64,000 bases of DNA from NCBI GenBank assembly GCA_944392835.1, contig CALXYB010000001.1, positions 62,001 to 126,000 on the forward strand, given 5' to 3'. Below are positions 1 to 64,000 of the stretch, one piece after another. The stretch's first letter is position 1; every line of letters starts with the position of its first letter. The notes beneath the pieces are model-generated. The model was not told the DNA's origin and made no database searches. It saw only the letters and a program-made list of their open reading frames with translations. The position numbers and the translations under genes were made by a program. The DNA is from an uncultured Alphaproteobacteria bacterium (GTDB lineage: Bacteria; Pseudomonadota; Alphaproteobacteria; RF32; CAG-239).

Positions 1-19
1 GAATTACAAAAAGGAAAAC

Positions 20-709
20 CTATTCCGGCAACAACATATAACCCTTACCGCGAACGGTTTGCAGATAACGCGGATTTTTAGAATCTTTTTCAATTTTCTT
101 GCGCAGACGTGTTATCTGCACATCAATAGAACGCGGGCTCTGTCCGGCACCAAGCATTTCAGCCAGCTTCTCGCGCGTAAAAATCTGTCCGGACTTTTGC
201 CCCAAAATTCCGAGCAACATTTGCTCCACCGGCGTAATATGAATAACTTGCCCTTGTTTTGTATGCAGCTCTTTTTTGTTCAGATCATAAACACAAAGCC
301 CCAAATCCATTTTGGTCTTTAGCTCTTCGTCAATTTGCGGAGTTCTTTTCAAAATATTCTTAATCCGCAACACCAATTCCAACGGTTCAAAAGGTTTGGG
401 CAAATAATCATCCGCACCGGCCGAAAGCCCACTGATTCTATCTGCCGTTTCACCCATAGCCGTCAACATAATAACCGGCAAATTGCTCTCTGTTCTAAAC
501 TTTTGCAAAAATTCCAAGCCACTTTCATTGGGCATCATAATATCCACAATCAGCAAATCAAACTTATACTCTTTAAGTCTTTCTCTGGCTTCTGCCGCAT
601 CTTTTGCTGTGGAAACATAGAACCCGCTTTCGCGCAAAAATCTCTGCAAGAGCGCACGCAAGCGGGTATCATCATCAACGACCAGAATATGTGTCTTATC
701 CTTATTCAT
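20..709 (-). CDS. OmpR-family two-component response regulator
   Basis: This is a cytoplasmic transcription regulator controlled by phosphorylation. The N-terminal receiver domain (residues about 7-120) has the acidic pocket VDDD (11-14), the phospho-acceptor Asp56 in DLLIVD, the switch Thr83 and the conserved Lys105 in YLPKPF. The C-terminal winged-helix DNA-binding domain ends in the typical TVRGKGYML. I chose the ATG at 709; an upstream in-frame TTG would add only two residues. The gene lies 14 bp after pgsA, so both are probably co-transcribed. The partner histidine kinase is not visible and may lie beyond the left edge. The family assignment is secure; the specific regulon cannot be read from sequence. 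Confidence 0.9.
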   Translation of the reverse strand: MNKDKTHILVVDDDTRLRALLQRFLRESGFYVSTAKDAAEARERLKEYKFDLLIVDIMMPNESGLEFLQKFRTESNLPVIMLTAMGETADRISGLSAGADDYLPKPFEPLELVLRIKNILKRTPQIDEELKTKMDLGLCVYDLNKKELHTKQGQVIHITPVEQMLLGILGQKSGQIFTREKLAEMLGAGQSPRSIDVQITRLRKKIEKDSKNPRYLQTVRGKGYMLLPE

Positions 710-723
710 GGTCAAAAACCAAA

Positions 724-1407
724 TTATTTCTTAGCTTTTTTAGCTGTCTTTTTGCCTGCGGCCTTCTTTGTTGCAACAGCTTTTTTCTTAGCCGGAGCTT
801 TTACCTCAGCAACTTTTTTAGCTACAACGGCATTCTTTTTTTCAGCCTTCTTCTCTTTCTCAATTTTCTTAACATAATTGAGACTCTTTTGAAAATATTG
901 GTAACCCGTAATAAAGGTCAAAACACCGGCAATCCAAAGCAAAATCTCACCGATTCCGCCCCAAAGCCAAAAACCTTTCAAAAGCATCATAGACAAAGCA
1001 GTCATCTGAAAACCTGTTTTCCACTTTGCCAAACGTGTAACCGGCATACCGACTTTAACTTCCATCAAAAACTCGCGCAAACCGGAAACCAAAATCTCTC
1101 TGCACAAAATGACAATAACCGGAATATAACTCAGCTTACAAACCACCATCCCCGGCACAGCCAAGATTACGACCAAAGCAGACGTAACCAAAAGCTTGTC
1201 GGCAATTGGATCAAGCAAACGACCGAAAGCCGAAGTTTCGTTGCGTGCACGTGCCAAATAGCCGTCTAAATAATCGGTTATGGAAGCAACAATAAACAGC
1301 ACTGCCGCCAACAACTGCCAAACGGAAGCCTGAATATAAACCATCATAAAAATAACCGGAATAACCACAATACGTGAGATGGTCAAAAGATTAGGTAAGC
1401 TATACAC
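724..1407 (-). CDS. pgsA: CDP-diacylglycerol-glycerol-3-phosphate 3-phosphatidyltransferase with Lys/Ala-rich tail
   Basis: PgsA makes phosphatidylglycerophosphate, the committed step to phosphatidylglycerol and cardiolipin, in the inner membrane. The CDP-alcohol phosphotransferase signature is complete (Asp48-Gly49, Ala52-Arg53, Gly62, Asp66, Asp70) and is flanked by several hydrophobic helices. Start is GTG with an upstream AAAGGA. It follows uvrC, a neighbour pairing also seen in enterobacteria, and precedes a response regulator gene. The odd part is the C-terminus: residues about 180-227 carry 21 lysines plus many alanines, resembling a histone H1-like or AlgP-like tail that ordinary PgsA lacks. 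The enzyme call is firm; the role of the tail is unknown. Confidence 0.93.
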   Translation of the reverse strand: MYSLPNLLTISRIVVIPVIFMMVYIQASVWQLLAAVLFIVASITDYLDGYLARARNETSAFGRLLDPIADKLLVTSALVVILAVPGMVVCKLSYIPVIVILCREILVSGLREFLMEVKVGMPVTRLAKWKTGFQMTALSMMLLKGFWLWGGIGEILLWIAGVLTFITGYQYFQKSLNYVKKIEKEKKAEKKNAVVAKKVAEVKAPAKKKAVATKKAAGKKTAKKAKK

Positions 1408-1469
1408 TTTCTGCGTCCTTTTATAAAAATAAATTAGCGAAATTTTGCCCTTATCATAAGACAGATTTT

Positions 1470-3284
1470 TTATTTGTGGAAGTAATTAAAAATCTTTTCC
1501 GCCGTTTTTTTGCTGATTCCCTCCACTTTTTCCAAATCCTTAAGTGAGGCCTGTGAAATTTCTTCCACCGAACCAAAATAATTCAGCAAATCCTTTTTAC
1601 GACGAGCACCGATTCCATCCACCTCATCCAAGCGTGATTTTGAAATAGATTTTGCCCGATGTTTGCGGTGTGTTCCAATCGCAAAGCGGTGTGCCTCATC
1701 ACGCAAATTTTGCATATAAAAAGCTATCGGAGATTGGAACGGCAAAGCAAAACTTTCCCGTCCGACCATATGGTAAAATTCCTTACCCGCATTTCTCTCC
1801 GGACCTTTAGAGATAGCAATAATCACAATCCCCGACAAGTCAAAATCTTTTAAGGATTCGTGCACAGCATGCAACTGCCCCAAACCACCGTCCAGCAGAA
1901 TAACATCGGGCTTATTTTCCGGTGTCATCCGTTCAAACCTTCTGGTTAAGACCTCCTTCATCATTGCAAAGTCATCATTGGTGATGTCCGGATTTTTGAT
2001 ATTAAACGTCCTATATTGCTTTTTATCAAAGCCATCCGGCGTTGCCACCACCATCGCCCCGATGGCATAGCTACCCTGAATATGCGAGTTATCATAAATC
2101 TCAATGCGTTTCGGAATGCGTGGCAAACCAAAGATTTTGACAAACTCTTCCAAATTGCTCTTAACCGAGGCTTCTTCGGCAATTTTGCGTTCAATGGAAG
2201 CGAGCGCGTTTTCTTTAGCATTATTCGCCAATTTTGCTTTGTTGCCTTTTTGATAAGTATTGATTTTTGCTCCCGTTGCATCTTCCAAAAACTCTTTGTT
2301 TTCAAGCTCTTCGGAGAGAATAATCTCTTTAGGCGGAATATGTCTGGTATAAAAACTGCTTAGAAATGCTTCCAAAATTTCGGCATCTGTCGCTTCTTCG
2401 GTTTGCTTTGGAAAATATGGCACATTACCGCAGTTTTGTCCCGAACGCACAAAAAACACCTGAATACAAACCAAATTTCCTTTACGCGCCAAAGCAATAA
2501 TATCGGCTGACTTAATATCGGCATATTCCACTTGGTTACCATGCTGAATATTGGTCAAAGCCCGAATACGGTCGCGCAAAACCATCGCCAATTCATAATT
2601 TTGCTCATCGCTGGCTTCCTGCATTTTTTGTGATAATTCTTCTTGGATTTTAGAGTTCTTTCCTTCCAAAAAATCAACCGCTTCGCGCACCAAACGCCGA
2701 TATTCTTCCGGCGAAACTTTACCCACACAAGGTGCGGAACAACGCTTGATTTGATACATCAAACATGGTCTGTCCCGATGCTTAAACACGCTATCACGGC
2801 ATGTTCTGAGCAAAAAGGCTTTTTGCACAATATCAAGGGTTGAATTAACTGCCAACACACTGGCGAATGGCCCAAAATATTTGCTTTTGTCATGCCTTTT
2901 GCCGCGATATTTACGCAAACTCGGAAATTCTGATTGCACATCAATCACCAAATGCGGAAAAGTCTTGTCATCTTTAAGCAAAATATTATAACGCGGCTCA
3001 AGTTTCTTAATCAGCTCGTTTTCCATCAAAAGAGCTTTAGCCTCATTCTCAACAATAATAAACTCCATCCGCTTAATTTCGGAAACCATACGTTGCAAAC
3101 GCACGGGAAGCTTATCAATATGCGAATAAGCCACGATTCTTTTCTTAATATTTTTGGCTTTGCCCACATACAAAACCTTGTCATTTTCACCGAGCATCCG
3201 ATACACACCGGGTTTTTCGGGAGCGATTTTAATATTTTTGCGCAAAACTTCCAAACCGTGCTTAATATCAACCACTTTTTTCAA
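1470..3284 (-). CDS. uvrC: UvrABC excinuclease subunit C
   Basis: UvrC makes the dual incisions of nucleotide excision repair after UvrB loads on damage. The GIY-YIG nuclease domain is at the N-terminus (GVY at 26-28, YVG at 39-41), a UVR coiled-coil motif lies near residues 210-245, the RNase H-like C-terminal nuclease follows, and paired helix-hairpin-helix motifs finish the protein at about 550-604. At 604 residues the length is normal for the family. The first codon appears to be TTG, with an AGAAGAG run just upstream; a GTG three codons in is an alternative start. It heads a uvrC-pgsA-regulator gene string. Confidence 0.95.
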   Translation of the reverse strand: MKKVVDIKHGLEVLRKNIKIAPEKPGVYRMLGENDKVLYVGKAKNIKKRIVAYSHIDKLPVRLQRMVSEIKRMEFIIVENEAKALLMENELIKKLEPRYNILLKDDKTFPHLVIDVQSEFPSLRKYRGKRHDKSKYFGPFASVLAVNSTLDIVQKAFLLRTCRDSVFKHRDRPCLMYQIKRCSAPCVGKVSPEEYRRLVREAVDFLEGKNSKIQEELSQKMQEASDEQNYELAMVLRDRIRALTNIQHGNQVEYADIKSADIIALARKGNLVCIQVFFVRSGQNCGNVPYFPKQTEEATDAEILEAFLSSFYTRHIPPKEIILSEELENKEFLEDATGAKINTYQKGNKAKLANNAKENALASIERKIAEEASVKSNLEEFVKIFGLPRIPKRIEIYDNSHIQGSYAIGAMVVATPDGFDKKQYRTFNIKNPDITNDDFAMMKEVLTRRFERMTPENKPDVILLDGGLGQLHAVHESLKDFDLSGIVIIAISKGPERNAGKEFYHMVGRESFALPFQSPIAFYMQNLRDEAHRFAIGTHRKHRAKSISKSRLDEVDGIGARRKKDLLNYFGSVEEISQASLKDLEKVEGISKKTAEKIFNYFHK

Positions 3285-3399
3285 TCTCTTCTTCTGTTAA
3301 ACAAACCTATAGATGATTTATAAGTCAAATCATCCGAAAATCAAATAATTTTCGGATTTTCCATCAAAAATTTTTAATGAAAACTTAAAGATTTTATGC

Positions 3400-3405
3400 T
3401 ATAAT
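3400..3405 (+). promoter_or_regulatory. Candidate -10 box of the YjfB-like gene
   Basis: A perfect TATAAT lies 27 bp before the ATG at 3432 in the divergent uvrC/yjfB intergenic region. No good -35 hexamer is visible at the expected distance, so the call rests on the -10 alone. Confidence 0.35.
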
Positions 3406-3431
3406 AGCTTCTGTTATTAGGGAGAAAACAA

Positions 3432-3608
3432 ATGTCTGAATTAGGTGCTTTAAGTTCCTATGCTTTATCCGTTCAGCAGATGCAAATGTCGCTGATAAAA
3501 AATGCGGTTGAAATGCAGCAGGAAGTTATTGAGGTTCTGCTCGGTGATGACAGCAGAACTGTTGCTCATTCAGCTACAAACGGTCATAATGTAGATATTA
3601 CGATTTAA
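3432..3608 (+). CDS. YjfB-like small putative motility protein
   Basis: This 58-residue ORF starts at ATG 3432 behind GGAG and ends at TAA 3606-3608, followed at once by a strong terminator. The N-terminal half (ALSSYALSVQQMQMSL) matches the pattern of YjfB-type putative motility proteins: a short serine/glutamine-rich amphipathic helix followed by a helix with alternating acidic and hydrophobic residues. There is no signal peptide and no cysteine. In other bacteria such genes are often expressed with flagellar genes; this genome has fliO-fliP at 21.6-22.6 kb, but nothing adjacent here is flagellar. That it is a gene is likely; the family call is moderate. Confidence 0.65.
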   Translation: MSELGALSSYALSVQQMQMSLIKNAVEMQQEVIEVLLGDDSRTVAHSATNGHNVDITI

Positions 3609-3632
3609 CAGCTACTATAATTTCAAACAAAC

Positions 3633-3668
3633 AAAAAATCCGAAGATATAACTCTTCGGATTTTTTGT
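3633..3668. terminator. Bidirectional rho-independent terminator
   Basis: ATCCGAAGA pairs with TCTTCGGAT around a six-base loop, with an A-run before and a T-run after. It serves the YjfB-like gene on + and the hypothetical membrane gene on -. Confidence 0.85.
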
Positions 3669-3989
3669 TTATGTCAAACTAATCATTGAAATAAAAGAAA
3701 TCATCAAAATACTGGATAAAAAGAACTTGAAAGCCGAGCCGACCACATTAAGCATCGTTGCCGAAATATCCAGCTCATATCCGCCTTCTTTATAAACTTT
3801 TTTGAATATAAAATTGTATAAAAAGGCCAATAAAAACCCCAATAGATAAAAGCGATAATCAAAGAACAAATCTGTCATTTGTTCGGCTGTTAAATAGATA
3901 TAACAACAAATTCCGAGCAAAATACCTAACAAAACCATCGGATTAAAAATCAAACCCGAGGTAAAAAGCGACATAATTCCTTTAATCAC
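3669..3989 (-). CDS. Small hypothetical membrane protein
   Basis: No family is recognised. The 106-residue product has about three hydrophobic segments (roughly 15-35, 45-62 and 80-103) separated by a short charged stretch (KKVYKEGGYELD). The GTG at 3989 overlaps the stop codon of the upstream gene (GTGA), suggesting translational coupling. An ATG five codons in, preceded by AAAGGA, is an alternative start. The gene ends directly at a terminator. It may function with its upstream partner as a two-gene unit; no role can be assigned. Confidence 0.6.
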   Translation of the reverse strand: MIKGIMSLFTSGLIFNPMVLLGILLGICCYIYLTAEQMTDLFFDYRFYLLGFLLAFLYNFIFKKVYKEGGYELDISATMLNVVGSAFKFFLSSILMISFISMISLT

Positions 3990-4189
3990 AGAGCCTTACC
4001 CCATACCCGACGAGAGATAACTCTGGAATCTCTGCTCTCCAAAGAAGTCGGCCATACACAACGTGTACTATTGCTGACAAAATTGCCGTTTTTAAATGTT
4101 GCCGTTGCCAACAAAGACAAATTTCCACGTTTTTTAATCTGATAAGTTTTATCTTTGGACCAATCCAGTCCTGAGCGCATACTATTCAT
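3986..4189 (-). CDS. Hypothetical protein, 67 residues
   Basis: This short basic protein has a single cysteine and no clear transmembrane segment; I do not recognise it. ATG 4189 is preceded by GCGAGG. Its stop overlaps the GTG start of the membrane protein gene by four bases, the usual sign of a translationally coupled pair, and this is the main reason for accepting it as real. Its middle (LSLLATATFKNG) could form a beta hairpin. It lies downstream of glmM on the same strand, after an 85-bp gap. Confidence 0.45.
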   Translation of the reverse strand: MNSMRSGLDWSKDKTYQIKKRGNLSLLATATFKNGNFVSNSTRCVWPTSLESRDSRVISRRVWGKAL

Positions 4190-4274
4190 AATTTTGCCTC
4201 GCTTTCACACGGATAAAATCCCGCTTATTATTTACTCTAAGCAAATAAAGTAAAAAAACATTTAACATCAACAG

Positions 4275-5645
4275 CTAAGGCATAACCTTAACAGATTCAA
4301 AACCTTTAGCTTTCTCCAAAACAGAAGAAATCTTCCGGTTAACCTCATCGGCAAAAGCCCTATCATCGCCCCAAACCCAAACCTGAATTTTGGGTTCCGT
4401 ACCGGACTTTCTGACCAAAACGCGTCCTTTGCCTTCAATAGCTTTTTCACCATCGCTGATAGCTGTTTTAAATTCCGGCAGCTCAAAGGCCTCCAACATT
4501 TCTTCTTTGCTGGCAAAGCGCGTATCAACACGTTTTTTATACATCGGCTCAAAAAGCGGAAAAATCTCGCTCATCTTTTTGCCGCTGTCTATCAAGCCTA
4601 AGCTGACCACCAAAGCCGCAATCATTGAATCTCCGGTTTTGGCATAATCGGATAATACCATATGCCCCGATTCCTCACCGCCGACATTTGAGCCATGCTT
4701 TTTCATCTCATCAATAACATATCTCTCACCGACACCCGAGCGCACACATTCAACCCCGACAGACTTCAAAAATCTGTCCAATGCCGGATTAGAAACGATG
4801 GTTGCCACAACCGTATTGCCTTTTAACAAGTTTTTCTCTTTGAAATATTTTCCCAAGAAAGCAATCACTTGGTCGCCGTCCAAACGCGTGCCTTTTTCAT
4901 CACAAATAATGATTCTGTCGCCATCGCCATCAACCGCAATACCAAGTTGCGCATGAGCGCCGAGCACCGTTTCAACCATTTTTTCAATATGCTGTGAGCC
5001 GCAGTCTTTGTTAATATTCCATCCATCAGGCTGATTGCCTATGGCAATAACCCCTGCGCCGAGCTCCATAAACACTTTCGGCATAATCTCCGAAAATACG
5101 CCGTTAGCACAATCCAAAACCACACGCAAACCCTTCAGCGGCTTTCCTTCCGGCGCAACCAACATCGCTTGTACGATATATTTGTTAACCAAAGTCTCCT
5201 CCACTGTTGCACGACCGATTTTTTCGGGCGAAAGTTCAAATTCGCCCTTAGCAATCATATCTTCCAACTTGGAAGTAACTTCATCCGAAAATTTTGAACC
5301 ATCGGCAGCAATCAGCTTAATACCGTTATCATGCCACGGATTATGCGAAGCCGTAATCATCACCGACATATCCACCTTCAAATCAGGTGTCAGAGTTGTA
5401 ACCGCAGGTGTCGGCAAAACACCCAAGCGCACCACATCAACACCAGCAGCACTAAAGCCCGCAATCATCGCAGCTTCCAACATCTCACCGGATAATCTTG
5501 TATCCCGACCGATAGCTACCTTGCGTTCCTTGGTGCAGATTGTAAGCCCTGCCGCCATCGCCAGCTTCAAAGCAAACTCTGCCGTCATCGGATAAATATT
5601 TGCCTTTCCACGCACACCATCGGTACCGAATAACTTTGCGCTCAT
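4275..5645 (-). CDS. glmM: Phosphoglucosamine mutase
   Basis: GlmM interconverts glucosamine-6-phosphate and glucosamine-1-phosphate, feeding UDP-GlcNAc for peptidoglycan and lipid A. Visible motifs are the N-terminal FGTDGVRG, the phosphoserine loop TASHNPWHDNG, the Mg-binding DGDGDR and the C-terminal phosphate-binding RKSGTEPKIQVW. The 456-residue length is typical. I chose ATG 5645, ten bases after AGGA; the in-frame TTG at 5654 sits on top of that site. It is downstream of ftsH on the same strand, a common arrangement, but a terminator lies between them. Confidence 0.96.
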   Translation of the reverse strand: MSAKLFGTDGVRGKANIYPMTAEFALKLAMAAGLTICTKERKVAIGRDTRLSGEMLEAAMIAGFSAAGVDVVRLGVLPTPAVTTLTPDLKVDMSVMITASHNPWHDNGIKLIAADGSKFSDEVTSKLEDMIAKGEFELSPEKIGRATVEETLVNKYIVQAMLVAPEGKPLKGLRVVLDCANGVFSEIMPKVFMELGAGVIAIGNQPDGWNINKDCGSQHIEKMVETVLGAHAQLGIAVDGDGDRIIICDEKGTRLDGDQVIAFLGKYFKEKNLLKGNTVVATIVSNPALDRFLKSVGVECVRSGVGERYVIDEMKKHGSNVGGEESGHMVLSDYAKTGDSMIAALVVSLGLIDSGKKMSEIFPLFEPMYKKRVDTRFASKEEMLEAFELPEFKTAISDGEKAIEGKGRVLVRKSGTEPKIQVWVWGDDRAFADEVNRKISSVLEKAKGFESVKVMP

Positions 5646-5703
5646 TTTCTTCAATCCTTTTCGCCTAAATTTTTACAATGAGCCTATCATAAAGCCCAAA
5701 CAT

Positions 5704-5747
5704 AAAAAAACAACACCTGAGAGCAGATATTCACCTCAAGTGTTGTT
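5704..5747 (-). terminator. Terminator downstream of ftsH
   Basis: Read on the minus strand, AACAACAC...TGAG pairs with CTCA...GTGTTGTT and is followed by a T7 run. It lies between the ftsH stop and glmM, so glmM may need its own promoter or read-through. Confidence 0.8.
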
Positions 5748-5775
5748 AATATTTGTTACAGACATTTAAGTCTTA

Positions 5776-7641
5776 TCAGATTTCCGGAACAGAAGCATGG
5801 GTTCTTTTATCTTCGCTTACCGGACTTTCTTTGGACTTATCCACTTTTTCACCGGATAAAATTTGCTTGATTTCATCACCGGTCAAAGTTTCATATTCCA
5901 TCAAAGCCTGAGCCAAAGTCTCCCATTCCTTGTTCTTTTCCTTCAACAATTTCTGAGCACCTTCGTAGCTTTCGGTAACCAAACGCTTAATTTCGGCATC
6001 AACCAAACGCGCGGTATCTTCACTCATATTTTTGTTTTGCGTAACCGATTTTCCGAGGAAAACCTCGCCCGAATTTTCGGCATAAAGCACCGGACCGAGC
6101 TTATCGCTCATACCCCATTCGGTAACCATTGAGCGAGCCAGATTCGTCGCTGCCGCAATATCGGAAGACGCACCGGACGTAACCTTATCATAACCAAACT
6201 TCAATTCTTCGGCCACACGTCCGCCCATCAGAATAATCAGACGAGACAACATCTTGGAGCGCGAATATGAATATTGGTCTTTTTCCGGCAACTGCTGAAC
6301 CATACCCAAAGCGCGTCCGCGCGGAATAATCGTTGCTTTGTGGATGGGGTCGGTATCAGGCACATAAAGCGAGCAAATTGCGTGCCCTGCTTCATGATAA
6401 GCCGTGAGCTTTTTCTCCGCCTCGTCCATAGCCATAGAACGGCGTTCATTACCCATCAAGACCTTGTCTTTGGCATCATCAAAATCTTTGGAAGTAACTT
6501 TGTTTTTGTTCTTGCGCGCCGCCAACAAAGCCGCCTCATTAACCAGATTCGCCAAATCCGCACCCGAGAAACCCGGTGTTCCTCTGGCAATAACCGAAAG
6601 GTCAACATCTTTGGCCAAAGGCACTTTGCGTGTATGAACCTTTAAGATATCTTCACGTCCTTTGATGTCTGGGTTTGTAACCGTAACCTGACGGTCAAAA
6701 CGCCCCGGACGCAACAAAGCCGGGTCTAAAACATCGGGACGGTTGGTTGCCGCAATTAAAATAACATTTTCATTTGCCTCAAAACCATCCATCTCAACCA
6801 ACAACTGGTTTAAGGTTTGCTCGCGTTCATCATTGCCGCCACCCAAACCGGCACCACGATGCCGACCGACCGCATCAATCTCATCAATGAACAACAAGCA
6901 AGGCGCATTCTTTTTGGCTTGAGCAAACATATCACGCACGCGTGAAGCACCCACACCGACAAACATCTCCACAAAGTCAGAGCCGGATATTGAGAAGAAA
7001 GGCACATTCGCCTCACCAGCCACGGCTTTGGCAAGCAAAGTTTTACCTGTTCCCGGAGGGCCGACCAACAACACACCCTTCGGAATTTTGCCGCCCAAAC
7101 GCTGAAACTTTGTCGGATCTTTCAAGAAGTCAATAACTTCTTCCAATTCCTGCTTAGATTCGTCAGCACCCGCAACATCGGCAAAAGTAACTTTTTTGGT
7201 GTTTTCAATCAGCCTTGCACGAGATTTTCCGAAACTCATGGCTTTGTTATTGCCAGAGCTTGCCTGGCGCATAAAATAAACCCATACGCCGATTAACAAA
7301 ATCATCGGAAACCAAGAAACAAACACGCCCCAAAACGTGCTTGAAGCGCTGCCTTCAGGCTTAGCCGTAACCTTCACGCCGCTGTTGCGAAGCGTCTCAA
7401 CCATTGTAGGATCTTCCGGCGCATAAGTATAAAACTTGTGCCCGTCAACATAAACACCGGAGATTTCGGGTCCGGTAATAACAACTTCGCTGACACGCTT
7501 GTTTTCAACATCTTTCATAAAATCGGAGAAAGCCAAATTTTCGGCTGTCGCCCGAGATGAACTTTCACCAAACATATTCATCAAAGAGGTTAACAAGACA
7601 ATGGCAATCAGCCAAACAATAATACTTCTACCTGCTTTCAT
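5776..7641 (-). CDS. ftsH: ATP-dependent zinc metalloprotease FtsH
   Basis: FtsH is a membrane-anchored AAA+ protease that degrades misfolded membrane proteins and regulatory proteins. The order is an N-terminal transmembrane helix (about 7-25), a short periplasmic region, a second helix near residue 110-128, the AAA module with Walker A GPPGTGKT and Walker B LLFIDEID, the second region of homology ending in RPGRFDRQ, then the zinc site HEAGH and a C-terminal helical region. Length (621) is normal. ATG 7641 is favoured over the GTG one codon upstream because AAGGA lies six bases away. It follows tilS on the same strand. Confidence 0.97.
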
Positions 7642-7704
7642 CACGATTCCTTATCTAGTTTCAAATTAAAGCTGATTCATATATAGGGAGGATTTAGCGA
7701 AAAC

Positions 7705-8772
7705 TCAAGAGCTTTTATAAAGACTGAGCTTCAGCTTGTGGGGAAGTGCGATTTTGGCATATTCGGGATGCGCCAAAACAAAGTTTTCCCAATCTTTTTT
7801 AGAGAGTTTAACTTCATTTTTGAGCTCGGGAACAATCCACAATTTTTGCCGAAAAGAGACAATTTCACATCCGGCCAAAGTCGCTCCGTGAAAAGCCTCA
7901 TCAAAGATTCTTTTTTGCAAACGCAACACATCATCCGCCCGCGGAATATAATCACGCAAGCCGATTTTTTTCAGCAACAGACAAAGCACCCGAAACACAA
8001 TTTCTTCATGCTGCAAAGCCAATTGTTGTCTGGAAACAACCGCGCCTTTCAGCCCAAACCAGCGCACGTTTTTATTCACAAATTTGTCAGTTTGCGCCTC
8101 CAAATAATCCTTACTACGCGCCAAAACATCCATCGTATCAACAATACGCTCCGGTGTAATATCCAAGGCCTCTGCCAGCTTAGGTAAAAACTTACGTACG
8201 CGTACCCGCAAATAATCATCACAGGCATTGCTCGCATCTTCCATCCAAGAAATATTTTGCGCCCGCAAATAATCCTTCAGCTTATCCGGATGCATGGAAA
8301 GAAACGGACGAATAAGGCGAATATCATTTTTTTCACTCACGGCAGACATACCGCACAAACCGTTTAAGCCGCTGCCGCGTTGCAAACGCATCAAAAAAGT
8401 CTCGGCTTGATCCAAAAGATGATGCGCCACCGCCAAAGTTTTAATATTATGCGCCTTACACCAATCACAAAGCAAGGCATATCGCGCAGTCCGCGCCGCT
8501 TCTTCAATTCCGGTTTGGGGCTTTTCCCCACTCCAAACTAAGATATGGTGCTCAATCTGGTGCTTAGCCATCAAATCTGCCACATATTGCGCCTCAAAAG
8601 CAGATTCTTTGCGCAAACCATGGTCTACGGTTAAGGCAATAACCTGCCTTCCCTGCGGGCGCAAAAAAGCATTTAGTTGCAACACTAAAGCCAAAGAGTC
8701 AGCGCCGCCGGAAACCCCAACGGCGATGGCCTCCTCATCAATTAAATATTTTTCAAAAAACTCTTTCAACAT
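7705..8772 (-). CDS. tilS: tRNA(Ile)-lysidine synthase
   Basis: TilS converts the wobble cytidine of the AUA-reading tRNA-Ile to lysidine using ATP and lysine. The ATP-binding PP-loop SGGADSLAL is at residues 21-29, followed by the TVDHGLR region and the characteristic HHLLDQAETFLMRL stretch. At 355 residues it is a somewhat short TilS; the C-terminal substrate-binding region appears brief. The cpoB-tilS-ftsH order is standard in Alphaproteobacteria. No Shine-Dalgarno site precedes ATG 8772, and the leader is made of a fragment of the repeat element described below. Confidence 0.93.
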   Translation of the reverse strand: MLKEFFEKYLIDEEAIAVGVSGGADSLALVLQLNAFLRPQGRQVIALTVDHGLRKESAFEAQYVADLMAKHQIEHHILVWSGEKPQTGIEEAARTARYALLCDWCKAHNIKTLAVAHHLLDQAETFLMRLQRGSGLNGLCGMSAVSEKNDIRLIRPFLSMHPDKLKDYLRAQNISWMEDASNACDDYLRVRVRKFLPKLAEALDITPERIVDTMDVLARSKDYLEAQTDKFVNKNVRWFGLKGAVVSRQQLALQHEEIVFRVLCLLLKKIGLRDYIPRADDVLRLQKRIFDEAFHGATLAGCEIVSFRQKLWIVPELKNEVKLSKKDWENFVLAHPEYAKIALPHKLKLSLYKSS

Positions 8773-8780
8773 CTTCGGCT

Positions 8781-8838
8781 AATAAGAAAAATTTTTCAGC
8801 TCGCAAAATCTGTATTAGCTGTCCACTATACGAGTTTT
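8781..8838 (-). repeat. H-element fragment (right half) in the tilS leader
   Basis: This stretch matches the right half of the core at 49246-49368: it shares TTTTTCAGCTCGCAAAATC and then TGTATTAG and a TATACGAG-like arm. The hairpin tip and most of the left arm are missing, as if deleted. It supplies most of the sequence just upstream of the tilS start. Confidence 0.7.
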
Positions 8839-8840
8839 GC

Positions 8841-8966
8841 AAAAGTTCGGAGAATGAGACTGATAATAAGAAATAAAGGCAAAAGTACCGCAGCGTACAT
8901 AGAAGTACGTGAGGACACTTTTGGCCTGCAATTTCTGTATTAGCAGGCCATTATACGAACTTTTTA
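8841..8966 (-). repeat. H-element, full copy A, abutting the cpoB stop codon
   Basis: This 126-bp imperfect inverted repeat has outer arms AAAAGTTCG and CGAACTTTT, a second pairing block (ACTG against CCTG), an inner stem GGCAAAAGT against ACTTTTGGCC, and a tip stem GCGTAC/GTACGT. The TAA of cpoB (8964-8966, read on -) lies inside the right arm. Copies at 13186, 21442, 41849, 45500, 49246 and 49371 share the layout but not the stem sequences. Confidence 0.9.
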
Positions 8967-9815
8967 TTTACAATTAAGTTTAGCCGCCTCACTCTTAGCC
9001 CTGTTTAGGATTGTAGGCTCTGCCTTGGGAAATTCTTTGGGCAAAGATGTGAAAGCAACACAAGCTTCTTCATTCTTTTTAAGCTCACGCATAGACATTC
9101 CGAGCTTGAGCAAACTATCCGGACCTTTAGGACCTTTGTATTTTTCGTAGCCTTTGGCAAAAGCAACGGCGGCCTTAGTAAAATCTTTGCGACCGTAATA
9201 AACTTCGCCGAGCCAATATTGCGCATTTCCGGCCAAACCATTTTCAGAAAACTTAGTCAGGATAGTATTAAATTTTTCTTCCGCCAACTTATCATTTCCG
9301 GCCTTAAGAGCTTCCAAGCCTTCTTGATAAATAGTTTTAACATCATTACTTTTAAGGGGTTTAAGCTCATCTCCTTTAATGCTGTCCCCAACAATTGACT
9401 TTGGCGCCCCCTCGGCAACCGGAGCCGCAAATTTGTTTTTGCTAGGAAGTTCCAATTTGCCGCTGCCGGATGACGTAATCGGCTTGCCTTCAAGCATTTT
9501 GAAACGTACATCAAAATCTTTATTCATCACATCAAGGCGTTCATTAAGCTTTTTAAGCTTAAACTCCAACTCATCCATCCGCCCGATAACCTGACGCAAC
9601 AATTCATCAAACTGCCCTATTTGTACGGCCACATTTTTAGAAGAAGTCAAACTATCGCTGCTAGCATTATTGTCGTTATAGACTTGTCTTTGCAAAAAGG
9701 TAACATCTTCACGAAGTTGCGCTAATTCAGCCTCAAAACTTCCCGTCTGAGCCTGAGCCGAAGCCACCAAACCAAACATTGCGACCATAGGCAAAACATT
9801 CTTCAGCATTTTCAT
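8964..9815 (-). CDS. cpoB: Cell division coordinator CpoB (YbgF)
   Basis: CpoB is a periplasmic partner of the Tol-Pal system that links outer-membrane constriction to peptidoglycan synthesis. A signal peptide with cleavage after AQA (about residue 22) is followed by a coiled-coil trimerisation segment (about 28-110), a low-complexity linker, and C-terminal TPR repeats (about 160-280; note GLAGNAQYWLGEVYY and GPDSLLKLGMSM). ATG 9815 has GAGG upstream. Its neighbours are pal upstream and tilS downstream. The stop codon is contained in repeat copy A, but the protein C-terminus looks intact. Confidence 0.92.
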   Translation of the reverse strand: MKMLKNVLPMVAMFGLVASAQAQTGSFEAELAQLREDVTFLQRQVYNDNNASSDSLTSSKNVAVQIGQFDELLRQVIGRMDELEFKLKKLNERLDVMNKDFDVRFKMLEGKPITSSGSGKLELPSKNKFAAPVAEGAPKSIVGDSIKGDELKPLKSNDVKTIYQEGLEALKAGNDKLAEEKFNTILTKFSENGLAGNAQYWLGEVYYGRKDFTKAAVAFAKGYEKYKGPKGPDSLLKLGMSMRELKKNEEACVAFTSLPKEFPKAEPTILNRAKSEAAKLNCK

Positions 9816-9909
9816 CTTTGACCTCTACAGAATATTATTTACATCTTGGAATAAGATAAAATAAAAGTTTCGTAATCACAAGCACAAAAAAGCGCCTTTC
9901 CACCTCAAC

Positions 9910-9943
9910 AAAAAAAGGATGCCAAATTCGGCACCCTTTTTTT
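9910..9943 (-). terminator. Terminator downstream of pal
   Basis: Hairpin GGGTGCC/GGCATCC on the minus strand followed by a T7 run. It separates pal from cpoB, which therefore probably has its own promoter. Confidence 0.8.
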
Positions 9944-9972
9944 CAAATAGCCCTTACGCTACTGCAAGCTGA

Positions 9973-10437
9973 TTAGTTGGCAGCTTTAACAACAGTAACG
10001 GCACGACGGTTTTGAGCCCAAGCGGCTTCGTTGTTACCGAGAACAGCCGGACGCTCTTTACCATAGGAGATGACAGAAATTCTGTCAGCTGCAATGCCTT
10101 GAGAAATCAAATATTGCTTAACGGCATTAGCACGACGCTCACCCAAGGCCAAGTTGTACTCACGAGTACCTCTTTCATCGCAGTAACCTTGAACGATAAC
10201 GTTAACTTTCTTGTGATCCTTCAACCATTTAACCTGAGTATTCAAGATTTCAACAGCATTGTCGGAAAGAGCTGAGCTATCAAATGCGAAGAATACTCTG
10301 TCTTCAGCATTAGCCATGAAGTCGCGAGCTTCTCTAGATTCACATTCGCTGCCGCCGAAGAGACCGCCGTTAGAACCGAAAGCAGAGCAACCAGACAAGA
10401 AAGCGATTGCGCAAAACAAACTTAAAAGTTTTTTCAT
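9973..10437 (-). CDS. pal: Peptidoglycan-associated lipoprotein Pal
   Basis: Pal is an outer-membrane lipoprotein that binds peptidoglycan through an OmpA-like domain and interacts with TolB. The signal peptide ends in the lipobox LSGC, and the OmpA domain runs from about residue 45 to the end, with the ligand-binding region GYCDERGTREYNLALGERRA. ATG 10437 is the start: GGAG lies nine bases upstream, and the longer in-frame TTG start would overlap that ribosome site. tolB is not adjacent but lies 29 kb away at 39.9-41.2 kb. Confidence 0.95.
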   Translation of the reverse strand: MKKLLSLFCAIAFLSGCSAFGSNGGLFGGSECESREARDFMANAEDRVFFAFDSSALSDNAVEILNTQVKWLKDHKKVNVIVQGYCDERGTREYNLALGERRANAVKQYLISQGIAADRISVISYGKERPAVLGNNEAAWAQNRRAVTVVKAAN

Positions 10438-10552
10438 TTTTATAATCTCCAATTGGGTTTAATGTTCTTAATTGTTAAACAACTAATACAGCATTAACTT
10501 AAGCAATAAAAATTAATTTTTCAATAGCAAATATTAAAAGCCCTCAAAAAAA

Positions 10553-10593
10553 ACAAAAAGAGCGACGTTTCAAAACTGAAACATCGCTCTTTT
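10553..10593 (-). terminator. Strong terminator after the tandem paralogue pair
   Basis: A stem AAAAGAGCGA-GTTTCA pairs with TGAAAC-TCGCTCTTTT around a four-base loop; on the minus strand it is followed by TTTTTGTTTTTTTT. It also separates this unit from pal. Confidence 0.85.
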
Positions 10594-10596
10594 ATA

Positions 10597-11355
10597 TCAC
10601 AGACCCAAGTCATCATCCTTCAGGCGCTTTTGCGCTAAAGTCTGACTGGGGCTAAGGTTTTCCCCGTTTACGAAGAAGCTTAAAAAGCGGGTCGTATAAT
10701 ATCCCCCAAACTTCAAAGCATCACCGATTTCAACATCAAAAGCCGGGTAATTCAAAATTGCCCCGGAGTTTGGCATACAAATCAGTACCCAAAGCTCATC
10801 CTCTTCATCAGTATAAAATCGGATTCTTCCAAAGGAGTCTAATCCGTCTTCTAGCCTGAACTTCCGCCATTCATCAGTTCCGACTTGCACCCAAGCCTTG
10901 CTGAGATGTTGCAAAAATTCATCAAAAGCTTTCGCAACCTTAGTAGCCATCAGCTGTTCTCCATTATTAAGAAGCAACTTAAGCCGATAATGTCCATCTT
11001 CTTTCCAAACATAATATGTTCGGGAATAAAGACAGCGTTTACCGACATTCATTCCGCCTCTGAACCGAGAAGCTCCCAATCCGGCAACGAAGAAGTCTGC
11101 ACCTTTACGCGGAGTCTTAGAAACCAGTATGTTTTCAACATACTTATCCGGAGCATATAAATACGTTCCTTGATCCGCTGTTGCCGAAACCGCAATTTGG
11201 ATAACACCTTCCTGCACATAACCAGGATTATATGCAAAGAAGCCTCCAATATTATCTACCAGTTCATCAACCCTATCCGCAAACGGACGGCGCTGTTCTT
11301 TCTCTTTTTTCTTGCCCTTGGTTGCCGGAACTCTGTTGATTTTATAGTTGTTCAT
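10597..11355 (-). CDS. Uncharacterised protein, paralogue 2 of a tandem pair
   Basis: I do not recognise this family. The 252-residue protein has no signal peptide or transmembrane segment. It aligns along most of its length with the upstream gene: shared landmarks are FNP/YNPxYxQxGxxQIAxSAT near residue 45, ILVSxxPxxGAxxFVA, and FGRxxFYTDxE followed by xxxNSGxIL. The ATG at 11355 lies within the last codons of the upstream gene (14-bp overlap), so expression is coupled. The N-terminus is Lys/Arg rich (KGKKKEKEQRR). It resembles a duplicated cytoplasmic protein, possibly horizontally acquired. Confidence 0.7.
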   Translation of the reverse strand: MNNYKINRVPATKGKKKEKEQRRPFADRVDELVDNIGGFFAYNPGYVQEGVIQIAVSATADQGTYLYAPDKYVENILVSKTPRKGADFFVAGLGASRFRGGMNVGKRCLYSRTYYVWKEDGHYRLKLLLNNGEQLMATKVAKAFDEFLQHLSKAWVQVGTDEWRKFRLEDGLDSFGRIRFYTDEEDELWVLICMPNSGAILNYPAFDVEIGDALKFGGYYTTRFLSFFVNGENLSPSQTLAQKRLKDDDLGL

Positions 11356-12163
11356 AATTAACCACGGCATTTATGTTTTCCGCGCTAACACGAACAACAA
11401 GATTATCTGAAAACAACCTAAATCTCAGCTGAGGGTTCACAATGTCTGTGCGTTCGCCTTTTCGCTCAACCTCTGCGAACTTAATTTCGTCTACAGCAAT
11501 ATCCGCAAGGATTGTGCCGGAATTTGCCATGCAGAGAATCAATTTGTCTTCCCCTTCAATGTCAGTATAAAAACCAACGCGTCCGAAATCCTTAATTCCG
11601 GCATAAGAAAAATTCACCCACTGCGGCTTTTTTTCCGACATATCGCCACCGAGCTTCTTAACCACAATTTCTAATGCATGGTCTACTCGGTCAGCGAAAA
11701 GCCAATCGTTATTATTCAGCAACTTTTCCAAAGTTACTGAATACTCATCACAAGTGATGAAATAGGTTTCGGAGCACAAGCACCGCTGAAAACGGCGATG
11801 CGCTGAAGCACAATTCCTCACTTCGTCCAACGTTGCAACAAAATACCTAGCTCCCCGCATCGGATTGCGGGAAACCAAGATATCCGCCATATATTCGGTA
11901 TTTCCGAGCTGATATGCACCGACATCCTTTGTTGCAGACATTGCAATTTGCATTAGCCCTGTCTGTTCATACTCCGGATTAAACATCAAAAACTTGTCAA
12001 AGTTTTGTGCTAGATATTCAATCCTTTCCAGCGGTTTCATCCTGCGTCCTTCTCTAAAATAAGCGCGCTTTTCCACTACTTCAGCATTTTCTACTTCTGC
12101 GTTTTCTGCTGATTTTCTAACTGCCTGAAGTGTCAGGTCCCTAATAATAACATTTGATTTCAT
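11342..12163 (-). CDS. Uncharacterised protein, paralogue 1 of a tandem pair
   Basis: This 273-residue protein is homologous to the gene that overlaps its 3' end; both carry the SAT and FGRxxFYTD landmarks. Residues about 60-180 contain several cysteines (NCASAHRRFQRCLCSE) not conserved in the partner, so they are probably not a shared metal site. No membrane segment or secretion signal is seen. ATG 12163 has no Shine-Dalgarno site, unlike the surrounding housekeeping genes. Function is unknown. Together with the 12.3-kb gene it forms a small accessory block between pal and ppdK. Confidence 0.7.
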   Translation of the reverse strand: MKSNVIIRDLTLQAVRKSAENAEVENAEVVEKRAYFREGRRMKPLERIEYLAQNFDKFLMFNPEYEQTGLMQIAMSATKDVGAYQLGNTEYMADILVSRNPMRGARYFVATLDEVRNCASAHRRFQRCLCSETYFITCDEYSVTLEKLLNNNDWLFADRVDHALEIVVKKLGGDMSEKKPQWVNFSYAGIKDFGRVGFYTDIEGEDKLILCMANSGTILADIAVDEIKFAEVERKGERTDIVNPQLRFRLFSDNLVVRVSAENINAVVNYEQL

Positions 12164-12271
12164 ACGAAAAAAATTTTTTGTTTAACAATATAATATCTCA
12201 TAGTCTTATTTTATCGTCACCCAAAATACAACTTTAGACAAAATTTGTCAATATTTTTAAATTCATAAAAA

Positions 12272-12305
12272 TAACAGGCTTGTTCTTAAAAGAACAAACC
12301 TGTTA
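12272..12305 (-). terminator. Terminator of the 12.3-kb hypothetical gene
   Basis: TAACAGG-TTGTTCTT pairs with AAGAACAA-CCTGTTA around a short loop; on the minus strand it is followed by a T-rich run. Confidence 0.75.
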
Positions 12306-12320
12306 CAATCATAGTTAGGT

Positions 12321-12818
12321 TTAGTCACAGACCTTTACAATTCCCTGAACATTGGCCGGCATTTTGGTCATCATAATCCGTGCTTTCACACTTGTAATCT
12401 GTCCCTGATGCACTTCCCACTCAGTAGCATCTGCAATAAACGAATGTCCGGGCTGGTCATAGCGAACCAATTCCGAATTTTCCTTCAGGACGACTTCAGG
12501 CTTACGCTCATGCCTACCGCTAAAAGCGCGCACATAGATTGCATATGCCTGTTTTTTTCTTTGAGGAATCAACGCATTAACACAAGAGCATATAAAGTTC
12601 TTGAATTTACTTGGAGACAAAATACCTTGGTAATAATACACAAAGCATACACCCAAGCCTTCAACCCCTTCGCCACATACACAAAACGGCGAAACAGAAA
12701 CTTTTTTCTCTCTATCCACCAAAAAGAAACGTCCAACCTGAACATCTTCTTCTTTTACACTAATACCAAGCTGCTCAATCAAAGCCTTGGCATCTTTTTT
12801 AGATAAAAGACTTTTCAT
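12321..12818 (-). CDS. Hypothetical cytoplasmic protein, 165 residues
   Basis: No family is recognised. The protein has three cysteines in a cluster (FCVCGEGVEGLGVC, near residues 44-57) and two more in FICSCVNAL, so a metal site is possible but unproven. The C-terminal third looks beta-rich (VKARIMMTKMPANVQGIVKV). ATG 12818 lacks a recognisable Shine-Dalgarno site, as does the paralogue gene downstream. It has its own terminator, so it is a separate transcript from the pair at 10.6-12.2 kb. It may belong to the same accessory block. Confidence 0.6.
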   Translation of the reverse strand: MKSLLSKKDAKALIEQLGISVKEEDVQVGRFFLVDREKKVSVSPFCVCGEGVEGLGVCFVYYYQGILSPSKFKNFICSCVNALIPQRKKQAYAIYVRAFSGRHERKPEVVLKENSELVRYDQPGHSFIADATEWEVHQGQITSVKARIMMTKMPANVQGIVKVCD

Positions 12819-12944
12819 AATGATATGGTTTTAAAATTATAAATATGTTTTTTTATTAAACGATATACTCCTAGAAAAATATAAATCTATGGCAACAAAT
12901 TTATCCGGTTAAACAATTTTGTCAAGCGCAAAGCAAAATCAATC

Positions 12945-13067
12945 AAGAAAAAAAGCCTTTTAGGCGACGGGCGCGTACATCAAAGCACGTAACTTAGCCT
13001 AAAAGGACTTATTTTTTTGCACAAAAACTCTGAAGAATGAGCGGAATAATAAGAAAAAAGAGGGCGG
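12945..13067 (-). repeat. H-element partial, direct repeat unit 1
   Basis: This unit contains an inner stem CCTTTTAGGC/GCCTAAAAGG with a GCGTAC tip, then the left arm of another core (ACTCTG followed by the GAATGAG block). It is nearly identical to 13111-13230; I see only two base changes plus differences in A/T run length. It was probably produced by tandem duplication inside the element. Confidence 0.85.
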
Positions 13068-13110
13068 CTCGCCCCCAAAAAAACAAAAGCCGATATATGA
13101 GGATTATAAT

Positions 13111-13230
13111 AAGAAAAAGCCTTTTAGGCGACAGGCGCGTACATCAAAGTACGTAACTTAGCCTAAAAGGACTTATTTTTTGCACAAAAACTCTGAAGAA
13201 TGAGCGGAATAATAAGAAAAAAGAGGGCGG
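13111..13230 (-). repeat. H-element partial, direct repeat unit 2
   Basis: Second copy of the unit at 12945-13067, offset by about 165 bp. Its 3' part is the left arm of full copy B. Between the units lies a short GC hairpin (GGGCGGCTCGCCC) that looks like a collapsed tip. Confidence 0.85.
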
Positions 13231-13312
13231 AAAATTTTAGTGTAGACAAACCTACATGAATTTTCCGCCTCTCGTATTTTCTGTATTAGTCAGCCATTAT
13301 ACAGAGTTTTTT
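13186..13312 (-). repeat. H-element, full copy B, abutting the ppdK stop codon
   Basis: Outer arms are AAAAACTCTG and CAGAGTTTTTT, the second block CGGA faces CTGA, the inner stem is GGCGGAAAATT/AATTTTCCGCC and the tip is GTGTAG/CTACAT. All four differ from copies A and C-F yet pair, which is the best covariation evidence in the family. The ppdK stop TAA (13311-13313) overlaps the right end. Confidence 0.9.
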
Positions 13313-16004
13313 AAGCTGACTTTTTGCAGCAGCAATTACCACTCTCTTCCTTCTTGTCGTTCTTATGACGAACTGCAGCTTGAGCAGCGGCCAAACGTGC
13401 AACAGGTACACGGAACGGAGAGCAAGAAACATAGTTCATGCCACAAGTCTGGAAGAAGTCAATAGATGCCGGATCACCACCATGCTCACCGCAAACACCC
13501 AACCAGATATTCGGGTTAGAGCAACGAGCTTTCTGGCAAGCCATCTTAACCAAGCAGCCAACACCTTCAACATCAATAGATGCGAACGGATCAGCAACAT
13601 AAACACCGCGAGCGCGATATTCATCCAAGATAGCACCGGTATCATCACGGCTCATACCCAAAGTTGTTTGGGTCAAGTCGTTTGTACCGAAGCCGAAGAA
13701 CTCAGCAGACTGAGCCAACTCGTCAGCCTTCAAGGCAGCACGCGGCAACTCAATCATAGAACCGACTTCATACTTAATCTTCTTACCCTTCTCGGCGAAG
13801 ACTTTTTCAGCTGTTGTATCAATAATGTCTTTAACGATATCCAGCTCTTTCTTAGAACCTGTCAACGGAACTTCAATTTCAGGCAAAACTTTGATACCGT
13901 TGTCAGCGCATTCAATAGCAGCTTCCAAGATAGCGCGTGTCTGCATTTCGCAGATTTCAGGATAAGTAATCGGCAAACGGCAACCACGGTGACCAAGCAT
14001 CGGGTTAGCTTCATGCAAAGCATTAGCGCGATTCTTAACTTGTTGCAAAGACATACCCATCTTGTCAGCCAATTCCTGCATTTCAGCATCAGTATGCGGC
14101 AAGAACTCATGGAGCGGAGGATCCAACAAACGGATAACAACCGGCATACCTTCCATAATCTTGAACAAGTCTTTGAAGTCTTGCTTCTGGTAAGGCAACA
14201 AACGAGCCAAAGCGGCACGACGACCTTCTTCGTTGTCAGACAAGATCATAGCGCGCATATCCGGAATTCTGTCAGCGTCAAAGAACATATGTTCTGTACG
14301 AGCCAAACCGATACCCTGAGCACCGAAATCACGAGCCTGTTGAGCATCTTTCGGAGTTTCGGCATTAGCGCGAACTTCCATTGTGCGGATTTCATCAACC
14401 CAGCTCATCAACTTACCGAAGTTACCGGTGTTGGTGTCAGCCTTAACGGTCGGAACCTGACCTTCAATAATCTGGCCTTTACCACCATCCAAGGATACCC
14501 AATCACCTTCTTTAACAACAACGCCGGACTTAGTTGTCATTGTCTTGTCTTTGTAGCTGATGACAATGTCATGAGAACCGGAAACGCAAGGCGTACCCAT
14601 ACCGCGAGCAACAACGGCTGCGTGAGAGGTCATACCGCCGCGAGCGGTAATAACACCCTGAGAAGCGTGCATACCGCCAATATCTTCAGGGCTGGTTTCG
14701 TTACGGATAAGGATAACTTTTTCGCCCTTAGCAGCCCAAGCTTCAGCATCTTCGGCATTAAATACGGCACGACCAACGGCAGCGCCCGGAGAAGCCGGCA
14801 AACCGGTAGCAATAACTTTCTTCGGAGCTTTCGGGTCAAGCATCGGGTGCAACAACTGGTCAAGTTGGTCAGCACCAACGCGCATAATAGCTTCTTCTTT
14901 GTTCAACAGGCCTTCTTCAACCATTTCAACAGCCATACGAACGGCAGCCTGAGCGGTACGTTTACCGTTACGGCATTGCAACATCCAAAGTTTGCCGTGC
15001 TCAATGGTGAACTCCATATCCTGCATATCTTTGTAGTGAGCTTCAAGGTTGTTACGAACATCAACCAACTCTTTGTAGAGGTGCGGCCATTTTTCTTCCA
15101 AAGAAGTGCCGTCGCCCTTAGAAGCCATCGGTTGCGGTGTACGAATACCGGCCACAACGTCTTCACCTTGAGCATTAATCAAATATTCGCCATAGTAAAC
15201 ATTTTCGCCTGTAGCTGGGTCGCGAGAGAAGCAAACACCGGTAGCGCAGTCATCGCCGGCATTACCGAATACCATGGTCTGAACGTTAACGGCAGTACCC
15301 CAGTCACCCGGAATATTGTTGAGCTTACGATAAGTAATAGCGCGGTCTACCATCCAAGAACCGAATACGGCACCGATACCTGCCCACAACTGATCCCAAG
15401 GATCTTGCGGAACAACTTTGCCCAACTTCTGGCCGATTTCTTTATATTCTTTAACCAATTCTTTGAGGTCTTCAGCTGTCAAATCCGTATCAGACTTGTA
15501 GCCTTTAGACTTCTTCATATTTTCCAAAGCTTCTTCATAGAGGTCAAGGTCAGCACCCAAAACCACGTCAGAGAACATCTGCAAGAAACGACGATAAGAG
15601 TCGTAAGCAAATCTCTCAGAACCGGAAGCCTTAGCCAAAGCCTTAACAGTTTCATCGTTCAAACCGAGGTTAAGAACGGTGTCCATCATACCCGGCATAG
15701 AAACGCGAGCGCCGGAACGAACCGAGAACAACAACGGGTTGTTAGCGTCGGCAAACTTTTTGCCCATAATTTTTTCAACACCGGCAACAGCTTCTTTAAC
15801 CTGCTCTTTGAGGTCAGCCGGATAGGTGTGATTATTGTTGTAATAATAAGTACAAACTTCGGTTGTAACAGTAAATCCGGGAGGTACAGGCAAACCAACC
15901 TTATTCATTTCAGCCAGGTTGGCACCTTTACCGCCGAGGAGATTTCGCATAGTGGCATCGCCTTCGGCTTTGCCGTTACCAAATGTATAAACCCATTTAG
16001 TCAT
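13311..16004 (-). CDS. ppdK: Pyruvate, phosphate dikinase
   Basis: PPDK interconverts pyruvate, ATP and phosphate with PEP, AMP and pyrophosphate, a reversible step at the PEP-pyruvate node common in anaerobes. The N-terminal nucleotide-binding domain begins FGNGKAEGD and GGKGANLAEM; the central domain holds the phospho-histidine loop GGMTSHAAVVARGMGTPCVSG; the C-terminal PEP/pyruvate TIM barrel ends with GVCGEHGGDPASIDF, containing the catalytic cysteine. The 897-residue length is typical. ATG 16004 has AAGGAG upstream. Pyruvate kinase is at 49.5 kb, so both directions of flux are available. Confidence 0.97.
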   Translation of the reverse strand: MTKWVYTFGNGKAEGDATMRNLLGGKGANLAEMNKVGLPVPPGFTVTTEVCTYYYNNNHTYPADLKEQVKEAVAGVEKIMGKKFADANNPLLFSVRSGARVSMPGMMDTVLNLGLNDETVKALAKASGSERFAYDSYRRFLQMFSDVVLGADLDLYEEALENMKKSKGYKSDTDLTAEDLKELVKEYKEIGQKLGKVVPQDPWDQLWAGIGAVFGSWMVDRAITYRKLNNIPGDWGTAVNVQTMVFGNAGDDCATGVCFSRDPATGENVYYGEYLINAQGEDVVAGIRTPQPMASKGDGTSLEEKWPHLYKELVDVRNNLEAHYKDMQDMEFTIEHGKLWMLQCRNGKRTAQAAVRMAVEMVEEGLLNKEEAIMRVGADQLDQLLHPMLDPKAPKKVIATGLPASPGAAVGRAVFNAEDAEAWAAKGEKVILIRNETSPEDIGGMHASQGVITARGGMTSHAAVVARGMGTPCVSGSHDIVISYKDKTMTTKSGVVVKEGDWVSLDGGKGQIIEGQVPTVKADTNTGNFGKLMSWVDEIRTMEVRANAETPKDAQQARDFGAQGIGLARTEHMFFDADRIPDMRAMILSDNEEGRRAALARLLPYQKQDFKDLFKIMEGMPVVIRLLDPPLHEFLPHTDAEMQELADKMGMSLQQVKNRANALHEANPMLGHRGCRLPITYPEICEMQTRAILEAAIECADNGIKVLPEIEVPLTGSKKELDIVKDIIDTTAEKVFAEKGKKIKYEVGSMIELPRAALKADELAQSAEFFGFGTNDLTQTTLGMSRDDTGAILDEYRARGVYVADPFASIDVEGVGCLVKMACQKARCSNPNIWLGVCGEHGGDPASIDFFQTCGMNYVSCSPFRVPVARLAAAQAAVRHKNDKKEESGNCCCKKSA

Positions 16005-16708
16005 TGTTGTTTCAGCTCCTTAAGCTATAATGTTAAAACAAGGCCCACACCCAAGGATGGGCACAGACCGATTCTTAGAACTGTTTGGGAATCTATAACA
16101 TCTCTCCAGATTCTTCAAGAAAAATATTAAAAATTCAAAGTTATCCCGACTCCTTTAGGGTACAAACATTAACAATTTTCCGACTCTGCGACACCGACTC
16201 GGATACTTTACGAAATAGAGCCCCCAAAAAAATTTCCCGATTCGCGGCTTTTTGAGTCCGAGATTCTGCAAAATTTGTATCAACTTTCATCTTCCGGATT
16301 CGTTTTAGAAGAAAAAAATCTTATTTTTCACAAACTTACCCCCCTCAGGCGCGAATCCTTGCCCCACAAGGTTTTGTCTAAAATTTAGACATTTTAAACA
16401 CAAATTGCAGGGGAGATTTTGACCTAAAAACCAGAAACTCATACGGTTTTTATTGTTTTTTAATCAATTTTATGCTATCCTAAAATTCGACAAATACGAA
16501 TTATGTTTTATTATGGTAGAATTTATTCTAAAAGAATACAAAAGGACATAAAATTTTAGGTTAGACCAAGGGTATAAGCTGAATTTTTTCCTCTCCTTCC
16601 ATACTGAACATAATTTTTCAATATAAAACTTCGTGAGACCTCTCGTTTCCCGAAGTTCCCTCAAAAGAAAACAAAAAAAAATAATAATAACAAAAAAAAT
16701 AAACAATC
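16005..16708. other. Intergenic region between ppdK and the Bacteroidetes-like island
   Basis: I see no gene in these 700 bases. They hold the ppdK leader, a 17-bp palindrome at 16375-16391 (TGTCTAAA-A-TTTAGACA) and a hairpin at about 16626-16657 (AACTTCG/CGAAGTT) in the leader of the + gene. The last 60 bases before the ATG are A-rich with no ribosome site. The left boundary of the foreign-looking segment probably lies here, but I cannot place it to the base. Confidence 0.5.
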
Positions 16709-19102
16709 ATGAGACAATTGAGAAATTTAGCAGCTGCGACATTAGTAATGTTGCTCTGCGCAGTAGCTTTTGGAGGTTTTTTGACCTCTTGCGAAAATGG
16801 AATCGACGGTGAACCAACCTTCACCGCAAGTGTGAAAAAAGAATATATCAAAGTTCCAATCGAGGTGCATGACACCATATGGAACACGGTATACGACACC
16901 ACAACCGTGATTATCCGCGATACCGTGGATAATACGATTATCGTGCGCGATAGCATCATCGTTATCAAGCACGACACAGTCGAAATCAAGGTTGAGGTAA
17001 TCAAGAAAGAAGGGCTGGAGAAAAACGGCGAACCGGGTCTTGAGAAGATTGATGACAAGTCATACTTGACTTGGTATCCGCTTCTTGAGGACGGCAAGGA
17101 AATAGAGCCCGCAACCGAGCTCAACGTCCGCGCCAACATTGAGGACTGCAACCACGACATCATCGTCGTAAGCAGCCCGATTATCGGCGCACCCGCATTC
17201 TACGCCCAGAAGAGCACCCGTCAGTATCAAGACGGTGATTTTACCAAATTGGAATTCAAGGCAACTTGGGTTTACAACTTTGGTAGCTTCACTGAAAAGG
17301 TTAACACCGTGCACGAAGCTGCATGGTACAAGGGCTGGCAGATGCTATCCAGCTACTGGACTGGCGGCTTAAAGGCTGTAGAATATGGTGAAGGCGTTGC
17401 CTACACCTACGAAGGAATTGAAGGAATGTTGTATGAGAACACCCTCACATGGGAGTTCACTTACAATGAAAACGACGTGCGTACTTTCACAAAGACGCAT
17501 CGTTTCTTCGTTCCGGCAGAAGGTGGAGATACCCCCGAAGACCCAACGGAAAAGAAACTGACAGGATACGAGGAGAAAGAATGGGATGGAAACAATTCAT
17601 ACATTATTCGTCATTTCTACGATGACGGTACTTATGAAGACATTTCTGTAACAGACAATCTTCCTTGTACAGGAAGTGTTGAAGTTGAACAAGGAAGCCG
17701 CATCTTCCGTAACAACATCAGCTTTGGTAATCCGACAATTACCAAAAATGGTGAAGCTACAAAAGAAGGCTCATCTTCTACAAACAACAACATAACCCGT
17801 CAAGGTATGGTACAGCAAATGACTGCATTCTACGATGGATACAGCCATAATATGTCGTACCACTACACCACCAGAAGCTATAGTAAAGGTGGTTTAGCTC
17901 CTATACAGCTGTCAGTTCCAATGTGGACTTTGAATCTAAAACAGGCTATTGACGGAACTGTTCGTCAGGAAGTTGAAGACGGCAAAAACTATGATGTTAC
18001 GCCGATGACTTTCTTATACAGCACCGTCTTTGGTACAACTGCCAAAGAGGATAAGAACCACAACTTCGAAGTCTGGAAATATACAGGCGACGAAGTAACC
18101 GTAACCGGCATCCGCGTTGCAGACTTCGGATTAGAGTTTAGATCAAACACCACATCATACGCCTATGCAGAATTTTATTCTTTGTTCTCTGACGGAACAG
18201 AGAAGCTGTTAGGCAAAGACGGCGTTGAAATCTATAACTCTGTAGAAGCTCCTGCTGCTCAGGACGTTGAAAGTGCAGATTTCAACGTTGTTGATGCACA
18301 GCCGGTGGCTGGTTCTAAGCAACTTGTTAGCAGCCGTGAGGTTGCCTGCAAATTTGGGGGCAAGTTCTTGATCTCAAAATATCGTACGCTGTACACCACA
18401 AAGACCAATAAGGCCTCTGTAGTATTTACAGCTTACCACGAGGAAGTTGCTTACGTTCCTGAAAAAGGAAACAAAGTAAGCGACAGCGCTTGGGAAAAAG
18501 AATATAGCTTCGTTGACAACGGCTCATCAAGCCTCGTTGACCTCGGTCGCGAAAATGGCAAGGACGGTAAGATGTACAAATCTCAGATTAGTGCAACTTA
18601 CAACGGTCATGCCACAGACGCAGCCGCTCAGGTTAACGTATGGGTTGCTTCTCCGAACCAGTTTGGTATTGCCAGCGGTGCTCAGTCTCATACTTGGGAC
18701 TATAATAATGCACATCACGTAGCAACAATCTTCACTTACAACATCTATGAAAATGGACAGTTGATTGGTGGAGGTCTGAAAGGCTACATTGATGGCAAGG
18801 AAGTTACCAAAAAGACATGGTCTGAGGTAACCGTTCCGGCAAACGCTGTACTGGGTCTTGCTCAGAAGGCTAATGGAGAATGGGTTATCTGCCGCACTTA
18901 TCAAAACGGCGACGCATTTATGTGGCGCTCTATTGAGAATGCAAGCAACAATAGCCCGATTACTTCCATTGAAGCCAACCAAGTTCGCTTGGTAAACAAT
19001 GGCAAGGCAGAACTCTACATCGCATCCTCCTACACGGAAAATGCTGATGGTAGCGTAACTGTAAGCTCTGCTGAAGGTTCTGCTACTGCTGCTGCATGGT
19101 GA
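16709..19102 (+). CDS. Bacteroidetes-type surface lipoprotein of unknown function
   Basis: The 797-residue product has a lipoprotein signal peptide with lipobox LTSC at about residues 25-28, then a stretch of repeated RDT/HDT units (about 50-95) typical of Bacteroidetes cell-surface proteins, and a large beta-rich remainder with no recognised domain. Residues about 285-797 contain many Tyr/Thr-rich strands. The leader has no Shine-Dalgarno site and is A-rich, the Bacteroidetes style. C-ending codons (GAC, AAC, CGC) are much more frequent than in neighbours. It is followed by a related-leader outer-membrane gene, so both may form a surface pair. It is either horizontally acquired or an assembly chimera. 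Confidence 0.8.
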   Translation: MRQLRNLAAATLVMLLCAVAFGGFLTSCENGIDGEPTFTASVKKEYIKVPIEVHDTIWNTVYDTTTVIIRDTVDNTIIVRDSIIVIKHDTVEIKVEVIKKEGLEKNGEPGLEKIDDKSYLTWYPLLEDGKEIEPATELNVRANIEDCNHDIIVVSSPIIGAPAFYAQKSTRQYQDGDFTKLEFKATWVYNFGSFTEKVNTVHEAAWYKGWQMLSSYWTGGLKAVEYGEGVAYTYEGIEGMLYENTLTWEFTYNENDVRTFTKTHRFFVPAEGGDTPEDPTEKKLTGYEEKEWDGNNSYIIRHFYDDGTYEDISVTDNLPCTGSVEVEQGSRIFRNNISFGNPTITKNGEATKEGSSSTNNNITRQGMVQQMTAFYDGYSHNMSYHYTTRSYSKGGLAPIQLSVPMWTLNLKQAIDGTVRQEVEDGKNYDVTPMTFLYSTVFGTTAKEDKNHNFEVWKYTGDEVTVTGIRVADFGLEFRSNTTSYAYAEFYSLFSDGTEKLLGKDGVEIYNSVEAPAAQDVESADFNVVDAQPVAGSKQLVSSREVACKFGGKFLISKYRTLYTTKTNKASVVFTAYHEEVAYVPEKGNKVSDSAWEKEYSFVDNGSSSLVDLGRENGKDGKMYKSQISATYNGHATDAAAQVNVWVASPNQFGIASGAQSHTWDYNNAHHVATIFTYNIYENGQLIGGGLKGYIDGKEVTKKTWSEVTVPANAVLGLAQKANGEWVICRTYQNGDAFMWRSIENASNNSPITSIEANQVRLVNNGKAELYIASSYTENADGSVTVSSAEGSATAAAW

Positions 19103-19148
19103 TAAAACACCAGTGCAGTATGGATACGAGTAAAAAATTCACAAATTC

Positions 19149-19173
19149 CCCCTCGGCATAAAACCCCGAGGGG
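19149..19173 (+). terminator. GC-rich hairpin between the two island genes
   Basis: CCCCTCGG pairs perfectly with CCGAGGGG. There is no clear T-run and the next ATG is 17 bp away, so this may be an intercistronic stability hairpin rather than a terminator. Confidence 0.6.
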
Positions 19174-19190
19174 CCTAACTATAAAACTTT

Positions 19191-20039
19191 ATGAGACTTT
19201 TAAAAAATTTAGCAGTTGCCTTTGTAGCATTGGTGGCTGCAACAACAAATATAGTAAATGCGCAGGCACAGACCAGCGCGAGTGAAGTAAAATACGATTT
19301 TTCTGCAATCACCGAAACAGGTGATACCGCAGAAATCGACATGTCGTATGTTAATCTCGCCGACGCTTTTGGCGGCAAGCCGTACGACGTGAAGTTTAAA
19401 GATGGTGAGCCCAAAGCCACCATCATCACCGGCTGGTCACTCGGTATTTCTGGTGGACTGAACTCCTATATGGGAGCTCAGTACGGGATTTTTGCCAAAG
19501 GATACTTTGGCTGGTCTCACCTCAGCATAAATGCCGAAATAGGCGAGAACATGGAAATATCCAAAGAACTGGGACAAAAGTTCCGTTCTCTCGGAACTTC
19601 CGTAGACTTTGCCATTTCATTGGCGCATTGGGGAAATAAAAAATCTGTTAATACAACGGGCATGACTAGCTATCAAGCTAAGAAGGCTCACCGTAATGAA
19701 AAATACGGGAGGTTGTGGCGATTGTATGCTGGTCCCTCTGTAGGGTATCAGTATTGCAAAAATAACACAGATTTCCACTACGAGGACACCAACCCTGACG
19801 TGGACGTGCCCGGAACAGTGGATTTCCCCGTCGTAAAAGACGGCAACTCCGTTAAATACGGAGCAGTGATTGGACTTGAAAGACGTTTCTTTGGCAGCAT
19901 TACAAAAGTTGCCATTGAAGGTAGAGTAGAAACTTACTCTATAAAAGTCTTTCAAGAAAAAGAACAGCCGATTTACGGCTCAGTAAAAGTAACTATAGAG
20001 TTTGGCTTAGGCCGTCGCCCCAATGGTGGACGTTTCTAA
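19191..20039 (+). CDS. Bacteroidetes-like outer-membrane beta-barrel protein
   Basis: A signal peptide (cleavage near NAQA, about residue 25) precedes alternating amphipathic strands. The chain ends in strands such as SVKVTIEFGLG and then a short GRRPNGGRF tail. Strand-like segments GWSLGISGGLNSYMG and YGIFAKGYFGWSHLSINAEI support an outer-membrane barrel. The first 25 bases of the gene closely resemble those of the upstream lipoprotein gene (ATGAGAC...AATTTAGCAG), and the leader likewise lacks a ribosome site. I infer an outer-membrane partner of the lipoprotein. No specific family is recognised. Confidence 0.7.
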   Translation: MRLLKNLAVAFVALVAATTNIVNAQAQTSASEVKYDFSAITETGDTAEIDMSYVNLADAFGGKPYDVKFKDGEPKATIITGWSLGISGGLNSYMGAQYGIFAKGYFGWSHLSINAEIGENMEISKELGQKFRSLGTSVDFAISLAHWGNKKSVNTTGMTSYQAKKAHRNEKYGRLWRLYAGPSVGYQYCKNNTDFHYEDTNPDVDVPGTVDFPVVKDGNSVKYGAVIGLERRFFGSITKVAIEGRVETYSIKVFQEKEQPIYGSVKVTIEFGLGRRPNGGRF

Positions 20040-20053
20040 GCAAATTATTATAG

Positions 20054-20090
20054 GAAAGGGTGGCAGGTTTACCTGCCCCCTTTCTGTTTT
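20054..20090 (+). terminator. Strong terminator ending the island pair
   Basis: GAAAGGG-TGGCAGG pairs with CCTGCC-CCCTTTC around a four-base loop, followed by TGTTTTT. Confidence 0.85.
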
Positions 20091-20114
20091 TAAATACTTT
20101 TAAAATAATATATC

Positions 20115-20465
20115 TCCCCCGCAATCACCACATTTCACACCGCAGCATAACACACCACAGTTTGCCACATCACATTACACCACCCTCATCTTATCATACC
20201 TCTCAACCGCCTATTCTCACCTCAGACAAAATCACCTCTTCTCTTTTCACCTCATCACACAGTCTCCGCCACAGCCCACCACTCCATCCCCTCAGCAAAC
20301 TCACCTGCCGTCATCGCGCACCGCACTCGCACGCCACTCCTCACCGACCACACCCCCTCAACCACGCAACACAACCACTCCACTCTTGCCACACTTTTCC
20401 CCCTCCGCGCTCCCCCCCCTCAACCACTCGCCACAAACTCCCCTCACCCACACAAACACTCCGAG
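20115..20465. repeat. G-depleted, C/A-rich low-complexity tract
   Basis: For about 350 bases the + strand is dominated by C, A and T with very few G (CACC, CACA, CCTC and CTC words recur). An ORF spans it but encodes only His/Pro/Ser/Thr-rich sequence and is probably not a gene. It separates the island terminator from the barrel gene promoter. I see no exact tandem unit. Confidence 0.7.
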
Positions 20466-20557
20466 TCGTTTCCGATTCGCCGCGTTTAAGCACAAAAATC
20501 ATTTTTTCAAGCCCTTAGGCATAAAAATTTACACTTATTAATCACATTTTAAGACAT

Positions 20558-20577
20558 TTGGGCTAAATTTAGCCCAA
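20558..20577. promoter_or_regulatory. Perfect 20-bp palindrome, candidate activator site
   Basis: TTGGGCTAAATTTAGCCCAA is a perfect inverted repeat. Its centre lies about 61.5 bases before the start point implied by the promoter at 20594-20622, the spacing of a class I activator site. The binding protein is unknown. Confidence 0.5.
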
Positions 20578-20593
20578 GTAATGCATTTTTTAC

Positions 20594-20622
20594 TTGTGTA
20601 ATTAAACAAATTATTATATAAA
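20594..20622 (+). promoter_or_regulatory. Promoter of the outer-membrane barrel gene
   Basis: TTGTGT, a 17-base spacer and TATAAA lie 48 bases before the ATG at 20670. Confidence 0.5.
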
Positions 20623-20669
20623 ATTGGACAAAATAGACTTTTTCATCTAAATTTATTTGGAGTGTACCA

Positions 20670-21269
20670 ATGAACAAAAAGCTTTTATCGGCATTTGCTG
20701 CCTTTTTAATGTCTATGAGTCTGGCAGCCTCTGCCTCCGCTGAATGCGATGGTTTTTATATGGGTGTCCGTGGTGGTATCGTTAACCACAACTTAGGCGA
20801 TTCGGACGAAGCCCTTGGCGACAGATTTGAAATTGATGACAACTCTTGGATGGCCGCTGCCGCCCTCGGTTATCGTTATACATACTTCCGTGCTGAGGTT
20901 GAATTTACCTGGCGTGAAGAAACCGAAAAGAAAACCGGTGAGATTGACGCACGCAATACCTCAACTTTCCAAACAATGTCTTATATGTTTAACGTCTATG
21001 CCGACTTGACACCATACTCTATGTTTACACCTTATATTATGGCTGGTATCGGTATGACCAACATTCAATATGAGTTCCAAGGTTTTGGACGTAAAGCTGT
21101 CAAGTATGAAGAAGACAACTTCACCTGGGCTGTCGGTGGTGGTGTATCAGCTAAGTTGACCAACCGTATTAACATTGATGTCGGTTATCGTTTCTTGAAT
21201 ATGGGTGAAATTGAAAGCGCTTCTATCCGCGCTCACGAAGTATACGGTGGTTTCCGTTACGTCTTCTAA
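20670..21269 (+). CDS. Outer-membrane beta-barrel protein (Omp25/OmpX-like)
   Basis: This 199-residue porin-like protein has a clear signal peptide (cleavage after ASA, about residue 24), then repeated amphipathic strands: FYMGVRGGIVNHNLG, AAALGYRYTYFRAEVEFTWR, PYIMAGIGMTN and a closing strand VYGGFRYVF ending in the Phe expected for outer-membrane barrels. It matches the small eight-stranded alphaproteobacterial surface-protein pattern. ATG 20670 has GGAG upstream, so this gene has native signals unlike the adjacent island. It stands alone between a promoter and a UUCG-loop terminator. The exact function is unknown. Confidence 0.85.
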   Translation: MNKKLLSAFAAFLMSMSLAASASAECDGFYMGVRGGIVNHNLGDSDEALGDRFEIDDNSWMAAAALGYRYTYFRAEVEFTWREETEKKTGEIDARNTSTFQTMSYMFNVYADLTPYSMFTPYIMAGIGMTNIQYEFQGFGRKAVKYEEDNFTWAVGGGVSAKLTNRINIDVGYRFLNMGEIESASIRAHEVYGGFRYVF

Positions 21270-21285
21270 CCCAAAACTTATCAAT

Positions 21286-21316
21286 AAAAAAGCTCTTCTT
21301 CGGAAGAGCTTTTTTA
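21286..21316 (+). terminator. UUCG-loop terminator of the barrel gene
   Basis: AAGCTCTTC-TTCG-GAAGAGCTT with flanking A- and T-runs. Confidence 0.9.
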
Positions 21317-21325
21317 TTGTCCTAA

Positions 21326-21441
21326 CGACACAAGGCACAATCTCACGATATGCACAAAGGAAGCATCGCGGTTCAGTAAAGATTGCCTCCGCAGCCAGTG
21401 AACGCTCAAGGGCGGCTCCTTATCAAGCTGGCAACAGTTTG
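21326..21441 (-). repeat. H-element extended module, copy C
   Basis: This segment joins the left side of core C and resembles 41741-41848, 45391-45499 and 49151-49245. Shared landmarks are GATATGCA, GGAAGCA-CGCGGTTCA, a CAGCCA-like block and the hairpin CAAGCTG-GCAA-CAGTTTG. It is the most diverged of the four. Confidence 0.75.
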
Positions 21442-21568
21442 AAAATATTTGGAGAATGAGTCATATAGTAAGAAATAAAGGCAAAAGTACCACAGCGTAC
21501 ATTGAGGTACGTGAGGACACTTTTGGCCTGCAATTTCTGTATTAGCAGGCCATTATACAAATATTTTA
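21442..21568 (-). repeat. H-element, full copy C, abutting the fliP stop codon
   Basis: Outer arms are AAAATATTTG/CAAATATTTT; inner stem GGCAAAAGT/ACTTTTGGCC; tip GCGTAC/GTACGT. The second block is TCAT on the left but CCTG on the right, the only copy where this block does not pair, suggesting recombination between copies. The fliP TAA (21566-21568) lies at the right end. Confidence 0.9.
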
Positions 21569-22312
21569 TTTAAAGGAGTTAACCAAAGACCCAGCCAACA
21601 TATACCAACCGTCTACTAAGACAAAGAAAATAACCTTAAAGGGCAGAGCCAAAACAGTTGGCGGCAACATCATCATACCCATTGACATAAGCACGGAAGC
21701 AATCACCATATCTATAATCAGGAATGGCACAAAGATAAGAAAGCCGATTTCAAAGGCGCGGCGAAGCTCGCTAATCATAAAAGCAGGGATAGCAACTTTA
21801 AGCGGGGTTTCCGCAACGCTTTCCGCCGGCTTTTCTTTAGCCAAATCCGTAAAGAGGAGCAAATCTTTTTCACGAGTGTTGCGCACCATAAATTCCTTGA
21901 GCGGCGCGGCGGCTTTTTCCAAGCCTTCAAGGATTTCAACCTTTTCCTCATACATCGGCTTAATCCCCTCTTCCCAAGATTTTTCAAAAGTCGGAGCCAT
22001 AATAAACATTGTGAGGAACAAGGCCAAAGAGAGCAAGACCATATTCGGTGGCGTGGAGTTGGTGGCCAAAGCGCTGCGGGTGATGGAAAAGACCACCACA
22101 ATTCGGGTAAATGAGGTCATCATCACCAAAATACTCGGCGCAATGGAGAGCACCGTAATCATCAGGATAATATTGAAGATTCTGGCTGTTGCCGAACCGG
22201 TAGGCTGATCCTGAACATTTAAGCTAAGCGTCTGAGCCTCGGCCGGAAAAGCAAAAAATCCCAATGTCGCGACTAAAACCAAACATAAAAACAAAAACTT
22301 TTTAGACATCAT
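21566..22312 (-). CDS. fliP: Flagellar biosynthetic protein FliP
   Basis: FliP is a core inner-membrane component of the flagellar type III export gate. A cleavable signal peptide (FPAEA) is followed by four hydrophobic segments; the family signatures MVMMTSFTRIVVVF-like (here LVMMTSFTRIVVVFS) and FEIGFLIFVPFLIIDMVIASVLMSMGMMMLPP-like regions are clear. Length (248) is normal. It overlaps the fliO stop by four bases (ATGA). No other flagellar genes are adjacent, so the export apparatus is split across the genome. Confidence 0.95.
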   Translation of the reverse strand: MMSKKFLFLCLVLVATLGFFAFPAEAQTLSLNVQDQPTGSATARIFNIILMITVLSIAPSILVMMTSFTRIVVVFSITRSALATNSTPPNMVLLSLALFLTMFIMAPTFEKSWEEGIKPMYEEKVEILEGLEKAAAPLKEFMVRNTREKDLLLFTDLAKEKPAESVAETPLKVAIPAFMISELRRAFEIGFLIFVPFLIIDMVIASVLMSMGMMMLPPTVLALPFKVIFFVLVDGWYMLAGSLVNSFK

Positions 22313-22596
22313 TTCTGAACCTTTTTAGCCTGTTCGGATTCAATCAGCAGATTCTGCGTTGCACCGAGCAAGAGCAAATATTCTTTATCATCTTTTTTGA
22401 ACAATACGAGCGAGTTTCTGGCATCAAGCCGCCTGTTTTCAAGCACCTGCAAGCGCTGATTCTCACCGAGCTTACGCATAAACTTATTTTTGGCACCATG
22501 GAGCTGACAATATTTGATAGCCCAAAGCGTCAAAAGCATTAAGCCCAAAACAAAAGCCAGTGAGAGCACAGCTTTAAGTATCATCAAACCTTCCAT
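22309..22596 (-). CDS. fliO: FliO-like flagellar biosynthesis protein
   Basis: This 95-residue protein has one N-terminal transmembrane helix (about 6-25) and a short cytoplasmic domain of beta strands (RLQVLENRRLDARNSLVLF, then KEYLLLLGAT). The layout matches FliO, which assists FliP assembly. The position immediately upstream of fliP with a four-base overlap supports the call. I chose ATG 22596, with AGG just upstream, over the longer in-frame start at 22659, whose N-terminus (LLLKKNYNRRKDN) is not family-like. Confidence 0.8.
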   Translation of the reverse strand: MEGLMILKAVLSLAFVLGLMLLTLWAIKYCQLHGAKNKFMRKLGENQRLQVLENRRLDARNSLVLFKKDDKEYLLLLGATQNLLIESEQAKKVQK

Positions 22597-22734
22597 AACC
22601 TGCCTACCGCAACAATTATCCTTGCGCCGATTATAATTTTTTTTAAGCAGAAGAGTCAATCATCGCCCCTCTGACTGTTGATATTTGTCTTGATATGCTG
22701 GAAGAGGGAAAAACAATATGTTAGAGATAATGTT

Positions 22735-23271
22735 ATGAAGAAAGAAAAAATACAAATATCAGAAGAACGCCGCACGCAAGGTTTGTCCACCTTGTCGCAA
22801 ACGATTCTACCCTTTGCCAAGCAAATTCTGGGCACCAAAGGCTTTGTAGAAATAGATATCTTAACCGGCTGGAAAGAGATTGTCGGCGAAGAACTGGCAG
22901 AGTTCAGCCTCCCGCAAAAAATAGACTTTCCGCGCGGCCAAAAAAGCAACGGCACTTTGCACTTAAGCGTACTTTCCGGCGCTTTTGCTCTTGAGATACA
23001 GCATCGTGAAAAATATATCTTAGAAAAGATAAACACCCACTTTGGTTACCAAGCCGTATCCAAGATAAAAATCACGCAAGACAGTAGTTTGGCAAACGAA
23101 AAGCTGGAAAAATCCCTTGAGGAAGGACCTCAAATAAAGGTCAGTCTGGAAGAAGAAAACTACATCAACGACCTGACATCAGACCTAAACAATACTGAAC
23201 TTAAGAAAATATTAGTAAAATTGGGTAAAAGTGTATTTAATGACAACAAAAGAGAGAATAATAAAAAATGA
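22735..23271 (+). CDS. DciA-family (DUF721) protein
   Basis: DciA proteins help load the replicative helicase DnaB in bacteria lacking DnaC. The N-terminal half (residues about 25-110) carries the DUF721 pattern: a helix, then WKEIVGEELAEFSLPQKIDF, then LHLSVLSGAFALEIQHREKYILEKIN, ending in INTHFGYQAVSKIKI. The C-terminal 60 residues are charged and probably disordered. ATG 22735 is chosen; an upstream in-frame start adds an unlikely Cys/Trp-rich tail. It overlaps the next gene by four bases, as is common for dciA with a dsbA-like gene in Alphaproteobacteria. Confidence 0.85.
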   Translation: MKKEKIQISEERRTQGLSTLSQTILPFAKQILGTKGFVEIDILTGWKEIVGEELAEFSLPQKIDFPRGQKSNGTLHLSVLSGAFALEIQHREKYILEKINTHFGYQAVSKIKITQDSSLANEKLEKSLEEGPQIKVSLEEENYINDLTSDLNNTELKKILVKLGKSVFNDNKRENNKK

Positions 23272-24011
23272 AATTTGAAGATACCATCAAAAAAATAAGC
23301 GGCACTATTGCTGGCTTGATTATCTTTTTTATCGCTGCAGGAATGTATTTGAACCTCAAAGGCTTTATTATGAGCCCGGACGGCCGTCCTGTTTTGATGC
23401 AAACCGCACAAGCTGCCCCTTCTGCAGAAGATGTTAACACTTTGGCACAAAAAGTTGACCCCAAAGTCAATGTCATTCTGCCTAAAGGACATTCTCTCGG
23501 CAATAGTAAAGCACCGATTACGATTTATGAATATTCATCTTTCGGCTGCCATCATTGCGCTAATTTTCATTTAGATACTCTACCGCAACTGAAAAAAGAC
23601 TTTATTGATTCGGGTAAGGTCAATGTAATGTTTGTTGACTTTCCGATAGACAGCAAATCTATGATGGCCTCCATGCTGGCGCATTGCGTTCCGGCAAAAA
23701 ATTATCACGAATTTTTGGAGCTTTTATTCAAAAAACAACGTGAATGGGGACTATCTTTTCGCACAGAAAAACTCTTATCCGAATATGCCTCTCTCAATGG
23801 CCTGAGCAAAGAAGCTGCCGCCAAATGCTTAAAAGACGAAAAATTAGCCGAACAAATTATAGAAGAACGCCAACAAGCCATAGACAAGCTTAAAGTTCAA
23901 GGCACTCCTGCTCTGCTTATTGTAAGCAAAGACGGCAAAGAAGTTATTCATGGCGCTCCGGATTATGAAACCTTAAAAGCTTATTTAGAAAAGAAGCTCT
24001 CAAACAAATAA
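23268..24011 (+). CDS. DsbA-family thiol-disulfide oxidoreductase
   Basis: This is an exported thioredoxin-fold protein. A single N-terminal hydrophobic helix (about 13-30) anchors or exports it. The active site is Cys94-His-His-Cys97 in SSFGCHHCANFH, followed by the helical insertion and the cis-proline loop KVQGTPALLIV. It probably oxidises or isomerises periplasmic disulfides; substrates may include the Cys-rich surface protein at 61 kb, which is inference. The start ATG overlaps the upstream stop (ATGA), so translation is coupled to the DciA-like gene. Confidence 0.9.
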   Translation: MKFEDTIKKISGTIAGLIIFFIAAGMYLNLKGFIMSPDGRPVLMQTAQAAPSAEDVNTLAQKVDPKVNVILPKGHSLGNSKAPITIYEYSSFGCHHCANFHLDTLPQLKKDFIDSGKVNVMFVDFPIDSKSMMASMLAHCVPAKNYHEFLELLFKKQREWGLSFRTEKLLSEYASLNGLSKEAAAKCLKDEKLAEQIIEERQQAIDKLKVQGTPALLIVSKDGKEVIHGAPDYETLKAYLEKKLSNK

Positions 24012-24067
24012 AATGTACCAAACTTTATTAATAAGTCGGTAACAATTTATGAGGTATAGTAAGCACA

Positions 24068-24370
24068 ATGAAAAAGATTCCTGATGACCTTAAATCGCTG
24101 GAAGAACGCATAAACAAACAACGAGCCATAGAGCAACGTGCCCGCAAAGAAACAAAAGAATCAGAGTTTGCTTATGCAACAAAAACCGGCTTTAGGGTCG
24201 GAACGGAGCTAGTCTCCGGAGTTTTGGTCGGAGCTGCCTTGGGTTATTTTCTGGACAAGTTGTTTGCCACACAACCCATCTTTTTGGTAGCAGGCTTATT
24301 CTTCGGTGGCGCAGCCGGATTCTTAAACGTATATCGTTTTGTAAAAAACGAAGACCGAAACAAGGAGTAG
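24068..24370 (+). CDS. atpI: ATP synthase protein I (AtpI)
   Basis: AtpI is a small membrane protein that assists c-ring assembly. The charged N-terminal helix (about 1-40) is followed by two hydrophobic segments with small residues (GVLVGAALGYFLDKLF and FLVAGLFFGGAAGFLNVYR), the family hallmark. It is the first gene of the F0 operon and lies 6 bp before atpB. Confidence 0.9.
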   Translation: MKKIPDDLKSLEERINKQRAIEQRARKETKESEFAYATKTGFRVGTELVSGVLVGAALGYFLDKLFATQPIFLVAGLFFGGAAGFLNVYRFVKNEDRNKE

Positions 24371-24376
24371 TTCGTC

Positions 24377-25099
24377 GTGTCTAACCCTATGGAACAATTT
24401 ACCATTAAGCCTATTATTCCGCTGGAAGTCGGCGGTTTGGACATATCTTTCACCAACTCCAGCCTTTTTATGGTTTTGGCTGTTGTTTTATCCACGCTCA
24501 TCTTCGGACTTTGTTTACGCAAAAGAACAATTATACCCTCCGTAGCACAATCCGTCCCCGAAACGGTGTATGAATTTATATCATCTCTGCTAAAAGAAAA
24601 TGTTGGCATAGAAGGCTTGAAATACTTCTCATTCATCTTCACCGTATTTTTATTTGTTGCTTTCGGAAACCTGCTGGGCTTATTCCCCTATGCTTTTACC
24701 TTTACATCCCATTTAGCAGCTGTAGGCGGCTTATCCGTCATTGCTTTGCTGTTTAACATCTGCATCGGCATCAAGAAAAAGAAATGGAGCTATCTGCGCA
24801 CATTTCTGCCCAAAGGGATTCCTGCTGCTCTGGCGCCGCTGATTGTGCCGATTGAGATGATATCTTTTCTTTCCAAACCCTTCAGCTTAACCGTCCGTCT
24901 TGTTGCAAACATGACCGTCGGACACATCATGCTCAAGATTATTGCCGGCTTTATTGTCGCATTAGGCATCGGCGGTATTGTTCCTTTGGCCTTTGATGGC
25001 TGCATCATTGTCTTTGAAATTTTCATCGCCTTGTTGCAAGCCTTCATCTATACGGTTTTAAGCTGTATTTATCTTGGCGATGCTTTGCACAGCCACTAA
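24377..25099 (+). CDS. atpB: F0F1 ATP synthase subunit a
   Basis: Subunit a forms the proton half-channels beside the c-ring. Five to six hydrophobic helices are visible; the essential arginine is Arg174 in SLTVRLVANMTVGH, and FGNLLGLFPYAF is the conserved motif of an earlier helix. The start is GTG at 24377 with AAGGAG nine bases upstream. The 240-residue length is typical. The F1 genes are outside this window, as is common in Alphaproteobacteria. Confidence 0.95.
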   Translation: MSNPMEQFTIKPIIPLEVGGLDISFTNSSLFMVLAVVLSTLIFGLCLRKRTIIPSVAQSVPETVYEFISSLLKENVGIEGLKYFSFIFTVFLFVAFGNLLGLFPYAFTFTSHLAAVGGLSVIALLFNICIGIKKKKWSYLRTFLPKGIPAALAPLIVPIEMISFLSKPFSLTVRLVANMTVGHIMLKIIAGFIVALGIGGIVPLAFDGCIIVFEIFIALLQAFIYTVLSCIYLGDALHSH

Positions 25100-25150
25100 G
25101 GATTAAGTTTTGGTCTTGTGCCGAATATAATTATGTTTTTTTACTAACCC

Positions 25151-25171
25151 GAAGTTTGCCAAGCAAACTTC
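25151..25171 (+). promoter_or_regulatory. Stem-loop in the atpE leader
   Basis: GAAGTTTGC pairs perfectly with GCAAACTTC around a CAA loop, 29 bases before the atpE ATG. It may be a processing or stability site for the atpE message. Confidence 0.6.
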
Positions 25172-25199
25172 TTTATCAACCCGAAAGAGGATAAAAATT

Positions 25200-25421
25200 A
25201 TGGAACCAATGGCTTATATCGGCGCCGGTATGTGCGCTTTGTCAATGACAGTCGCTGCTTGGGGTGTGTCTCAAGTCTGGACAACAATCATCTCAACCGT
25301 CGGCCGCAATCCGCAAGTCAAAAAAGATGTAGATATCTATGGCTGGGCAGGTTTCGCCGCTGTTGAAGCTATCGCATTGTATGCTTTGGTTATCGCCCTT
25401 GTAATGCTCACGGGCAACTAA
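25200..25421 (+). CDS. atpE: F0F1 ATP synthase subunit c
   Basis: Subunit c forms the rotating ion-binding ring. Two transmembrane helices flank the polar loop GRNPQ (36-39 region), and the ion-carrying carboxylate is Glu56 in GFAAVEAIAL. No glutamine or serine of the sodium-binding signature is evident near it, so a proton-coupled enzyme is likely. The first helix (GAGMCALSMTVAAWG) is less glycine-rich than usual. The gene is bracketed by two stem-loops, consistent with a need for extra copies of this subunit. Confidence 0.95.
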   Translation: MEPMAYIGAGMCALSMTVAAWGVSQVWTTIISTVGRNPQVKKDVDIYGWAGFAAVEAIALYALVIALVMLTGN

Positions 25422-25428
25422 ACAAATC

Positions 25429-25478
25429 CGTCTTTCGTCAGAACCGAGGAAAACTCACTCCTCGGCTCTGAAAAGACG
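25429..25478 (+). promoter_or_regulatory. Long stem-loop between atpE and atpF'
   Basis: CGTCTTT/AAAGACG, TCAGA/TCTGA and CCGAGGA/TCCTCGG nest into one hairpin of about 19 pairs. It lacks a T-run. It may protect the atpE 3' end or reduce downstream expression, giving the c-subunit excess. Confidence 0.7.
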
Positions 25479-25496
25479 AACATAAAGGGATAAACT

Positions 25497-25988
25497 ATGC
25501 CGCAGTTAGATTCATCAACTTTCACATCTCAGTTATTCTGGCTCATTGTATGCTTCTTCAGCATGCTGTTTATTATGTCGCATTTTATCGTACCGCGTAT
25601 TGCCGATATTCTGGAGCAACGCCAGCGCAAAATAGACGGCTACTTAAACAAAGCACACAACATTCGCCTAGAGGCAGAGGATTCTCTAAAAAAATATCAA
25701 GATGCACTTGCCGAAGCCACAGCGAAAGCTAATGAATCTCTGGCAGCCACACAAGCCGAGCTCAATACTTATATGCAAAAGAAGCAAGATGAACTAACAG
25801 CAAAACTCCAAAAGAAAATTGCTGCCGGAGAAGCTGAAATTGCAAAAAGCAAAGAAGAAGCTCTGGCAAAAGTAAAAGAAATGTCTGAAGAATTGGCTCA
25901 AGCCGTTGTTGCCAAAATCGGCTTAACAACCATTTCAGCCAAAGACATCAAAGACGCAGTCAAAATCGTTGAGGCAAAACAAAAATGA
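25497..25988 (+). CDS. atpF': F0F1 ATP synthase subunit b'
   Basis: Subunit b' is one half of the heterodimeric peripheral stalk found in Alphaproteobacteria and phototrophs. One N-terminal transmembrane helix (about 12-32) is followed by a long Ala/Lys/Glu-rich coiled coil (about 40-140). Start ATG follows AAAGGGA. It overlaps the b gene by four bases (ATGA), supporting a paired b'/b stalk. Confidence 0.92.
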   Translation: MPQLDSSTFTSQLFWLIVCFFSMLFIMSHFIVPRIADILEQRQRKIDGYLNKAHNIRLEAEDSLKKYQDALAEATAKANESLAATQAELNTYMQKKQDELTAKLQKKIAAGEAEIAKSKEEALAKVKEMSEELAQAVVAKIGLTTISAKDIKDAVKIVEAKQK

Positions 25989-26569
25989 CCAACAAAAATT
26001 CTAATATCATAGATACCGCTCAAAATGCCGTTATGGATGCCGCAGATAATGTCTCGGAAATCATTGGGCACATTGACGGGCACGATGAAGTCTTCTATCA
26101 GAGCGCCGAGTTTTGGGTCGGTGTTGCCTTTGTTTTGGTTGTTGTTTTATTGGCCAAGCCGATTGGTGGTCTGGTCAAATCAATGCTCAACAAACGTATA
26201 GATGACATTGCCAAGCGTATTCAAGGTGCAGCCAGACTTCGTGATGATGCACAAAAACTCTTGGCAGATTATGAAAAAAAATTCTTAAATGCCGACAAGG
26301 AAGCTGAAGCTATTTTAGCAAAATCTCAAAGAGAGATTGAATATTTCAAGAAAGAAAATCTTTCTAAGCTGGAAGCAGAAATGAAGCTTAAAGAAAAAGA
26401 TACCGAAGACCGCATCAAAGCAGCCAAAGAAAAGGCCGCAAAAGAAATTTCGGACTTAACCAGCGAGCTGACAATTCAAACCGTTAAAACAGCTATAATG
26501 AAAAAATTAGATTCCAAAACACAAGATAAATTAATTGACGATTCCATTTCGCTGATTACCAAACTTTAA
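25985..26569 (+). CDS. atpF: F0F1 ATP synthase subunit b
   Basis: Subunit b is the second half of the peripheral stalk. A 30-40 residue N-terminal extension precedes the transmembrane helix (about 44-60), followed by a coiled coil rich in Lys, Glu and Ala up to about residue 170. It closes the F0 operon and is followed by a strong terminator. The amino-terminal extension is longer than in many b subunits. Confidence 0.92.
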   Translation: MTNKNSNIIDTAQNAVMDAADNVSEIIGHIDGHDEVFYQSAEFWVGVAFVLVVVLLAKPIGGLVKSMLNKRIDDIAKRIQGAARLRDDAQKLLADYEKKFLNADKEAEAILAKSQREIEYFKKENLSKLEAEMKLKEKDTEDRIKAAKEKAAKEISDLTSELTIQTVKTAIMKKLDSKTQDKLIDDSISLITKL

Positions 26570-26580
26570 GATTACATCAT

Positions 26581-26614
26581 AAAAAAAGAGCGGATTAATA
26601 TCCGCTCTTTTTTT
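26581..26614. terminator. Terminator of the F0 operon
   Basis: AAAGAGCGGA pairs with TCCGCTCTTT around a six-base loop, with A- and T-runs on either side; it can serve both atpF and the galU-like gene. Confidence 0.9.
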
Positions 26615-26627
26615 TAGTTTCATTGTC

Positions 26628-27518
26628 TTACACAAACATTGTATCCAACAACTCTTTAGCATAAGCTCTCATTTCCGGATTACGCATCAATTTAAGCTTA
26701 AGATCAGAGTAGGCCAAATCTTTGTTTGTACCGCAGTCAAAACGCATTGCGTCGCACAATACACCACTAAGCTTAACACCACGCTCTGCTGCCAAATTCA
26801 TTGCATCTGTAAGGTTAATTTCGCCATTAGAACCCTTTTTAACTTCCGGCAAAATATCCATAATGATATTCGGCAAAATGTAAGGGCCCATGCTTGCATA
26901 AGTTGACGGAACCTCTTCAAGTTTCGGTTTTTCAACCAAACCTTTAGCGTGAACGACGCGCCCATCACGAACAGCACCGACCAACGCTCCGTAACGTGTC
27001 ATCTGCTCGCGCGGAAACTCCATAATATTTTCAACCATTCCGCCATATTCGTTATAAACATTTAAAAGTTGCTGCAAAATACCTTCACCATGCATGTTGA
27101 TATACACATCATCAGGCCACATAACAATAAAATCTCTGTCTCCGACAATTTCTTTAGCCATCAAAATAGCATGTCCGTTGCCATGAGGCTCTTTTTGCTC
27201 TGCAAAAGAAAACTTCATGCCATGCGGAATAATATCTTGAATAACTTTTAAGAGGTCTAACTTATTTTTTTCCTTCAGATGGTTTTCCAACCATGGATAA
27301 GGATTAAAATAGGTCTCAAACAGATGTTTACAGGATTGATCACTATAAATAAAAACAACTTCTTTAACCCCAATTTCGGCACAAGCGTTGACCGCATATT
27401 GAATAATCGGCAAGCTGTCAAGCGTCAGAAAACCCTTGTGAAGGGCTTTGGTTGCGGGAAGATTTCGGGTTGATAGCCCGGCAACGGGCAAAATACAAAC
27501 TTCCGGTTTTTTTATCAT
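26628..27518 (-). CDS. UTP-glucose-1-phosphate uridylyltransferase-like protein
   Basis: The enzyme family makes UDP-glucose from UTP and glucose-1-phosphate for envelope polysaccharides. The nucleotide-binding N-terminus (ILPVAGLSTRNLPATK, residues 9-24) and the DFIVMWPDDVY and LVEKP motifs fit GalU. However, the usual LGTRFLP is LSTRNLP and the conserved PKE after the TK is HKG (27-29), so it is divergent at the active-site loop. Start ATG 27518 has GGAG six bases upstream. GalU is the best call; another sugar-nucleotide specificity is possible. Confidence 0.8.
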   Translation of the reverse strand: MIKKPEVCILPVAGLSTRNLPATKALHKGFLTLDSLPIIQYAVNACAEIGVKEVVFIYSDQSCKHLFETYFNPYPWLENHLKEKNKLDLLKVIQDIIPHGMKFSFAEQKEPHGNGHAILMAKEIVGDRDFIVMWPDDVYINMHGEGILQQLLNVYNEYGGMVENIMEFPREQMTRYGALVGAVRDGRVVHAKGLVEKPKLEEVPSTYASMGPYILPNIIMDILPEVKKGSNGEINLTDAMNLAAERGVKLSGVLCDAMRFDCGTNKDLAYSDLKLKLMRNPEMRAYAKELLDTMFV

Positions 27519-27631
27519 CTAAAACTCCAAATAATGCATTGTTACACAATGCCCAGAATCATAACATAAAAAAACGATTCGACAAGCCTAAAACAACCCA
27601 TGCACAACTATTATATGAACAACTTGGTATG

Positions 27632-30600
27632 TTAATCTTCCACCCGAATAATCTTGCCAGATGCTTTGGTTATTTCACCCATTGTTTCTTTTAACAAACT
27701 CCCTGATGGCACCAACAATGGTTTATCTTCAGCTTTGTTTTCAAGCTTTTCCTTCTCCAAAATTTCCTCTTGCTCAGACAATCCGTTTGTAGTCTCATTT
27801 ACAACCTCTTTTGTCTCTTCTTGCAAAACTTCTGGCAACTTACGACCAACCGCCTCAATTTCATTCCATACTTTATCATCATCACTTTCTTGTGTTTCCA
27901 AAGTAACATTAGGTTTGGTAACAATACCGCTAGGCTGCTTTCCGCTAAAATCAAGGACTGGAATATCTTCATTTTCTTTAGCCTTTTCCATCGCCTCAAT
28001 TTCCTGAATATTACGCGTTACCATAATATCTTTTCCACCCACTCTGGAAATCTTACCCGTATTCTCTTCAAGTTTTTTCTTAATTTCTTCTTGTTTCAAT
28101 CTTTCCTCATGAGCTTTTTCTTCAGCCTTTGTAATTTCTTCCGAATACTTAAACAACTCATCAATTTTATCATTAAGCTGTTTTAAATCCTCTTCGGTTT
28201 GCTTTTCCAAATCAGAAATTTTATCGGCATAATTTTCCAGTTGCTCCAAATCTTGAGAATTTTGTATAAAGATATAATCTTTAACAACTTGCGAATTTAT
28301 AGCATCTATTGCCAACAACTCATCCTCAATCTCTTTTTTCAACGCTATAACTTTATCATCTTGCTCAATATCAAGCATTGTTTTAATCATTGCCAAACGT
28401 TGAGCAAAAACGCCATACCCGTCTCTATATTTACTAACGTCTTCCTTGGATTGATTATAATTATCGGTAATTTTATTATAAATCTCCTTGATTCTTTGCT
28501 TAACGTCTAACGCATAAACAGCAAGTATTTCTTTCTTAAAACCGGCTGATTTTTCATCCAAAATTGTATTTTTCTCAGACAAAGCCTTAGGCAAACTTTC
28601 ATCAAACTCCGGTACTGTTCCTTGAACAATAACCTCATCCAATCCCTTACTGATTTCCTTCATTCGGTCATCAATTTCCTGATACTTTGCTAAGATTTCC
28701 GGGTTCTGCGTTAGCTTACGCTTTGCTTCTAACTCTGGAATAAACTCCTCAAACAAGCGCTTCTGAATACTTTTTGCATAGTTTTGCTGCGTATCCATTA
28801 ACGATTTCAAATATGCTTTTCTCGCATCCTCTGCAGCCTTTTTATCCGACGCAACTTTTGCCCAGTGGGCATCATAAATATCCGTAATATCTTTCACATC
28901 AACCGAAAGCTCTGGAGACATCATCGCCCCGGCTAAAGCAAACTTCAGCGGCTTAACTTTACTATCTGATATATTAAAGACAAACTGAGCATCCATATCC
29001 CATAGATTAAGGTTGCCTTTATCTGTCATATCCAATCGCCAACCCGGAGCTTCAAACAAAGCGTTTTCAAAGACATAATCCGCATTTGCAATTTTTACTT
29101 TACCACTGGCTTTTTGAAAAAGGGTCTCACCTTGCTGCAGATTTTCTGTAGCCAATGTCGCCAAGCCTTCAGAATATTCACGCTGTCTCAAATCCTTTGC
29201 GATTGCTGCCAAATTCCAACCTTTAACATTTGGCGATGTAATATCATATAAAATCTCAGCATTCAAACCGTTCAACAAATCTTCTTCTGATTCTGCATTG
29301 GTAGCAAAAGACACCTGAGCATCTAACGTTCCTGATTTTATACCATATTTCTTACCGCTCCAAACTCTTTCCGCCATATTTTGATTTTTAAAATTAAGAT
29401 TTCCCTTAAGCTGTGGTGTTTCCACGAAAGCAAGCTCCAAAGAGCCATTAACATTTCCGCCATTATACTCTGCCGAAAAATCTTTAAGTGTAAACACGCC
29501 CTCTTTCAAAGAAGCCGCAAAAGCTGCCTTCTTAAAATCTTCAGCCTTATAGCTTAAAGACCCGACTTTAATATTTCCGCTCAAATCAAATGTCTTGTAG
29601 AAATCATAATTAATTTTATCCTTATCCAGTTTCGGACGCGCAATAAAATCCGCATTTTCCGTATCATTATTCCTGAATACAACGGCATTATTTACCGCAT
29701 TTGAAACATTGTTATACACAAATCTATCCAGCTCAAACTTATTAATATCAAGCTCAGCCTTAATATTCAGACGTGCCAATCTCTTATCAACGACCACGTT
29801 TCCTTTAAAATTATTTGAGCCGACAAATACATTAGCATCTGTCAAACTAACATAATCCGACATCCCGGCCAACTTTCCTGTCAAGGTAAACAACCCCAGA
29901 GAAAAAGTCTTTGGTTTATAGTTAAAGTTAAAATCATTAACCATTTGCACAAAATCCGGAGCTCGGACATCTACATTACCGCTCAAGACCCATTTTTCGT
30001 TTCTTTTTCCGGCTTGTCCGCCAAAAACAAAATCCAAATATTCCAACTTTGAAACAGCTTTCATCGCCATCAATGTCGGCGTTCCTGAAACGATTCCTTT
30101 TGAGTTAAAATTCTTAAGCTTCTTCAAGTTGATATCCGGCAATGGCAAAGCAAACTTATTCAAAAAAGAAACAAAATCTCTTGTCTCCAACTCATATTTC
30201 AGATTTTCAAACTGCAAAGCTTTTCCAAGCCCGGTCAATTTTCCCGTCACATTAACCGATGCATTTGCCATACTCCCGATTTCAAGCTTAGAAATAGTCA
30301 GCAATCCTTGCGCAACATCCATATCAAACTGCGAATTTTCAAAAGGCACTCCTTCGTAAATTCCCAAGCCAAGAGAGCCTATAAGTCTAAAATCAAAATC
30401 ATTCAAAAATCCCAATTTAGAAATTCTGTAATTAATTCTGTCCGTCATAGACTTTTCTTTTTCAGCATCAGGCAAAGACGGAATATAGTTATCAAAATTA
30501 ACACTATCAGCCTGAACTTCCATAAAGGCATTCATTCTCTCGCCGATGATAATACCCAAACTGCCGCTAAATGCACTCTTATCAATACTCACATCAAACG

Positions 30601-32017
30601 GAGCTATTTTAACAGTTTTAAGCGTACCCTCAACCGTTGCATCTCCGGCACTACGTTTATAAGTTGCTTGAGTTATCGGATTAACCTCATATCCCAACCA
30701 AGCCAACAGTTTTTGTAGGTCGTTGGTTGTATATTCCAGATCCAAAGAATAAGTCAGCACATCATTATCTGAAAAGACATCGCCGCTAAGCTTAAATTCT
30801 GTATCTCCAGGCAATGAAGCACTTAAATTTCTGATTTTAAGTTCATTATCCAAATAGTCCACACTCAGATTAAAGTTCTTAAGTGTCTGCCCTTTATACA
30901 AAGTATTAATAGCTTTCAAATCCGCAATAAAATCAAATTTCAGCTGCGGATTATAAATAGCCCCTTCCGCACTATACTTTTGAAAAGCACTTTTTAAAGC
31001 TGCTTCCACTGGAGCCAAATCCAAATCTGTCATTTCAAACCCGATTTCCGCGCGGCGACGTTTAGAAGTATCGTCATCCACGACATAGTCCGGGTCCAAA
31101 GGCACCAAAATATTACCGGCACCTGCCGTAGAACCATATTTCACAACAATATTGGATAAGGCAATTTTGGTTTTATTGGTATCCGCTTGCAAAGACAACG
31201 CAAAAGGATAATCATATTCAGCCCCAAGCTGCAATTCCTTAAAATTTTTATTAAGAAAATCTACCGGCTTTTTAGATTCAATAATCACATCGCCGTTTAT
31301 TGCATCATTCTTAAGCAATACCGAACCGTCAAAACGCACAAAAGTTTCAGATGTCGGGTGGTTCAGCACAAAATTAACCGAAGTAGCAAAACTTTCCGAA
31401 AAACGTCCCAAAGACAATGCAAAACCTTCAGGATTATTATCTTTAATGTAGCTTCCCTCAATTCTATAAGGTCCGAAAATACTTGGAGCAATTACCTCTG
31501 CATTCAAATTTTCAAGCGTAATATCAATATCGTGCTTAGTATTAACGAAATTAAGAGTTGCTTTTTCCAAAAGCACACTATCAAGCGTAATTTCAATATT
31601 ATCAAGGCTGAGCTTTTGCTCCTCGGTAATGGATGATTGCCAATTAAGCCGACCGTTATTATCCACTTCCATAAAAATCTTTGGGTTAACCAAAGACATC
31701 ATTTTAACTTCAAAATTACCTTTGAGCAAAGCCCACAAATCAAGCTTAGCCACCAACTTATCAATCGTAGCTAAAGGAGTATCCTGATGCCCTGCTTCGT
31801 TGCTATAGACCTTAATATTTGAAGCTATCAAATCAGGTGTCGGAAAAATCTTAAAACTGACGGGACCTTCAAAAGCCACCAATTTACCACTCACATCGGA
31901 AATTTGTTCAGCAATTTTATCTTTATGCTCATTCCAATCAATCATTGCGACATAAGCCGAAACTCCGCCGACAGCCAAAACCACCAAAGCCAATATAATG
32001 AGCACTGCTTTTTTCAA
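27632..32017 (-). CDS. Very large AsmA-family envelope protein
   Basis: At 1461 residues this is a long AsmA-family protein. One N-terminal transmembrane helix (about 4-25) is followed by the AsmA motif (SGKLVAFEGPVSFKIFPTPDL, 43-63) and long stretches of beta strands consistent with the lipid-transport groove of AsmA/TamB-like proteins. The AsmA C-terminal domain lies near residues 850-1050. Unusually, residues about 1065-1380 form long Lys/Glu/Gln-rich coiled coils, with a low-complexity tail. The start appears to be TTG with AGGAG seven bases upstream. It probably works in phospholipid transfer to or maintenance of the outer membrane. Confidence 0.85.
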   Translation of the reverse strand: MKKAVLIILALVVLAVGGVSAYVAMIDWNEHKDKIAEQISDVSGKLVAFEGPVSFKIFPTPDLIASNIKVYSNEAGHQDTPLATIDKLVAKLDLWALLKGNFEVKMMSLVNPKIFMEVDNNGRLNWQSSITEEQKLSLDNIEITLDSVLLEKATLNFVNTKHDIDITLENLNAEVIAPSIFGPYRIEGSYIKDNNPEGFALSLGRFSESFATSVNFVLNHPTSETFVRFDGSVLLKNDAINGDVIIESKKPVDFLNKNFKELQLGAEYDYPFALSLQADTNKTKIALSNIVVKYGSTAGAGNILVPLDPDYVVDDDTSKRRRAEIGFEMTDLDLAPVEAALKSAFQKYSAEGAIYNPQLKFDFIADLKAINTLYKGQTLKNFNLSVDYLDNELKIRNLSASLPGDTEFKLSGDVFSDNDVLTYSLDLEYTTNDLQKLLAWLGYEVNPITQATYKRSAGDATVEGTLKTVKIAPFDVSIDKSAFSGSLGIIIGERMNAFMEVQADSVNFDNYIPSLPDAEKEKSMTDRINYRISKLGFLNDFDFRLIGSLGLGIYEGVPFENSQFDMDVAQGLLTISKLEIGSMANASVNVTGKLTGLGKALQFENLKYELETRDFVSFLNKFALPLPDINLKKLKNFNSKGIVSGTPTLMAMKAVSKLEYLDFVFGGQAGKRNEKWVLSGNVDVRAPDFVQMVNDFNFNYKPKTFSLGLFTLTGKLAGMSDYVSLTDANVFVGSNNFKGNVVVDKRLARLNIKAELDINKFELDRFVYNNVSNAVNNAVVFRNNDTENADFIARPKLDKDKINYDFYKTFDLSGNIKVGSLSYKAEDFKKAAFAASLKEGVFTLKDFSAEYNGGNVNGSLELAFVETPQLKGNLNFKNQNMAERVWSGKKYGIKSGTLDAQVSFATNAESEEDLLNGLNAEILYDITSPNVKGWNLAAIAKDLRQREYSEGLATLATENLQQGETLFQKASGKVKIANADYVFENALFEAPGWRLDMTDKGNLNLWDMDAQFVFNISDSKVKPLKFALAGAMMSPELSVDVKDITDIYDAHWAKVASDKKAAEDARKAYLKSLMDTQQNYAKSIQKRLFEEFIPELEAKRKLTQNPEILAKYQEIDDRMKEISKGLDEVIVQGTVPEFDESLPKALSEKNTILDEKSAGFKKEILAVYALDVKQRIKEIYNKITDNYNQSKEDVSKYRDGYGVFAQRLAMIKTMLDIEQDDKVIALKKEIEDELLAIDAINSQVVKDYIFIQNSQDLEQLENYADKISDLEKQTEEDLKQLNDKIDELFKYSEEITKAEEKAHEERLKQEEIKKKLEENTGKISRVGGKDIMVTRNIQEIEAMEKAKENEDIPVLDFSGKQPSGIVTKPNVTLETQESDDDKVWNEIEAVGRKLPEVLQEETKEVVNETTNGLSEQEEILEKEKLENKAEDKPLLVPSGSLLKETMGEITKASGKIIRVED

Positions 32018-32061
32018 GACTTTTCTCCTGCACTATGGATGCAAAAACTTAAAAATAATCT

Positions 32062-32090
32062 TTGCTAAATCTGCAAACTACATATAGTAT
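32062..32090 (+). promoter_or_regulatory. Candidate promoter of the nucleoside operon
   Basis: TTGCTA, a 17-base spacer and TAGTAT lie 47 bases before the cdd ATG. Confidence 0.35.
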
Positions 32091-32137
32091 TAGAACATAA
32101 TTTAATTAATAAACATTTTAAGGAAAAATAGCAAGCA

Positions 32138-32539
32138 ATGAATAATATCCACAAGCTTTTTGAACTTGCCGAAGCCGCCCGCAAAAACGCACATATTCCT
32201 TACTCACACTTTGCTGTCGGGGCAGCTATTCTGAGTCAAGAAGGCCATTTTTACAGTGGTTGCAATGTTGAAAACATCTCTTACCCTTGCGGCAGTTGCG
32301 CCGAAACCGGAGCTATTGCGTCCATGGTCGCCGGCGGCGACACCCAAATTGCCGAGATTCTGATTTTAGCAGAAGGCAGCGAACTCATCACGCCTTGCGG
32401 CGCTTGCCGCCAACGGATTAAAGAATTTTCCTCGCCGCAAACTCTAATCCACTTGGCCAATAGCTCTGGTGTACAAAAAACTTGCACCATTGCCGAACTC
32501 TTACCTCTTGCTTTTGCTGAAAAGGACTTAATGAAATGA
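32138..32539 (+). CDS. cdd: Cytidine deaminase
   Basis: Cdd deaminates cytidine and deoxycytidine to uridine forms. The zinc ligands Cys54, Cys87 and Cys90 and the proton-shuttling Glu56 are present in SCAETGAI and PCGACRQ; NVENISYP is the substrate-binding motif. At 133 residues it is a standard tetrameric-type enzyme. It heads a six-gene nucleoside operon, and its stop overlaps the punA start. Confidence 0.96.
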   Translation: MNNIHKLFELAEAARKNAHIPYSHFAVGAAILSQEGHFYSGCNVENISYPCGSCAETGAIASMVAGGDTQIAEILILAEGSELITPCGACRQRIKEFSSPQTLIHLANSSGVQKTCTIAELLPLAFAEKDLMK

Positions 32540-33342
32540 TAGAAAAGATTGCCGCGCAAATCAAAGCCAAACTCGGTGCTTACGCACCGGAAACAGCCAT
32601 TATTTTAGGCAGCGGTCTGGGTGCCTTGGGTGACCAGATTGAAAACCCCGTCATCATCCCTTACGGCGAAATTGAGGGTTTTCCGCAAAGCACGGTCAGC
32701 GGCCATAAAGGAAGACTGATTATCGGAAGACTGGAAGAAAAAGATGTTTTGTGTATGCAAGGACGTATCCATCTTTATGAAGGACACAGCCCGCAAAGCA
32801 TCAACACTTTCATCAAAGCATTTCAGTTATTAGGTATTCAAAACCTTATTGTTACCAATGCCTCCGGCTCTTTGATGACCGACTTGCCGGCCGGAACCAT
32901 AATGCTGATTAAAGACCACATCAACCTAAGCGGCACCAACCCGCTGATTGGCCCCAATGATGAAGCCTACGGTCCGCGCTTTCCGGATATGAGCAATGCT
33001 TATGACAAGGAGCTCAGAGCCAAAGCCAAAGAGCTTGCGAAGCAAGAAAACATTTCTTTGGCAGAGGGCGTTTATCTGATGGTTTCGGGACCTACTTTTG
33101 AAACCCCCTCCGAAGTTCGTGCTTTCCGAATTTTAGGCGCGGACGTGGTTGGAATGTCAACCGTCCCTGAGGTTATTTGTGCGGTTCATTCCGGTATGAA
33201 GGTTTTAGGTTTTTCAGTTGTTGTCAACTTGGGTTGCGGCTTAAAAGAAGGCGCAATCAATCATGCCGAAACTCTGCGAGAAGCAGACAAAGCCTCCGCA
33301 AATCTTATCAAATTGGTCAGAACCTGCATAAGGGAGATATAA
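32536..33342 (+). CDS. punA: Purine nucleoside phosphorylase
   Basis: This trimeric-type PNP splits purine (deoxy)nucleosides to base and (deoxy)ribose-1-phosphate. Visible motifs are ILGSGLG (phosphate loop, about 22-28), the RxHLYEGHSP phosphate site, NASGSL, and VSGPTFETPSEVR with VGMST following. Length (268) fits the class. The ATG overlaps the cdd stop, and deoC follows 1 bp after the stop. Confidence 0.95.
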   Translation: MIEKIAAQIKAKLGAYAPETAIILGSGLGALGDQIENPVIIPYGEIEGFPQSTVSGHKGRLIIGRLEEKDVLCMQGRIHLYEGHSPQSINTFIKAFQLLGIQNLIVTNASGSLMTDLPAGTIMLIKDHINLSGTNPLIGPNDEAYGPRFPDMSNAYDKELRAKAKELAKQENISLAEGVYLMVSGPTFETPSEVRAFRILGADVVGMSTVPEVICAVHSGMKVLGFSVVVNLGCGLKEGAINHAETLREADKASANLIKLVRTCIREI

Positions 33343-33343
33343 T

Positions 33344-34081
33344 ATGGATGACGTAACCGCCGCCAAACACCTCATTCATCTGCTGGACTTAACTTCGCTC
33401 AACAAAGATGACACGGAAAGCCGCATAGAAAAACTTTGCAAAAAAGCCCAAACGCCTTATGGCAATGTTGCCGCCGTTTGCATTTACCCAAAGTTTTTAC
33501 CTTTGGCTCAAGAAATGTTGGCTGACACAAGCATCAAGCTGGCAACAGTTGTCAACTTTCCCGAAGGCGGTTCTGATTTAAGCAAACTCCGCGCTGAAAC
33601 GGAATATGCCTTGGAGAAAGGCGCTCAAGAAATTGATGCCGTCTTTCCTTACAAAAATTTTCTGAACAACGACTATCAAACTTGTGCTGATTTCGTAGCT
33701 TATGCCAGCAAACTGACCGGCAAAAAACATCCCCTAAAAATCATTTTGGAAACAGGTGTTATTGAGAAATCCGCACTCATTGCCGAAGCTACCAAAATCT
33801 GCATAGATAATGGGGCCAATTTTGTAAAAACCTCCACCGGAAAAACCGAAGTTTCCGCCACACCGGAAGCCGCCAACATCATTTTGGAAACCATTGCTTC
33901 AGGCCGACGCAATGTCGGTTTCAAAGCAAGCGGCGGGATAAGAACCATTGATGATGCAAAAAAATATTTGGTCTTGGCCAATGCCATTATGGGATGGAAA
34001 TGGGTCAGCCCGTCTAATTTCCGCATCGGCGCAAGCTCCCTGTTGGACAACCTGATAGAAGTTATTGAGAGAGGATATTAA
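33344..34081 (+). CDS. deoC: Deoxyribose-phosphate aldolase
   Basis: DeoC cleaves deoxyribose-5-phosphate to acetaldehyde and glyceraldehyde-3-phosphate. The Schiff-base lysine is Lys162 in FVKTSTGK, and Asp98 with Lys104 (EIDAVFPYKNF) and the C-terminal GFKASGGIR phosphate site are present. Length (245) is normal. It sits between punA and deoA, exactly where its substrate supply would be made. Confidence 0.96.
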   Translation: MDDVTAAKHLIHLLDLTSLNKDDTESRIEKLCKKAQTPYGNVAAVCIYPKFLPLAQEMLADTSIKLATVVNFPEGGSDLSKLRAETEYALEKGAQEIDAVFPYKNFLNNDYQTCADFVAYASKLTGKKHPLKIILETGVIEKSALIAEATKICIDNGANFVKTSTGKTEVSATPEAANIILETIASGRRNVGFKASGGIRTIDDAKKYLVLANAIMGWKWVSPSNFRIGASSLLDNLIEVIERGY

Positions 34082-34082
34082 G

Positions 34083-35399
34083 ATGACATTTTTGCCACAA
34101 GAAATCATCCGCAAAAAACGCAATCACCAAACTCTTACAAAAGAAGAGATAAGCTTTTTCATAAAAGGCGTAACCGATGGCTCTATTGTTGATGCCCAAA
34201 CCGCAGCTCTAACCATGGCCATTTTTCTCAATGGCTTTTCCAAGGAAGAAACCACTGCCCTAACCTTAAATATGCGCGATTCCGGCGATGTTCTGGATTG
34301 GTCTGAGGTCAATGGTCCGATTCTAGATAAACATTCCTCGGGCGGTGTCGGTGATAAAGTAAGCTTGATGCTAGCCCCGATGATTGCTGCTTGCGGCGGA
34401 TTCGTTCCGATGATTTCCGGTCGCGGACTAGGCCACACCGGCGGAACTTTAGACAAGTTTGATTCCATCCCCGGCTATCAAACAGCTCCGAGCAATGAAC
34501 TCTTCCGCAAAACGGTTAAGGAAGTTGGTTGCGCCATCATCGGACAAACAGGAAACTTAGCTCCTGCAGATAAAAAGATTTATGCCATCCGCGATGTTTG
34601 CGGCACGGTTGAATCCGTGGAGCTGATAACCGCCTCTATTCTATCCAAGAAACTTGCGGCCGGACTTGATTGTTTGGTAATGGATTTAAAATGCGGCAAC
34701 GGTGCTTTTATGGACAGCTTAGAAAACGCGCGCAAATTGGCTCACTCCATTGTTGATGTCGCCAATGCGGCAGGCACTAAAACTTCAGCAATTTTAACCG
34801 ATATGAATCAGGTTTTGGGACGCAATGTCGGCAATGCTTTGGAAGTTTTGGAGGCAGTTAATTACCTCAAAGGTATTGATGTTGACCCAAGGCTTCATCA
34901 AGTAACCATCGCGCTTTGTGCCGAACTTCTTGTTTCCGCAAATCTTGCCGAAAATAAAGCTCAAGCCGAAGCAAAATTGCAAAAAGCCTTGGATTCGGGG
35001 CAGGCTTTGGAGATTTTTGCGCATATGGTTTCAGCCTTGGGCGGACCTAAAGACTTCTGCGATTCCCCGAACAAATATCTGCCGCATGCCGCTTTGGTAA
35101 AACCTGTGTTTGCAGATAAATCCGGCTGGGTTACGAATATGCAAACCCGCAACATCGGCTTAAGTGTCATTGGCTTAAAAGGCGGACGCATTACGCCGGA
35201 GCAAAATCTTGATTACGCGACCGGCTATACCGAATTTTGCCAAATCGGCGAATATGTTGATGAGAACAAACCCTTGGCTGTTATTCACGCTCAGGACGAA
35301 AATTCTTGGCAACAAGCCGCTGATGAGCTCAAACGCAACATAAGCATTTCAGAGCAAAAACCGACCGAAAATCCGGTCATTATGGAACATATTTCATAA
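34083..35399 (+). CDS. deoA: Thymidine phosphorylase
   Basis: DeoA splits thymidine and deoxyuridine into base and deoxyribose-1-phosphate. The glycosyl-transferase-3 signatures KHSSGGVGDK and the SGRGLGHTGGTLDK segment are intact, and the C-terminal pyrimidine phosphorylase domain is present. ATG 34083 follows GAGAGG, one base after the deoC stop; a longer in-frame start overlaps deoC and is less likely. Confidence 0.95.
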   Translation: MTFLPQEIIRKKRNHQTLTKEEISFFIKGVTDGSIVDAQTAALTMAIFLNGFSKEETTALTLNMRDSGDVLDWSEVNGPILDKHSSGGVGDKVSLMLAPMIAACGGFVPMISGRGLGHTGGTLDKFDSIPGYQTAPSNELFRKTVKEVGCAIIGQTGNLAPADKKIYAIRDVCGTVESVELITASILSKKLAAGLDCLVMDLKCGNGAFMDSLENARKLAHSIVDVANAAGTKTSAILTDMNQVLGRNVGNALEVLEAVNYLKGIDVDPRLHQVTIALCAELLVSANLAENKAQAEAKLQKALDSGQALEIFAHMVSALGGPKDFCDSPNKYLPHAALVKPVFADKSGWVTNMQTRNIGLSVIGLKGGRITPEQNLDYATGYTEFCQIGEYVDENKPLAVIHAQDENSWQQAADELKRNISISEQKPTENPVIMEHIS

Positions 35400-35412
35400 A
35401 AGGAGAACACAG

Positions 35413-36606
35413 ATGGGACGCGCCATAATTTTAATGATGGATTCTTTCGGTATCGGCGGAGCGCCGGATGCTGCCAAATTCAACAATCAGGGAGCCGACA
35501 CTTTCGGACATATTGCGGCATCTTTCCCTAACCTCAAAATTCCTAATCTTTGCGGATTAGGTTTATGTCAGGCGGCTGAGCTTGCAACCGGCAACGAACC
35601 CAAATTGGAAGCGCAAGAAGAAAGCAAACTGGGTCTTCCTTCTGCTTATGGCTGTATGAAAGAAATCAGTGCCGATAAAGACACTGTTTCCGGACATTGG
35701 GAGCTTGCCGGTCTGCCCAACCTCAAAGGCTGGGGACATTTTCCGCCAAACTATCCCTCTTTCCCGGATGACCTTATTGCCAACATCTGCCAAGAAGCCG
35801 GCTTAAAAGGAATTTTAGGCAACAAAGCCGCTTCCGGCACGGTCATCATTCAGGAGCTCGGTGAGGAACACATCGCAACGGGCAAACCCATATTTTATAC
35901 CTCTGCCGACAGCAATATGCAAATTGCCGCGCATCAGGAACATTTTGGCTTGGAAAGGCTGTACGAACTATGCCGCGTTGCCTATAAATATGTTCAACCC
36001 TATAACATCGGGCGCATTATAGCCCGTCCTTTTATAGGTGAAAAAGCCGGTGAATTTACCCGCACCAAATTCCGCCGTGACTATACGGCACAACCTTTTG
36101 GTCCGACTTTGCTGGACCAGCTCAAAACCGCCGGCAAAGAAGTCGTTGCCATCGGCGCGATTAATGATATTTACGCGCATCGGGGCATAACCAAAGAAGT
36201 ACACGGCGCAGGCTTGGAAGAACTTTGGAACTTAACGCTTGAAGCTATGCAAAACACCCCGGACGGCAGCCTGATTTTCACCAACTTTGAAGATTTTGAC
36301 ATGCTCTGGGGACACCGCCGCAATGTCAAAGGCTATGCCGAAGGTCTGGAATATTTTGACTCTCGTCTGCCCGAGATTTTGCCGCATTTAAGAGATGATG
36401 ACATTTTGTTCATCACGGCCGACCATGGCAACGACCCGACTTATGAAGGCACCGACCACACCCGCGAACAAGTTCCTATCTTGATGTTTGGCAAAAAAGT
36501 TAAAGCGCGTTGTTTGGGTCAAAGACAAACCTATGCCGACCTCGGCCAAAGCATCGCCGCTTATTTGAGCATTGCACCTCTGGCCTATGGGGAGAGTTTT
36601 CTCTGA
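35413..36606 (+). CDS. deoB: Phosphopentomutase
   Basis: DeoB interconverts (deoxy)ribose-1- and 5-phosphate, the step between the phosphorylases and DeoC. The metal-binding MMDSFGIGG at the N-terminus, the phospho-threonine region DKDTVSGHWE and the C-terminal DHGNDPTYEGTDHTRE with its metal ligands mark the alkaline-phosphatase fold. Length (397) is typical. AAGGAG precedes the ATG. Confidence 0.96.
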   Translation: MGRAIILMMDSFGIGGAPDAAKFNNQGADTFGHIAASFPNLKIPNLCGLGLCQAAELATGNEPKLEAQEESKLGLPSAYGCMKEISADKDTVSGHWELAGLPNLKGWGHFPPNYPSFPDDLIANICQEAGLKGILGNKAASGTVIIQELGEEHIATGKPIFYTSADSNMQIAAHQEHFGLERLYELCRVAYKYVQPYNIGRIIARPFIGEKAGEFTRTKFRRDYTAQPFGPTLLDQLKTAGKEVVAIGAINDIYAHRGITKEVHGAGLEELWNLTLEAMQNTPDGSLIFTNFEDFDMLWGHRRNVKGYAEGLEYFDSRLPEILPHLRDDDILFITADHGNDPTYEGTDHTREQVPILMFGKKVKARCLGQRQTYADLGQSIAAYLSIAPLAYGESFL

Positions 36607-37361
36607 TGTCTTGGTTTGCGCCAAATCTGGCTAAAGAAAAACATTGTTTTTTTGACCGCAAAGGCGGCGTGTCGCAAGGACGCTATGCCGAATTAAATGT
36701 CAACCGCAAGAGCTTGGACAAGCCGGAAAATATTATTAAAAATCTGAACCTTGCCGCCACATATTTTGCTCTGACATCAAAAAACTTGGCCATGCCTTGC
36801 CAAGGTGTCAGCAATCATGCTGTCTTTATTGATAAGCCCTCGCTTTTTGAACAAGAAGCTGATGCTTTCGTAACCAACCGAAAAGACATTTTGCTCGGCA
36901 TAACCACCGCGGACTGCGCTCCGGTTTTGTTTGCCGACAAGCAACAAGGCATCATCGGCGCAGCCCATGCCGGCTGGCGCGGCGCGGTAAAAGGTATTAT
37001 GGAAAATACCTTAAATTTGATGATGGAATGTGGAGCAAAATTAGAAAATATTGCCGCGGCCATTGGTCCTTGCCTGCAAAAAAAATCCTTTGCCGCCAAA
37101 GAAGATATGCGTCAGAAATTTTTGCACCAAGACGAGGAAAACAAACGTTTTTTTGAACAAGTTGATGCAGAATCTTATCTTTTTGATATGGAGCAATATC
37201 TGATTTTTCGCCTACGCAAATTCGGGATAAGCAATATTTCCGCCTCAGGCATTGATACCTATACTTCGGCAGACTATTTCAGCTACCGCCGCGAATGCCA
37301 CAAAAACACCATCACCCAAAAAGCCGACTTCCCCATTCAGTTATCAACCATCAGATTATAA
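36606..37361 (+). CDS. pgeF: PgeF/YfiH laccase-domain purine nucleoside-type enzyme
   Basis: YfiH-family proteins are multi-copper-oxidase-like folds now known to act on purine nucleosides or to edit peptidoglycan precursors. The signature ITTADCAPVLFAD and AHAGWRGAVKGI give the zinc site (Cys and His ligands), and the C-terminal TYTSADYFSYRRE is typical. ATG 36606 overlaps the deoB stop (TGATG). Its place at the end of the nucleoside operon favours a nucleoside role here, but both activities are possible. Confidence 0.85.
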   Translation: MSWFAPNLAKEKHCFFDRKGGVSQGRYAELNVNRKSLDKPENIIKNLNLAATYFALTSKNLAMPCQGVSNHAVFIDKPSLFEQEADAFVTNRKDILLGITTADCAPVLFADKQQGIIGAAHAGWRGAVKGIMENTLNLMMECGAKLENIAAAIGPCLQKKSFAAKEDMRQKFLHQDEENKRFFEQVDAESYLFDMEQYLIFRLRKFGISNISASGIDTYTSADYFSYRRECHKNTITQKADFPIQLSTIRL

Positions 37362-37425
37362 AAACTTTATTTTGCGGGAAAATTAGGCTACTATGAGCCA
37401 AGGTTAAATCTAAAGAAGAAAGTTT

Positions 37426-38598
37426 ATGGCACCACTTGGCAAATTTACATTATCGGTTATCGGACTGCGCCTGTTCGGTGCTGCTGGTTTTTTTTGGGGA
37501 ATGTTCCTCGGACATTTGTTGGTTGACCACTCCATCGTCAACAAATGGATTCAAAATCGCTTAAGCGAGCTGGACGACAATCTGCGCTTGCTCTTGCCTT
37601 ATGGTTTTTATAAATATTATTGCCGTTTGGATGACAACCTTTTCGGCAAACTTTGGGGCGCAATTCTCGGTGCCGTAACTTTCGGTTGGGGCGGCTTCAT
37701 CACGCTGTTCATTTTGGGGCATATTTTGTTTGATATCCGCAACAACACCCTTGTCAAAGATACCAAAAAAGGTTTTGAACATTTTTGGAACCGCCATTGG
37801 GGCAAAATATTGGGCTTCATACTGGGCTATTCTCTGCACAACGAAATTGTGCTTTTTGCGGGCATCATCATCGGCTTTTTTGCCGACCTCTACCGTTTGG
37901 AAGGCACATGGCGCAATAAGCTGAAAATAAATTGGCTGCTTGGCTTTTGGTCAAAGATTAATCCGTTAAAGTTGGCTCTGCATTCCGCAGAGGCTCGTAA
38001 AGTTTCGCTCATTCAGTCTATGGCAGGGCTTTCCGCCAAAGTTGCCAAAGCTGACGGACAAGTCAGCGAAAACGAGATTAGCACCTTTAAGAAGATTTTT
38101 GACATTCAGGCCGGCAACAATGACAAAATTGCCCGCATTTTTAACACCGCCAAACAATCCGCCGATGATTTTGAACCCTATGCTTTTCAGCTTCGCTTGC
38201 TTGCCAAAGATGACCTCAACCTGCAGGAAAGTATCATTGAAAATCTGTTCAAAATCGCGGTTGCCGATGGTCGTTGCGGAGATGCCGTTTTGCACATCAT
38301 CCGCTCGGTTGCTCTGATTATAGAACTACCGGAAGGCAACTTTGAAGCCATCCGCAAAAATTTTGAGGTTCGCACCCAAGCCTCATCGCTCAATGACTAT
38401 TATGCTGTTTTGGGTGTCTGGTGCAATGCCAGCAACGCCGAAATCAAACAACGCTGGAAAGAGCTGATTAACCAATATCACCCAGACCGCGCACAGGCCA
38501 AAGGCGCAGACCAAAACACCATAGAGGCTTATACGATTAAAATGGCGGAAATCAACAACGCCTACCAAAATATTATGAAAAGTCGCAAAACCATTTAG
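37426..38598 (+). CDS. Membrane-anchored TerB-DnaJ (DjlA-like) co-chaperone
   Basis: The 390-residue protein has three or more hydrophobic segments in the N-terminal half (about 8-30, 75-100, 125-150) built from similar glycine-rich units ending in GHLLVD or GHILFD, then a TerB-like helical domain (about 190-310), then a C-terminal J-domain (about 325-390) with the HPD motif in YHPDRAQ. The order resembles DjlA, an inner-membrane J-protein that stimulates DnaK, though DjlA has one N-terminal helix. ATG 37426 follows AAAGAAAG. It is on the same strand as the operon above with a 64-bp gap. Confidence 0.85.
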   Translation: MAPLGKFTLSVIGLRLFGAAGFFWGMFLGHLLVDHSIVNKWIQNRLSELDDNLRLLLPYGFYKYYCRLDDNLFGKLWGAILGAVTFGWGGFITLFILGHILFDIRNNTLVKDTKKGFEHFWNRHWGKILGFILGYSLHNEIVLFAGIIIGFFADLYRLEGTWRNKLKINWLLGFWSKINPLKLALHSAEARKVSLIQSMAGLSAKVAKADGQVSENEISTFKKIFDIQAGNNDKIARIFNTAKQSADDFEPYAFQLRLLAKDDLNLQESIIENLFKIAVADGRCGDAVLHIIRSVALIIELPEGNFEAIRKNFEVRTQASSLNDYYAVLGVWCNASNAEIKQRWKELINQYHPDRAQAKGADQNTIEAYTIKMAEINNAYQNIMKSRKTI

Positions 38599-38607
38599 GA
38601 TAAAAAT

Positions 38608-39336
38608 ATGCAGGAGCTTCCCCTTCCCCATTACAATGAGCGCAAAACACCGATAGATATGCTGGTGCTCCATGCCACCTGCCATGATAATGCGCAAGAT
38701 GTTTTTGCAAGCCTAAACAAGCTGGAGCTAAGCTGCCACTACTTCATAGACCCGCAAGGAAACATTACGCGTATGGTTAATGACGAGCACCGCGCTTGGC
38801 ATGCGGGGCTTGGCTATTGGCGGGGGATTGACACGGATTTAAACTCCCATTCCATCGGCATAGAAATCGGCAATATGAGCTTGGGGCAAAAGGCTTTTCC
38901 TGCCCAACAAATCCAAAATCTTATTCCGCTCTGTCAGGAAATCATCAAAAAATACAACATCAAACCGCATAATGTCGTTGCCCATTCAGACATCGCCCCC
39001 ACACGCAAACCCGACCCCGGAAAATGCTTTCCATGGCAAGAACTCGCAAAAGCGGGGATTGGTCTGTGGTATGATATAAAAAATGCGGATTTGGTGGAAG
39101 AAGACAATCCACAAGAGTTGCTCAAAATCATCGGTTATGATACCGGAGATGAAGAAAAAACCATCGCTTCGGCTTATGCTTTCCGCCGCCGCTTTCTGCC
39201 GGAAGAAGTCGCCGAAGATAATGACATCCAACATTTGGTAGACAATGTTTATCCCAGAGGCAAAAAAGAACTCCTAAGCGGCAAAAAATTTTTGCAAACC
39301 CTAAAAACCGTTGCTTATACCTATAGCAAAGCCTAA
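38608..39336 (+). CDS. N-acetylmuramoyl-L-alanine amidase (AmpD type)
   Basis: An Amidase_2 domain cleaves muramic acid from the stem peptide. His22 (VLHATCH), a second His in WHAGLGYWRG and HSDIAPTRKPDPG supply the zinc site. No signal peptide is present, so it likely acts in the cytoplasm on recycled anhydromuropeptides, like AmpD. About 60 residues after the core form a helical domain resembling a peptidoglycan-binding fold. It fits with the LD-carboxypeptidase and Mur ligase near 58 kb. Confidence 0.88.
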   Translation: MQELPLPHYNERKTPIDMLVLHATCHDNAQDVFASLNKLELSCHYFIDPQGNITRMVNDEHRAWHAGLGYWRGIDTDLNSHSIGIEIGNMSLGQKAFPAQQIQNLIPLCQEIIKKYNIKPHNVVAHSDIAPTRKPDPGKCFPWQELAKAGIGLWYDIKNADLVEEDNPQELLKIIGYDTGDEEKTIASAYAFRRRFLPEEVAEDNDIQHLVDNVYPRGKKELLSGKKFLQTLKTVAYTYSKA

Positions 39337-39345
39337 ATTTCTTCA

Positions 39346-39373
39346 TTGAAAATTAGCAAATAATCCTTATAAT
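39346..39373 (+). promoter_or_regulatory. Promoter of the structured RNA
   Basis: TTGAAA, a 16-base spacer and a perfect TATAAT. The expected start near 39380 coincides with the first hairpin of the RNA. Confidence 0.7.
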
Positions 39374-39379
39374 CTTTTC

Positions 39380-39560
39380 TGCCGACAGATATGGTTAGTC
39401 TGTAGGCGGAGTATGACAGCTCCTTACTTAGAACCAATAATAACCTCCTGCTTATGGAGGATGGTGCGATATAAGCCGCTTTTGCGGACGAATAAGCACG
39501 CTGACTAAGTACAGCTGTCAACTCCTCCGCTCTCTCCCGAGAGCGGTTTTGTTTTTTTTT
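39380..39560 (+). ncRNA. Structured RNA with terminator, upstream of an HTH-like gene
   Basis: I do not recognise the family. Predicted parts in order: hairpin GCC-ACAGA/TCTGT-GGC (39381-39407); a long closing stem GACAGCT (39415) with AGCTGTC (39513) and ACTTAG (39426) with CTAAGT (39505); inside it hairpin CCTCC/GGAGG (39444-39460) and stem GTGC/GCAC with CCGC-TTTT-GCGG (39464-39499); then terminator CCGCTCTC-TCCC-GAGAGCGG with a T-run (39527-39560). The GGAGG could instead pair with CCTCC at 39524-39528, which would break the terminator, so it may be a leader attenuator as well as a free small RNA. Confidence 0.7.
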
Positions 39561-39584
39561 ACAAAACAACAGGAGTTGAACATT

Positions 39585-39824
39585 ATGAACGAAATTACAA
39601 AATCACATATCCGAACCGAATTTTTTAAAGAACTCGGTTTTGCGCTCTGGCAAGAGAGACGTAACAATCGCCACAACCTTATAAAAGTTGCACAAAAATC
39701 AAAACTTCCTCAAGGTCTGATAGACCAAATGGAAAGAGGAATTTGCAAAGACATTCATAAATATTTCCGCCTTTACACTTTGTATCAAAAAAAGATAAAA
39801 ATAAGCCTGATAAACAAAGATTAA
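39585..39824 (+). CDS. Small HTH-like protein
   Basis: This 79-residue basic protein is chosen to start at ATG 39585, with AGGAG nine bases upstream; an upstream in-frame start would add a poor N-terminus inside the RNA terminator. The middle (ALWQERRNNRHNLIKVAQKSKLPQGLIDQMERG) resembles a Cro/CI-type helix-turn-helix: an arginine-rich first helix, LIKVAQKSKL as helix 2, and LIDQMERG as the helix 3-4 turn. No other domain is present. It lies just after the structured RNA and may be regulated by, or regulate, it. The gene ends in its own terminator. Confidence 0.6.
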   Translation: MNEITKSHIRTEFFKELGFALWQERRNNRHNLIKVAQKSKLPQGLIDQMERGICKDIHKYFRLYTLYQKKIKISLINKD

Positions 39825-39852
39825 AAAAAAGCTCCCTTTCGGGAGCTTTTTT
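39824..39852. terminator. Bidirectional terminator between the HTH-like gene and tolB
   Basis: AAGCTCCC-TTTC-GGGAGCTT with A- and T-runs on both sides. Confidence 0.9.
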
Positions 39853-39855
39853 AGT

Positions 39856-41169
39856 TTAAGGCAACAACGGCGACCAAGCAGGGTCTGAAGCCTCCGCCGG
39901 TGTAACAATCATCCGCTCGTTATATCCGGTCAGGTCAATAGAGTAAAGTTTGACCGGCGCGTTGCGGCGTGATGTTCCCTTGTCCTGACGGAAATACATC
40001 AGCACACGACCGTTCGGCGACCAAGTCGGACCTTCAACCAAATAGCCGCTGGCCAACAAACGCTCTCCGCTACCATCAGGATACATAACACCGATATAAA
40101 ACTGACCGTTAGCCATTTTTGTAAAGGCGATATAGTCTCCTCTGGGCGACCAGACAGGGGTTGCATAACGTCCCGTACCAAAGCTGATACGATGCACATC
40201 GGAACCATCCGCATTCATCACATAAAGTTGTTGGTTTCCGCCTCTGTCAGAGTTAAATACGATTTGGCTGCCGTCCGGCGAATAACTTGGTGATGTATCA
40301 ATTGCCGAACCTGAGGTCAAACGCTTACTGGTACGCTTTTTCAAATCCATTTCATAGATATTTGTGCGACCGTTGTTAGCATAGCTGAGCAAAACCTTGC
40401 TGCTGTCCGGAGAGAAGCGCGGCGCAAAAGTCATACCGGGGAAAGAACCCAAGAGCTCTTGCTTGCCTGTCTCAATATCCAAAATATAAACTTTCGGCAT
40501 TGCTCCGGCATAAGACATATAAGTAACTTTTTGCAAGTTTGGCGAGAAACGCGGTGTTAAGGCCATTGCTGCGCCGGAGGTCAAAAACTTGTGGTTTTCG
40601 CCGTCTTGGTCCATAATCGCCAAACGCTTAATACGCTTGGTGGCAGGACCAGTTTCCGAGACATAAACGATTCTTGTATCAAAATAACCTTTTTCACCGG
40701 TTAAGCGTTCATAAATCGCATCGGCAATAACATGCGCCACACGCCGCCAGTTATCTTTGGTCGTGGTAAAGGATTGTCCTTTGAGTTGGTTTTCGGCATA
40801 AACATCCCATAATCTAAATTCCACGCGCAAAGTATTGGGATCAACTTCTTTGATAGCACTTTGTACCAAAGCATGCGCCTGAATAGCCTTCCAATCCACA
40901 AAATTTGGCTGTTCGTCAATAGATGTCAGCTCCTGAATATAGCTGTTTTCGGGAATAATCCGAAACAAACCGGAGCGCTCCAAATCCGCAATGACCACAT
41001 CACGAATTTTGCCGGCATATTGCCCAACCCAAAAGCCTTCATGAATCATCTCAGGAAAAGCCAATGGCAACGGATCGCGCATTGCACCGGTAACATCAAT
41101 CTGCAACTCGGCACGCGCCGGAGCTACAAACAAACACATAACAAGAGCCAAAACATATTTTAACTTCAT
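39856..41169 (-). CDS. tolB: Tol-Pal system protein TolB
   Basis: TolB is a periplasmic beta-propeller protein that cycles between Pal and TolA. A signal peptide (cleavage after ARA, about residue 20) is followed by an N-terminal domain and then WD40-like/PD40 repeats recognisable as repeated FSPDS, YSPDG and WSPRG units. ATG 41169 has GGAG just upstream; the longer in-frame start adds a second hydrophobic stretch and is unlikely. Pal and CpoB are encoded about 30 kb away, so the tol-pal cluster is split; tolQRA are not in the window. Confidence 0.95.
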
Positions 41170-41275
41170 TATCTCTCCTTCAGGAAAAAGAATTTTACTT
41201 GTGCAAAATAGTAGTATAATATTCTTAAAAATCAATTAGCAAATAACCGCGATTTTATGAATTAAAAGAGGATAA

Positions 41276-41734
41276 ATGAATATAAAAGAATTTAAGGCAT
41301 CTCTTCCGGCATACCGTGCCCTCATCGGTTTTGACTATGGTGCAAAGAGGTTAGGCGTTGCCGTATCAGACTTATTGCTTACTGTTGCCACCTCTTATAA
41401 GATAATTCAAAGAGAAAGTTTTGCTAAAGATTTGGCTGAAATCAAAAAGATTATTGCCGAGAAGGAAGTCGGCGGCATCGTCTTTGGTTTGCCTTTGCAG
41501 ATGAACGGCGAAGAAGGAGAGATAGCCAAAGAGGTCCGCCATTTTGCCGAAAAATTAAGCAAAGAAATAAATTTACCAATCTTCTTTTGGGATGAGCGTT
41601 TATCTTCTTCTGCAATGGAAAATTTTTTGATAAAAGAAGTTGATATGTCCCGAGGCAAAAGAAAGAAGGTTTTAGATGCTTCCGCCGCCGCCTATATTTT
41701 GCAAGGCGTGCTGGACGCACTCCGATTCGCCTAA
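41276..41734 (+). CDS. ruvX: YqgF/RuvX family RNase H-like protein
   Basis: RuvX (YqgF) has an RNase H fold and acts on rRNA processing or Holliday junctions. The catalytic acid in GFDYGAKRLGVAVSD, the FGLPLQMNGEEG loop, the FWDERLSS motif and the C-terminal DASAAAYILQGVLD are all present. Length (152) is typical. The 3' end is followed by the repeat-element locus at 41.74-42.07 kb. Confidence 0.93.
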   Translation: MNIKEFKASLPAYRALIGFDYGAKRLGVAVSDLLLTVATSYKIIQRESFAKDLAEIKKIIAEKEVGGIVFGLPLQMNGEEGEIAKEVRHFAEKLSKEINLPIFFWDERLSSSAMENFLIKEVDMSRGKRKKVLDASAAAYILQGVLDALRFA

Positions 41735-41740
41735 CAAAAA

Positions 41741-41848
41741 CATTAGGCACAAACTCAATATATGCATATTGGAAGCAACGCGGTTCAGCAATGGTTCGCG
41801 CCGCAGTCATTGCCGCGGTCAAGCTGGCAACAGCTTGCAAACTTTTTG
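41741..41848 (-). repeat. H-element extended module, copy D
   Basis: Shares TATGCATATTGGAAGCAACG and CGGTTCA with the other modules, the block GCCGCGGTCAAGCTGG, and the hairpin CAAGCTG-GCAA-CAGCTTG. It runs straight into core D. Confidence 0.85.
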
Positions 41849-42074
41849 AAAAGTTTGGAGAACGAGGTAAATAATAAGAAATAAAGGCGAAAGTACCCTG
41901 CCGCAAAAGAAAGCACCCAAATGTGCTTTCTTTAAGGAAAAGCAATGAGACTTTCCTTTGTTAGAATGCGACAGCTTTCGCAACAAAGGTATAGTCGGAA
42001 TTGGTACAAAGAGGTACGTGAGGAAACTTTCGCCCTGCAATTTCTGTATTAGTTACCCGTTATACAAACTTTTT
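41849..42074 (-). repeat. H-element, full copy D with internal insertion, abutting the lepA stop codon
   Basis: Outer arms AAAAGTTTG/CAAACTTTTT, second block GTAA/GTAA and inner stem GGCGAAAGT/ACTTTCGCC match copy E, but about 108 bases (41896-42003) replace the left side of the tip. The lepA stop TAA (42073-42075) overlaps the right end. Confidence 0.9.
41896..42003. repeat. Two-hairpin insert within copy D
   Basis: The insert holds hairpin GAAAGCAC/GTGCTTTC (41909-41930) and a nested hairpin CCTTTGTT with AACAAAGG enclosing GCGA/TCGC (41955-41989). It is absent from the closely related copy E. I see no other copy in the window. Confidence 0.75.
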
Positions 42075-43878
42075 ATTTGTCGCCAATACGCAACGCCTCA
42101 ATAAACGCCGATTGCGGAACTTCTACCTTGCCGAACTGGCGCATTCTGAGCTTACCTTTTTTCTGCTTATCCAAGAGCTTGCGTTTACGCGTGATATCAC
42201 CGCCATAACATTTTGCCGTAACATCTTTGCGCAGAGCAGAGATTGTTTCGCGCGCAACCACACGTCCGCCGATAGCTGCTTGGATTGGAATTTTGAACAA
42301 ATGTCTGGGGATGAGGTCTTTTAAGCGTTCACAAATCTGGCGCCCGCGCGATTCCGCCTCGGAACGGTGGCACAAAAAGGCCAAGGCATCAACTGGCTCT
42401 TCATTAATCAAAATTTGCACCTTAACCAAATCCGCTTCTTCATAACCGACCAACTCGTAGTCAAAACTTGCATAGCCGCTGGTAATGGATTTAAGACGGT
42501 CATAAAAGTCAAAAACAATCTCGTTCAAGGGGATTTTATAAACCACCATTGCGCGATTCCCGACATAGGTCAACTCGTGCTGTTCACCACGGCGCTCGGT
42601 ACAAAGTTTTAAGACCGCACCCAAATATTCGTCCGGCACCATAATGGTAGCTTTAACCATCGGTTCCTCAATAAACGAAACTTGCGAGAGGTCTGGCATA
42701 TCTGCCGGATTATGCAGCGTAATGATTTCGCCGTTGGTCATATGAATTTTATAAGCAACGGAGGGAGCTGTCGTAATTAAGTCAAGGTCAAACTCGCGCC
42801 CCAAGCGTTCCTGAATAATCTCCATATGCAACAAGCCCAAAAAGCCGCAACGAAAACCCAAACCCAAAGCGGCCGAATTTTCGTTTTGATAATCTATGCT
42901 GGCATCATTGAGTTTGAGCTTGGCAAGTGCGTCTTTAAGACTTTCATACTGCGAACTGTCCACCGGAAAGATAGAGCAGAATACAACGGGGATTGAGGGC
43001 TTAAAACCATGCAAAGCCTCCGCACAAGGATTTTTATTATCCGTAATCGTATCACCGACCCGACAATCGCTCACACTTTTAATGCTGGCAGTCAAGAAAC
43101 CGACTTCGCCTGGATAAAGAGCCTCAATATCCTGCATCTTTGGCGTAAAGATACCGACTTTTTCAACCTGATATGTGGCATTATTGCTCATCATCCGAAT
43201 TTGCATTTTTTTCTTAAGCACACCGTCTTTAATGCGCACCAAAATAACCACGCCGAGATAGGGATCATACCAGCTATCAATCAACAAAGCTTGAAGTGGC
43301 GCTTCCGCATTTCCTGAAGGTGCAGGCAAACGTTGTACTATGGCTTCCAACAAGTCTTGCACACCCAAACCGGTTTTGCCTGAGGTTTCAACCGCATCAG
43401 AGGCATCCAAGCCGATAACATCTTCAATCTGTTGCTTAACTCTTTGCACATCGGCAGAAGGCAAATCTACTTTGTTCAAGACCGGTACAATCTCATGGTT
43501 ATTATCCAATGCCAAATAGACATTTGCCAAAGTTTGCGCTTCCACACCTTGGGTCGCATCCACCACCAAGACCGAACCTTCGCAAGAAGCCAAAGAGCGT
43601 GAAACCTCATAAGAAAAGTCCACATGCCCCGGCGTATCCATCAAGTTAAGCTGATAAGTCTTGCCGTCTTTGGCCTGATAATTAAGCCGAACGGTCTGAG
43701 CTTTGATGGTAATACCGCGCTCTTTTTCAATATCCATGGAATCCAGCACTTGCTCGGTCATCTCACGGCGTTCCAAGCCGCCGCAATACTCAATCATTCT
43801 GTCGGCAAGGGTAGACTTTCCGTGGTCAATATGTGCAATAATGGCAAAATTTCTGATTAAATTCAAATCGGTTGTCAT
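42073..43878 (-). CDS. lepA: Elongation factor 4 (LepA)
   Basis: EF4 is a ribosome-associated GTPase that back-translocates or rescues stalled elongation. The GTPase motifs [18 protein letters not shown] and NKVD (with SGKTGLG) are intact, and the C-terminal EF4-specific domain with [17 protein letters not shown] is present. ATG 43878 ([11 protein letters not shown]) matches the family N-terminus; a longer in-frame start is less likely. The stop codon is embedded in the repeat element. Confidence 0.96.
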
Positions 43879-44011
43879 TTTTCTTACTATATCCATTCAA
43901 AATTTTTTCTTAAGTCATAGATAAAGTAAAATTGCAGATTACGCAATATAATATTGATTGAATAATCAATTTGTGCTTATAATAAGAAGACACTAAAGTA
44001 AGGAGGGCACC

Positions 44012-44449
44012 ATGAAAAAAATGATAGACATTCCTTTCGGATCTTCCCGCTATGATGATTTGGTCAAACTCCGTTACAAAATTCTGCTTGAACCTCTGGG
44101 ACTAAAGTTTTTGGATATGCACCGCGACAAAGAAGCGGGATATCTGCATATTGGTTGCATTGAAAACTTGGATGACGCTTTGGTCGGAGGTCTTCTCCTT
44201 GCTCCGGTTAATAACGAAGAAATCCGAATGATGCAAGTTGCCGTAGATAACAAATATCAAGGCGAAGGCATTGGGCGTGAATTGGTAAAATATGCCGAAA
44301 AGCGCGCCAAAGAAGCAGGATATAGTCGTATCGTTATGCACGCGATGCTCTCAGTGGTCAGCTTTTATGAAAAACTCGGTTACCATCAGGAAGGAGAAAT
44401 CTTTGAGGAACAAGGAATCACTTTTGCTCGAATGGTCAAAAAACTCTAG
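44012..44449 (+). CDS. GNAT-family N-acetyltransferase
   Basis: The 145-residue protein carries the acetyl-CoA loop NKYQGEGIGRELVKYA (residues about 89-104), preceded by strands IRMMQVAVD and followed by RIVMHAMLSVVSFYEKLGY. The substrate is unknown; the overall form resembles ElaA/YitI-type GNATs. ATG 44012 has a strong AAGGAGG. Flanked by lepA and a hypothetical gene with no shared operon. Confidence 0.88.
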   Translation: MKKMIDIPFGSSRYDDLVKLRYKILLEPLGLKFLDMHRDKEAGYLHIGCIENLDDALVGGLLLAPVNNEEIRMMQVAVDNKYQGEGIGRELVKYAEKRAKEAGYSRIVMHAMLSVVSFYEKLGYHQEGEIFEEQGITFARMVKKL

Positions 44450-44473
44450 CTAGACAAATTTTATACAAAATTA

Positions 44474-44502
44474 TTGCTTTTAGCAAAAATATAATATATT
44501 AT
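44474..44502 (+). promoter_or_regulatory. Candidate promoter of the 44.5-kb gene
   Basis: TTGCTT, a 17-base spacer and TATTAT, 37 bases before the ATG. Confidence 0.35.
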
Positions 44503-44539
44503 AAGGCCATAGATTGCTTCCGAAACAAGGAAAAAGGAT

Positions 44540-45355
44540 ATGACCGATTTTAACGAACAAGAAAAACTTCGCCTTAACCGGATGGTTGCCTTGTGCCGTG
44601 AATATCGGTTTAATGAATCTCGCCAAGAGATTATCAAAAGTGCAGACCTTCCAATACAAAGCACCAACCTGTCCATTACGGAACTTCGGAAAACAATAGA
44701 TGCCCGCATTGAAAATAAAGTAACTTCCCCCTTGGTTGGTGAAATGTTGCGCATTGAGAGCACCTTTCGTTATGTGCGAGATATTGAAACATATAATCAA
44801 TCTCAAGCCGCAAAAATTATTGCAAATCTGGATAAAACCATACCTTATCTGGACAATAAAAACTTATGGTTTGTAACACATAAGCTGAACCAGATTTATC
44901 ATTTTAGCGGTCAAGAACATTTTCGTTACAAGCTAACCGAACAAACAAAAACCATTGACAAAGTTCGTCTTCTGAACCGCATAATAAAAGACAAAAAAAA
45001 CCCGCCGCTTACACCGAATTATATTACAGAGTTCAAAAAACAACTCAGCACTAACGGAATTAATGAAATCAACCAACATATAGCTGAAACATCAACCCCC
45101 GCTGAAAAGATTCGCTTAAACGAAGAAAAAATATACTTAATTGACAACAGCAGCCTAAACCGCAGCCAACGCTTTTCAAACAAAAGCCAAACCTTTGCCG
45201 AACTGCAGAGTCTCTATGCTCAAACAGGCAATCCGGGCAAAGCCAAAGATGCTTGTGAAAAACAAAATATATTTTACAAAGCCTATCTAAAAGCCCAAAA
45301 ATTCCACCCCGATTATCGCAACCAACAAGCCCAAGACGACTGGGATTATAGATAA
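44540..45355 (+). CDS. Hypothetical helical cytoplasmic protein
   Basis: The 271-residue protein is rich in charged and polar residues with long predicted helices and no signal or transmembrane segment. I do not recognise a domain. Repeating stretches of about 35 residues (for example near 85-120 and 120-155) could be irregular TPR-like helices, but I cannot confirm that. ATG 44540 follows AAAGGAT. The 3' end runs into the repeat locus at 45.39-45.62 kb and it has no terminator of its own. Confidence 0.6.
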   Translation: MTDFNEQEKLRLNRMVALCREYRFNESRQEIIKSADLPIQSTNLSITELRKTIDARIENKVTSPLVGEMLRIESTFRYVRDIETYNQSQAAKIIANLDKTIPYLDNKNLWFVTHKLNQIYHFSGQEHFRYKLTEQTKTIDKVRLLNRIIKDKKNPPLTPNYITEFKKQLSTNGINEINQHIAETSTPAEKIRLNEEKIYLIDNSSLNRSQRFSNKSQTFAELQSLYAQTGNPGKAKDACEKQNIFYKAYLKAQKFHPDYRNQQAQDDWDYR

Positions 45356-45390
45356 ACGGACCTGTTTCCGTTATCCCAATTGCCCGTTTT

Positions 45391-45499
45391 ACACAGAGCA
45401 CATAAGCAAGATATGCACTCTGGAAGCAACGCGGTTCAACAAAGCTCGACAAAACAGCCATTGCCGCGGTCAAGCTGGCAACAGCTTGCAAACTTTTTG
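45391..45499 (-). repeat. H-element extended module, copy E
   Basis: Nearly the same as the copy D module over ATTGCCGCGGTCAAGCTGG and the hairpin CAAGCTG-GCAA-CAGCTTG, with a more variable left half. Confidence 0.85.
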
Positions 45500-45624
45500 A
45501 AAAGTTTGGAGAACGAGGTAAATAATAAGAAATAAAGGCGAAAGTAACGCAGCGTACAAAGAGGTACGTGAGGAAACTTTCGCCCTGCAATTTCTGTATT
45601 AGTTACCCGTTATACAAACTTTTT
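45500..45624 (-). repeat. H-element, full copy E, abutting the ettA stop codon
   Basis: Outer arms AAAAGTTTG/CAAACTTTTT, second block GTAA/GTAA, inner stem GGCGAAAGT/ACTTTCGCC, tip GCGTAC/GTACGT. This is the most regular copy. The ettA stop (45623-45625) overlaps the right end. Confidence 0.92.
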
Positions 45625-47302
45625 ATCGGGTAAGCTTCCGATACTTAACAGCATGAGGAATCAAGGCATCATCACCGAGACGACGTTTTTTGTCTTTTTC
45701 ATATTCCTCAAAGTTACCCTCGAACCAAACAACTTGGCTGTCGCCTTCATAAGCAAGGATATGTGTTGCCAAACGGTCCAAGAACCAACGGTCGTGAGAG
45801 GTAACCAAAACACAGCCCGGATATTCCATAATACCTTCTTCCAGTGAGCGAAGCGTATCAACATCCAAATCATTAGTCGGCTCGTCAAGCAAAATAACAT
45901 TTGCGCCTTTTTTGAGCATTTTGGCTAAGTGCACACGGTTGCGCTCACCACCGGAAAGCTGCCCAACCTTTTTCTGCTGGTCTCCGCCTTTGAAGTTAAA
46001 TTGTCCGACATAAGCGCGTGAGAGCATCTCTTTTTTACCGAGCTGAATCATATCTAGGCCGTCAGAAATTTCTTCCCAAACAGTTTTGTTTGCATCAAGC
46101 TCATCACGTCCTTGGTCAACATAGCCCAAATCAACGGTTTCACCGATTCTGATTTCGCCGGAATCCGGTTTTTCCTGTCCCGTAATCATACGGAAGAGCG
46201 TGGTTTTACCGGCACCGTTCGGTCCGATAATACCAACAATCGCACCCTTGGGAATTTTGAAAGAAAGGTTATCAATCAGCAATCTATCGCCATAACCTTT
46301 AGAAATGTTGTTTGCCTCAATAACCAAATCACCCAATCTGTCCGTCATCGGAATATTGATATGAGCTTGCGTAATTTTATCCTTGGTTGCAGCGTTCAAA
46401 AGTTCATCATAGGCATTGATACGCGCCTTAGACTTTGCCTGACGCGCTTTAGGATTCTTGCGTATCCATTCCAACTCGTTCGCCAAAGTCTTCTGACGAG
46501 CGGTTTCTTCCCTAGCCTCTTGCTCCAAACGTTTTTGTTTTTGCTCCAACCAAGAGGAATAGTTGCCCTCGTAAGGGATTCCCTGTCCACGGTCAAGCTC
46601 CAGAATCCAACCCGTAACATTGTCAAGGAAGTAGCGGTCGTGTGTAACCATAACCACCGTTCCCTTATATTCCTTAAGGTGATTTTCAAGCCAAGCAACC
46701 GATTCGGCATCCAAATGGTTGGTCGGCTCGTCAAGCAAAAGCATATCAGGTTTCTGGAGCAACAAACGGCACAAAGCCACACGACGTTTTTCACCACCGG
46801 AAAGTTTGGTAACATCGGCATCTGCCGGCGGACAACGCAAAGCATCCATTGCAATCTGGATGGTGCGTTCAAAATTCCAGCCATCGCAGGCATCAATTTT
46901 TTCAGACAATGCAGCTTGTTCTTCAATCAGCGCATTCATCTCATCATCGCTCATCGGTTCGGCAAACTTGGCAGAAACTTCTTCAAATCGCTTTAACAAA
47001 TCACGCGTTTCACCCAAACCATCCATAATATTTTCCATCACGGTCTTGGTCGGGTCAAGTTTCGGCTCTTGCTCCAAATAGCCAACCTTTACACCGTCTG
47101 CAGCCCAAGCTTCACCGTTAAATTCTTTATCCACGCCAGCCATAATTTTCAGCAACGTAGACTTACCGGCACCATTCACACCGAGCACGCCGATTTTGGC
47201 CCCCGGCAGAAAAGACAACGTAATTCCCTTAAACAACTCCTTGCCGCCGGGAAAAACTTTGGTAAGATTCTGCATAACGAAAATATACTGATAAGATGCC
47301 AT
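45623..47302 (-). CDS. ettA: Energy-dependent translational throttle EttA (ABC-F)
   Basis: EttA is an ABC-F ATPase that binds the ribosomal E site and gates the first elongation cycle by energy state. Two ABC cassettes are seen: [11 protein letters not shown] with LSGGEKRR and [11 protein letters not shown], then [11 protein letters not shown] with LSGGERNR and [10 protein letters not shown]. The arm insertion follows the first Walker A and the linker region has the usual Arg/Lys-rich helices. ATG 47302 follows AGGAG. The stop codon lies in the repeat element. Confidence 0.95.
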
Positions 47303-47411
47303 TTTATACTCCTGAAATTAAACATTTTCCCGAGTATACCGAAATTTTATCAAGTTGCAATCTTAATATTTTCAATCTATAATGAATCCAGAATATTTCA
47401 TGGAGAACACA

Positions 47412-48134
47412 ATGGAAAAGAATATTCCTTTTACTCTTGCGCAAAGCCAAGCCATAAAAAAAGCCATTTATGCCTCAGTTCCCAAAGAACAACATACAGA
47501 GCTTAACCAGCTTTATGCATGCTTGGATTATGACAACTATTCTCCGGTCAAACGTTTTGAAGAAGCCGCCGGCATCAAAGGCGTTTACCACCAATACAAA
47601 TTTCCGAACGATATGGAACCTCTGGAATATGAGGCTTTGATGAAACCGATGCGTATTTATGAGGTTATTGAACGAGGTCTAAACCCCGGTGAAGATTCCT
47701 TAGCCAACGCACTACAAGACCAAAAGCCGCAAAGCCTTTTTGCCGTTCGTAAAATGTATTTAGATCTGGTAGAGCTTAATCCTGAGCTCAAAAAAGCTCA
47801 AATTTCGCCCACACAAGTTCGCAGCTATGTTGCCGTAATATCAGGAGCTTGCTCTGGCTTTCCACCGGAGGATATCATTGAGTTCAGCTATGCCAAAGGC
47901 ATAGACAACGACCGTATAAATAATGAAAAAAGAGCTTTTTCCAAAATGCTGGAACAACGCCTCGGCAAAAAAGGCCCCAACGGCATGCCTTTGATTGAAA
48001 ACTGGTGTCCTTCCGAAAGCACACGCAACCACATATTGCAGATTTTAGATAAACAAGAAAAGCCTCGCGCTCCTCAACTTAATGATGGCGGATTTTATGC
48101 TTTTTTGGCAGATCGCGGCTGGTTTAACGACTAA
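47412..48134 (+). CDS. Hypothetical cytoplasmic protein, 240 residues
   Basis: No family is recognised. The protein is mostly helical with a cluster of acidic and aromatic residues; it has no signal peptide or membrane helix. I chose ATG 47412, which has GGAG six bases upstream; the track start at 47382 would include a second in-frame ATG and no ribosome site. The C-terminus ends GGFYAFLADRGWF. It converges with the exported protein gene at 48131-48134, sharing a 4-bp overlap, which suggests both are real and compactly packed. Confidence 0.65.
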   Translation: MEKNIPFTLAQSQAIKKAIYASVPKEQHTELNQLYACLDYDNYSPVKRFEEAAGIKGVYHQYKFPNDMEPLEYEALMKPMRIYEVIERGLNPGEDSLANALQDQKPQSLFAVRKMYLDLVELNPELKKAQISPTQVRSYVAVISGACSGFPPEDIIEFSYAKGIDNDRINNEKRAFSKMLEQRLGKKGPNGMPLIENWCPSESTRNHILQILDKQEKPRAPQLNDGGFYAFLADRGWFND

Positions 48135-48784
48135 TTTTTCCAACGGCTTTTAATATGCCCGATACCGGAATCCTCTTGTGATTCGGGTTCTGCATAAGAT
48201 GGAGCTTCCGGCTGAGTTACACTTACCGGAGCCGCAATCTCTTCTGTTGAATTTGACGGCTGATAAACAGCACGCACTTCTGAAGAACTGCCCTCGGTTT
48301 TGATTCTGATTTCACCGACATCTTGGTTTCCACCGCCATTATAAATTTCTTCAGCATCCACATCCATGTCTTTATTATAAACCAAAGTCGCATCATAGGG
48401 TTGGCGCGGTGTAATCATTGTACCATCAGGCATTTTGATTGTTCCGTCACGGTACAATGTTGCCTTAAAAATATCCTGATTATCAAAACGCCGATTAATG
48501 GCATCACATTCATAAAAACCATCCATCTGCTTAGAGATATAGGCATTGGCTTTTGCTTCATTGTAAGCATATACGCCATCGGATTGAATCTTATCGCTCG
48601 GAGCTTTGGAGATAAGAATCGCCCGCGCCAAAAGCTCAAAAGTATTATATTTTGAGGCCCCGCAAGCCATTCCCTGCCCGGCAACCGCGCCCAAAGCCTT
48701 AACTTCGTCAATATAAGGCATCTGAGCCTGAGCAGAAGCAGCTCCCAACAACCCGATAAACGTCCATAAGCCCAAATATTTCAC
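48131..48784 (-). CDS. Hypothetical exported protein
   Basis: I place the start at the GTG 48784, giving a classic signal peptide (WTFIGLLGAASAQA, cleavage after SAQA) with GAGG seven bases upstream; the longer in-frame ATG start would bury it. The mature protein of about 195 residues has a central segment (GMACGASKYNTFELLARAIL) with one cysteine, a second cysteine in DGFYECDAINRRF, and a Pro/Glu/Ser-rich tail. I do not recognise the family. It is probably periplasmic. Confidence 0.7.
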   Translation of the reverse strand: MKYLGLWTFIGLLGAASAQAQMPYIDEVKALGAVAGQGMACGASKYNTFELLARAILISKAPSDKIQSDGVYAYNEAKANAYISKQMDGFYECDAINRRFDNQDIFKATLYRDGTIKMPDGTMITPRQPYDATLVYNKDMDVDAEEIYNGGGNQDVGEIRIKTEGSSSEVRAVYQPSNSTEEIAAPVSVTQPEAPSYAEPESQEDSGIGHIKSRWKN

Positions 48785-48813
48785 TTTTTCCTCACTATGA
48801 AGCAATTTTGTGG

Positions 48814-48842
48814 TTGACATTTAGTATCATTTAGCATATTTT
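48814..48842 (+). promoter_or_regulatory. Promoter of rpmJ
   Basis: TTGACA, a 17-base spacer and TATTTT, 33 bases before the rpmJ ATG. Confidence 0.55.
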
Positions 48843-48875
48843 GCGGACAAGTCAAAGATAAAAGGATTGTTTGAA

Positions 48876-49001
48876 ATGAAAATTTATAGCTCATTAAAAT
48901 CAAAGAAAGTACGCGATAAGGACTGCAAAATCGTTCGTCGTAAAGGCCGCGTCTATGTCATCAACAAGAAAAACCCGAAGATGAAAGCTCGTCAGGGTTA
49001 A
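48876..49001 (+). CDS. rpmJ: 50S ribosomal protein L36
   Basis: This 41-residue protein ([17 protein letters not shown], then [21 protein letters not shown]) is L36 of the longer type without the four zinc-binding cysteines, as usual in Alphaproteobacteria. ATG 48876 follows AAAGGA and the gene has its own terminator. It is isolated from other ribosomal protein genes, which is normal for this gene in the group. Confidence 0.95.
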
Positions 49002-49024
49002 TTGATGAATCTTTTGAGAGATTA

Positions 49025-49055
49025 AAAACCTGCCTCATTTGCGCAGGTTTTTTTT
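49025..49055 (+). terminator. Terminator of rpmJ
   Basis: AACCTGC pairs with GCAGGTT, with an A-run before and a T-run after. Confidence 0.85.
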
Positions 49056-49112
49056 ATTACTATTTTTACCCCCAAAGACACATTCACAAGATATGAACGC
49101 CCCTTTTCCGTC

Positions 49113-49139
49113 ATTCTAAGGAGCTTTGCTCTGAAGAAT
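49113..49139. repeat. CATTCT...GAAGAAT hairpin repeat
   Basis: ATTCT-(AA)-GGAGC pairs with GCTC-(TGA)-AGAAT around a TTT loop. This layout resembles a short dispersed hairpin I recall from many bacterial genomes; I cannot check it here. It lies among fragments of the H-element module. Confidence 0.5.
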
Positions 49140-49150
49140 CTATAAAGATA

Positions 49151-49245
49151 CAAGACACATAAGAGAGATATGCATATTGGAAGCAACGCGATTCAACAAA
49201 GGTTCTTGCCACAGCCAGTGTCGCGGTCAAGCTGGCTAAAGCTTG
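49151..49245 (-). repeat. H-element extended module, copy F
   Basis: Shares ATATGCATATTGGAAGCAAC and the CGCGGTCAAGCTGGC block with copies D and E; the terminal hairpin is AAGCT-GGCTAA-AGCTT. A degraded start of a further module (GACACA...GATATGAACG) lies at about 49076-49100. Confidence 0.8.
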
Positions 49246-49368
49246 AAAAGTTTGGAGAACGAGGTAAATAATAAGATTTAAGAGTGAAAAAAGCGGAGTG
49301 TACAAAAAAGTACATGAGCATTTTTCAGCTCGCAAAATCTGTATTAGTTACCCGTTATACAAGCTTTT
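49246..49368 (-). repeat. H-element, full copy F1
   Basis: Outer arms AAAAGTTTG/CAAGCTTTT with one G-U pair, second block GTAA/GTAA, inner stem GAG-TGAAAAA against TTTTTCAGCTC, tip GTGTAC/GTACAT. It is the first of two tandem cores before pyk. Confidence 0.85.
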
Positions 49369-49370
49369 AC

Positions 49371-49496
49371 AAAAGTTTGGAGAATGAGTCATATAGTAAG
49401 AAACAAGGGGAAAATTTTTTGAGTGTACAAAAATAGTACACGACTAAAAATTTACCCCGTAGTTTCTGTACTAGATGACCATTATACGAACTTTTA
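49371..49496 (-). repeat. H-element, full copy F2, abutting the pyk stop codon
   Basis: Outer arms AAAAGTTTG/CGAACTTTT, second block TCAT/TCAT, inner stem GGGG-AAAATTTTT against AAAAATTT-CCCC, tip GTGTAC/GTACAC. It is tandem with copy F1, and the pyk stop (49494-49496) is its last three bases. Confidence 0.9.
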
Positions 49497-50918
49497 CTTA
49501 ACGTATACAGTATGCAACATATTAGTCCTTCCCTTTTTGCCGAGAGGGAAACCGGCTGTGATAATGATATGGTCGCCGGATTTTGCAAAACCGTTTTCAA
49601 CCGCTATTTTAACGGCAATATCTTCAATCTTGTCAAAGCTCTTAAAACTTTCTTTGTTCACAAAGCTTTTTGCACCCCAAACCAAGCCCAAACGGTCAGC
49701 AACCTTTGGCTCAGAAGTAATAGCCAAAATCGGAAGATTCGGACGCTCTCTGGCTGTCAAAAATGTAGTCAAACCGGAAGATGTATAAGTAACGATACAA
49801 GCAACTTTTTCCAAGATTGATGAGATATCGCTTGCTGCAAAAGTAATGGAGTCTGCTTCGCCAAAACAACAGTTACTTGAACGAGAATTTGTCATCAGCT
49901 TAAAGAAAAGCGGATCATTTTCAACTTGCGTAATAACCGAGTTCATCATTTTAACCGCCTCAACCGGATAAGAACCGGCAGCTGTTTCGGCTGAAAGCAT
50001 AACAGCATCTGCGCCATCATAAACCGCGGTCGCCACATCAGAAACTTCGGCTCGTGTCGGAGTCGGTGCCTTAATCATAGACTCAAGCATTTGCGTGGCA
50101 ATAATCACCGGACGTGCGTATTTACGACAAGCCGTAACGATTCTCTTTTGCAAAACAGGAACAGTCGGCAAAGGACATTCCACACCCAAATCACCACGCG
50201 CAACCATAATACCGTCAGAGAGCTTGATAATCTCCTCTAAATCATCAATAGCACTTGGCTTCTCAAGTTTGGAAATAATCCAAGCCTTATCTCCGATAAG
50301 TTCCCGAGCTTCCTTAACGTCATTTGCAGATTGAACAAAAGACAAGCTAATCCAGTCAAAACCGAGTTTTAACGCAAAAGCCAAATCATTGCGGTCTTTT
50401 TCAGTAATAGCAGAAATCGGAAGCTTAATGTTTGGCAAGTTAACACCTTTATGGCCGGACAACGGACCTCCGACCAAAACCTCCGTAACGGCGCTATTAG
50501 CGTTGCAATCTTTAACCAACAATACAATATTACCGTCATTCAACAAAAGCTTGTCGCCTTTCTTCAGCGCGGCAAAAATCTCCTTATGCGGAAGTTCAAC
50601 CCGATTCTCATCGCCCAATTCATGAGTCATATCCAGTACAAATTTCTGACCTTCTTTAAGAAGAATACTACCATTCTTAAACTCACCGACACGAAGTTTC
50701 GGTCCTTGCATATCTGCCACAAGCGTAATATGTCTGTTTCTTTCTTTAGCCAGCTTGCGCACGATATCAAAGCGCTCCTTATGCTCGGCATGCGTGCCAT
50801 GGCTAAAGTTGAAACGAAAAGCATCACAACCGGCATCAATCAGCTTTTCAATTTGTTCTTTAGAGGCAGAAGAAGGGCCGATTGTAGCCAAAATCTTAGT
50901 ATGTGTTTTCTGTGGCAT
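49494..50918 (-). CDS. pyk: Pyruvate kinase
   Basis: Pyk makes pyruvate and ATP from PEP and ADP. The N-terminal motif TKILATIGPSS, the active-site region IISKLEKPSAIDDLEEI with MVARGDLGVE and the MLSAETAAGSYPVEA segment are all present; the C-terminal allosteric domain completes 474 residues. ATG 50918 follows GAGGAA; an in-frame GTG five codons upstream coincides with that site. The stop lies in the repeat element. Confidence 0.96.
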   Translation of the reverse strand: MPQKTHTKILATIGPSSASKEQIEKLIDAGCDAFRFNFSHGTHAEHKERFDIVRKLAKERNRHITLVADMQGPKLRVGEFKNGSILLKEGQKFVLDMTHELGDENRVELPHKEIFAALKKGDKLLLNDGNIVLLVKDCNANSAVTEVLVGGPLSGHKGVNLPNIKLPISAITEKDRNDLAFALKLGFDWISLSFVQSANDVKEARELIGDKAWIISKLEKPSAIDDLEEIIKLSDGIMVARGDLGVECPLPTVPVLQKRIVTACRKYARPVIIATQMLESMIKAPTPTRAEVSDVATAVYDGADAVMLSAETAAGSYPVEAVKMMNSVITQVENDPLFFKLMTNSRSSNCCFGEADSITFAASDISSILEKVACIVTYTSSGLTTFLTARERPNLPILAITSEPKVADRLGLVWGAKSFVNKESFKSFDKIEDIAVKIAVENGFAKSGDHIIITAGFPLGKKGRTNMLHTVYVK

Positions 50919-51085
50919 TTTATTATTCCTCACAAATTAAATCTTTTTCTGAACCGGATATTAGCAAAGATATATTAAAAAAGATATTACTTTTAAACAA
51001 GATTTGAACAAATTATTACTTGTCAAAAAGCACATATTTTGTTAGCTTCAATCCAATTGGTTTTATGAATTAGGAGGATAATACA

Positions 51086-51328
51086 ATGACTGAAGTTGGC
51101 GGTATTGCCGTTGATAGATTACGTTCTTTAATTGAGCGTATTGAACGTTTGGAAGAAGAAAAGAAAGCCATTGCCGGAGACATCCGCGACATTTTTGCTG
51201 AGGCAAAATCTGCCGGCTTTGACGTTAAAATCATGCGCGAAATTTTGAAGCTCCGCAAAATGGATGCCGCAGACAGAGATGAAAAAGAACTCTTGCTGGA
51301 AACTTACCGCAAAGCTTTGGAAATGTAA
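51086..51328 (+). CDS. gapR: Nucleoid-associated protein GapR (DUF2312)
   Basis: GapR binds overtwisted, AT-rich DNA ahead of replication forks and RNA polymerase and helps relieve positive supercoils; it is a marker of Alphaproteobacteria. The 80-residue helical protein has the DUF2312 core LIERIERLEEEKKAIAGDI and the C-terminal LLETYRKALEM. ATG 51086 follows AGGAGG. It has its own terminator and lies between pyk and the chromate transporter pair. Confidence 0.92.
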   Translation: MTEVGGIAVDRLRSLIERIERLEEEKKAIAGDIRDIFAEAKSAGFDVKIMREILKLRKMDAADRDEKELLLETYRKALEM

Positions 51329-51334
51329 TCAATT

Positions 51335-51363
51335 AAAAGCCTCTCATTTGAGAGGCTTTTTTT
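51335..51363. terminator. Terminator between gapR and chrA
   Basis: AAAAGCCTCTC pairs with GAGAGGCTTTT around a four-base loop; it ends gapR and overlaps the chrA stop on the other strand. Confidence 0.85.
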
Positions 51364-51883
51364 ATAACTTAAGTACGATTCCCATCGCCGCCCCGCAAAG
51401 GATAAAAATAATCGGGTGCAGTTTTCTGAAATAATGTACAATTGCAAAAGCAGCCACACCTATAAGAGCGGTTTTAACATCTGTAAAAGCCATTTCCGCC
51501 AAAATATATCCGGCATATAAAATAAGCGCCAAGACAGCTGGTCTGATACCAAACAAAATACTTTTGAAAATACCTTCTTTTTCATATTTCATAACATATT
51601 TGCTGATAAGAATGATAATAATTAAGGAGGGCAAGACCAAGCCCAAAGTTGCAATCAAGCCGCCTAAGATGCCTGCCGCATTAAAACCGCCATAAGTTGC
51701 CATATTAACCCCGACAGGGCCCGGGGTCGATTCTGCCACAGCAATCATATCAGCCAATTGTTGCTTGCTAAACCAGTCATACTTATCGGTCAAATCCATC
51801 AAAAACGGGATTGTTACCAAACCACCACCGATGGCTAACAACCCGATTTTAAAAAATTCCCAAAACAATACCAAATAAATCAT
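51362..51883 (-). CDS. chrA: Chromate transporter, short-chain subunit 2 (ChrA/CHR)
   Basis: CHR-family proteins export chromate; here two short single-domain units replace the usual duplicated protein. This 173-residue copy has about six hydrophobic segments and the family motif AIGGGLVTIPFL (about 17-28), with STPGPVGVNMATYGG near residue 54. It overlaps the partner by four bases (ATGA), so the two are co-translated. Transport of other anions is possible. Confidence 0.85.
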   Translation of the reverse strand: MIYLVLFWEFFKIGLLAIGGGLVTIPFLMDLTDKYDWFSKQQLADMIAVAESTPGPVGVNMATYGGFNAAGILGGLIATLGLVLPSLIIIILISKYVMKYEKEGIFKSILFGIRPAVLALILYAGYILAEMAFTDVKTALIGVAAFAIVHYFRKLHPIIFILCGAAMGIVLKL

Positions 51884-52416
51884 TTATGCCCCCATCTCAA
51901 ATAAGCCAAACCGCTGACAGAAGCAATCAAAATAACCGCAATCGGACTAAGATTAAAAAATATCAACAAAGCCATACTTGCCGCAAAAATAAAGATACCG
52001 AATTTGCCATGCACGCCTTTTTTCCAAAGCTCTACCACCGCAGACAAAACCAAAGCCACAACCACGATTCTGATGCCGGCAAAAGCCTCCATGACATAAG
52101 GATTATTCATAAAATTTTGCAACACAGCGGCAATCAAGGTAATGATGATGATGGACGGCGTAACCACACCCAAAGTCGTAAGCACGGCTCCGCCAACACC
52201 GCGCATTTTATGCCCGACAAAAGTTGCGGTATTGATGGCAATAATCCCCGGCGTACATTGTCCGATGGAATAATAATCCAACAACTCTTCATCTGTTGCC
52301 CACTTATTTTTTTCAACCACTTCCATTCTGAGCAATGGCAGCATTGCCGCCCCGCCTCCGAAAGTAAACAAGCCGATTTTAAAAAACGTCCAAAACAAAT
52401 TCCAATAACCAACCAT
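51880..52416 (-). CDS. chrA: Chromate transporter, short-chain subunit 1 (ChrA/CHR)
   Basis: The 178-residue product has the CHR motif TFGGGAAMLPLL and the second motif IGQCTPGIIAINTATF, with five to six membrane segments. ATG 52416 is preceded by AGGTGG; an upstream TTG is the reported alternative start. The two units are clearly homologous to each other and probably dimerise. The pair lies divergent from the pnt operon. Confidence 0.85.
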   Translation of the reverse strand: MVGYWNLFWTFFKIGLFTFGGGAAMLPLLRMEVVEKNKWATDEELLDYYSIGQCTPGIIAINTATFVGHKMRGVGGAVLTTLGVVTPSIIIITLIAAVLQNFMNNPYVMEAFAGIRIVVVALVLSAVVELWKKGVHGKFGIFIFAASMALLIFFNLSPIAVILIASVSGLAYLRWGHK

Positions 52417-52538
52417 CAATCGTTTTCCACCTAAAATTTAAAACATCACACTATTTATTGTAAACCGCACCGAAACATCATATATAAACATATATACAAG
52501 GCATAAACTTTCAATATCGTTAAAAAGACGGAGATCAA

Positions 52539-53648
52539 ATGATAATTTCCATTCCCCGAGAACGCTTTGACGGCGAAACCCGTGTCGCCGCCACCCCAGA
52601 AACCATCCGCCAATATATTTCCTGGGGCTTTGACGTACAGGTAGAACAAGACGCAGGTCTCAGAGCCGATTTTTCTGATTCTGCTTATCAGACCGCTGGC
52701 GCTAAAATCATTTCGGACACTTCCACGCTTTGGAAGACTGCTGATGTTATTCTCAAAATATGGGCACCTCTGGAGGAAGAAGAAAGATTTATCACTTCTA
52801 AGCAAATCATTATAGCAAACTTTCAAAACAAAAAAGACATAAACACCATAGCAAACCAATCCGCGACTTGCTTTGCTCTAAACAAGATTCCGCGTATTTC
52901 ACGTGCACAAAATATGGACATTCTCTCCTCTCAAAACAACCTTTCCGGCTATCGTGCCGTCATAGAAGCCGTAAATCTTTTACCACAGGTTGTTCCGCTG
53001 ATGATGACGGCGGCAGGCACAGTCCCGCCGATAAAATTTCTTGTCTTAGGGGCTGGCGTTGCCGGACTACAAGCCATTGCCACCGCCAAACGTCTCGGCG
53101 GTCAGGTTTATGCTTCGGATATACGTGCCCAAGCCAAAGAGCAGGTAGAATCTTTGGGCGGAAAATTTTTACAAGTCGTTGATGATACAAATTTTGAAGC
53201 CGCCGATGGTTATGCCAAAGAAACATCCGAAGCTTACCAAGAAAAACAACGAAAACTTCTAAGCGACCAACTCCAAAAAACCGATGTTGTCATCACCACG
53301 GCATTGATTCCGAACAAACCGGCTCCGCGTCTGATTTCCGCAGAAATGCTCAGCAACATGAAAGAAGGCAGCATAATTATTGATATGGCCGCGGCAGAAG
53401 GCGGAAATGTTGAAGGCAGCCAAAACAACCAAACAAAAAAAATAAATGGTATAACCCTTCTCGGCAACTCCAATCTGGCAGCCAAAGTTCCCAACACTGC
53501 CAGCACATTATATGCCCGCAACATACTTAACTTTCTAAAAACCGCATATAACCCCGATACAAAAAATTTGGCTTTTGATTTTTCAGACGAAATCATTGCA
53601 AAAACTTGCATCTGCAAAGACGGAAAACTTCAAGGAGAAACCTTATGA
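52539..53648 (+). CDS. pntAA: Proton-translocating NAD(P) transhydrogenase subunit alpha, part 1
   Basis: PntAA is the soluble NAD-binding domain I of the transhydrogenase. The 369-residue protein has the N-terminal IPRERFDGETRVAATPE and the NAD-binding LVLGAGVAGLQAIATAKRLG, but lacks membrane segments, which are in the next gene. ATG follows GGAG. This three-gene form is typical of Alphaproteobacteria. It uses proton motive force to make NADPH. Confidence 0.95.
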   Translation: MIISIPRERFDGETRVAATPETIRQYISWGFDVQVEQDAGLRADFSDSAYQTAGAKIISDTSTLWKTADVILKIWAPLEEEERFITSKQIIIANFQNKKDINTIANQSATCFALNKIPRISRAQNMDILSSQNNLSGYRAVIEAVNLLPQVVPLMMTAAGTVPPIKFLVLGAGVAGLQAIATAKRLGGQVYASDIRAQAKEQVESLGGKFLQVVDDTNFEAADGYAKETSEAYQEKQRKLLSDQLQKTDVVITTALIPNKPAPRLISAEMLSNMKEGSIIIDMAAAEGGNVEGSQNNQTKKINGITLLGNSNLAAKVPNTASTLYARNILNFLKTAYNPDTKNLAFDFSDEIIAKTCICKDGKLQGETL

Positions 53649-53947
53649 GTAGTTTTTGGCTTCTGTTAACAATCTTCGTTTTAGCCTGCTTCATTGGCTA
53701 TTTTGTCGTCAAAGGCGTAAGTCCAGCTTTGCACTCGCCCTTAATGAGTGTTTCCAACGCCATTTCGGGTATCATCATCATTGGCGCAATTCTCATTGCC
53801 GGAAAACAAGAAACCGACCTTGCGAAACTTTTTGGCTTATTTGCAGTCTTTTTGGCCTCAGTCAACATTTTCGGAGGTTTTGCCATATCGCAACGTATGC
53901 TGCGGATGTTTAAGAAAAAAACTAAAACGGAAGGAAAAAAATCATGA
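53645..53947 (+). CDS. pntAB: NAD(P) transhydrogenase subunit alpha, part 2 (membrane)
   Basis: PntAB supplies the first membrane helices of domain II. The 100-residue product has three hydrophobic segments (about 5-25, 33-50 and 60-85) and a basic tail. ATG 53645 overlaps the pntAA stop (ATGA); the longer in-frame start at 53606 is inside pntAA. It overlaps pntB by four bases as well, so all three are translationally coupled. Confidence 0.92.
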   Translation: MSSFWLLLTIFVLACFIGYFVVKGVSPALHSPLMSVSNAISGIIIIGAILIAGKQETDLAKLFGLFAVFLASVNIFGGFAISQRMLRMFKKKTKTEGKKS

Positions 53948-55299
53948 CATCATATATCTCTGCGGCATATCTGGCTTCTGTAATACTTTTTATCTTATCC
54001 ATCCGCGGCTTGGCACATCCGGCAACGGCACGACACGGAAACATTTTAGGCTTTATCGGCATAAGCCTTGCTGTTTTGGCCACTTTTTTCATGCCGGAAG
54101 TGCATGACTATTTTTGGACATTTTTCATGATTCTGACCGGCGGCTGCCTTAGTCTATTTTTTGCCTTTCGGGTTAAGATGACCTCCTTGCCGCAAATGAT
54201 AGCCGCCTTCAACGGCTTAGGCGGTTTAGCTTCTGTTTTTATCGCCGGCGCAGAAATTTTATCCGATACGCCGACAAAATTTGAATCTTCTCTCGGGCTG
54301 ATAATCGGTGCCATTGCTTTTTCGGGTTCCGTAATTGCTTTTGCCAAGCTTCAGGGGCTAATCTCTCCCAAAGCTTTTGTCTTTCGCGGACAACAAATTC
54401 TAAATCTGCTTTTGGCCCTTGGTATCATTTCATCTTGCAGCCTTTTTCTCCTATCCGGAGACATTAAATATTTTTATATATTATCTTTGTTATCCCTTAT
54501 TATTGGCTTTTTGGTTACCCTGCCGATTGGCGGTGCAGATATGCCGGTCATAATCTCTGTATTAAATGCTTATTCGGGCTGGGCTGCTGTCAGCATCGGT
54601 TTTTCTCTAAACAACATTTTACTGATTATTGTCGGAACGATTGTCGGTGGCAGCGGCACCTTTTTATCTCATGCCATGACCAAAGCCATGAACCGTTCTT
54701 TATTAAACGTGATACTCGGCGGTTTTGGTCTCAAAGACCAAAAGCAAGCCACAGCAAACGAACAAACGGCTCAAACCGCGACACCGCAGGATGCTGCTTT
54801 TCTAATGGAAAACGCAAACAAAGTCATTATTGTTCCGGGCTATGGAATGGCCGTTGCCCAAGCACAACATATCTTAAAAGAAATGGCCGAGGACTTACAG
54901 AAATTATACGGCGTTGAGGTAAAATTTGCCATTCATCCTGTTGCCGGACGTATGCCCGGTCATATGAATGTTTTACTTGCAGAAGCCAACATTCCTTATG
55001 AAGATGTTTATGAGCTGGAACAAATCAACCGCGAATTTTCAACGGCAGATGTCGCTTACGTCATCGGTGCCAACGACATAACCAACCCCTTGGCCCGCAC
55101 GGATTCAAGTTCTCCGATTTTCGGAATGCCGATTCTTGAGGTTGAAAAAGCCAAGACCGTCTTCTTTGTCAAACGCTCTTTGGGCAGCGGTTATGCCGGC
55201 GTTGAAAATCCGCTGTTTTTTGCCCCAAACACCCTAATGCTCTATGGTGATGCCAAAGATGTTACGGAACAAATTGTAGAAAACTTAGAACATAAATAA
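53944..55299 (+). CDS. pntB: NAD(P) transhydrogenase subunit beta
   Basis: PntB holds most of membrane domain II and the NADPH-binding domain III. About nine hydrophobic helices precede residue 270, followed by the Rossmann domain with PGYGMAVAQAQHILKEM and HPVAGRMPGHMNVLLAEA, and the NADP site VIGANDITNPLART. Length (451) is normal. No histidine-rich anomalies are seen. It ends close to the M50-like gene on the other strand with no clear terminator. Confidence 0.95.
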   Translation: MTSYISAAYLASVILFILSIRGLAHPATARHGNILGFIGISLAVLATFFMPEVHDYFWTFFMILTGGCLSLFFAFRVKMTSLPQMIAAFNGLGGLASVFIAGAEILSDTPTKFESSLGLIIGAIAFSGSVIAFAKLQGLISPKAFVFRGQQILNLLLALGIISSCSLFLLSGDIKYFYILSLLSLIIGFLVTLPIGGADMPVIISVLNAYSGWAAVSIGFSLNNILLIIVGTIVGGSGTFLSHAMTKAMNRSLLNVILGGFGLKDQKQATANEQTAQTATPQDAAFLMENANKVIIVPGYGMAVAQAQHILKEMAEDLQKLYGVEVKFAIHPVAGRMPGHMNVLLAEANIPYEDVYELEQINREFSTADVAYVIGANDITNPLARTDSSSPIFGMPILEVEKAKTVFFVKRSLGSGYAGVENPLFFAPNTLMLYGDAKDVTEQIVENLEHK

Positions 55300-55304
55300 A
55301 TTTT

Positions 55305-55868
55305 TTATACATATAACAAATACAAAAAGATTAAAGCGCCATACATAATCACACCGCGCAAATACATTCCCGCCACCTTAAAATCCACGGATGACGGAAT
55401 AGCATTTTCTACAATAATGGTCTGCAGCAACACATATAACACATAGTTAGAAAAAGTCGGGGCCATAACCGGCAAAATATGACGGTTGATATAAAAACCT
55501 ATAGGCAAGAGTAAAAACGGAGCCATCGCCGCCGGCACGGCATTATAATAGGTAATATTTTGGAAGCCGACACTTCCCATAACATAATCACCGTTTTCGT
55601 TCTTTTTAGGAAACAGCGTAAAGTTACAAGGTCTGGCATTAAACAAAGCACCAACCAAATAATGCATCAACTCATGCAAAAAAGTTCCGGGAATATTGAC
55701 TACGGCACTCAACCACATACTGCGATAAGTTGTGTATTTGAAACGCATTAAAATAACCACCAGCAAAATAAGATAAAAGCGGTTATCAAAAAAGCTTTGC
55801 AAAAATTGCGGATTATTTACAAAATACAAAAGCTTATAATACAAATGCCACAAAATATCCATTTTCAT
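55305..55868 (-). CDS. HELMH-containing membrane protease-like protein
   Basis: This 187-residue membrane protein has the zinc-protease motif HELMH (about 66-70) inside or beside a hydrophobic segment, with about five membrane helices. A possible third ligand, Asp in SSVDFKVAG, lies near residue 163. It resembles small M50 (site-2-like) or membrane-metalloprotease families. The ATG overlaps the tetR stop by one base (TAATG), so translation is coupled. A second HELTH protein of the same type is at 59.7-60.3 kb. Confidence 0.75.
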   Translation of the reverse strand: MKMDILWHLYYKLLYFVNNPQFLQSFFDNRFYLILLVVILMRFKYTTYRSMWLSAVVNIPGTFLHELMHYLVGALFNARPCNFTLFPKKNENGDYVMGSVGFQNITYYNAVPAAMAPFLLLPIGFYINRHILPVMAPTFSNYVLYVLLQTIIVENAIPSSVDFKVAGMYLRGVIMYGALIFLYLLYV

Positions 55869-56461
55869 TAATCCTTATTCAAAGCGGTCAAACCGGCCAA
55901 ATATGTGTTAAGCAGAAGTTGGCATATTGTTTTCTTGTTCACGCTTCCCATCCCATCCAAAACAGGAGTTGTAAGTAGTGAACTGACAGAAAACAATGAC
56001 AACCACAAAACCTGCATAGACAAACGTCTCTCTCGGGGACGAATATGCGCAAAAACATCTTCAAAAACCGGTCGCCAAATCTCTATTATTTCAACCAAAG
56101 CCCGCAAATAAACCCGAGGCAACTTATGCATACAAGCCTGCAAATGAAAATTATACAGCAAGAACCACAAGTTTTTGTTTCTCAAAACAAAACGCACAAA
56201 ACCATCCAAATAACGATTAAGGGTTTTATAAGGATTTCTATCCGGCATCAAAGCGGACAAATGGCTTTTCAGCTCCTCAAGCGTCTGCAAATTTTCTGCC
56301 ATAATAAACTTATCCATATTGGCAAACTGATTATAAATTGTGCCGACCGAACAGCCCGAAGCCTCAGCCAATTTGCGAGCAGTCAAAAAATCAGCCCCGT
56401 TTTCCACCACCAGCTGTCGCCCCTTGGCAATCAAATATTCTCGGATATTGTCTTTTGTCAT
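55868..56461 (-). CDS. TetR/AcrR-family transcriptional regulator
   Basis: The N-terminal helix-turn-helix (about residues 8-50; FLTARKLAEASGCSVGTIYNQF) is of the TetR type, followed by a helical ligand-binding domain with several aromatic residues. I chose ATG 56461 (MTKDNIREYL) over the upstream longer start, which adds a hydrophobic stretch unlike the family. The coupled membrane protease gene downstream suggests the regulator controls it or both respond to the same stress. Confidence 0.88.
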   Translation of the reverse strand: MTKDNIREYLIAKGRQLVVENGADFLTARKLAEASGCSVGTIYNQFANMDKFIMAENLQTLEELKSHLSALMPDRNPYKTLNRYLDGFVRFVLRNKNLWFLLYNFHLQACMHKLPRVYLRALVEIIEIWRPVFEDVFAHIRPRERRLSMQVLWLSLFSVSSLLTTPVLDGMGSVNKKTICQLLLNTYLAGLTALNKD

Positions 56462-56577
56462 ATCAATCTTATATTGTTTAATAAAATATTTGTAAATTAA
56501 GCCTAATATGGAAATAATCATAGAACGAAATTGAACACTGTTCAATTTTTTTCTTATTCTTGTTAAAGGATAAAATT

Positions 56578-57408
56578 ATGAAAAAGATTCTTTACCTCTT
56601 TTGCTTCAGTGTAGCGCTTTGCGCCTCAGCTCGGGCTCAAAACAACACATCTAACTTTTATCAGGATTTACTTGTAACGGATGAAGTTATTGCCGCCGAA
56701 AATGAAGATATGGCGATTGAAAACGCACGCAAAATGCTCAACACCAAGCCCAAACTGCTCAAGCTCAAAGACAACAAGGTTGTCAAACGTCCAAACCGCG
56801 CAGCAACAAAAGACACCAAAGCACAATATGGCAGCGCTCCCTTTGGCTTAATCTGGGGAGCCTCAACCAAAGAGATAGAAAATCTTGGCGTAACCTTAAC
56901 GCCTACTGGCGAAAAAGACTACATGAACAACTACTCTGCCAAAAATCTACCCAATAGTCTGCACGACTTTCGCAATGTCGCCCTAACCTTTGGCACCAAC
57001 AACAGCTTATGGCGGATTATTGCTTATGGTAATTTCATTCAAGATGACCCTGAAGCCTCCGGTGTTATGGCCATGTACCGCCAATACTTCAAACTTCTTG
57101 CGCAAAAATATGGCAAAGCCCAAGAATTTTATACACCCAACGTCATCAATGTAGATGTAACCACAACCGATTCTAAAGGCAAACCACAAACCGTAACCGA
57201 ACAAAAAGAACAACCCATCGGCAATCCAAACTTTTTATCAGAGCTTCAAAACGGCACAGCCGAGCTTTATGCCACCTTTGAGAATGGCACAATCGGAGCC
57301 GCCTTGGGTGTCAATGTTGATGGCAACGGACAAAGCTACATCACAATAGATTATAAGAACCTAAAACTAATGAAAGAGCGCGATAACAATACGCTCAACG
57401 CACTATAA
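56578..57408 (+). CDS. Exported hypothetical protein
   Basis: A signal peptide (FSVALCASARAQ, cleavage near residue 20) precedes a mature domain with a SSRP-like charged region at 50-85 and a repeated fold near 90-270 (GLIWGASTKEIENLG, FGTNNSLWRIIAYGNF). No family is recognised. ATG 56578 follows AGGA. It is adjacent to, and 17 bp before, the Mur ligase gene on the same strand, so co-transcription with cell-wall genes is likely. Confidence 0.7.
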   Translation: MKKILYLFCFSVALCASARAQNNTSNFYQDLLVTDEVIAAENEDMAIENARKMLNTKPKLLKLKDNKVVKRPNRAATKDTKAQYGSAPFGLIWGASTKEIENLGVTLTPTGEKDYMNNYSAKNLPNSLHDFRNVALTFGTNNSLWRIIAYGNFIQDDPEASGVMAMYRQYFKLLAQKYGKAQEFYTPNVINVDVTTTDSKGKPQTVTEQKEQPIGNPNFLSELQNGTAELYATFENGTIGAALGVNVDGNGQSYITIDYKNLKLMKERDNNTLNAL

Positions 57409-57425
57409 CAAAAGGACTAAATTAC

Positions 57426-58790
57426 ATGACTAAAGTAAGTTTTTGCGGAATTTCCGGCAGCGGTATGAGCGCCCTCGCCCAAATCTTAAAATTGCAAGGT
57501 AACGAAGTTTACGGCTCAGACCGTAGTTTTGACCAAGGAAAAGATGCGCAAAACAAACAAGCCCTTGAAGATATTGGCATCATCATCAAACCGCAAGACG
57601 GCTCAGCCATAACCGATGACTTGGATACCTTATACGTTTCCACCGCGGTTGAAGATACGATTCCCGATGTTAAAGCAGCATTGCAAAAAAATATTCCCAT
57701 CAAAAAACGTTCTGATTTGTTGGCCGAGATTTTTCATCAATATCCTTACAATATTGCTGTCGGCGGCACCAGCGGAAAAACCACCACAACTGCAATGATT
57801 GGTTATATTTTGGATGTTTTGGGAAAGAAACCCTGCGTCATCAACGGAGGCTTACTCCTAAACTATGCCGACCGCAAAGGGATTCCGAACATCATATATA
57901 ACAAAGGCGACATTTGCGTCATTGAAGCAGATGAGAGTGATGGCTCAATAGAAAAATATCAACCATATATCGCCCTCATTAACAATATCACATTGGACCA
58001 CAAACCCATTGAGGAACTCCGCAAACTTTTTGGCGATTTTGCAATGCGCGCGCGCCACGGTGTTGTTATCAATATTGACTGCCCTGCAAGTGGCGATATT
58101 CACAACCCGCAAAAGCAAAACCGCACCTTCTCCATTGAAGGAAAAGATGCCGACTTTATGGCCCAAGACATCAAAGCTTTGCCTGATGGCACAGAATATA
58201 CCTTAGACGGACAAACTTTCCGCCTCAACCTGATTGGCAAGTTTAATGTTGCCAATGCTTTAGCTGCCATTGCCGCTTGCTCACTTTTAGGTATTGATAA
58301 ATTTGCTGCCGCCAAAGCTCTGGAAGGTTTCTTAGGCACCCACCGCCGTCTTGAAGTCATCGGCACGAATAAAGGGGTTACTGTCATTGATGACTTTGCA
58401 CATAATCCGGACAAAGTTTTAGCCTCAATGTCCGCCTTACGCAGTTATCCGGGAAGACTTTTGGTAATGTTCCAGCCACACGGCTTCAGCCCCATGCGCT
58501 TAATGGGACGGCAAATTATAGAATCTTTTGCCCAAACCATGAATGAGGATGATGTTTTGCTTATGCCCGAGATTTATTTTGCCGGCGGCACCGTCACCAG
58601 AGACATCTCCTCCAATGACTTAATCAAATATGCCAAAGAACTCGGCAAACAAGCCCTGTTTTTTGATACCCGAGCCGATGCCGGCGAATACTTAAAAAAG
58701 AATGCCAAAGCCGGCGATCGCGTTGTCATTATGGGCGCAAGAGACAATTCTCTTCCAGCCTTCTGCAAGGAAATTTTGGAGGACTTATAA
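57426..58790 (+). CDS. Mpl/MurC-like UDP-N-acetylmuramate-peptide ligase
   Basis: Mur ligases join amino acids or peptides to UDP-MurNAc. The three-domain layout is complete: N-terminal UDP binding (SFCGISGSGMSALA), central ATP domain with P-loop GGTSGKTTTTAMIG and EADESDGSIE, and C-terminal domain with FLGTHRRLEVIG and DDFAHNPDKV. At 454 residues it is closer to Mpl than MurC, and the partner gene is a murein recycling carboxypeptidase, so Mpl is favoured; a second MurC elsewhere would settle it. Confidence 0.85.
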   Translation: MTKVSFCGISGSGMSALAQILKLQGNEVYGSDRSFDQGKDAQNKQALEDIGIIIKPQDGSAITDDLDTLYVSTAVEDTIPDVKAALQKNIPIKKRSDLLAEIFHQYPYNIAVGGTSGKTTTTAMIGYILDVLGKKPCVINGGLLLNYADRKGIPNIIYNKGDICVIEADESDGSIEKYQPYIALINNITLDHKPIEELRKLFGDFAMRARHGVVINIDCPASGDIHNPQKQNRTFSIEGKDADFMAQDIKALPDGTEYTLDGQTFRLNLIGKFNVANALAAIAACSLLGIDKFAAAKALEGFLGTHRRLEVIGTNKGVTVIDDFAHNPDKVLASMSALRSYPGRLLVMFQPHGFSPMRLMGRQIIESFAQTMNEDDVLLMPEIYFAGGTVTRDISSNDLIKYAKELGKQALFFDTRADAGEYLKKNAKAGDRVVIMGARDNSLPAFCKEILEDL

Positions 58791-59675
58791 ATGAAGCTTA
58801 AACCTAATGACAAAATCGGCATCATCAGCCCCTCATCTTTCACCAGCAATAAACAAGCCGTTGAATGCGGACTGGCTTATTTGCGCTCATTAGGTTTCAC
58901 TCCCGTTTTGGGCGATCATATTTATGACACTTTTCGCTATATGGCAGGCACCGCCGAAGACCGCGTAGCTGACTTGCATCGTTTTTTTGCAGACCCGGAA
59001 ATCAAAGCTATTGTTTGCACCTCCGGCGGAACAGGCAGCCAATATATGTTACCGCTCATAGACTATGAGCTCATTCGCAAAAATCCCAAGCCGATTTTTG
59101 GCTTCAGCGATAACACAGCCCTCCAACTGAGCATCTATGCCCAAACCAAAGTTGCCAGTTGCACTGGTTTTTCGCTAAAATATGATTTTAAAACCGGCAA
59201 GATTGATCCCTTGGTTGAGCAAAGCCTGCAACAAATTTTCAACGACCAAAAGCTTGACTTGCATTATGGTCAAACCGTAAACAAAGGACAAGCTGAAGGC
59301 ATTTTGCTCGGCGGATGCTTAAGCCTTTTACGCAACTTATGCGGTACAGCTTTTTATCCGGATTTGAGCAATACTATCCTGCTCATAGAAGATGTCAGCG
59401 AAAAGACTTATAAAATAGACCTTATGCTGCAACAACTCACCCAATGCCCAAATTTTGATAAAGTCAAAGGCATTGTCTTTGGTGAGTTTGCCGATTCTGA
59501 AATCGTAGACCCCGAGGATGGAAGCATTGATGATATCATAGACGAGTTTTGTAAAAACCTAAACATTCCGGTCATCAAAAACTTCCCTTACGGGCACACC
59601 CCATCAAGGGTTGTTCTGCCCATAGGCGTTCCTGTCAGGCTTGATGCGGATAATTGCCGTTTGACCTATCTCTAA
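58791..59675 (+). CDS. LD-carboxypeptidase (S66 family)
   Basis: LdcA removes the terminal D-Ala of recycled murein tetrapeptides, giving tripeptides for re-ligation. The nucleophile Ser83 lies in GGTGSQYMLPLIDYEL, the catalytic Glu is in IEDVSEKTYKIDLML and the His in GHTPSRVVLPIGV. GGAGG precedes ATG 58791, which directly follows the Mur ligase stop. With the ligase upstream and the AmpD-type amidase at 38.6 kb it completes a recycling route. No signal peptide is seen, consistent with a cytoplasmic role. Confidence 0.92.
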   Translation: MKLKPNDKIGIISPSSFTSNKQAVECGLAYLRSLGFTPVLGDHIYDTFRYMAGTAEDRVADLHRFFADPEIKAIVCTSGGTGSQYMLPLIDYELIRKNPKPIFGFSDNTALQLSIYAQTKVASCTGFSLKYDFKTGKIDPLVEQSLQQIFNDQKLDLHYGQTVNKGQAEGILLGGCLSLLRNLCGTAFYPDLSNTILLIEDVSEKTYKIDLMLQQLTQCPNFDKVKGIVFGEFADSEIVDPEDGSIDDIIDEFCKNLNIPVIKNFPYGHTPSRVVLPIGVPVRLDADNCRLTYL

Positions 59676-60346
59676 AAAATCAGGTTGGTTACATATTCAA
59701 AATTAAGAACGTTAAGTTTCTTAATCAGGTCTTGGTATACCCAAAAACCGTCCCACCCGCGACTGTTAAAGGCAAGCATACTGCCAATGACCCAAAAATT
59801 CGCTCCGGGCAAAAACATCCAACAAAACTTATAAGAAACTTTTGGTAAGTCCGTTTGTTTTTCATGAATTTGCGAAGCCACCGTATCCAAATGATAACCG
59901 AGAAAATACCCCAAAATTCCGTTTAAGATAAGATTCATCGGCGCAAAAGATGTCCATACCGAAACAAACAACATATAGAAAAATCCAAACAGCGGAAAGA
60001 AATAAGGCGCAATCACAATCAGCCAATTACCCTCGCCTTCAAAGCCCATGGAACCACCGCTGTCATCAGCTTCAACGCGAATATGTTTGACCTTGTGGAA
60101 AGTAATAAGAGCAAAGAAAGCATGGGTCAACTCATGCGCCACAATCTGCATACTGGCTTTGACCGAACCATCAGCCATCTGTCTGGCAATAAAGAACAAT
60201 ATAAAACCGGCTCCCAAAGCAAAGAACTTAATATTAACAAAATTAAAATAATAAAGAGAACGAATAAAAGCCGGCACTGAAATCAGCATATAAACAGCCA
60301 TTGGCCATTTTAAGAGCGTAATAAAGCGGTCTATCAAAACTTGCAT
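59672..60346 (-). CDS. HELTH-containing membrane protease-like protein
   Basis: The 224-residue protein has five or more hydrophobic segments and the zinc motif HELTH (about 71-75) at the end of a helix. It shares the general layout of the protein at 55.3 kb but little obvious sequence identity. M50-like membrane metallopeptidases act on membrane-bound signalling proteins or anti-sigma factors; no target can be named here. ATG follows GGTGG. It converges with the LD-carboxypeptidase gene, overlapping by 4 bp. Confidence 0.75.
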   Translation of the reverse strand: MQVLIDRFITLLKWPMAVYMLISVPAFIRSLYYFNFVNIKFFALGAGFILFFIARQMADGSVKASMQIVAHELTHAFFALITFHKVKHIRVEADDSGGSMGFEGEGNWLIVIAPYFFPLFGFFYMLFVSVWTSFAPMNLILNGILGYFLGYHLDTVASQIHEKQTDLPKVSYKFCWMFLPGANFWVIGSMLAFNSRGWDGFWVYQDLIKKLNVLNFEYVTNLIF

Positions 60347-60492
60347 TTTCCACCTTTCCTAAAATCTGTTCACAAGGTTAACGCATTTTTAAACCGATTT
60401 CAGCAAAATAAGTTCAAATATTAACATTAGTCTTGTCAAGCCATAATAATTTAACTAATATACAACAAGATAAATTAACTAAGGATATAAAT

Positions 60493-60792
60493 ATGGACGC
60501 GGATGTTTTTAATACTTTTGACTTTTTGATTAATGACGAAGATGAGGTAATGCTTCTTCTCTATGAGCGCGAAGGAGAACCCAAAAATCCGCGTATTGAG
60601 CTTGATGCTGAAGAAAATGCAGCACTTTTAGTTCGCAATGAACAAGACAGCTTGTTGCTCAAAGACATCAGCGCTGAGGTGTTTGACAGCTTGCAAGATG
60701 CGGACACCCTAATGGTTTGCGAACTGAGCCGCTCCGAAAATGAAAAAGAAACAGAAATTGTTTATGCTTACGAAGCAGAGATAAGCGACTAA
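60493..60792 (+). CDS. Small acidic hypothetical protein
   Basis: I do not recognise this 99-residue protein, which is strongly acidic (many Glu/Asp) and has no signal or membrane segment. ATG 60493 follows AAGGA; the longer in-frame start adds a Gln/Asn-rich tail and is unlikely. Leucine/valine repeats (VMLLLYERE, ALLVRNEQ, LLLKDI) suggest a compact beta-strand protein. It has its own terminator and no partner gene. Confidence 0.65.
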   Translation: MDADVFNTFDFLINDEDEVMLLLYEREGEPKNPRIELDAEENAALLVRNEQDSLLLKDISAEVFDSLQDADTLMVCELSRSENEKETEIVYAYEAEISD

Positions 60793-60803
60793 AAACATTC
60801 AAT

Positions 60804-60836
60804 AAAAAAAAGCCTCCTTAATCGGAGGCTTTTTTA
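60804..60836. terminator. Terminator between the acidic gene and the Cys-rich gene
   Basis: AAAGCCTCC pairs with GGAGGCTTT, with A- and T-runs on both sides; serves both strands. Confidence 0.85.
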
Positions 60837-60841
60837 TTTTT

Positions 60842-62332
60842 CTAAAATTCAAGAACAGGGTAGACATACGCATAATTATAGCCGCCCTTACCTCCTCTAC
60901 CTAACCCATGTTCTGCACTAAATCCTGAAGTTCCGGCATAATAACCTGTATTATATTCCGTTTCATATTCTGTAGAAGTCCAGCAACAACAACTCGGATA
61001 AGCTACTCCACCCAAAACTGAAATTGCCTTCTGAATCTTTTCCTGATTTTCATAAATATTAACAGCTATACCACTGGCGAACAAACACCATTTTCCTTTA
61101 GTTGCAGCTGTCGGAGCATATTTTCTTGCCGCCCAAGCTGCCGGATAAACACTGGCGCTTCCGGTCTGAGTAATTATATCCGTATTACTGCAACTTTTAT
61201 AATCACTTAAACGCTCCGTCCCATTTTCCGGATAATTTTTTAATGAAGGAATATCATAATCCACAGCATCTCCTTCAGCCCAATGTAACATAACATAAGA
61301 AGTGCTCTTTCTACCATTTGCATCAATCGGCCACGGAGCCATCACTTGTCCGTGTTTACCATCTGATGAAATATGAACAACCACCCCCAACGCCGTTTTA
61401 GATGCATTATGCTTATCCGCAGAAAGACAAGAACCATCACTATAATAAATTGAACCTATACCACACAACGGCTCTGCAGCAGCAATTTCACACTTAGACG
61501 AACAATCCGCGTAATATTTTTGACATCCATACGGAGCGCTGACAGCAATACGATTACGACAGTTATCATTATAAGCGGTTTTACATTTTGTAGAACAATC
61601 AGACCAATATTCAGCACAGCCATAAGGGGTTGATACGGCTGTTCTGTTATCACAATTATCTGCTTTGGCCACCTTACAAACAGTAGAGCAAGGAGAAGGA
61701 TAATATTCCTTACAGCCATACAAACCGGAACTGACACCGCTTGGGCAAGAACATCCTGTGTATTTTCCATCACATGATGAACCGGAAACCGAACGCGGCG
61801 ATGTACAATTTGATGATGTATATTGATACTCAGATTTGCAAACACATGATTGATATTTTCCTCCACAACTAGCACCAGAACCTATTTTGTTACTCGGACA
61901 AGCGATAAGATTCGGATTGCATTTGCAAGAAACATACTTTCCACCACAACTATCACCGTTACCAACTTGTCCTGCAGGACAAGAGATAAGGTTAGAAACA
62001 CATTTACAACCCTTTCCATAAGCCGGATTATAAGGACAAACACCATCAATTACCTGAACCGAATTACAATTTTGCTTACTATAACCTTCATTAATACATT
62101 GAGTCTCAGTATTAATATCATAACCATCATCACCATCAATAGAGGCAAAGCCACCATCACCGCAGTCGCCTGAACCCAAGAAACAAACTTTAGCAAATTT
62201 AACTCCTGATGAGTAGGATATGGGCTCTAACTCAATAGGTGTGGTGTGTGTATGTGAAGAAAAGTCGGGAGCGGCTAAGCCAACAGCCGGAACCACAAGT
62301 AAAGTAACAGTAGATAAAAGCAAGTTTCGCAT
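60842..62332 (-). CDS. Cysteine-rich secreted repeat protein with DUF1566-like C-terminus
   Basis: The start ATG 62332 (MRNLLLSTVTLLV) has GGGAG upstream and a signal peptide (cleavage near GLAAP). Residues about 100-300 contain repeated Cys-rich units of the type CPxGxxGxGxSCGGKYxSCxC, with variants ending in GCxxYxxDCSxKC; dozens of cysteines suggest disulfide-stabilised surface repeats. The C-terminal region with WTSTEYETEYNTG and the final YVYPVLEF resembles the DUF1566/lectin-like domain. The protein is probably on the cell surface and may need the DsbA-like enzyme at 23.3 kb. Confidence 0.8.
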   Translation of the reverse strand: MRNLLLSTVTLLVVPAVGLAAPDFSSHTHTTPIELEPISYSSGVKFAKVCFLGSGDCGDGGFASIDGDDGYDINTETQCINEGYSKQNCNSVQVIDGVCPYNPAYGKGCKCVSNLISCPAGQVGNGDSCGGKYVSCKCNPNLIACPSNKIGSGASCGGKYQSCVCKSEYQYTSSNCTSPRSVSGSSCDGKYTGCSCPSGVSSGLYGCKEYYPSPCSTVCKVAKADNCDNRTAVSTPYGCAEYWSDCSTKCKTAYNDNCRNRIAVSAPYGCQKYYADCSSKCEIAAAEPLCGIGSIYYSDGSCLSADKHNASKTALGVVVHISSDGKHGQVMAPWPIDANGRKSTSYVMLHWAEGDAVDYDIPSLKNYPENGTERLSDYKSCSNTDIITQTGSASVYPAAWAARKYAPTAATKGKWCLFASGIAVNIYENQEKIQKAISVLGGVAYPSCCCWTSTEYETEYNTGYYAGTSGFSAEHGLGRGGKGGYNYAYVYPVLEF

Positions 62333-62486
62333 AGTCAATCTCCCAATAATTCTAGAGTTAAAGTCCATATCTGAATATTAGGATACACTGATTTTGAAAA
62401 TGAGTCAACTATTAATGAGACTACAATTTTTTTTGTCTACCATTAATGAACCTACATAAAATTTTTTTGGCTAATTAAATATAAAA

Positions 62487-62517
62487 AAAATACCCTGATA
62501 AAAATCAGAGTATTTTT
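62487..62517 (-). terminator. Terminator of the degenerate GGDEF/EAL gene
   Basis: AAATAC-CTGAT pairs with ATCAG-GTATTT across a short A-rich loop, ending in a T-run on the minus strand. Confidence 0.7.
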
Positions 62518-62534
62518 CTTACCAAACCCAAAAA

Positions 62535-63815
62535 TTATTTCTTAATACTAAAGATGGTCTTTCTGGGCTGAGCCAAAAGCAGCCTCTGAATATAGCGCCC
62601 TTGATAAAGATTAATACCGAGCGAATTTCCGATTTCCACCGCTTGCGGATCATCAACACGACACAAAATCATTCTTGCTCTTTCAGCCTTGTTCACATAA
62701 TCCGTAAAATGCTTATCTTCACTAATAACATCCATAAATGACGGATGCCAAATAATCTTAATCAAATCGCTGTTCAAATTCTCTCTGTCAATATATTTCA
62801 GCTTATCTACCGTAATACCGTCAATACAAATTTTATAACCACGATATTGAGCAAAAGTCTTTGCCAGCATAAAAGCCTTAACATCACTAAAAATATCCAC
62901 CAACTGCAATTCCAACACAATAGACGAACGCATGGAAGCATTTATATTGTCATCAAATTCCAAAAACTCATCTGACAATATGGTAGACACATTGAGATTA
63001 ATAGAAAAATTATTGGTAAGAGAGCCATCATCATGCCGGCTAATACTAACCAAGACACGTTTATCCAAGGTTTCAGTCAAGTGCTGAAACAACCATGGAT
63101 TCGCTGTCAAGTCAACATCCGGCAACAACATATCGCGCAAATCAGCAATAGATACAAACACCTCATCAAACAACATTTGCGGAGGCGATTTTCCAATAAC
63201 CGCACAAACAGATTGCCGTCTTATCAAGCTTGAAAAATCTGTCATAGAAAGTGCTTTTTGAACTTTGGCCAACATCGCAGGTGTCAGTTCACGCCGCAAT
63301 TTTCTTGGCCCAGACATAAAAGCAGCCCCCACGGAAGACTTTCCTTTAGTTCCGCCTCCGATTAATCCGGAAGCCTCATTTCCACTTTCAACGGTATTAG
63401 ACTTAATCAAGGATTTAAATTCATCGGCTCCATTACCAAGTTCAAAAAACTGCACAAATTTCGCGTTTTCTAAATCAAATGCATTCTGCAAAAAAGCATC
63501 ATCATGAAACATAAAACGCACTTTAACCAAACAAGCCAAAATCTCATCATGTGCTTTCTTGTTAAAAATGACTACCATATCATCATTTGGCAATCCGAAT
63601 ATTTCGCCACCACTTTTTTTAATCACGTTTTCAAACGTCTCTATTAACTCCTGGCGTTGCATACTCCGAATTTTCTGGCTCTGCAGTTTATGAATAAAGA
63701 TGCACAATGCCCTATAATTATCCAAATCTTTTTCCATACGCATCAAATAATCAAGTATCAGCGTATTTTTAGTAAAAGAAGGTTTTTCAGGTTCTATCTT
63801 ATTAAACGTAAACAT
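62535..63815 (-). CDS. Degenerate GGDEF/EAL-domain protein
   Basis: The N-terminal region (about 30-120) keeps the shape of a GGDEF domain, including GGEIFGLPNDDMVVIF, but no GGDEF signature. The C-terminal 230 residues resemble an EAL phosphodiesterase (VLELQLVDIF, CIDGITVDKLKY, GNSLGINLYQGRYIQ), yet the catalytic EAL/EXL-type ligands are incomplete. Such double-degenerate proteins usually bind c-di-GMP or regulate partners rather than catalyse. It overlaps no other gene; the preceding edge gene ends nine bases upstream, so both are probably co-transcribed. Confidence 0.75.
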   Translation of the reverse strand: MFTFNKIEPEKPSFTKNTLILDYLMRMEKDLDNYRALCIFIHKLQSQKIRSMQRQELIETFENVIKKSGGEIFGLPNDDMVVIFNKKAHDEILACLVKVRFMFHDDAFLQNAFDLENAKFVQFFELGNGADEFKSLIKSNTVESGNEASGLIGGGTKGKSSVGAAFMSGPRKLRRELTPAMLAKVQKALSMTDFSSLIRRQSVCAVIGKSPPQMLFDEVFVSIADLRDMLLPDVDLTANPWLFQHLTETLDKRVLVSISRHDDGSLTNNFSINLNVSTILSDEFLEFDDNINASMRSSIVLELQLVDIFSDVKAFMLAKTFAQYRGYKICIDGITVDKLKYIDRENLNSDLIKIIWHPSFMDVISEDKHFTDYVNKAERARMILCRVDDPQAVEIGNSLGINLYQGRYIQRLLLAQPRKTIFSIKK

Positions 63816-63824
63816 CTTTTACAC

Positions 63825-63998
63825 TCACAACAAATCTTCTAAAATATCTTTTTGGACACATTCATCACGAAATCTACCCAGTAACAAACGCCGTCTTTTC
63901 AAACATTCTTGCGCAGAACAATTTTTACCATTAGGACATTTGGTACGGATTAATGCGACTTCCAGATTATCCATAAATGGGCCTTGGAATGCCGTAAT
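63825..63998 (-). CDS. Hypothetical protein, truncated at the window edge
   Basis: The reading frame is open to the right edge, so only the C-terminal about 57 residues are seen, ending at TGA 63825-63827. They contain a CxxxxxC pattern (KCPNGKNC) plus two more cysteines (ECLKRRR and DECVQK), a possible zinc or disulfide cluster. An internal ATG at about 63971 could be the true start. It precedes the GGDEF/EAL-like gene by nine bases and likely shares its transcript. Confidence 0.55.
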   Translation of the reverse strand: MTAFQGPFMDNLEVALIRTKCPNGKNCSAQECLKRRRLLLGRFRDECVQKDILEDLL

Positions 63999-64000
63999 TC

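Follow-up and report, generated by a model that had tools for sequence, protein, structure and literature searches.

The c4 RNA of the phages P1 and P7 (Rfam C4, RF01695, clan CL00128; upstream sites c4-a1b1, RF03163) is a same-strand antisense RNA that is cut from a leader and has a core of a closing stem and two hairpins; RNase P excises it by cutting at a GG, ribosome sites are covered by its b' loop, and it occurs in multiple copies in Acinetobacter baumannii (PMC5320573). Sites complementary to c4 lie upstream of it (a1b1) and at a ribosome site (a2b2): the P1 record annotates a1/b1, then c4, then a2/b2 at the ribosome site of icd, and P1 itself matches the C4 model at 68.8 bits. Another RNA, sRNA-Xcc1 (RF02221), is widespread in the phylum. 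In Xanthomonas it is abundant, 88 nt long by end mapping and visible as a free RNA on Northern blots (PMC2996969), the Xanthomonas cassette has symE just downstream (PMC12444791), and five clustered copies are found in Xylella (PMC12189769). In the case of IsrK, from the prophage Gifsy-1, one promoter gives two interacting transcripts, a short one that is terminated and an mRNA made by read-through, with alternative ribosome-site structures, and the CI RNA of phage P4 pairs with seqA upstream and with seqC downstream (PMC4825925). In Rfam, sRNA-Xcc1 and c4 share no clan, and our literature search found no paper linking sRNA-Xcc1 to a c4-type design.

The locus described here lies in a window (the whole stretch of DNA analysed, 64,000 nucleotides) from an uncultured alphaproteobacterium. 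We read it, with a probability of roughly two in three, as a module of the c4 / sRNA-Xcc1 type in which a same-strand antisense RNA gates a small XRE-type DNA-binding protein. The identity of the RNA is well supported, while the way in which it switches is something we infer from predicted folds and from relatives. Its parts are the following, in window coordinates.

39319-39813, + strand: whole cassette, comprising promoter, RNA, terminator, ribosome site and HTH gene; the corresponding site is empty in G003, G004 and G005
39346-39373, + strand: promoter, with -35 TTGAAA (39346-39351), 16-nt spacer and -10 TATAAT (39368-39373); 11 of 12 positions agree with the consensus
39380-39556, + strand: structured RNA (precursor), from the predicted start to the end of the T-run; fold z -7.3, covariation
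39381-39407, + strand: hairpin P1 with the conserved loop GGTTA (39393-39397); 6 of 8 pairs covary
39408-39432, + strand: strand x, the 5' strand of P2, with GGAGT (39408-39412), b1 (39414-39421) and a1 (39425-39432); covarying helix with x*
39444-39448, + strand: segment A, CCTCC, the 5' strand of P3, predicted to pair with B in the precursor; P3 covaries in the wide set
39456-39461, + strand: segment B, GGAGGA, with A (P3) or C as partner; B:C covaries and is the closing helix of the RF02221 model
39464-39499, + strand: hairpin P4 with the conserved internal loop GAWATAAG / CGAATAAG; both stems covary and the loop is near-invariant
39501-39520, + strand: strand x*, with a' (39504-39511) and b' (39513-39520); covaries with x
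39521-39528, + strand: segment C, ACTCCTCC, a hub with three possible partners (GGAGT of x, B, ribosome site); covariation
39527-39556, + strand: intrinsic terminator CCGCTCTC-TCCC-GAGAGCGG and T-run; 5 of 8 pairs show two-sided changes
39571-39579, + strand: ribosome site AGGAGTTGA, which is x', a copy of x; 9-bp match, covaries with x* across copies
39585-39824, + strand: small HTH gene, 79 aa, XRE/HipB/C-protein-like

The stretch is confirmed as a genuine structured RNA with a promoter of its own and an end just before a small DNA-binding gene. As the initial annotation had proposed, the promoter is near consensus, and the predicted start, at about 39380, is the first base before P1; among copies it is kept as TTG(A/C)AA...TATAAT, also ahead of every unit in tandem arrays. 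The multi-stem body and the terminator with T-run that had been claimed are likewise present: the RNA folds at -78.7 kcal/mol against a mean of -49.2 for shuffled sequences (none of 200 as good), forming P1, the long P2 (x with x*), P3 (A with B), P4 and the terminator, whose stem at 39527-39546 is followed by the T-run. In a MAFFT alignment of 39 copies, fitted to no structure, 96.7% of pairs are kept and two-sided changes occupy 286 cells, in 27 of 53 pairs, where shuffles gave 87.8 cells and slid structures no more than 52; wider, model-fitted alignments gave 913 against 262 and 1126 against 303 in shuffles. A candidate pseudoknot joins the P1 loop GGTTA to TAACC (39441-39445); the two are paired in 99% of cells of the 39-copy alignment, with one-sided changes only, and in one locus (L083) both halves are absent together. 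Sequence signals, covariation and copy pattern are thus shown. A leader peptide encoded by GGAGGATG was also considered and rejected, the reading frame being broken in other copies. Directly 3' of the terminator, at 39547-39570, most copies have a hairpin GTTTTG..CAAAAC and others the two-sided change GGTTTC..GAAACC; such recurrence and two-sided change mean that the hairpin may hold the T-run in paired form in a read-through transcript; it could equally be a DNA operator palindrome, which would look the same.

The GGAGG of segment B (39456-39460) and the two CCTCC stretches at 39444-39448 and 39524-39528 are where the initial annotation had put them, and the alternative pairing with the second of these, which it had taken for a possible switch, is real. 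The GGAGG:CCTCC helix is invariant within the genus and therefore uninformative at that level; across genera, B/C appear as GGUGGAG/CUCCACC, GAGGGAG/CUCCCUC, CGGAUGU/ACAUCCG, AAGGGGAG/CUCCCCUU and CGGAAGGAG/CUCCUUCCG. Native B:C partners (31 distinct C types) pair at -14.1 kcal/mol and swapped ones at -11.3, and C pairs with its own ribosome site at -11.6 and with swapped ones at -9.7 kcal/mol, values reached in 0 of 5000 permutations in both cases, in a test that, as the tree is not modelled, does not fully correct for relatedness. B:C was tried as an antiterminator and rejected: in the sRNA-Xcc1 model this helix closes the RNA, and its most plausible role here is likewise to close an sRNA-Xcc1-like core. 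The helix overlaps the terminator arm by 2 nt in the window and by 3-4 nt in distant families. The ribosome site AGGAGTTGA is, in turn, perfectly complementary to TCAACTCCT (39518-39526), and in distant families ribosome site and x* change jointly: CUUCC/GGAAG (L216), AACCUCC/GGAGGUU (L220), CUAACUCC/GGAGUUAG (L221) and AACAUCC/GGAUGUU (L131). When the window RNA is folded, the predicted probability of x* pairing with the ribosome site is 0.06 with x and 0.94 after removal of x at segment B, and over 37 genus copies the mean goes from 0.41 with x to 0.87 without it, a shift which fits a module with two products.

This genome holds seven copies by BLAST (75-100% identity) and eight or nine by covariance models, at scattered chromosomal sites, and every genome of the genus, which includes 'Azospirillum sp. 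CAG:239', carries several. The search of Alphaproteobacteria with a covariance model, recommended in the initial annotation, gave many matches: model R1, built from 39 copies, matches 95 of 126 family genomes, and the broader model R2 matches 76 of the 83 genomes of the order, in all 15 genera, the richest genomes having 27 and at least 34 copies (R2). Outside the order, matches come from about 25 of some 380 sampled genomes of the class, in about 18 families. In three close relatives with flanks 91-98% identical (G003, G004, G005), precisely the 495 bp of this cassette are missing, and the final codons of its HTH gene fall within flank that the empty site has as well; two other relatives have a cassette adjoining tolB, but with a different HTH gene, and in G029, G036 and G098 one HTH gene is preceded by several RNA units in tandem, every one of which has its own promoter and terminator. 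Viral contigs gave 0 exact matches to the genus core pattern and thus no sign of direct carriage by phages, and a literature search on this lineage and noncoding RNA found nothing.

Within one genome, the a1/a' strands of a copy pair with each other at -7.8 kcal/mol and with those of other copies at -1.8, and the b pairs at -9.2 and -2.8 kcal/mol, respectively. Between near-identical copies the a-arm differs at 28.9% of sites and the core at 4.5%. Of 60 changed pairs in this arm, 44 are compensated on both sides; the loci L040/L041 and L059/L075 are almost identical except for this arm. The a-arm is hypervariable yet compensated, its sequence private to each copy, and this pattern suggests that a1/a' may serve as a private address, in which case the many copies of one genome would not act on one another. 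What these genomes hold is probably a set of many similar antisense-RNA switches, privately addressed by the look of their arms and multiplied in mostly gut-derived Alphaproteobacteria.

The link to an HTH-like gene made by the initial annotation extends to the whole genus: a small HTH gene lies 3' of the RNA in all 41 copies with enough downstream sequence, at a near-constant distance, and likewise in 58 of 67 copies of the family set and 7 of 22 of the distant set, some relatives having a non-HTH gene downstream, or none. The HTH proteins are diverse (30% mean column identity), and their profile matches C.BclI, ClgR, HigA and HipB. For the window protein a four-helix XRE-type domain is predicted (pLDDT 90.6), with HipB and C proteins as best folds in Foldseek (E-values 0.007 and above, probability 1.00). 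At L229 and L145 this RNA type precedes the gene of a longer, PxPIDIHVGxR-type XRE regulator, which may be the ancestral partner. In distant families (L223, L216, L224, L225, L130, L131) the genes that follow the RNA are of outer-membrane, lipoprotein or TM2 type and their ribosome sites match it, which means that the module is not limited to DNA-binding proteins.

A match to a known Rfam RNA, named by the initial annotation as grounds for abandoning its proposal, is lacking for the window and present for its relatives. At gathering cut-offs the whole window has no Rfam match, and a tRNA/tmRNA search found none; its best weak match is sRNA-Xcc1 (39453-39539, 18.6 bits, E 0.94; cut-off 53). Among distant relatives, L215 passes that cut-off with 56.2 bits and L222 scores 51.7, and Rfam searches of distant loci return RF02221 repeatedly, at the same place and with its model closed by the B:C helix. 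Because R2 finds L215 (69.9 bits) and L215 passes RF02221, the weak match of the window is best read as real homology by way of intermediates. The core fold of RF02221, a closing helix and two hairpins, is found here too: B:C, P4, the 3' single strand and a local hairpin CTG..CAG, which x* could form as an alternative, align with the model. Like the window RNA, sRNA-Xcc1 (Xanthomonas, integron cassettes) is multi-copy and occurs in tandem (PMC12189769), lies ahead of small DNA-binding genes, in its case for example symE (PMC12444791), and in its true members has a strand x on the upstream side that is repeated where ribosomes bind the following gene. In 23 true sRNA-Xcc1 loci, x* pairs with the upstream strand at -33.3 kcal/mol (swapped, -25.1) and with the downstream ribosome site at -22.7 kcal/mol (swapped, -20.3), with 0 of 5000 permutations in each case and the same limited correction for relatedness; at one of these loci (L259) the upstream CCTAAGAAACGCCTAAACCAGAG is copied downstream as CCTAAGAAAGCAGCCAGAGG. 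Genes after such loci include the SymE toxin, Bro-N and KilA-N. Unlike sRNA-Xcc1, the window RNA has a conserved precursor part (P1, long P2) and a T-run terminator after x*, its partner is a small XRE-type HTH gene, and at least 34 copies occur in one genome; in the genus, moreover, x is repeated at the ribosome site in its b/C part only, without the a part, in which canonical loci differ. By analogy with the 88-nt RNA, segment B is the expected 5' end of an sRNA-Xcc1-like mature form. At L215 (genome G322) two sRNA-Xcc1-like RNAs, at 1203-1408 (-) and 1501-1698 (+), are divergent and about 100 nt apart. On contig C7 of the window's own genome (G000), two further weak RF02221 matches at 66307-66392 (34.0 bits) and 34623-34713 (27.9 bits) lie outside the seven BLAST copies.

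With C4 (RF01695), neither the window RNA nor its distant relatives gave a match in Rfam searches. The three-part complementarity of upstream site, RNA and ribosome site of the next gene is present as in c4, and segment B begins with GG, the type of site described for cleavage of c4 by RNase P (PMC5320573). The two systems differ in order (a-b in P1 c4, b-a in the window cassette), in the place of the terminator (between a1b1 and c4 in P1, after x* here) and in target (icd/ant and the HTH gene, respectively). IsrK shares with the cassette the single promoter, the short terminated RNA and read-through mRNA and the alternative ribosome-site structures (PMC4825925), but it activates translation in trans, and the isrK model of Rfam does not match the window RNA. 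The likeness to P4 CI lies in the pairing upstream and downstream, whereas CI acts on transcription termination. A type III toxin-antitoxin system does not fit, the downstream protein being a 79-aa HTH protein and not an endoribonuclease toxin. The window RNA would act in the manner of c4, and it is distantly related to sRNA-Xcc1; by curated score it is a member of neither.

In the mechanism that we propose, one promoter would give two products, a terminated RNA and the HTH mRNA. The majority of transcripts would end at the terminator, as a free RNA about 175 nt long, an efficiency assumed from the signals present, and some would read through into the HTH gene. Pairing of x* with the upstream x, with which it covaries, would leave the ribosome site open. 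Two events would free x* and segment C: processing at segment B that removes x, as for c4 of P1 and for sRNA-Xcc1 with its 88 nt, or the binding of x by a sister RNA. Both could then pair with x' at the ribosome site, to which they are complementary and with which they covary, and translation would be shut. The closing x* may come from the same or from a sister transcript, trans action and the direction of control being presumed, and segment B, as its covariation with both partners suggests, would have A as its partner in the precursor and C after maturation. The attenuator and the free regulatory RNA that the initial annotation had offered both come close to this reading, because both seem to derive from one transcript; its riboswitch, if understood as ligand-controlled, does not, given the hypervariable partner strands and a design made up of self-complementary x/x*/x' segments like those of P1 c4.

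Such a riboswitch or attenuator in cis, where a ligand or protein at the P4 loop would choose between P2, B:C and the terminator or blocked ribosome site with no RNA acting in trans, would account for the complex multi-helix fold with its near-invariant P4 internal loop, pseudoknot, terminator and ribosome-site pairing, and also for the diverse downstream genes in distant families. We consider it improbable: within the order the genes are nearly all for small DNA-binding proteins and make up no pathway, the tandem units have a promoter and a terminator each and no gene between them, the x/x* arms are private and hypervariable, and the relatives are a known free RNA on Northern blots (PMC2996969). 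A free RNA silencing many unrelated messages in trans through its CUCC-rich segments, with the neighbouring gene as a passenger, is less probable still. The CUCC-rich hub segment does resemble an anti-ribosome-site element, and sRNA-Xcc1 is described as trans-acting in a title cited in PMC12444791, but the neighbouring ribosome site covaries with the RNA and a small gene follows nearly all copies at a near-constant distance.

Doubtful, though the least unlikely of the rivals, is an RNA-controlled toxin or addiction module, in which the HTH protein would be harmful if over-made, the RNA would be an antitoxin as in type I systems and copies would arise by selfish spread. Its predicted HTH fold resembles antitoxins and regulators (HipB, C proteins) rather than toxins; in its favour, canonical relatives precede SymE (PMC12444791) and P1 c4 precedes icd, whose product inhibits cell division, closely related genomes differ by the gain or loss of cassettes, and tandem RNA units increase the RNA dose. 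A module of this sort is compatible with the same-strand antisense reading, of which it would be the purpose. That the repeats are non-functional or remnants of a mobile element, as their multiple copies and their presence or absence between close relatives might suggest, is scarcely credible; strong compensatory change and the conservation of promoters, terminators and reading frames contradict it.

Elsewhere in the window, intergenic repeats lie around the lepA region, one pair at 41747-41895 / 45398-45546 (88% over 149 nt) and another at 42004-42076 / 45554-45626 (100% over 73 nt), which suggests a repeated or mobile element. At 16709-20039, two large reading frames without a close Pfam match, one of them with a weak OMP beta-barrel match, have sequences that resemble Bacteroidetes surface proteins; an acquired segment or an assembly join is possible.

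Tentatively, and with somewhat less than even confidence, we suggest that small genomes of this group may carry up to dozens of insulated RNA-gated HTH switches, whose a1/a' arms would be selected to diverge and which would multiply by duplication and re-addressing, and that the RNA may form one superfamily with sRNA-Xcc1 and c4. If true, this would be a natural library of orthogonal RNA regulators in small-genome, mostly gut-derived Alphaproteobacteria. The results in themselves reveal a large expansion of such modules in a poorly known gut-associated bacterial group. They also provide a testable mechanism for sRNA-Xcc1, a widespread RNA of unexplained function, because its loci carry a three-part antisense design like that of phage c4, and the private, fast-changing arms offer a naturally occurring collection of insulated RNA switches and a route to the evolution of antisense specificity.
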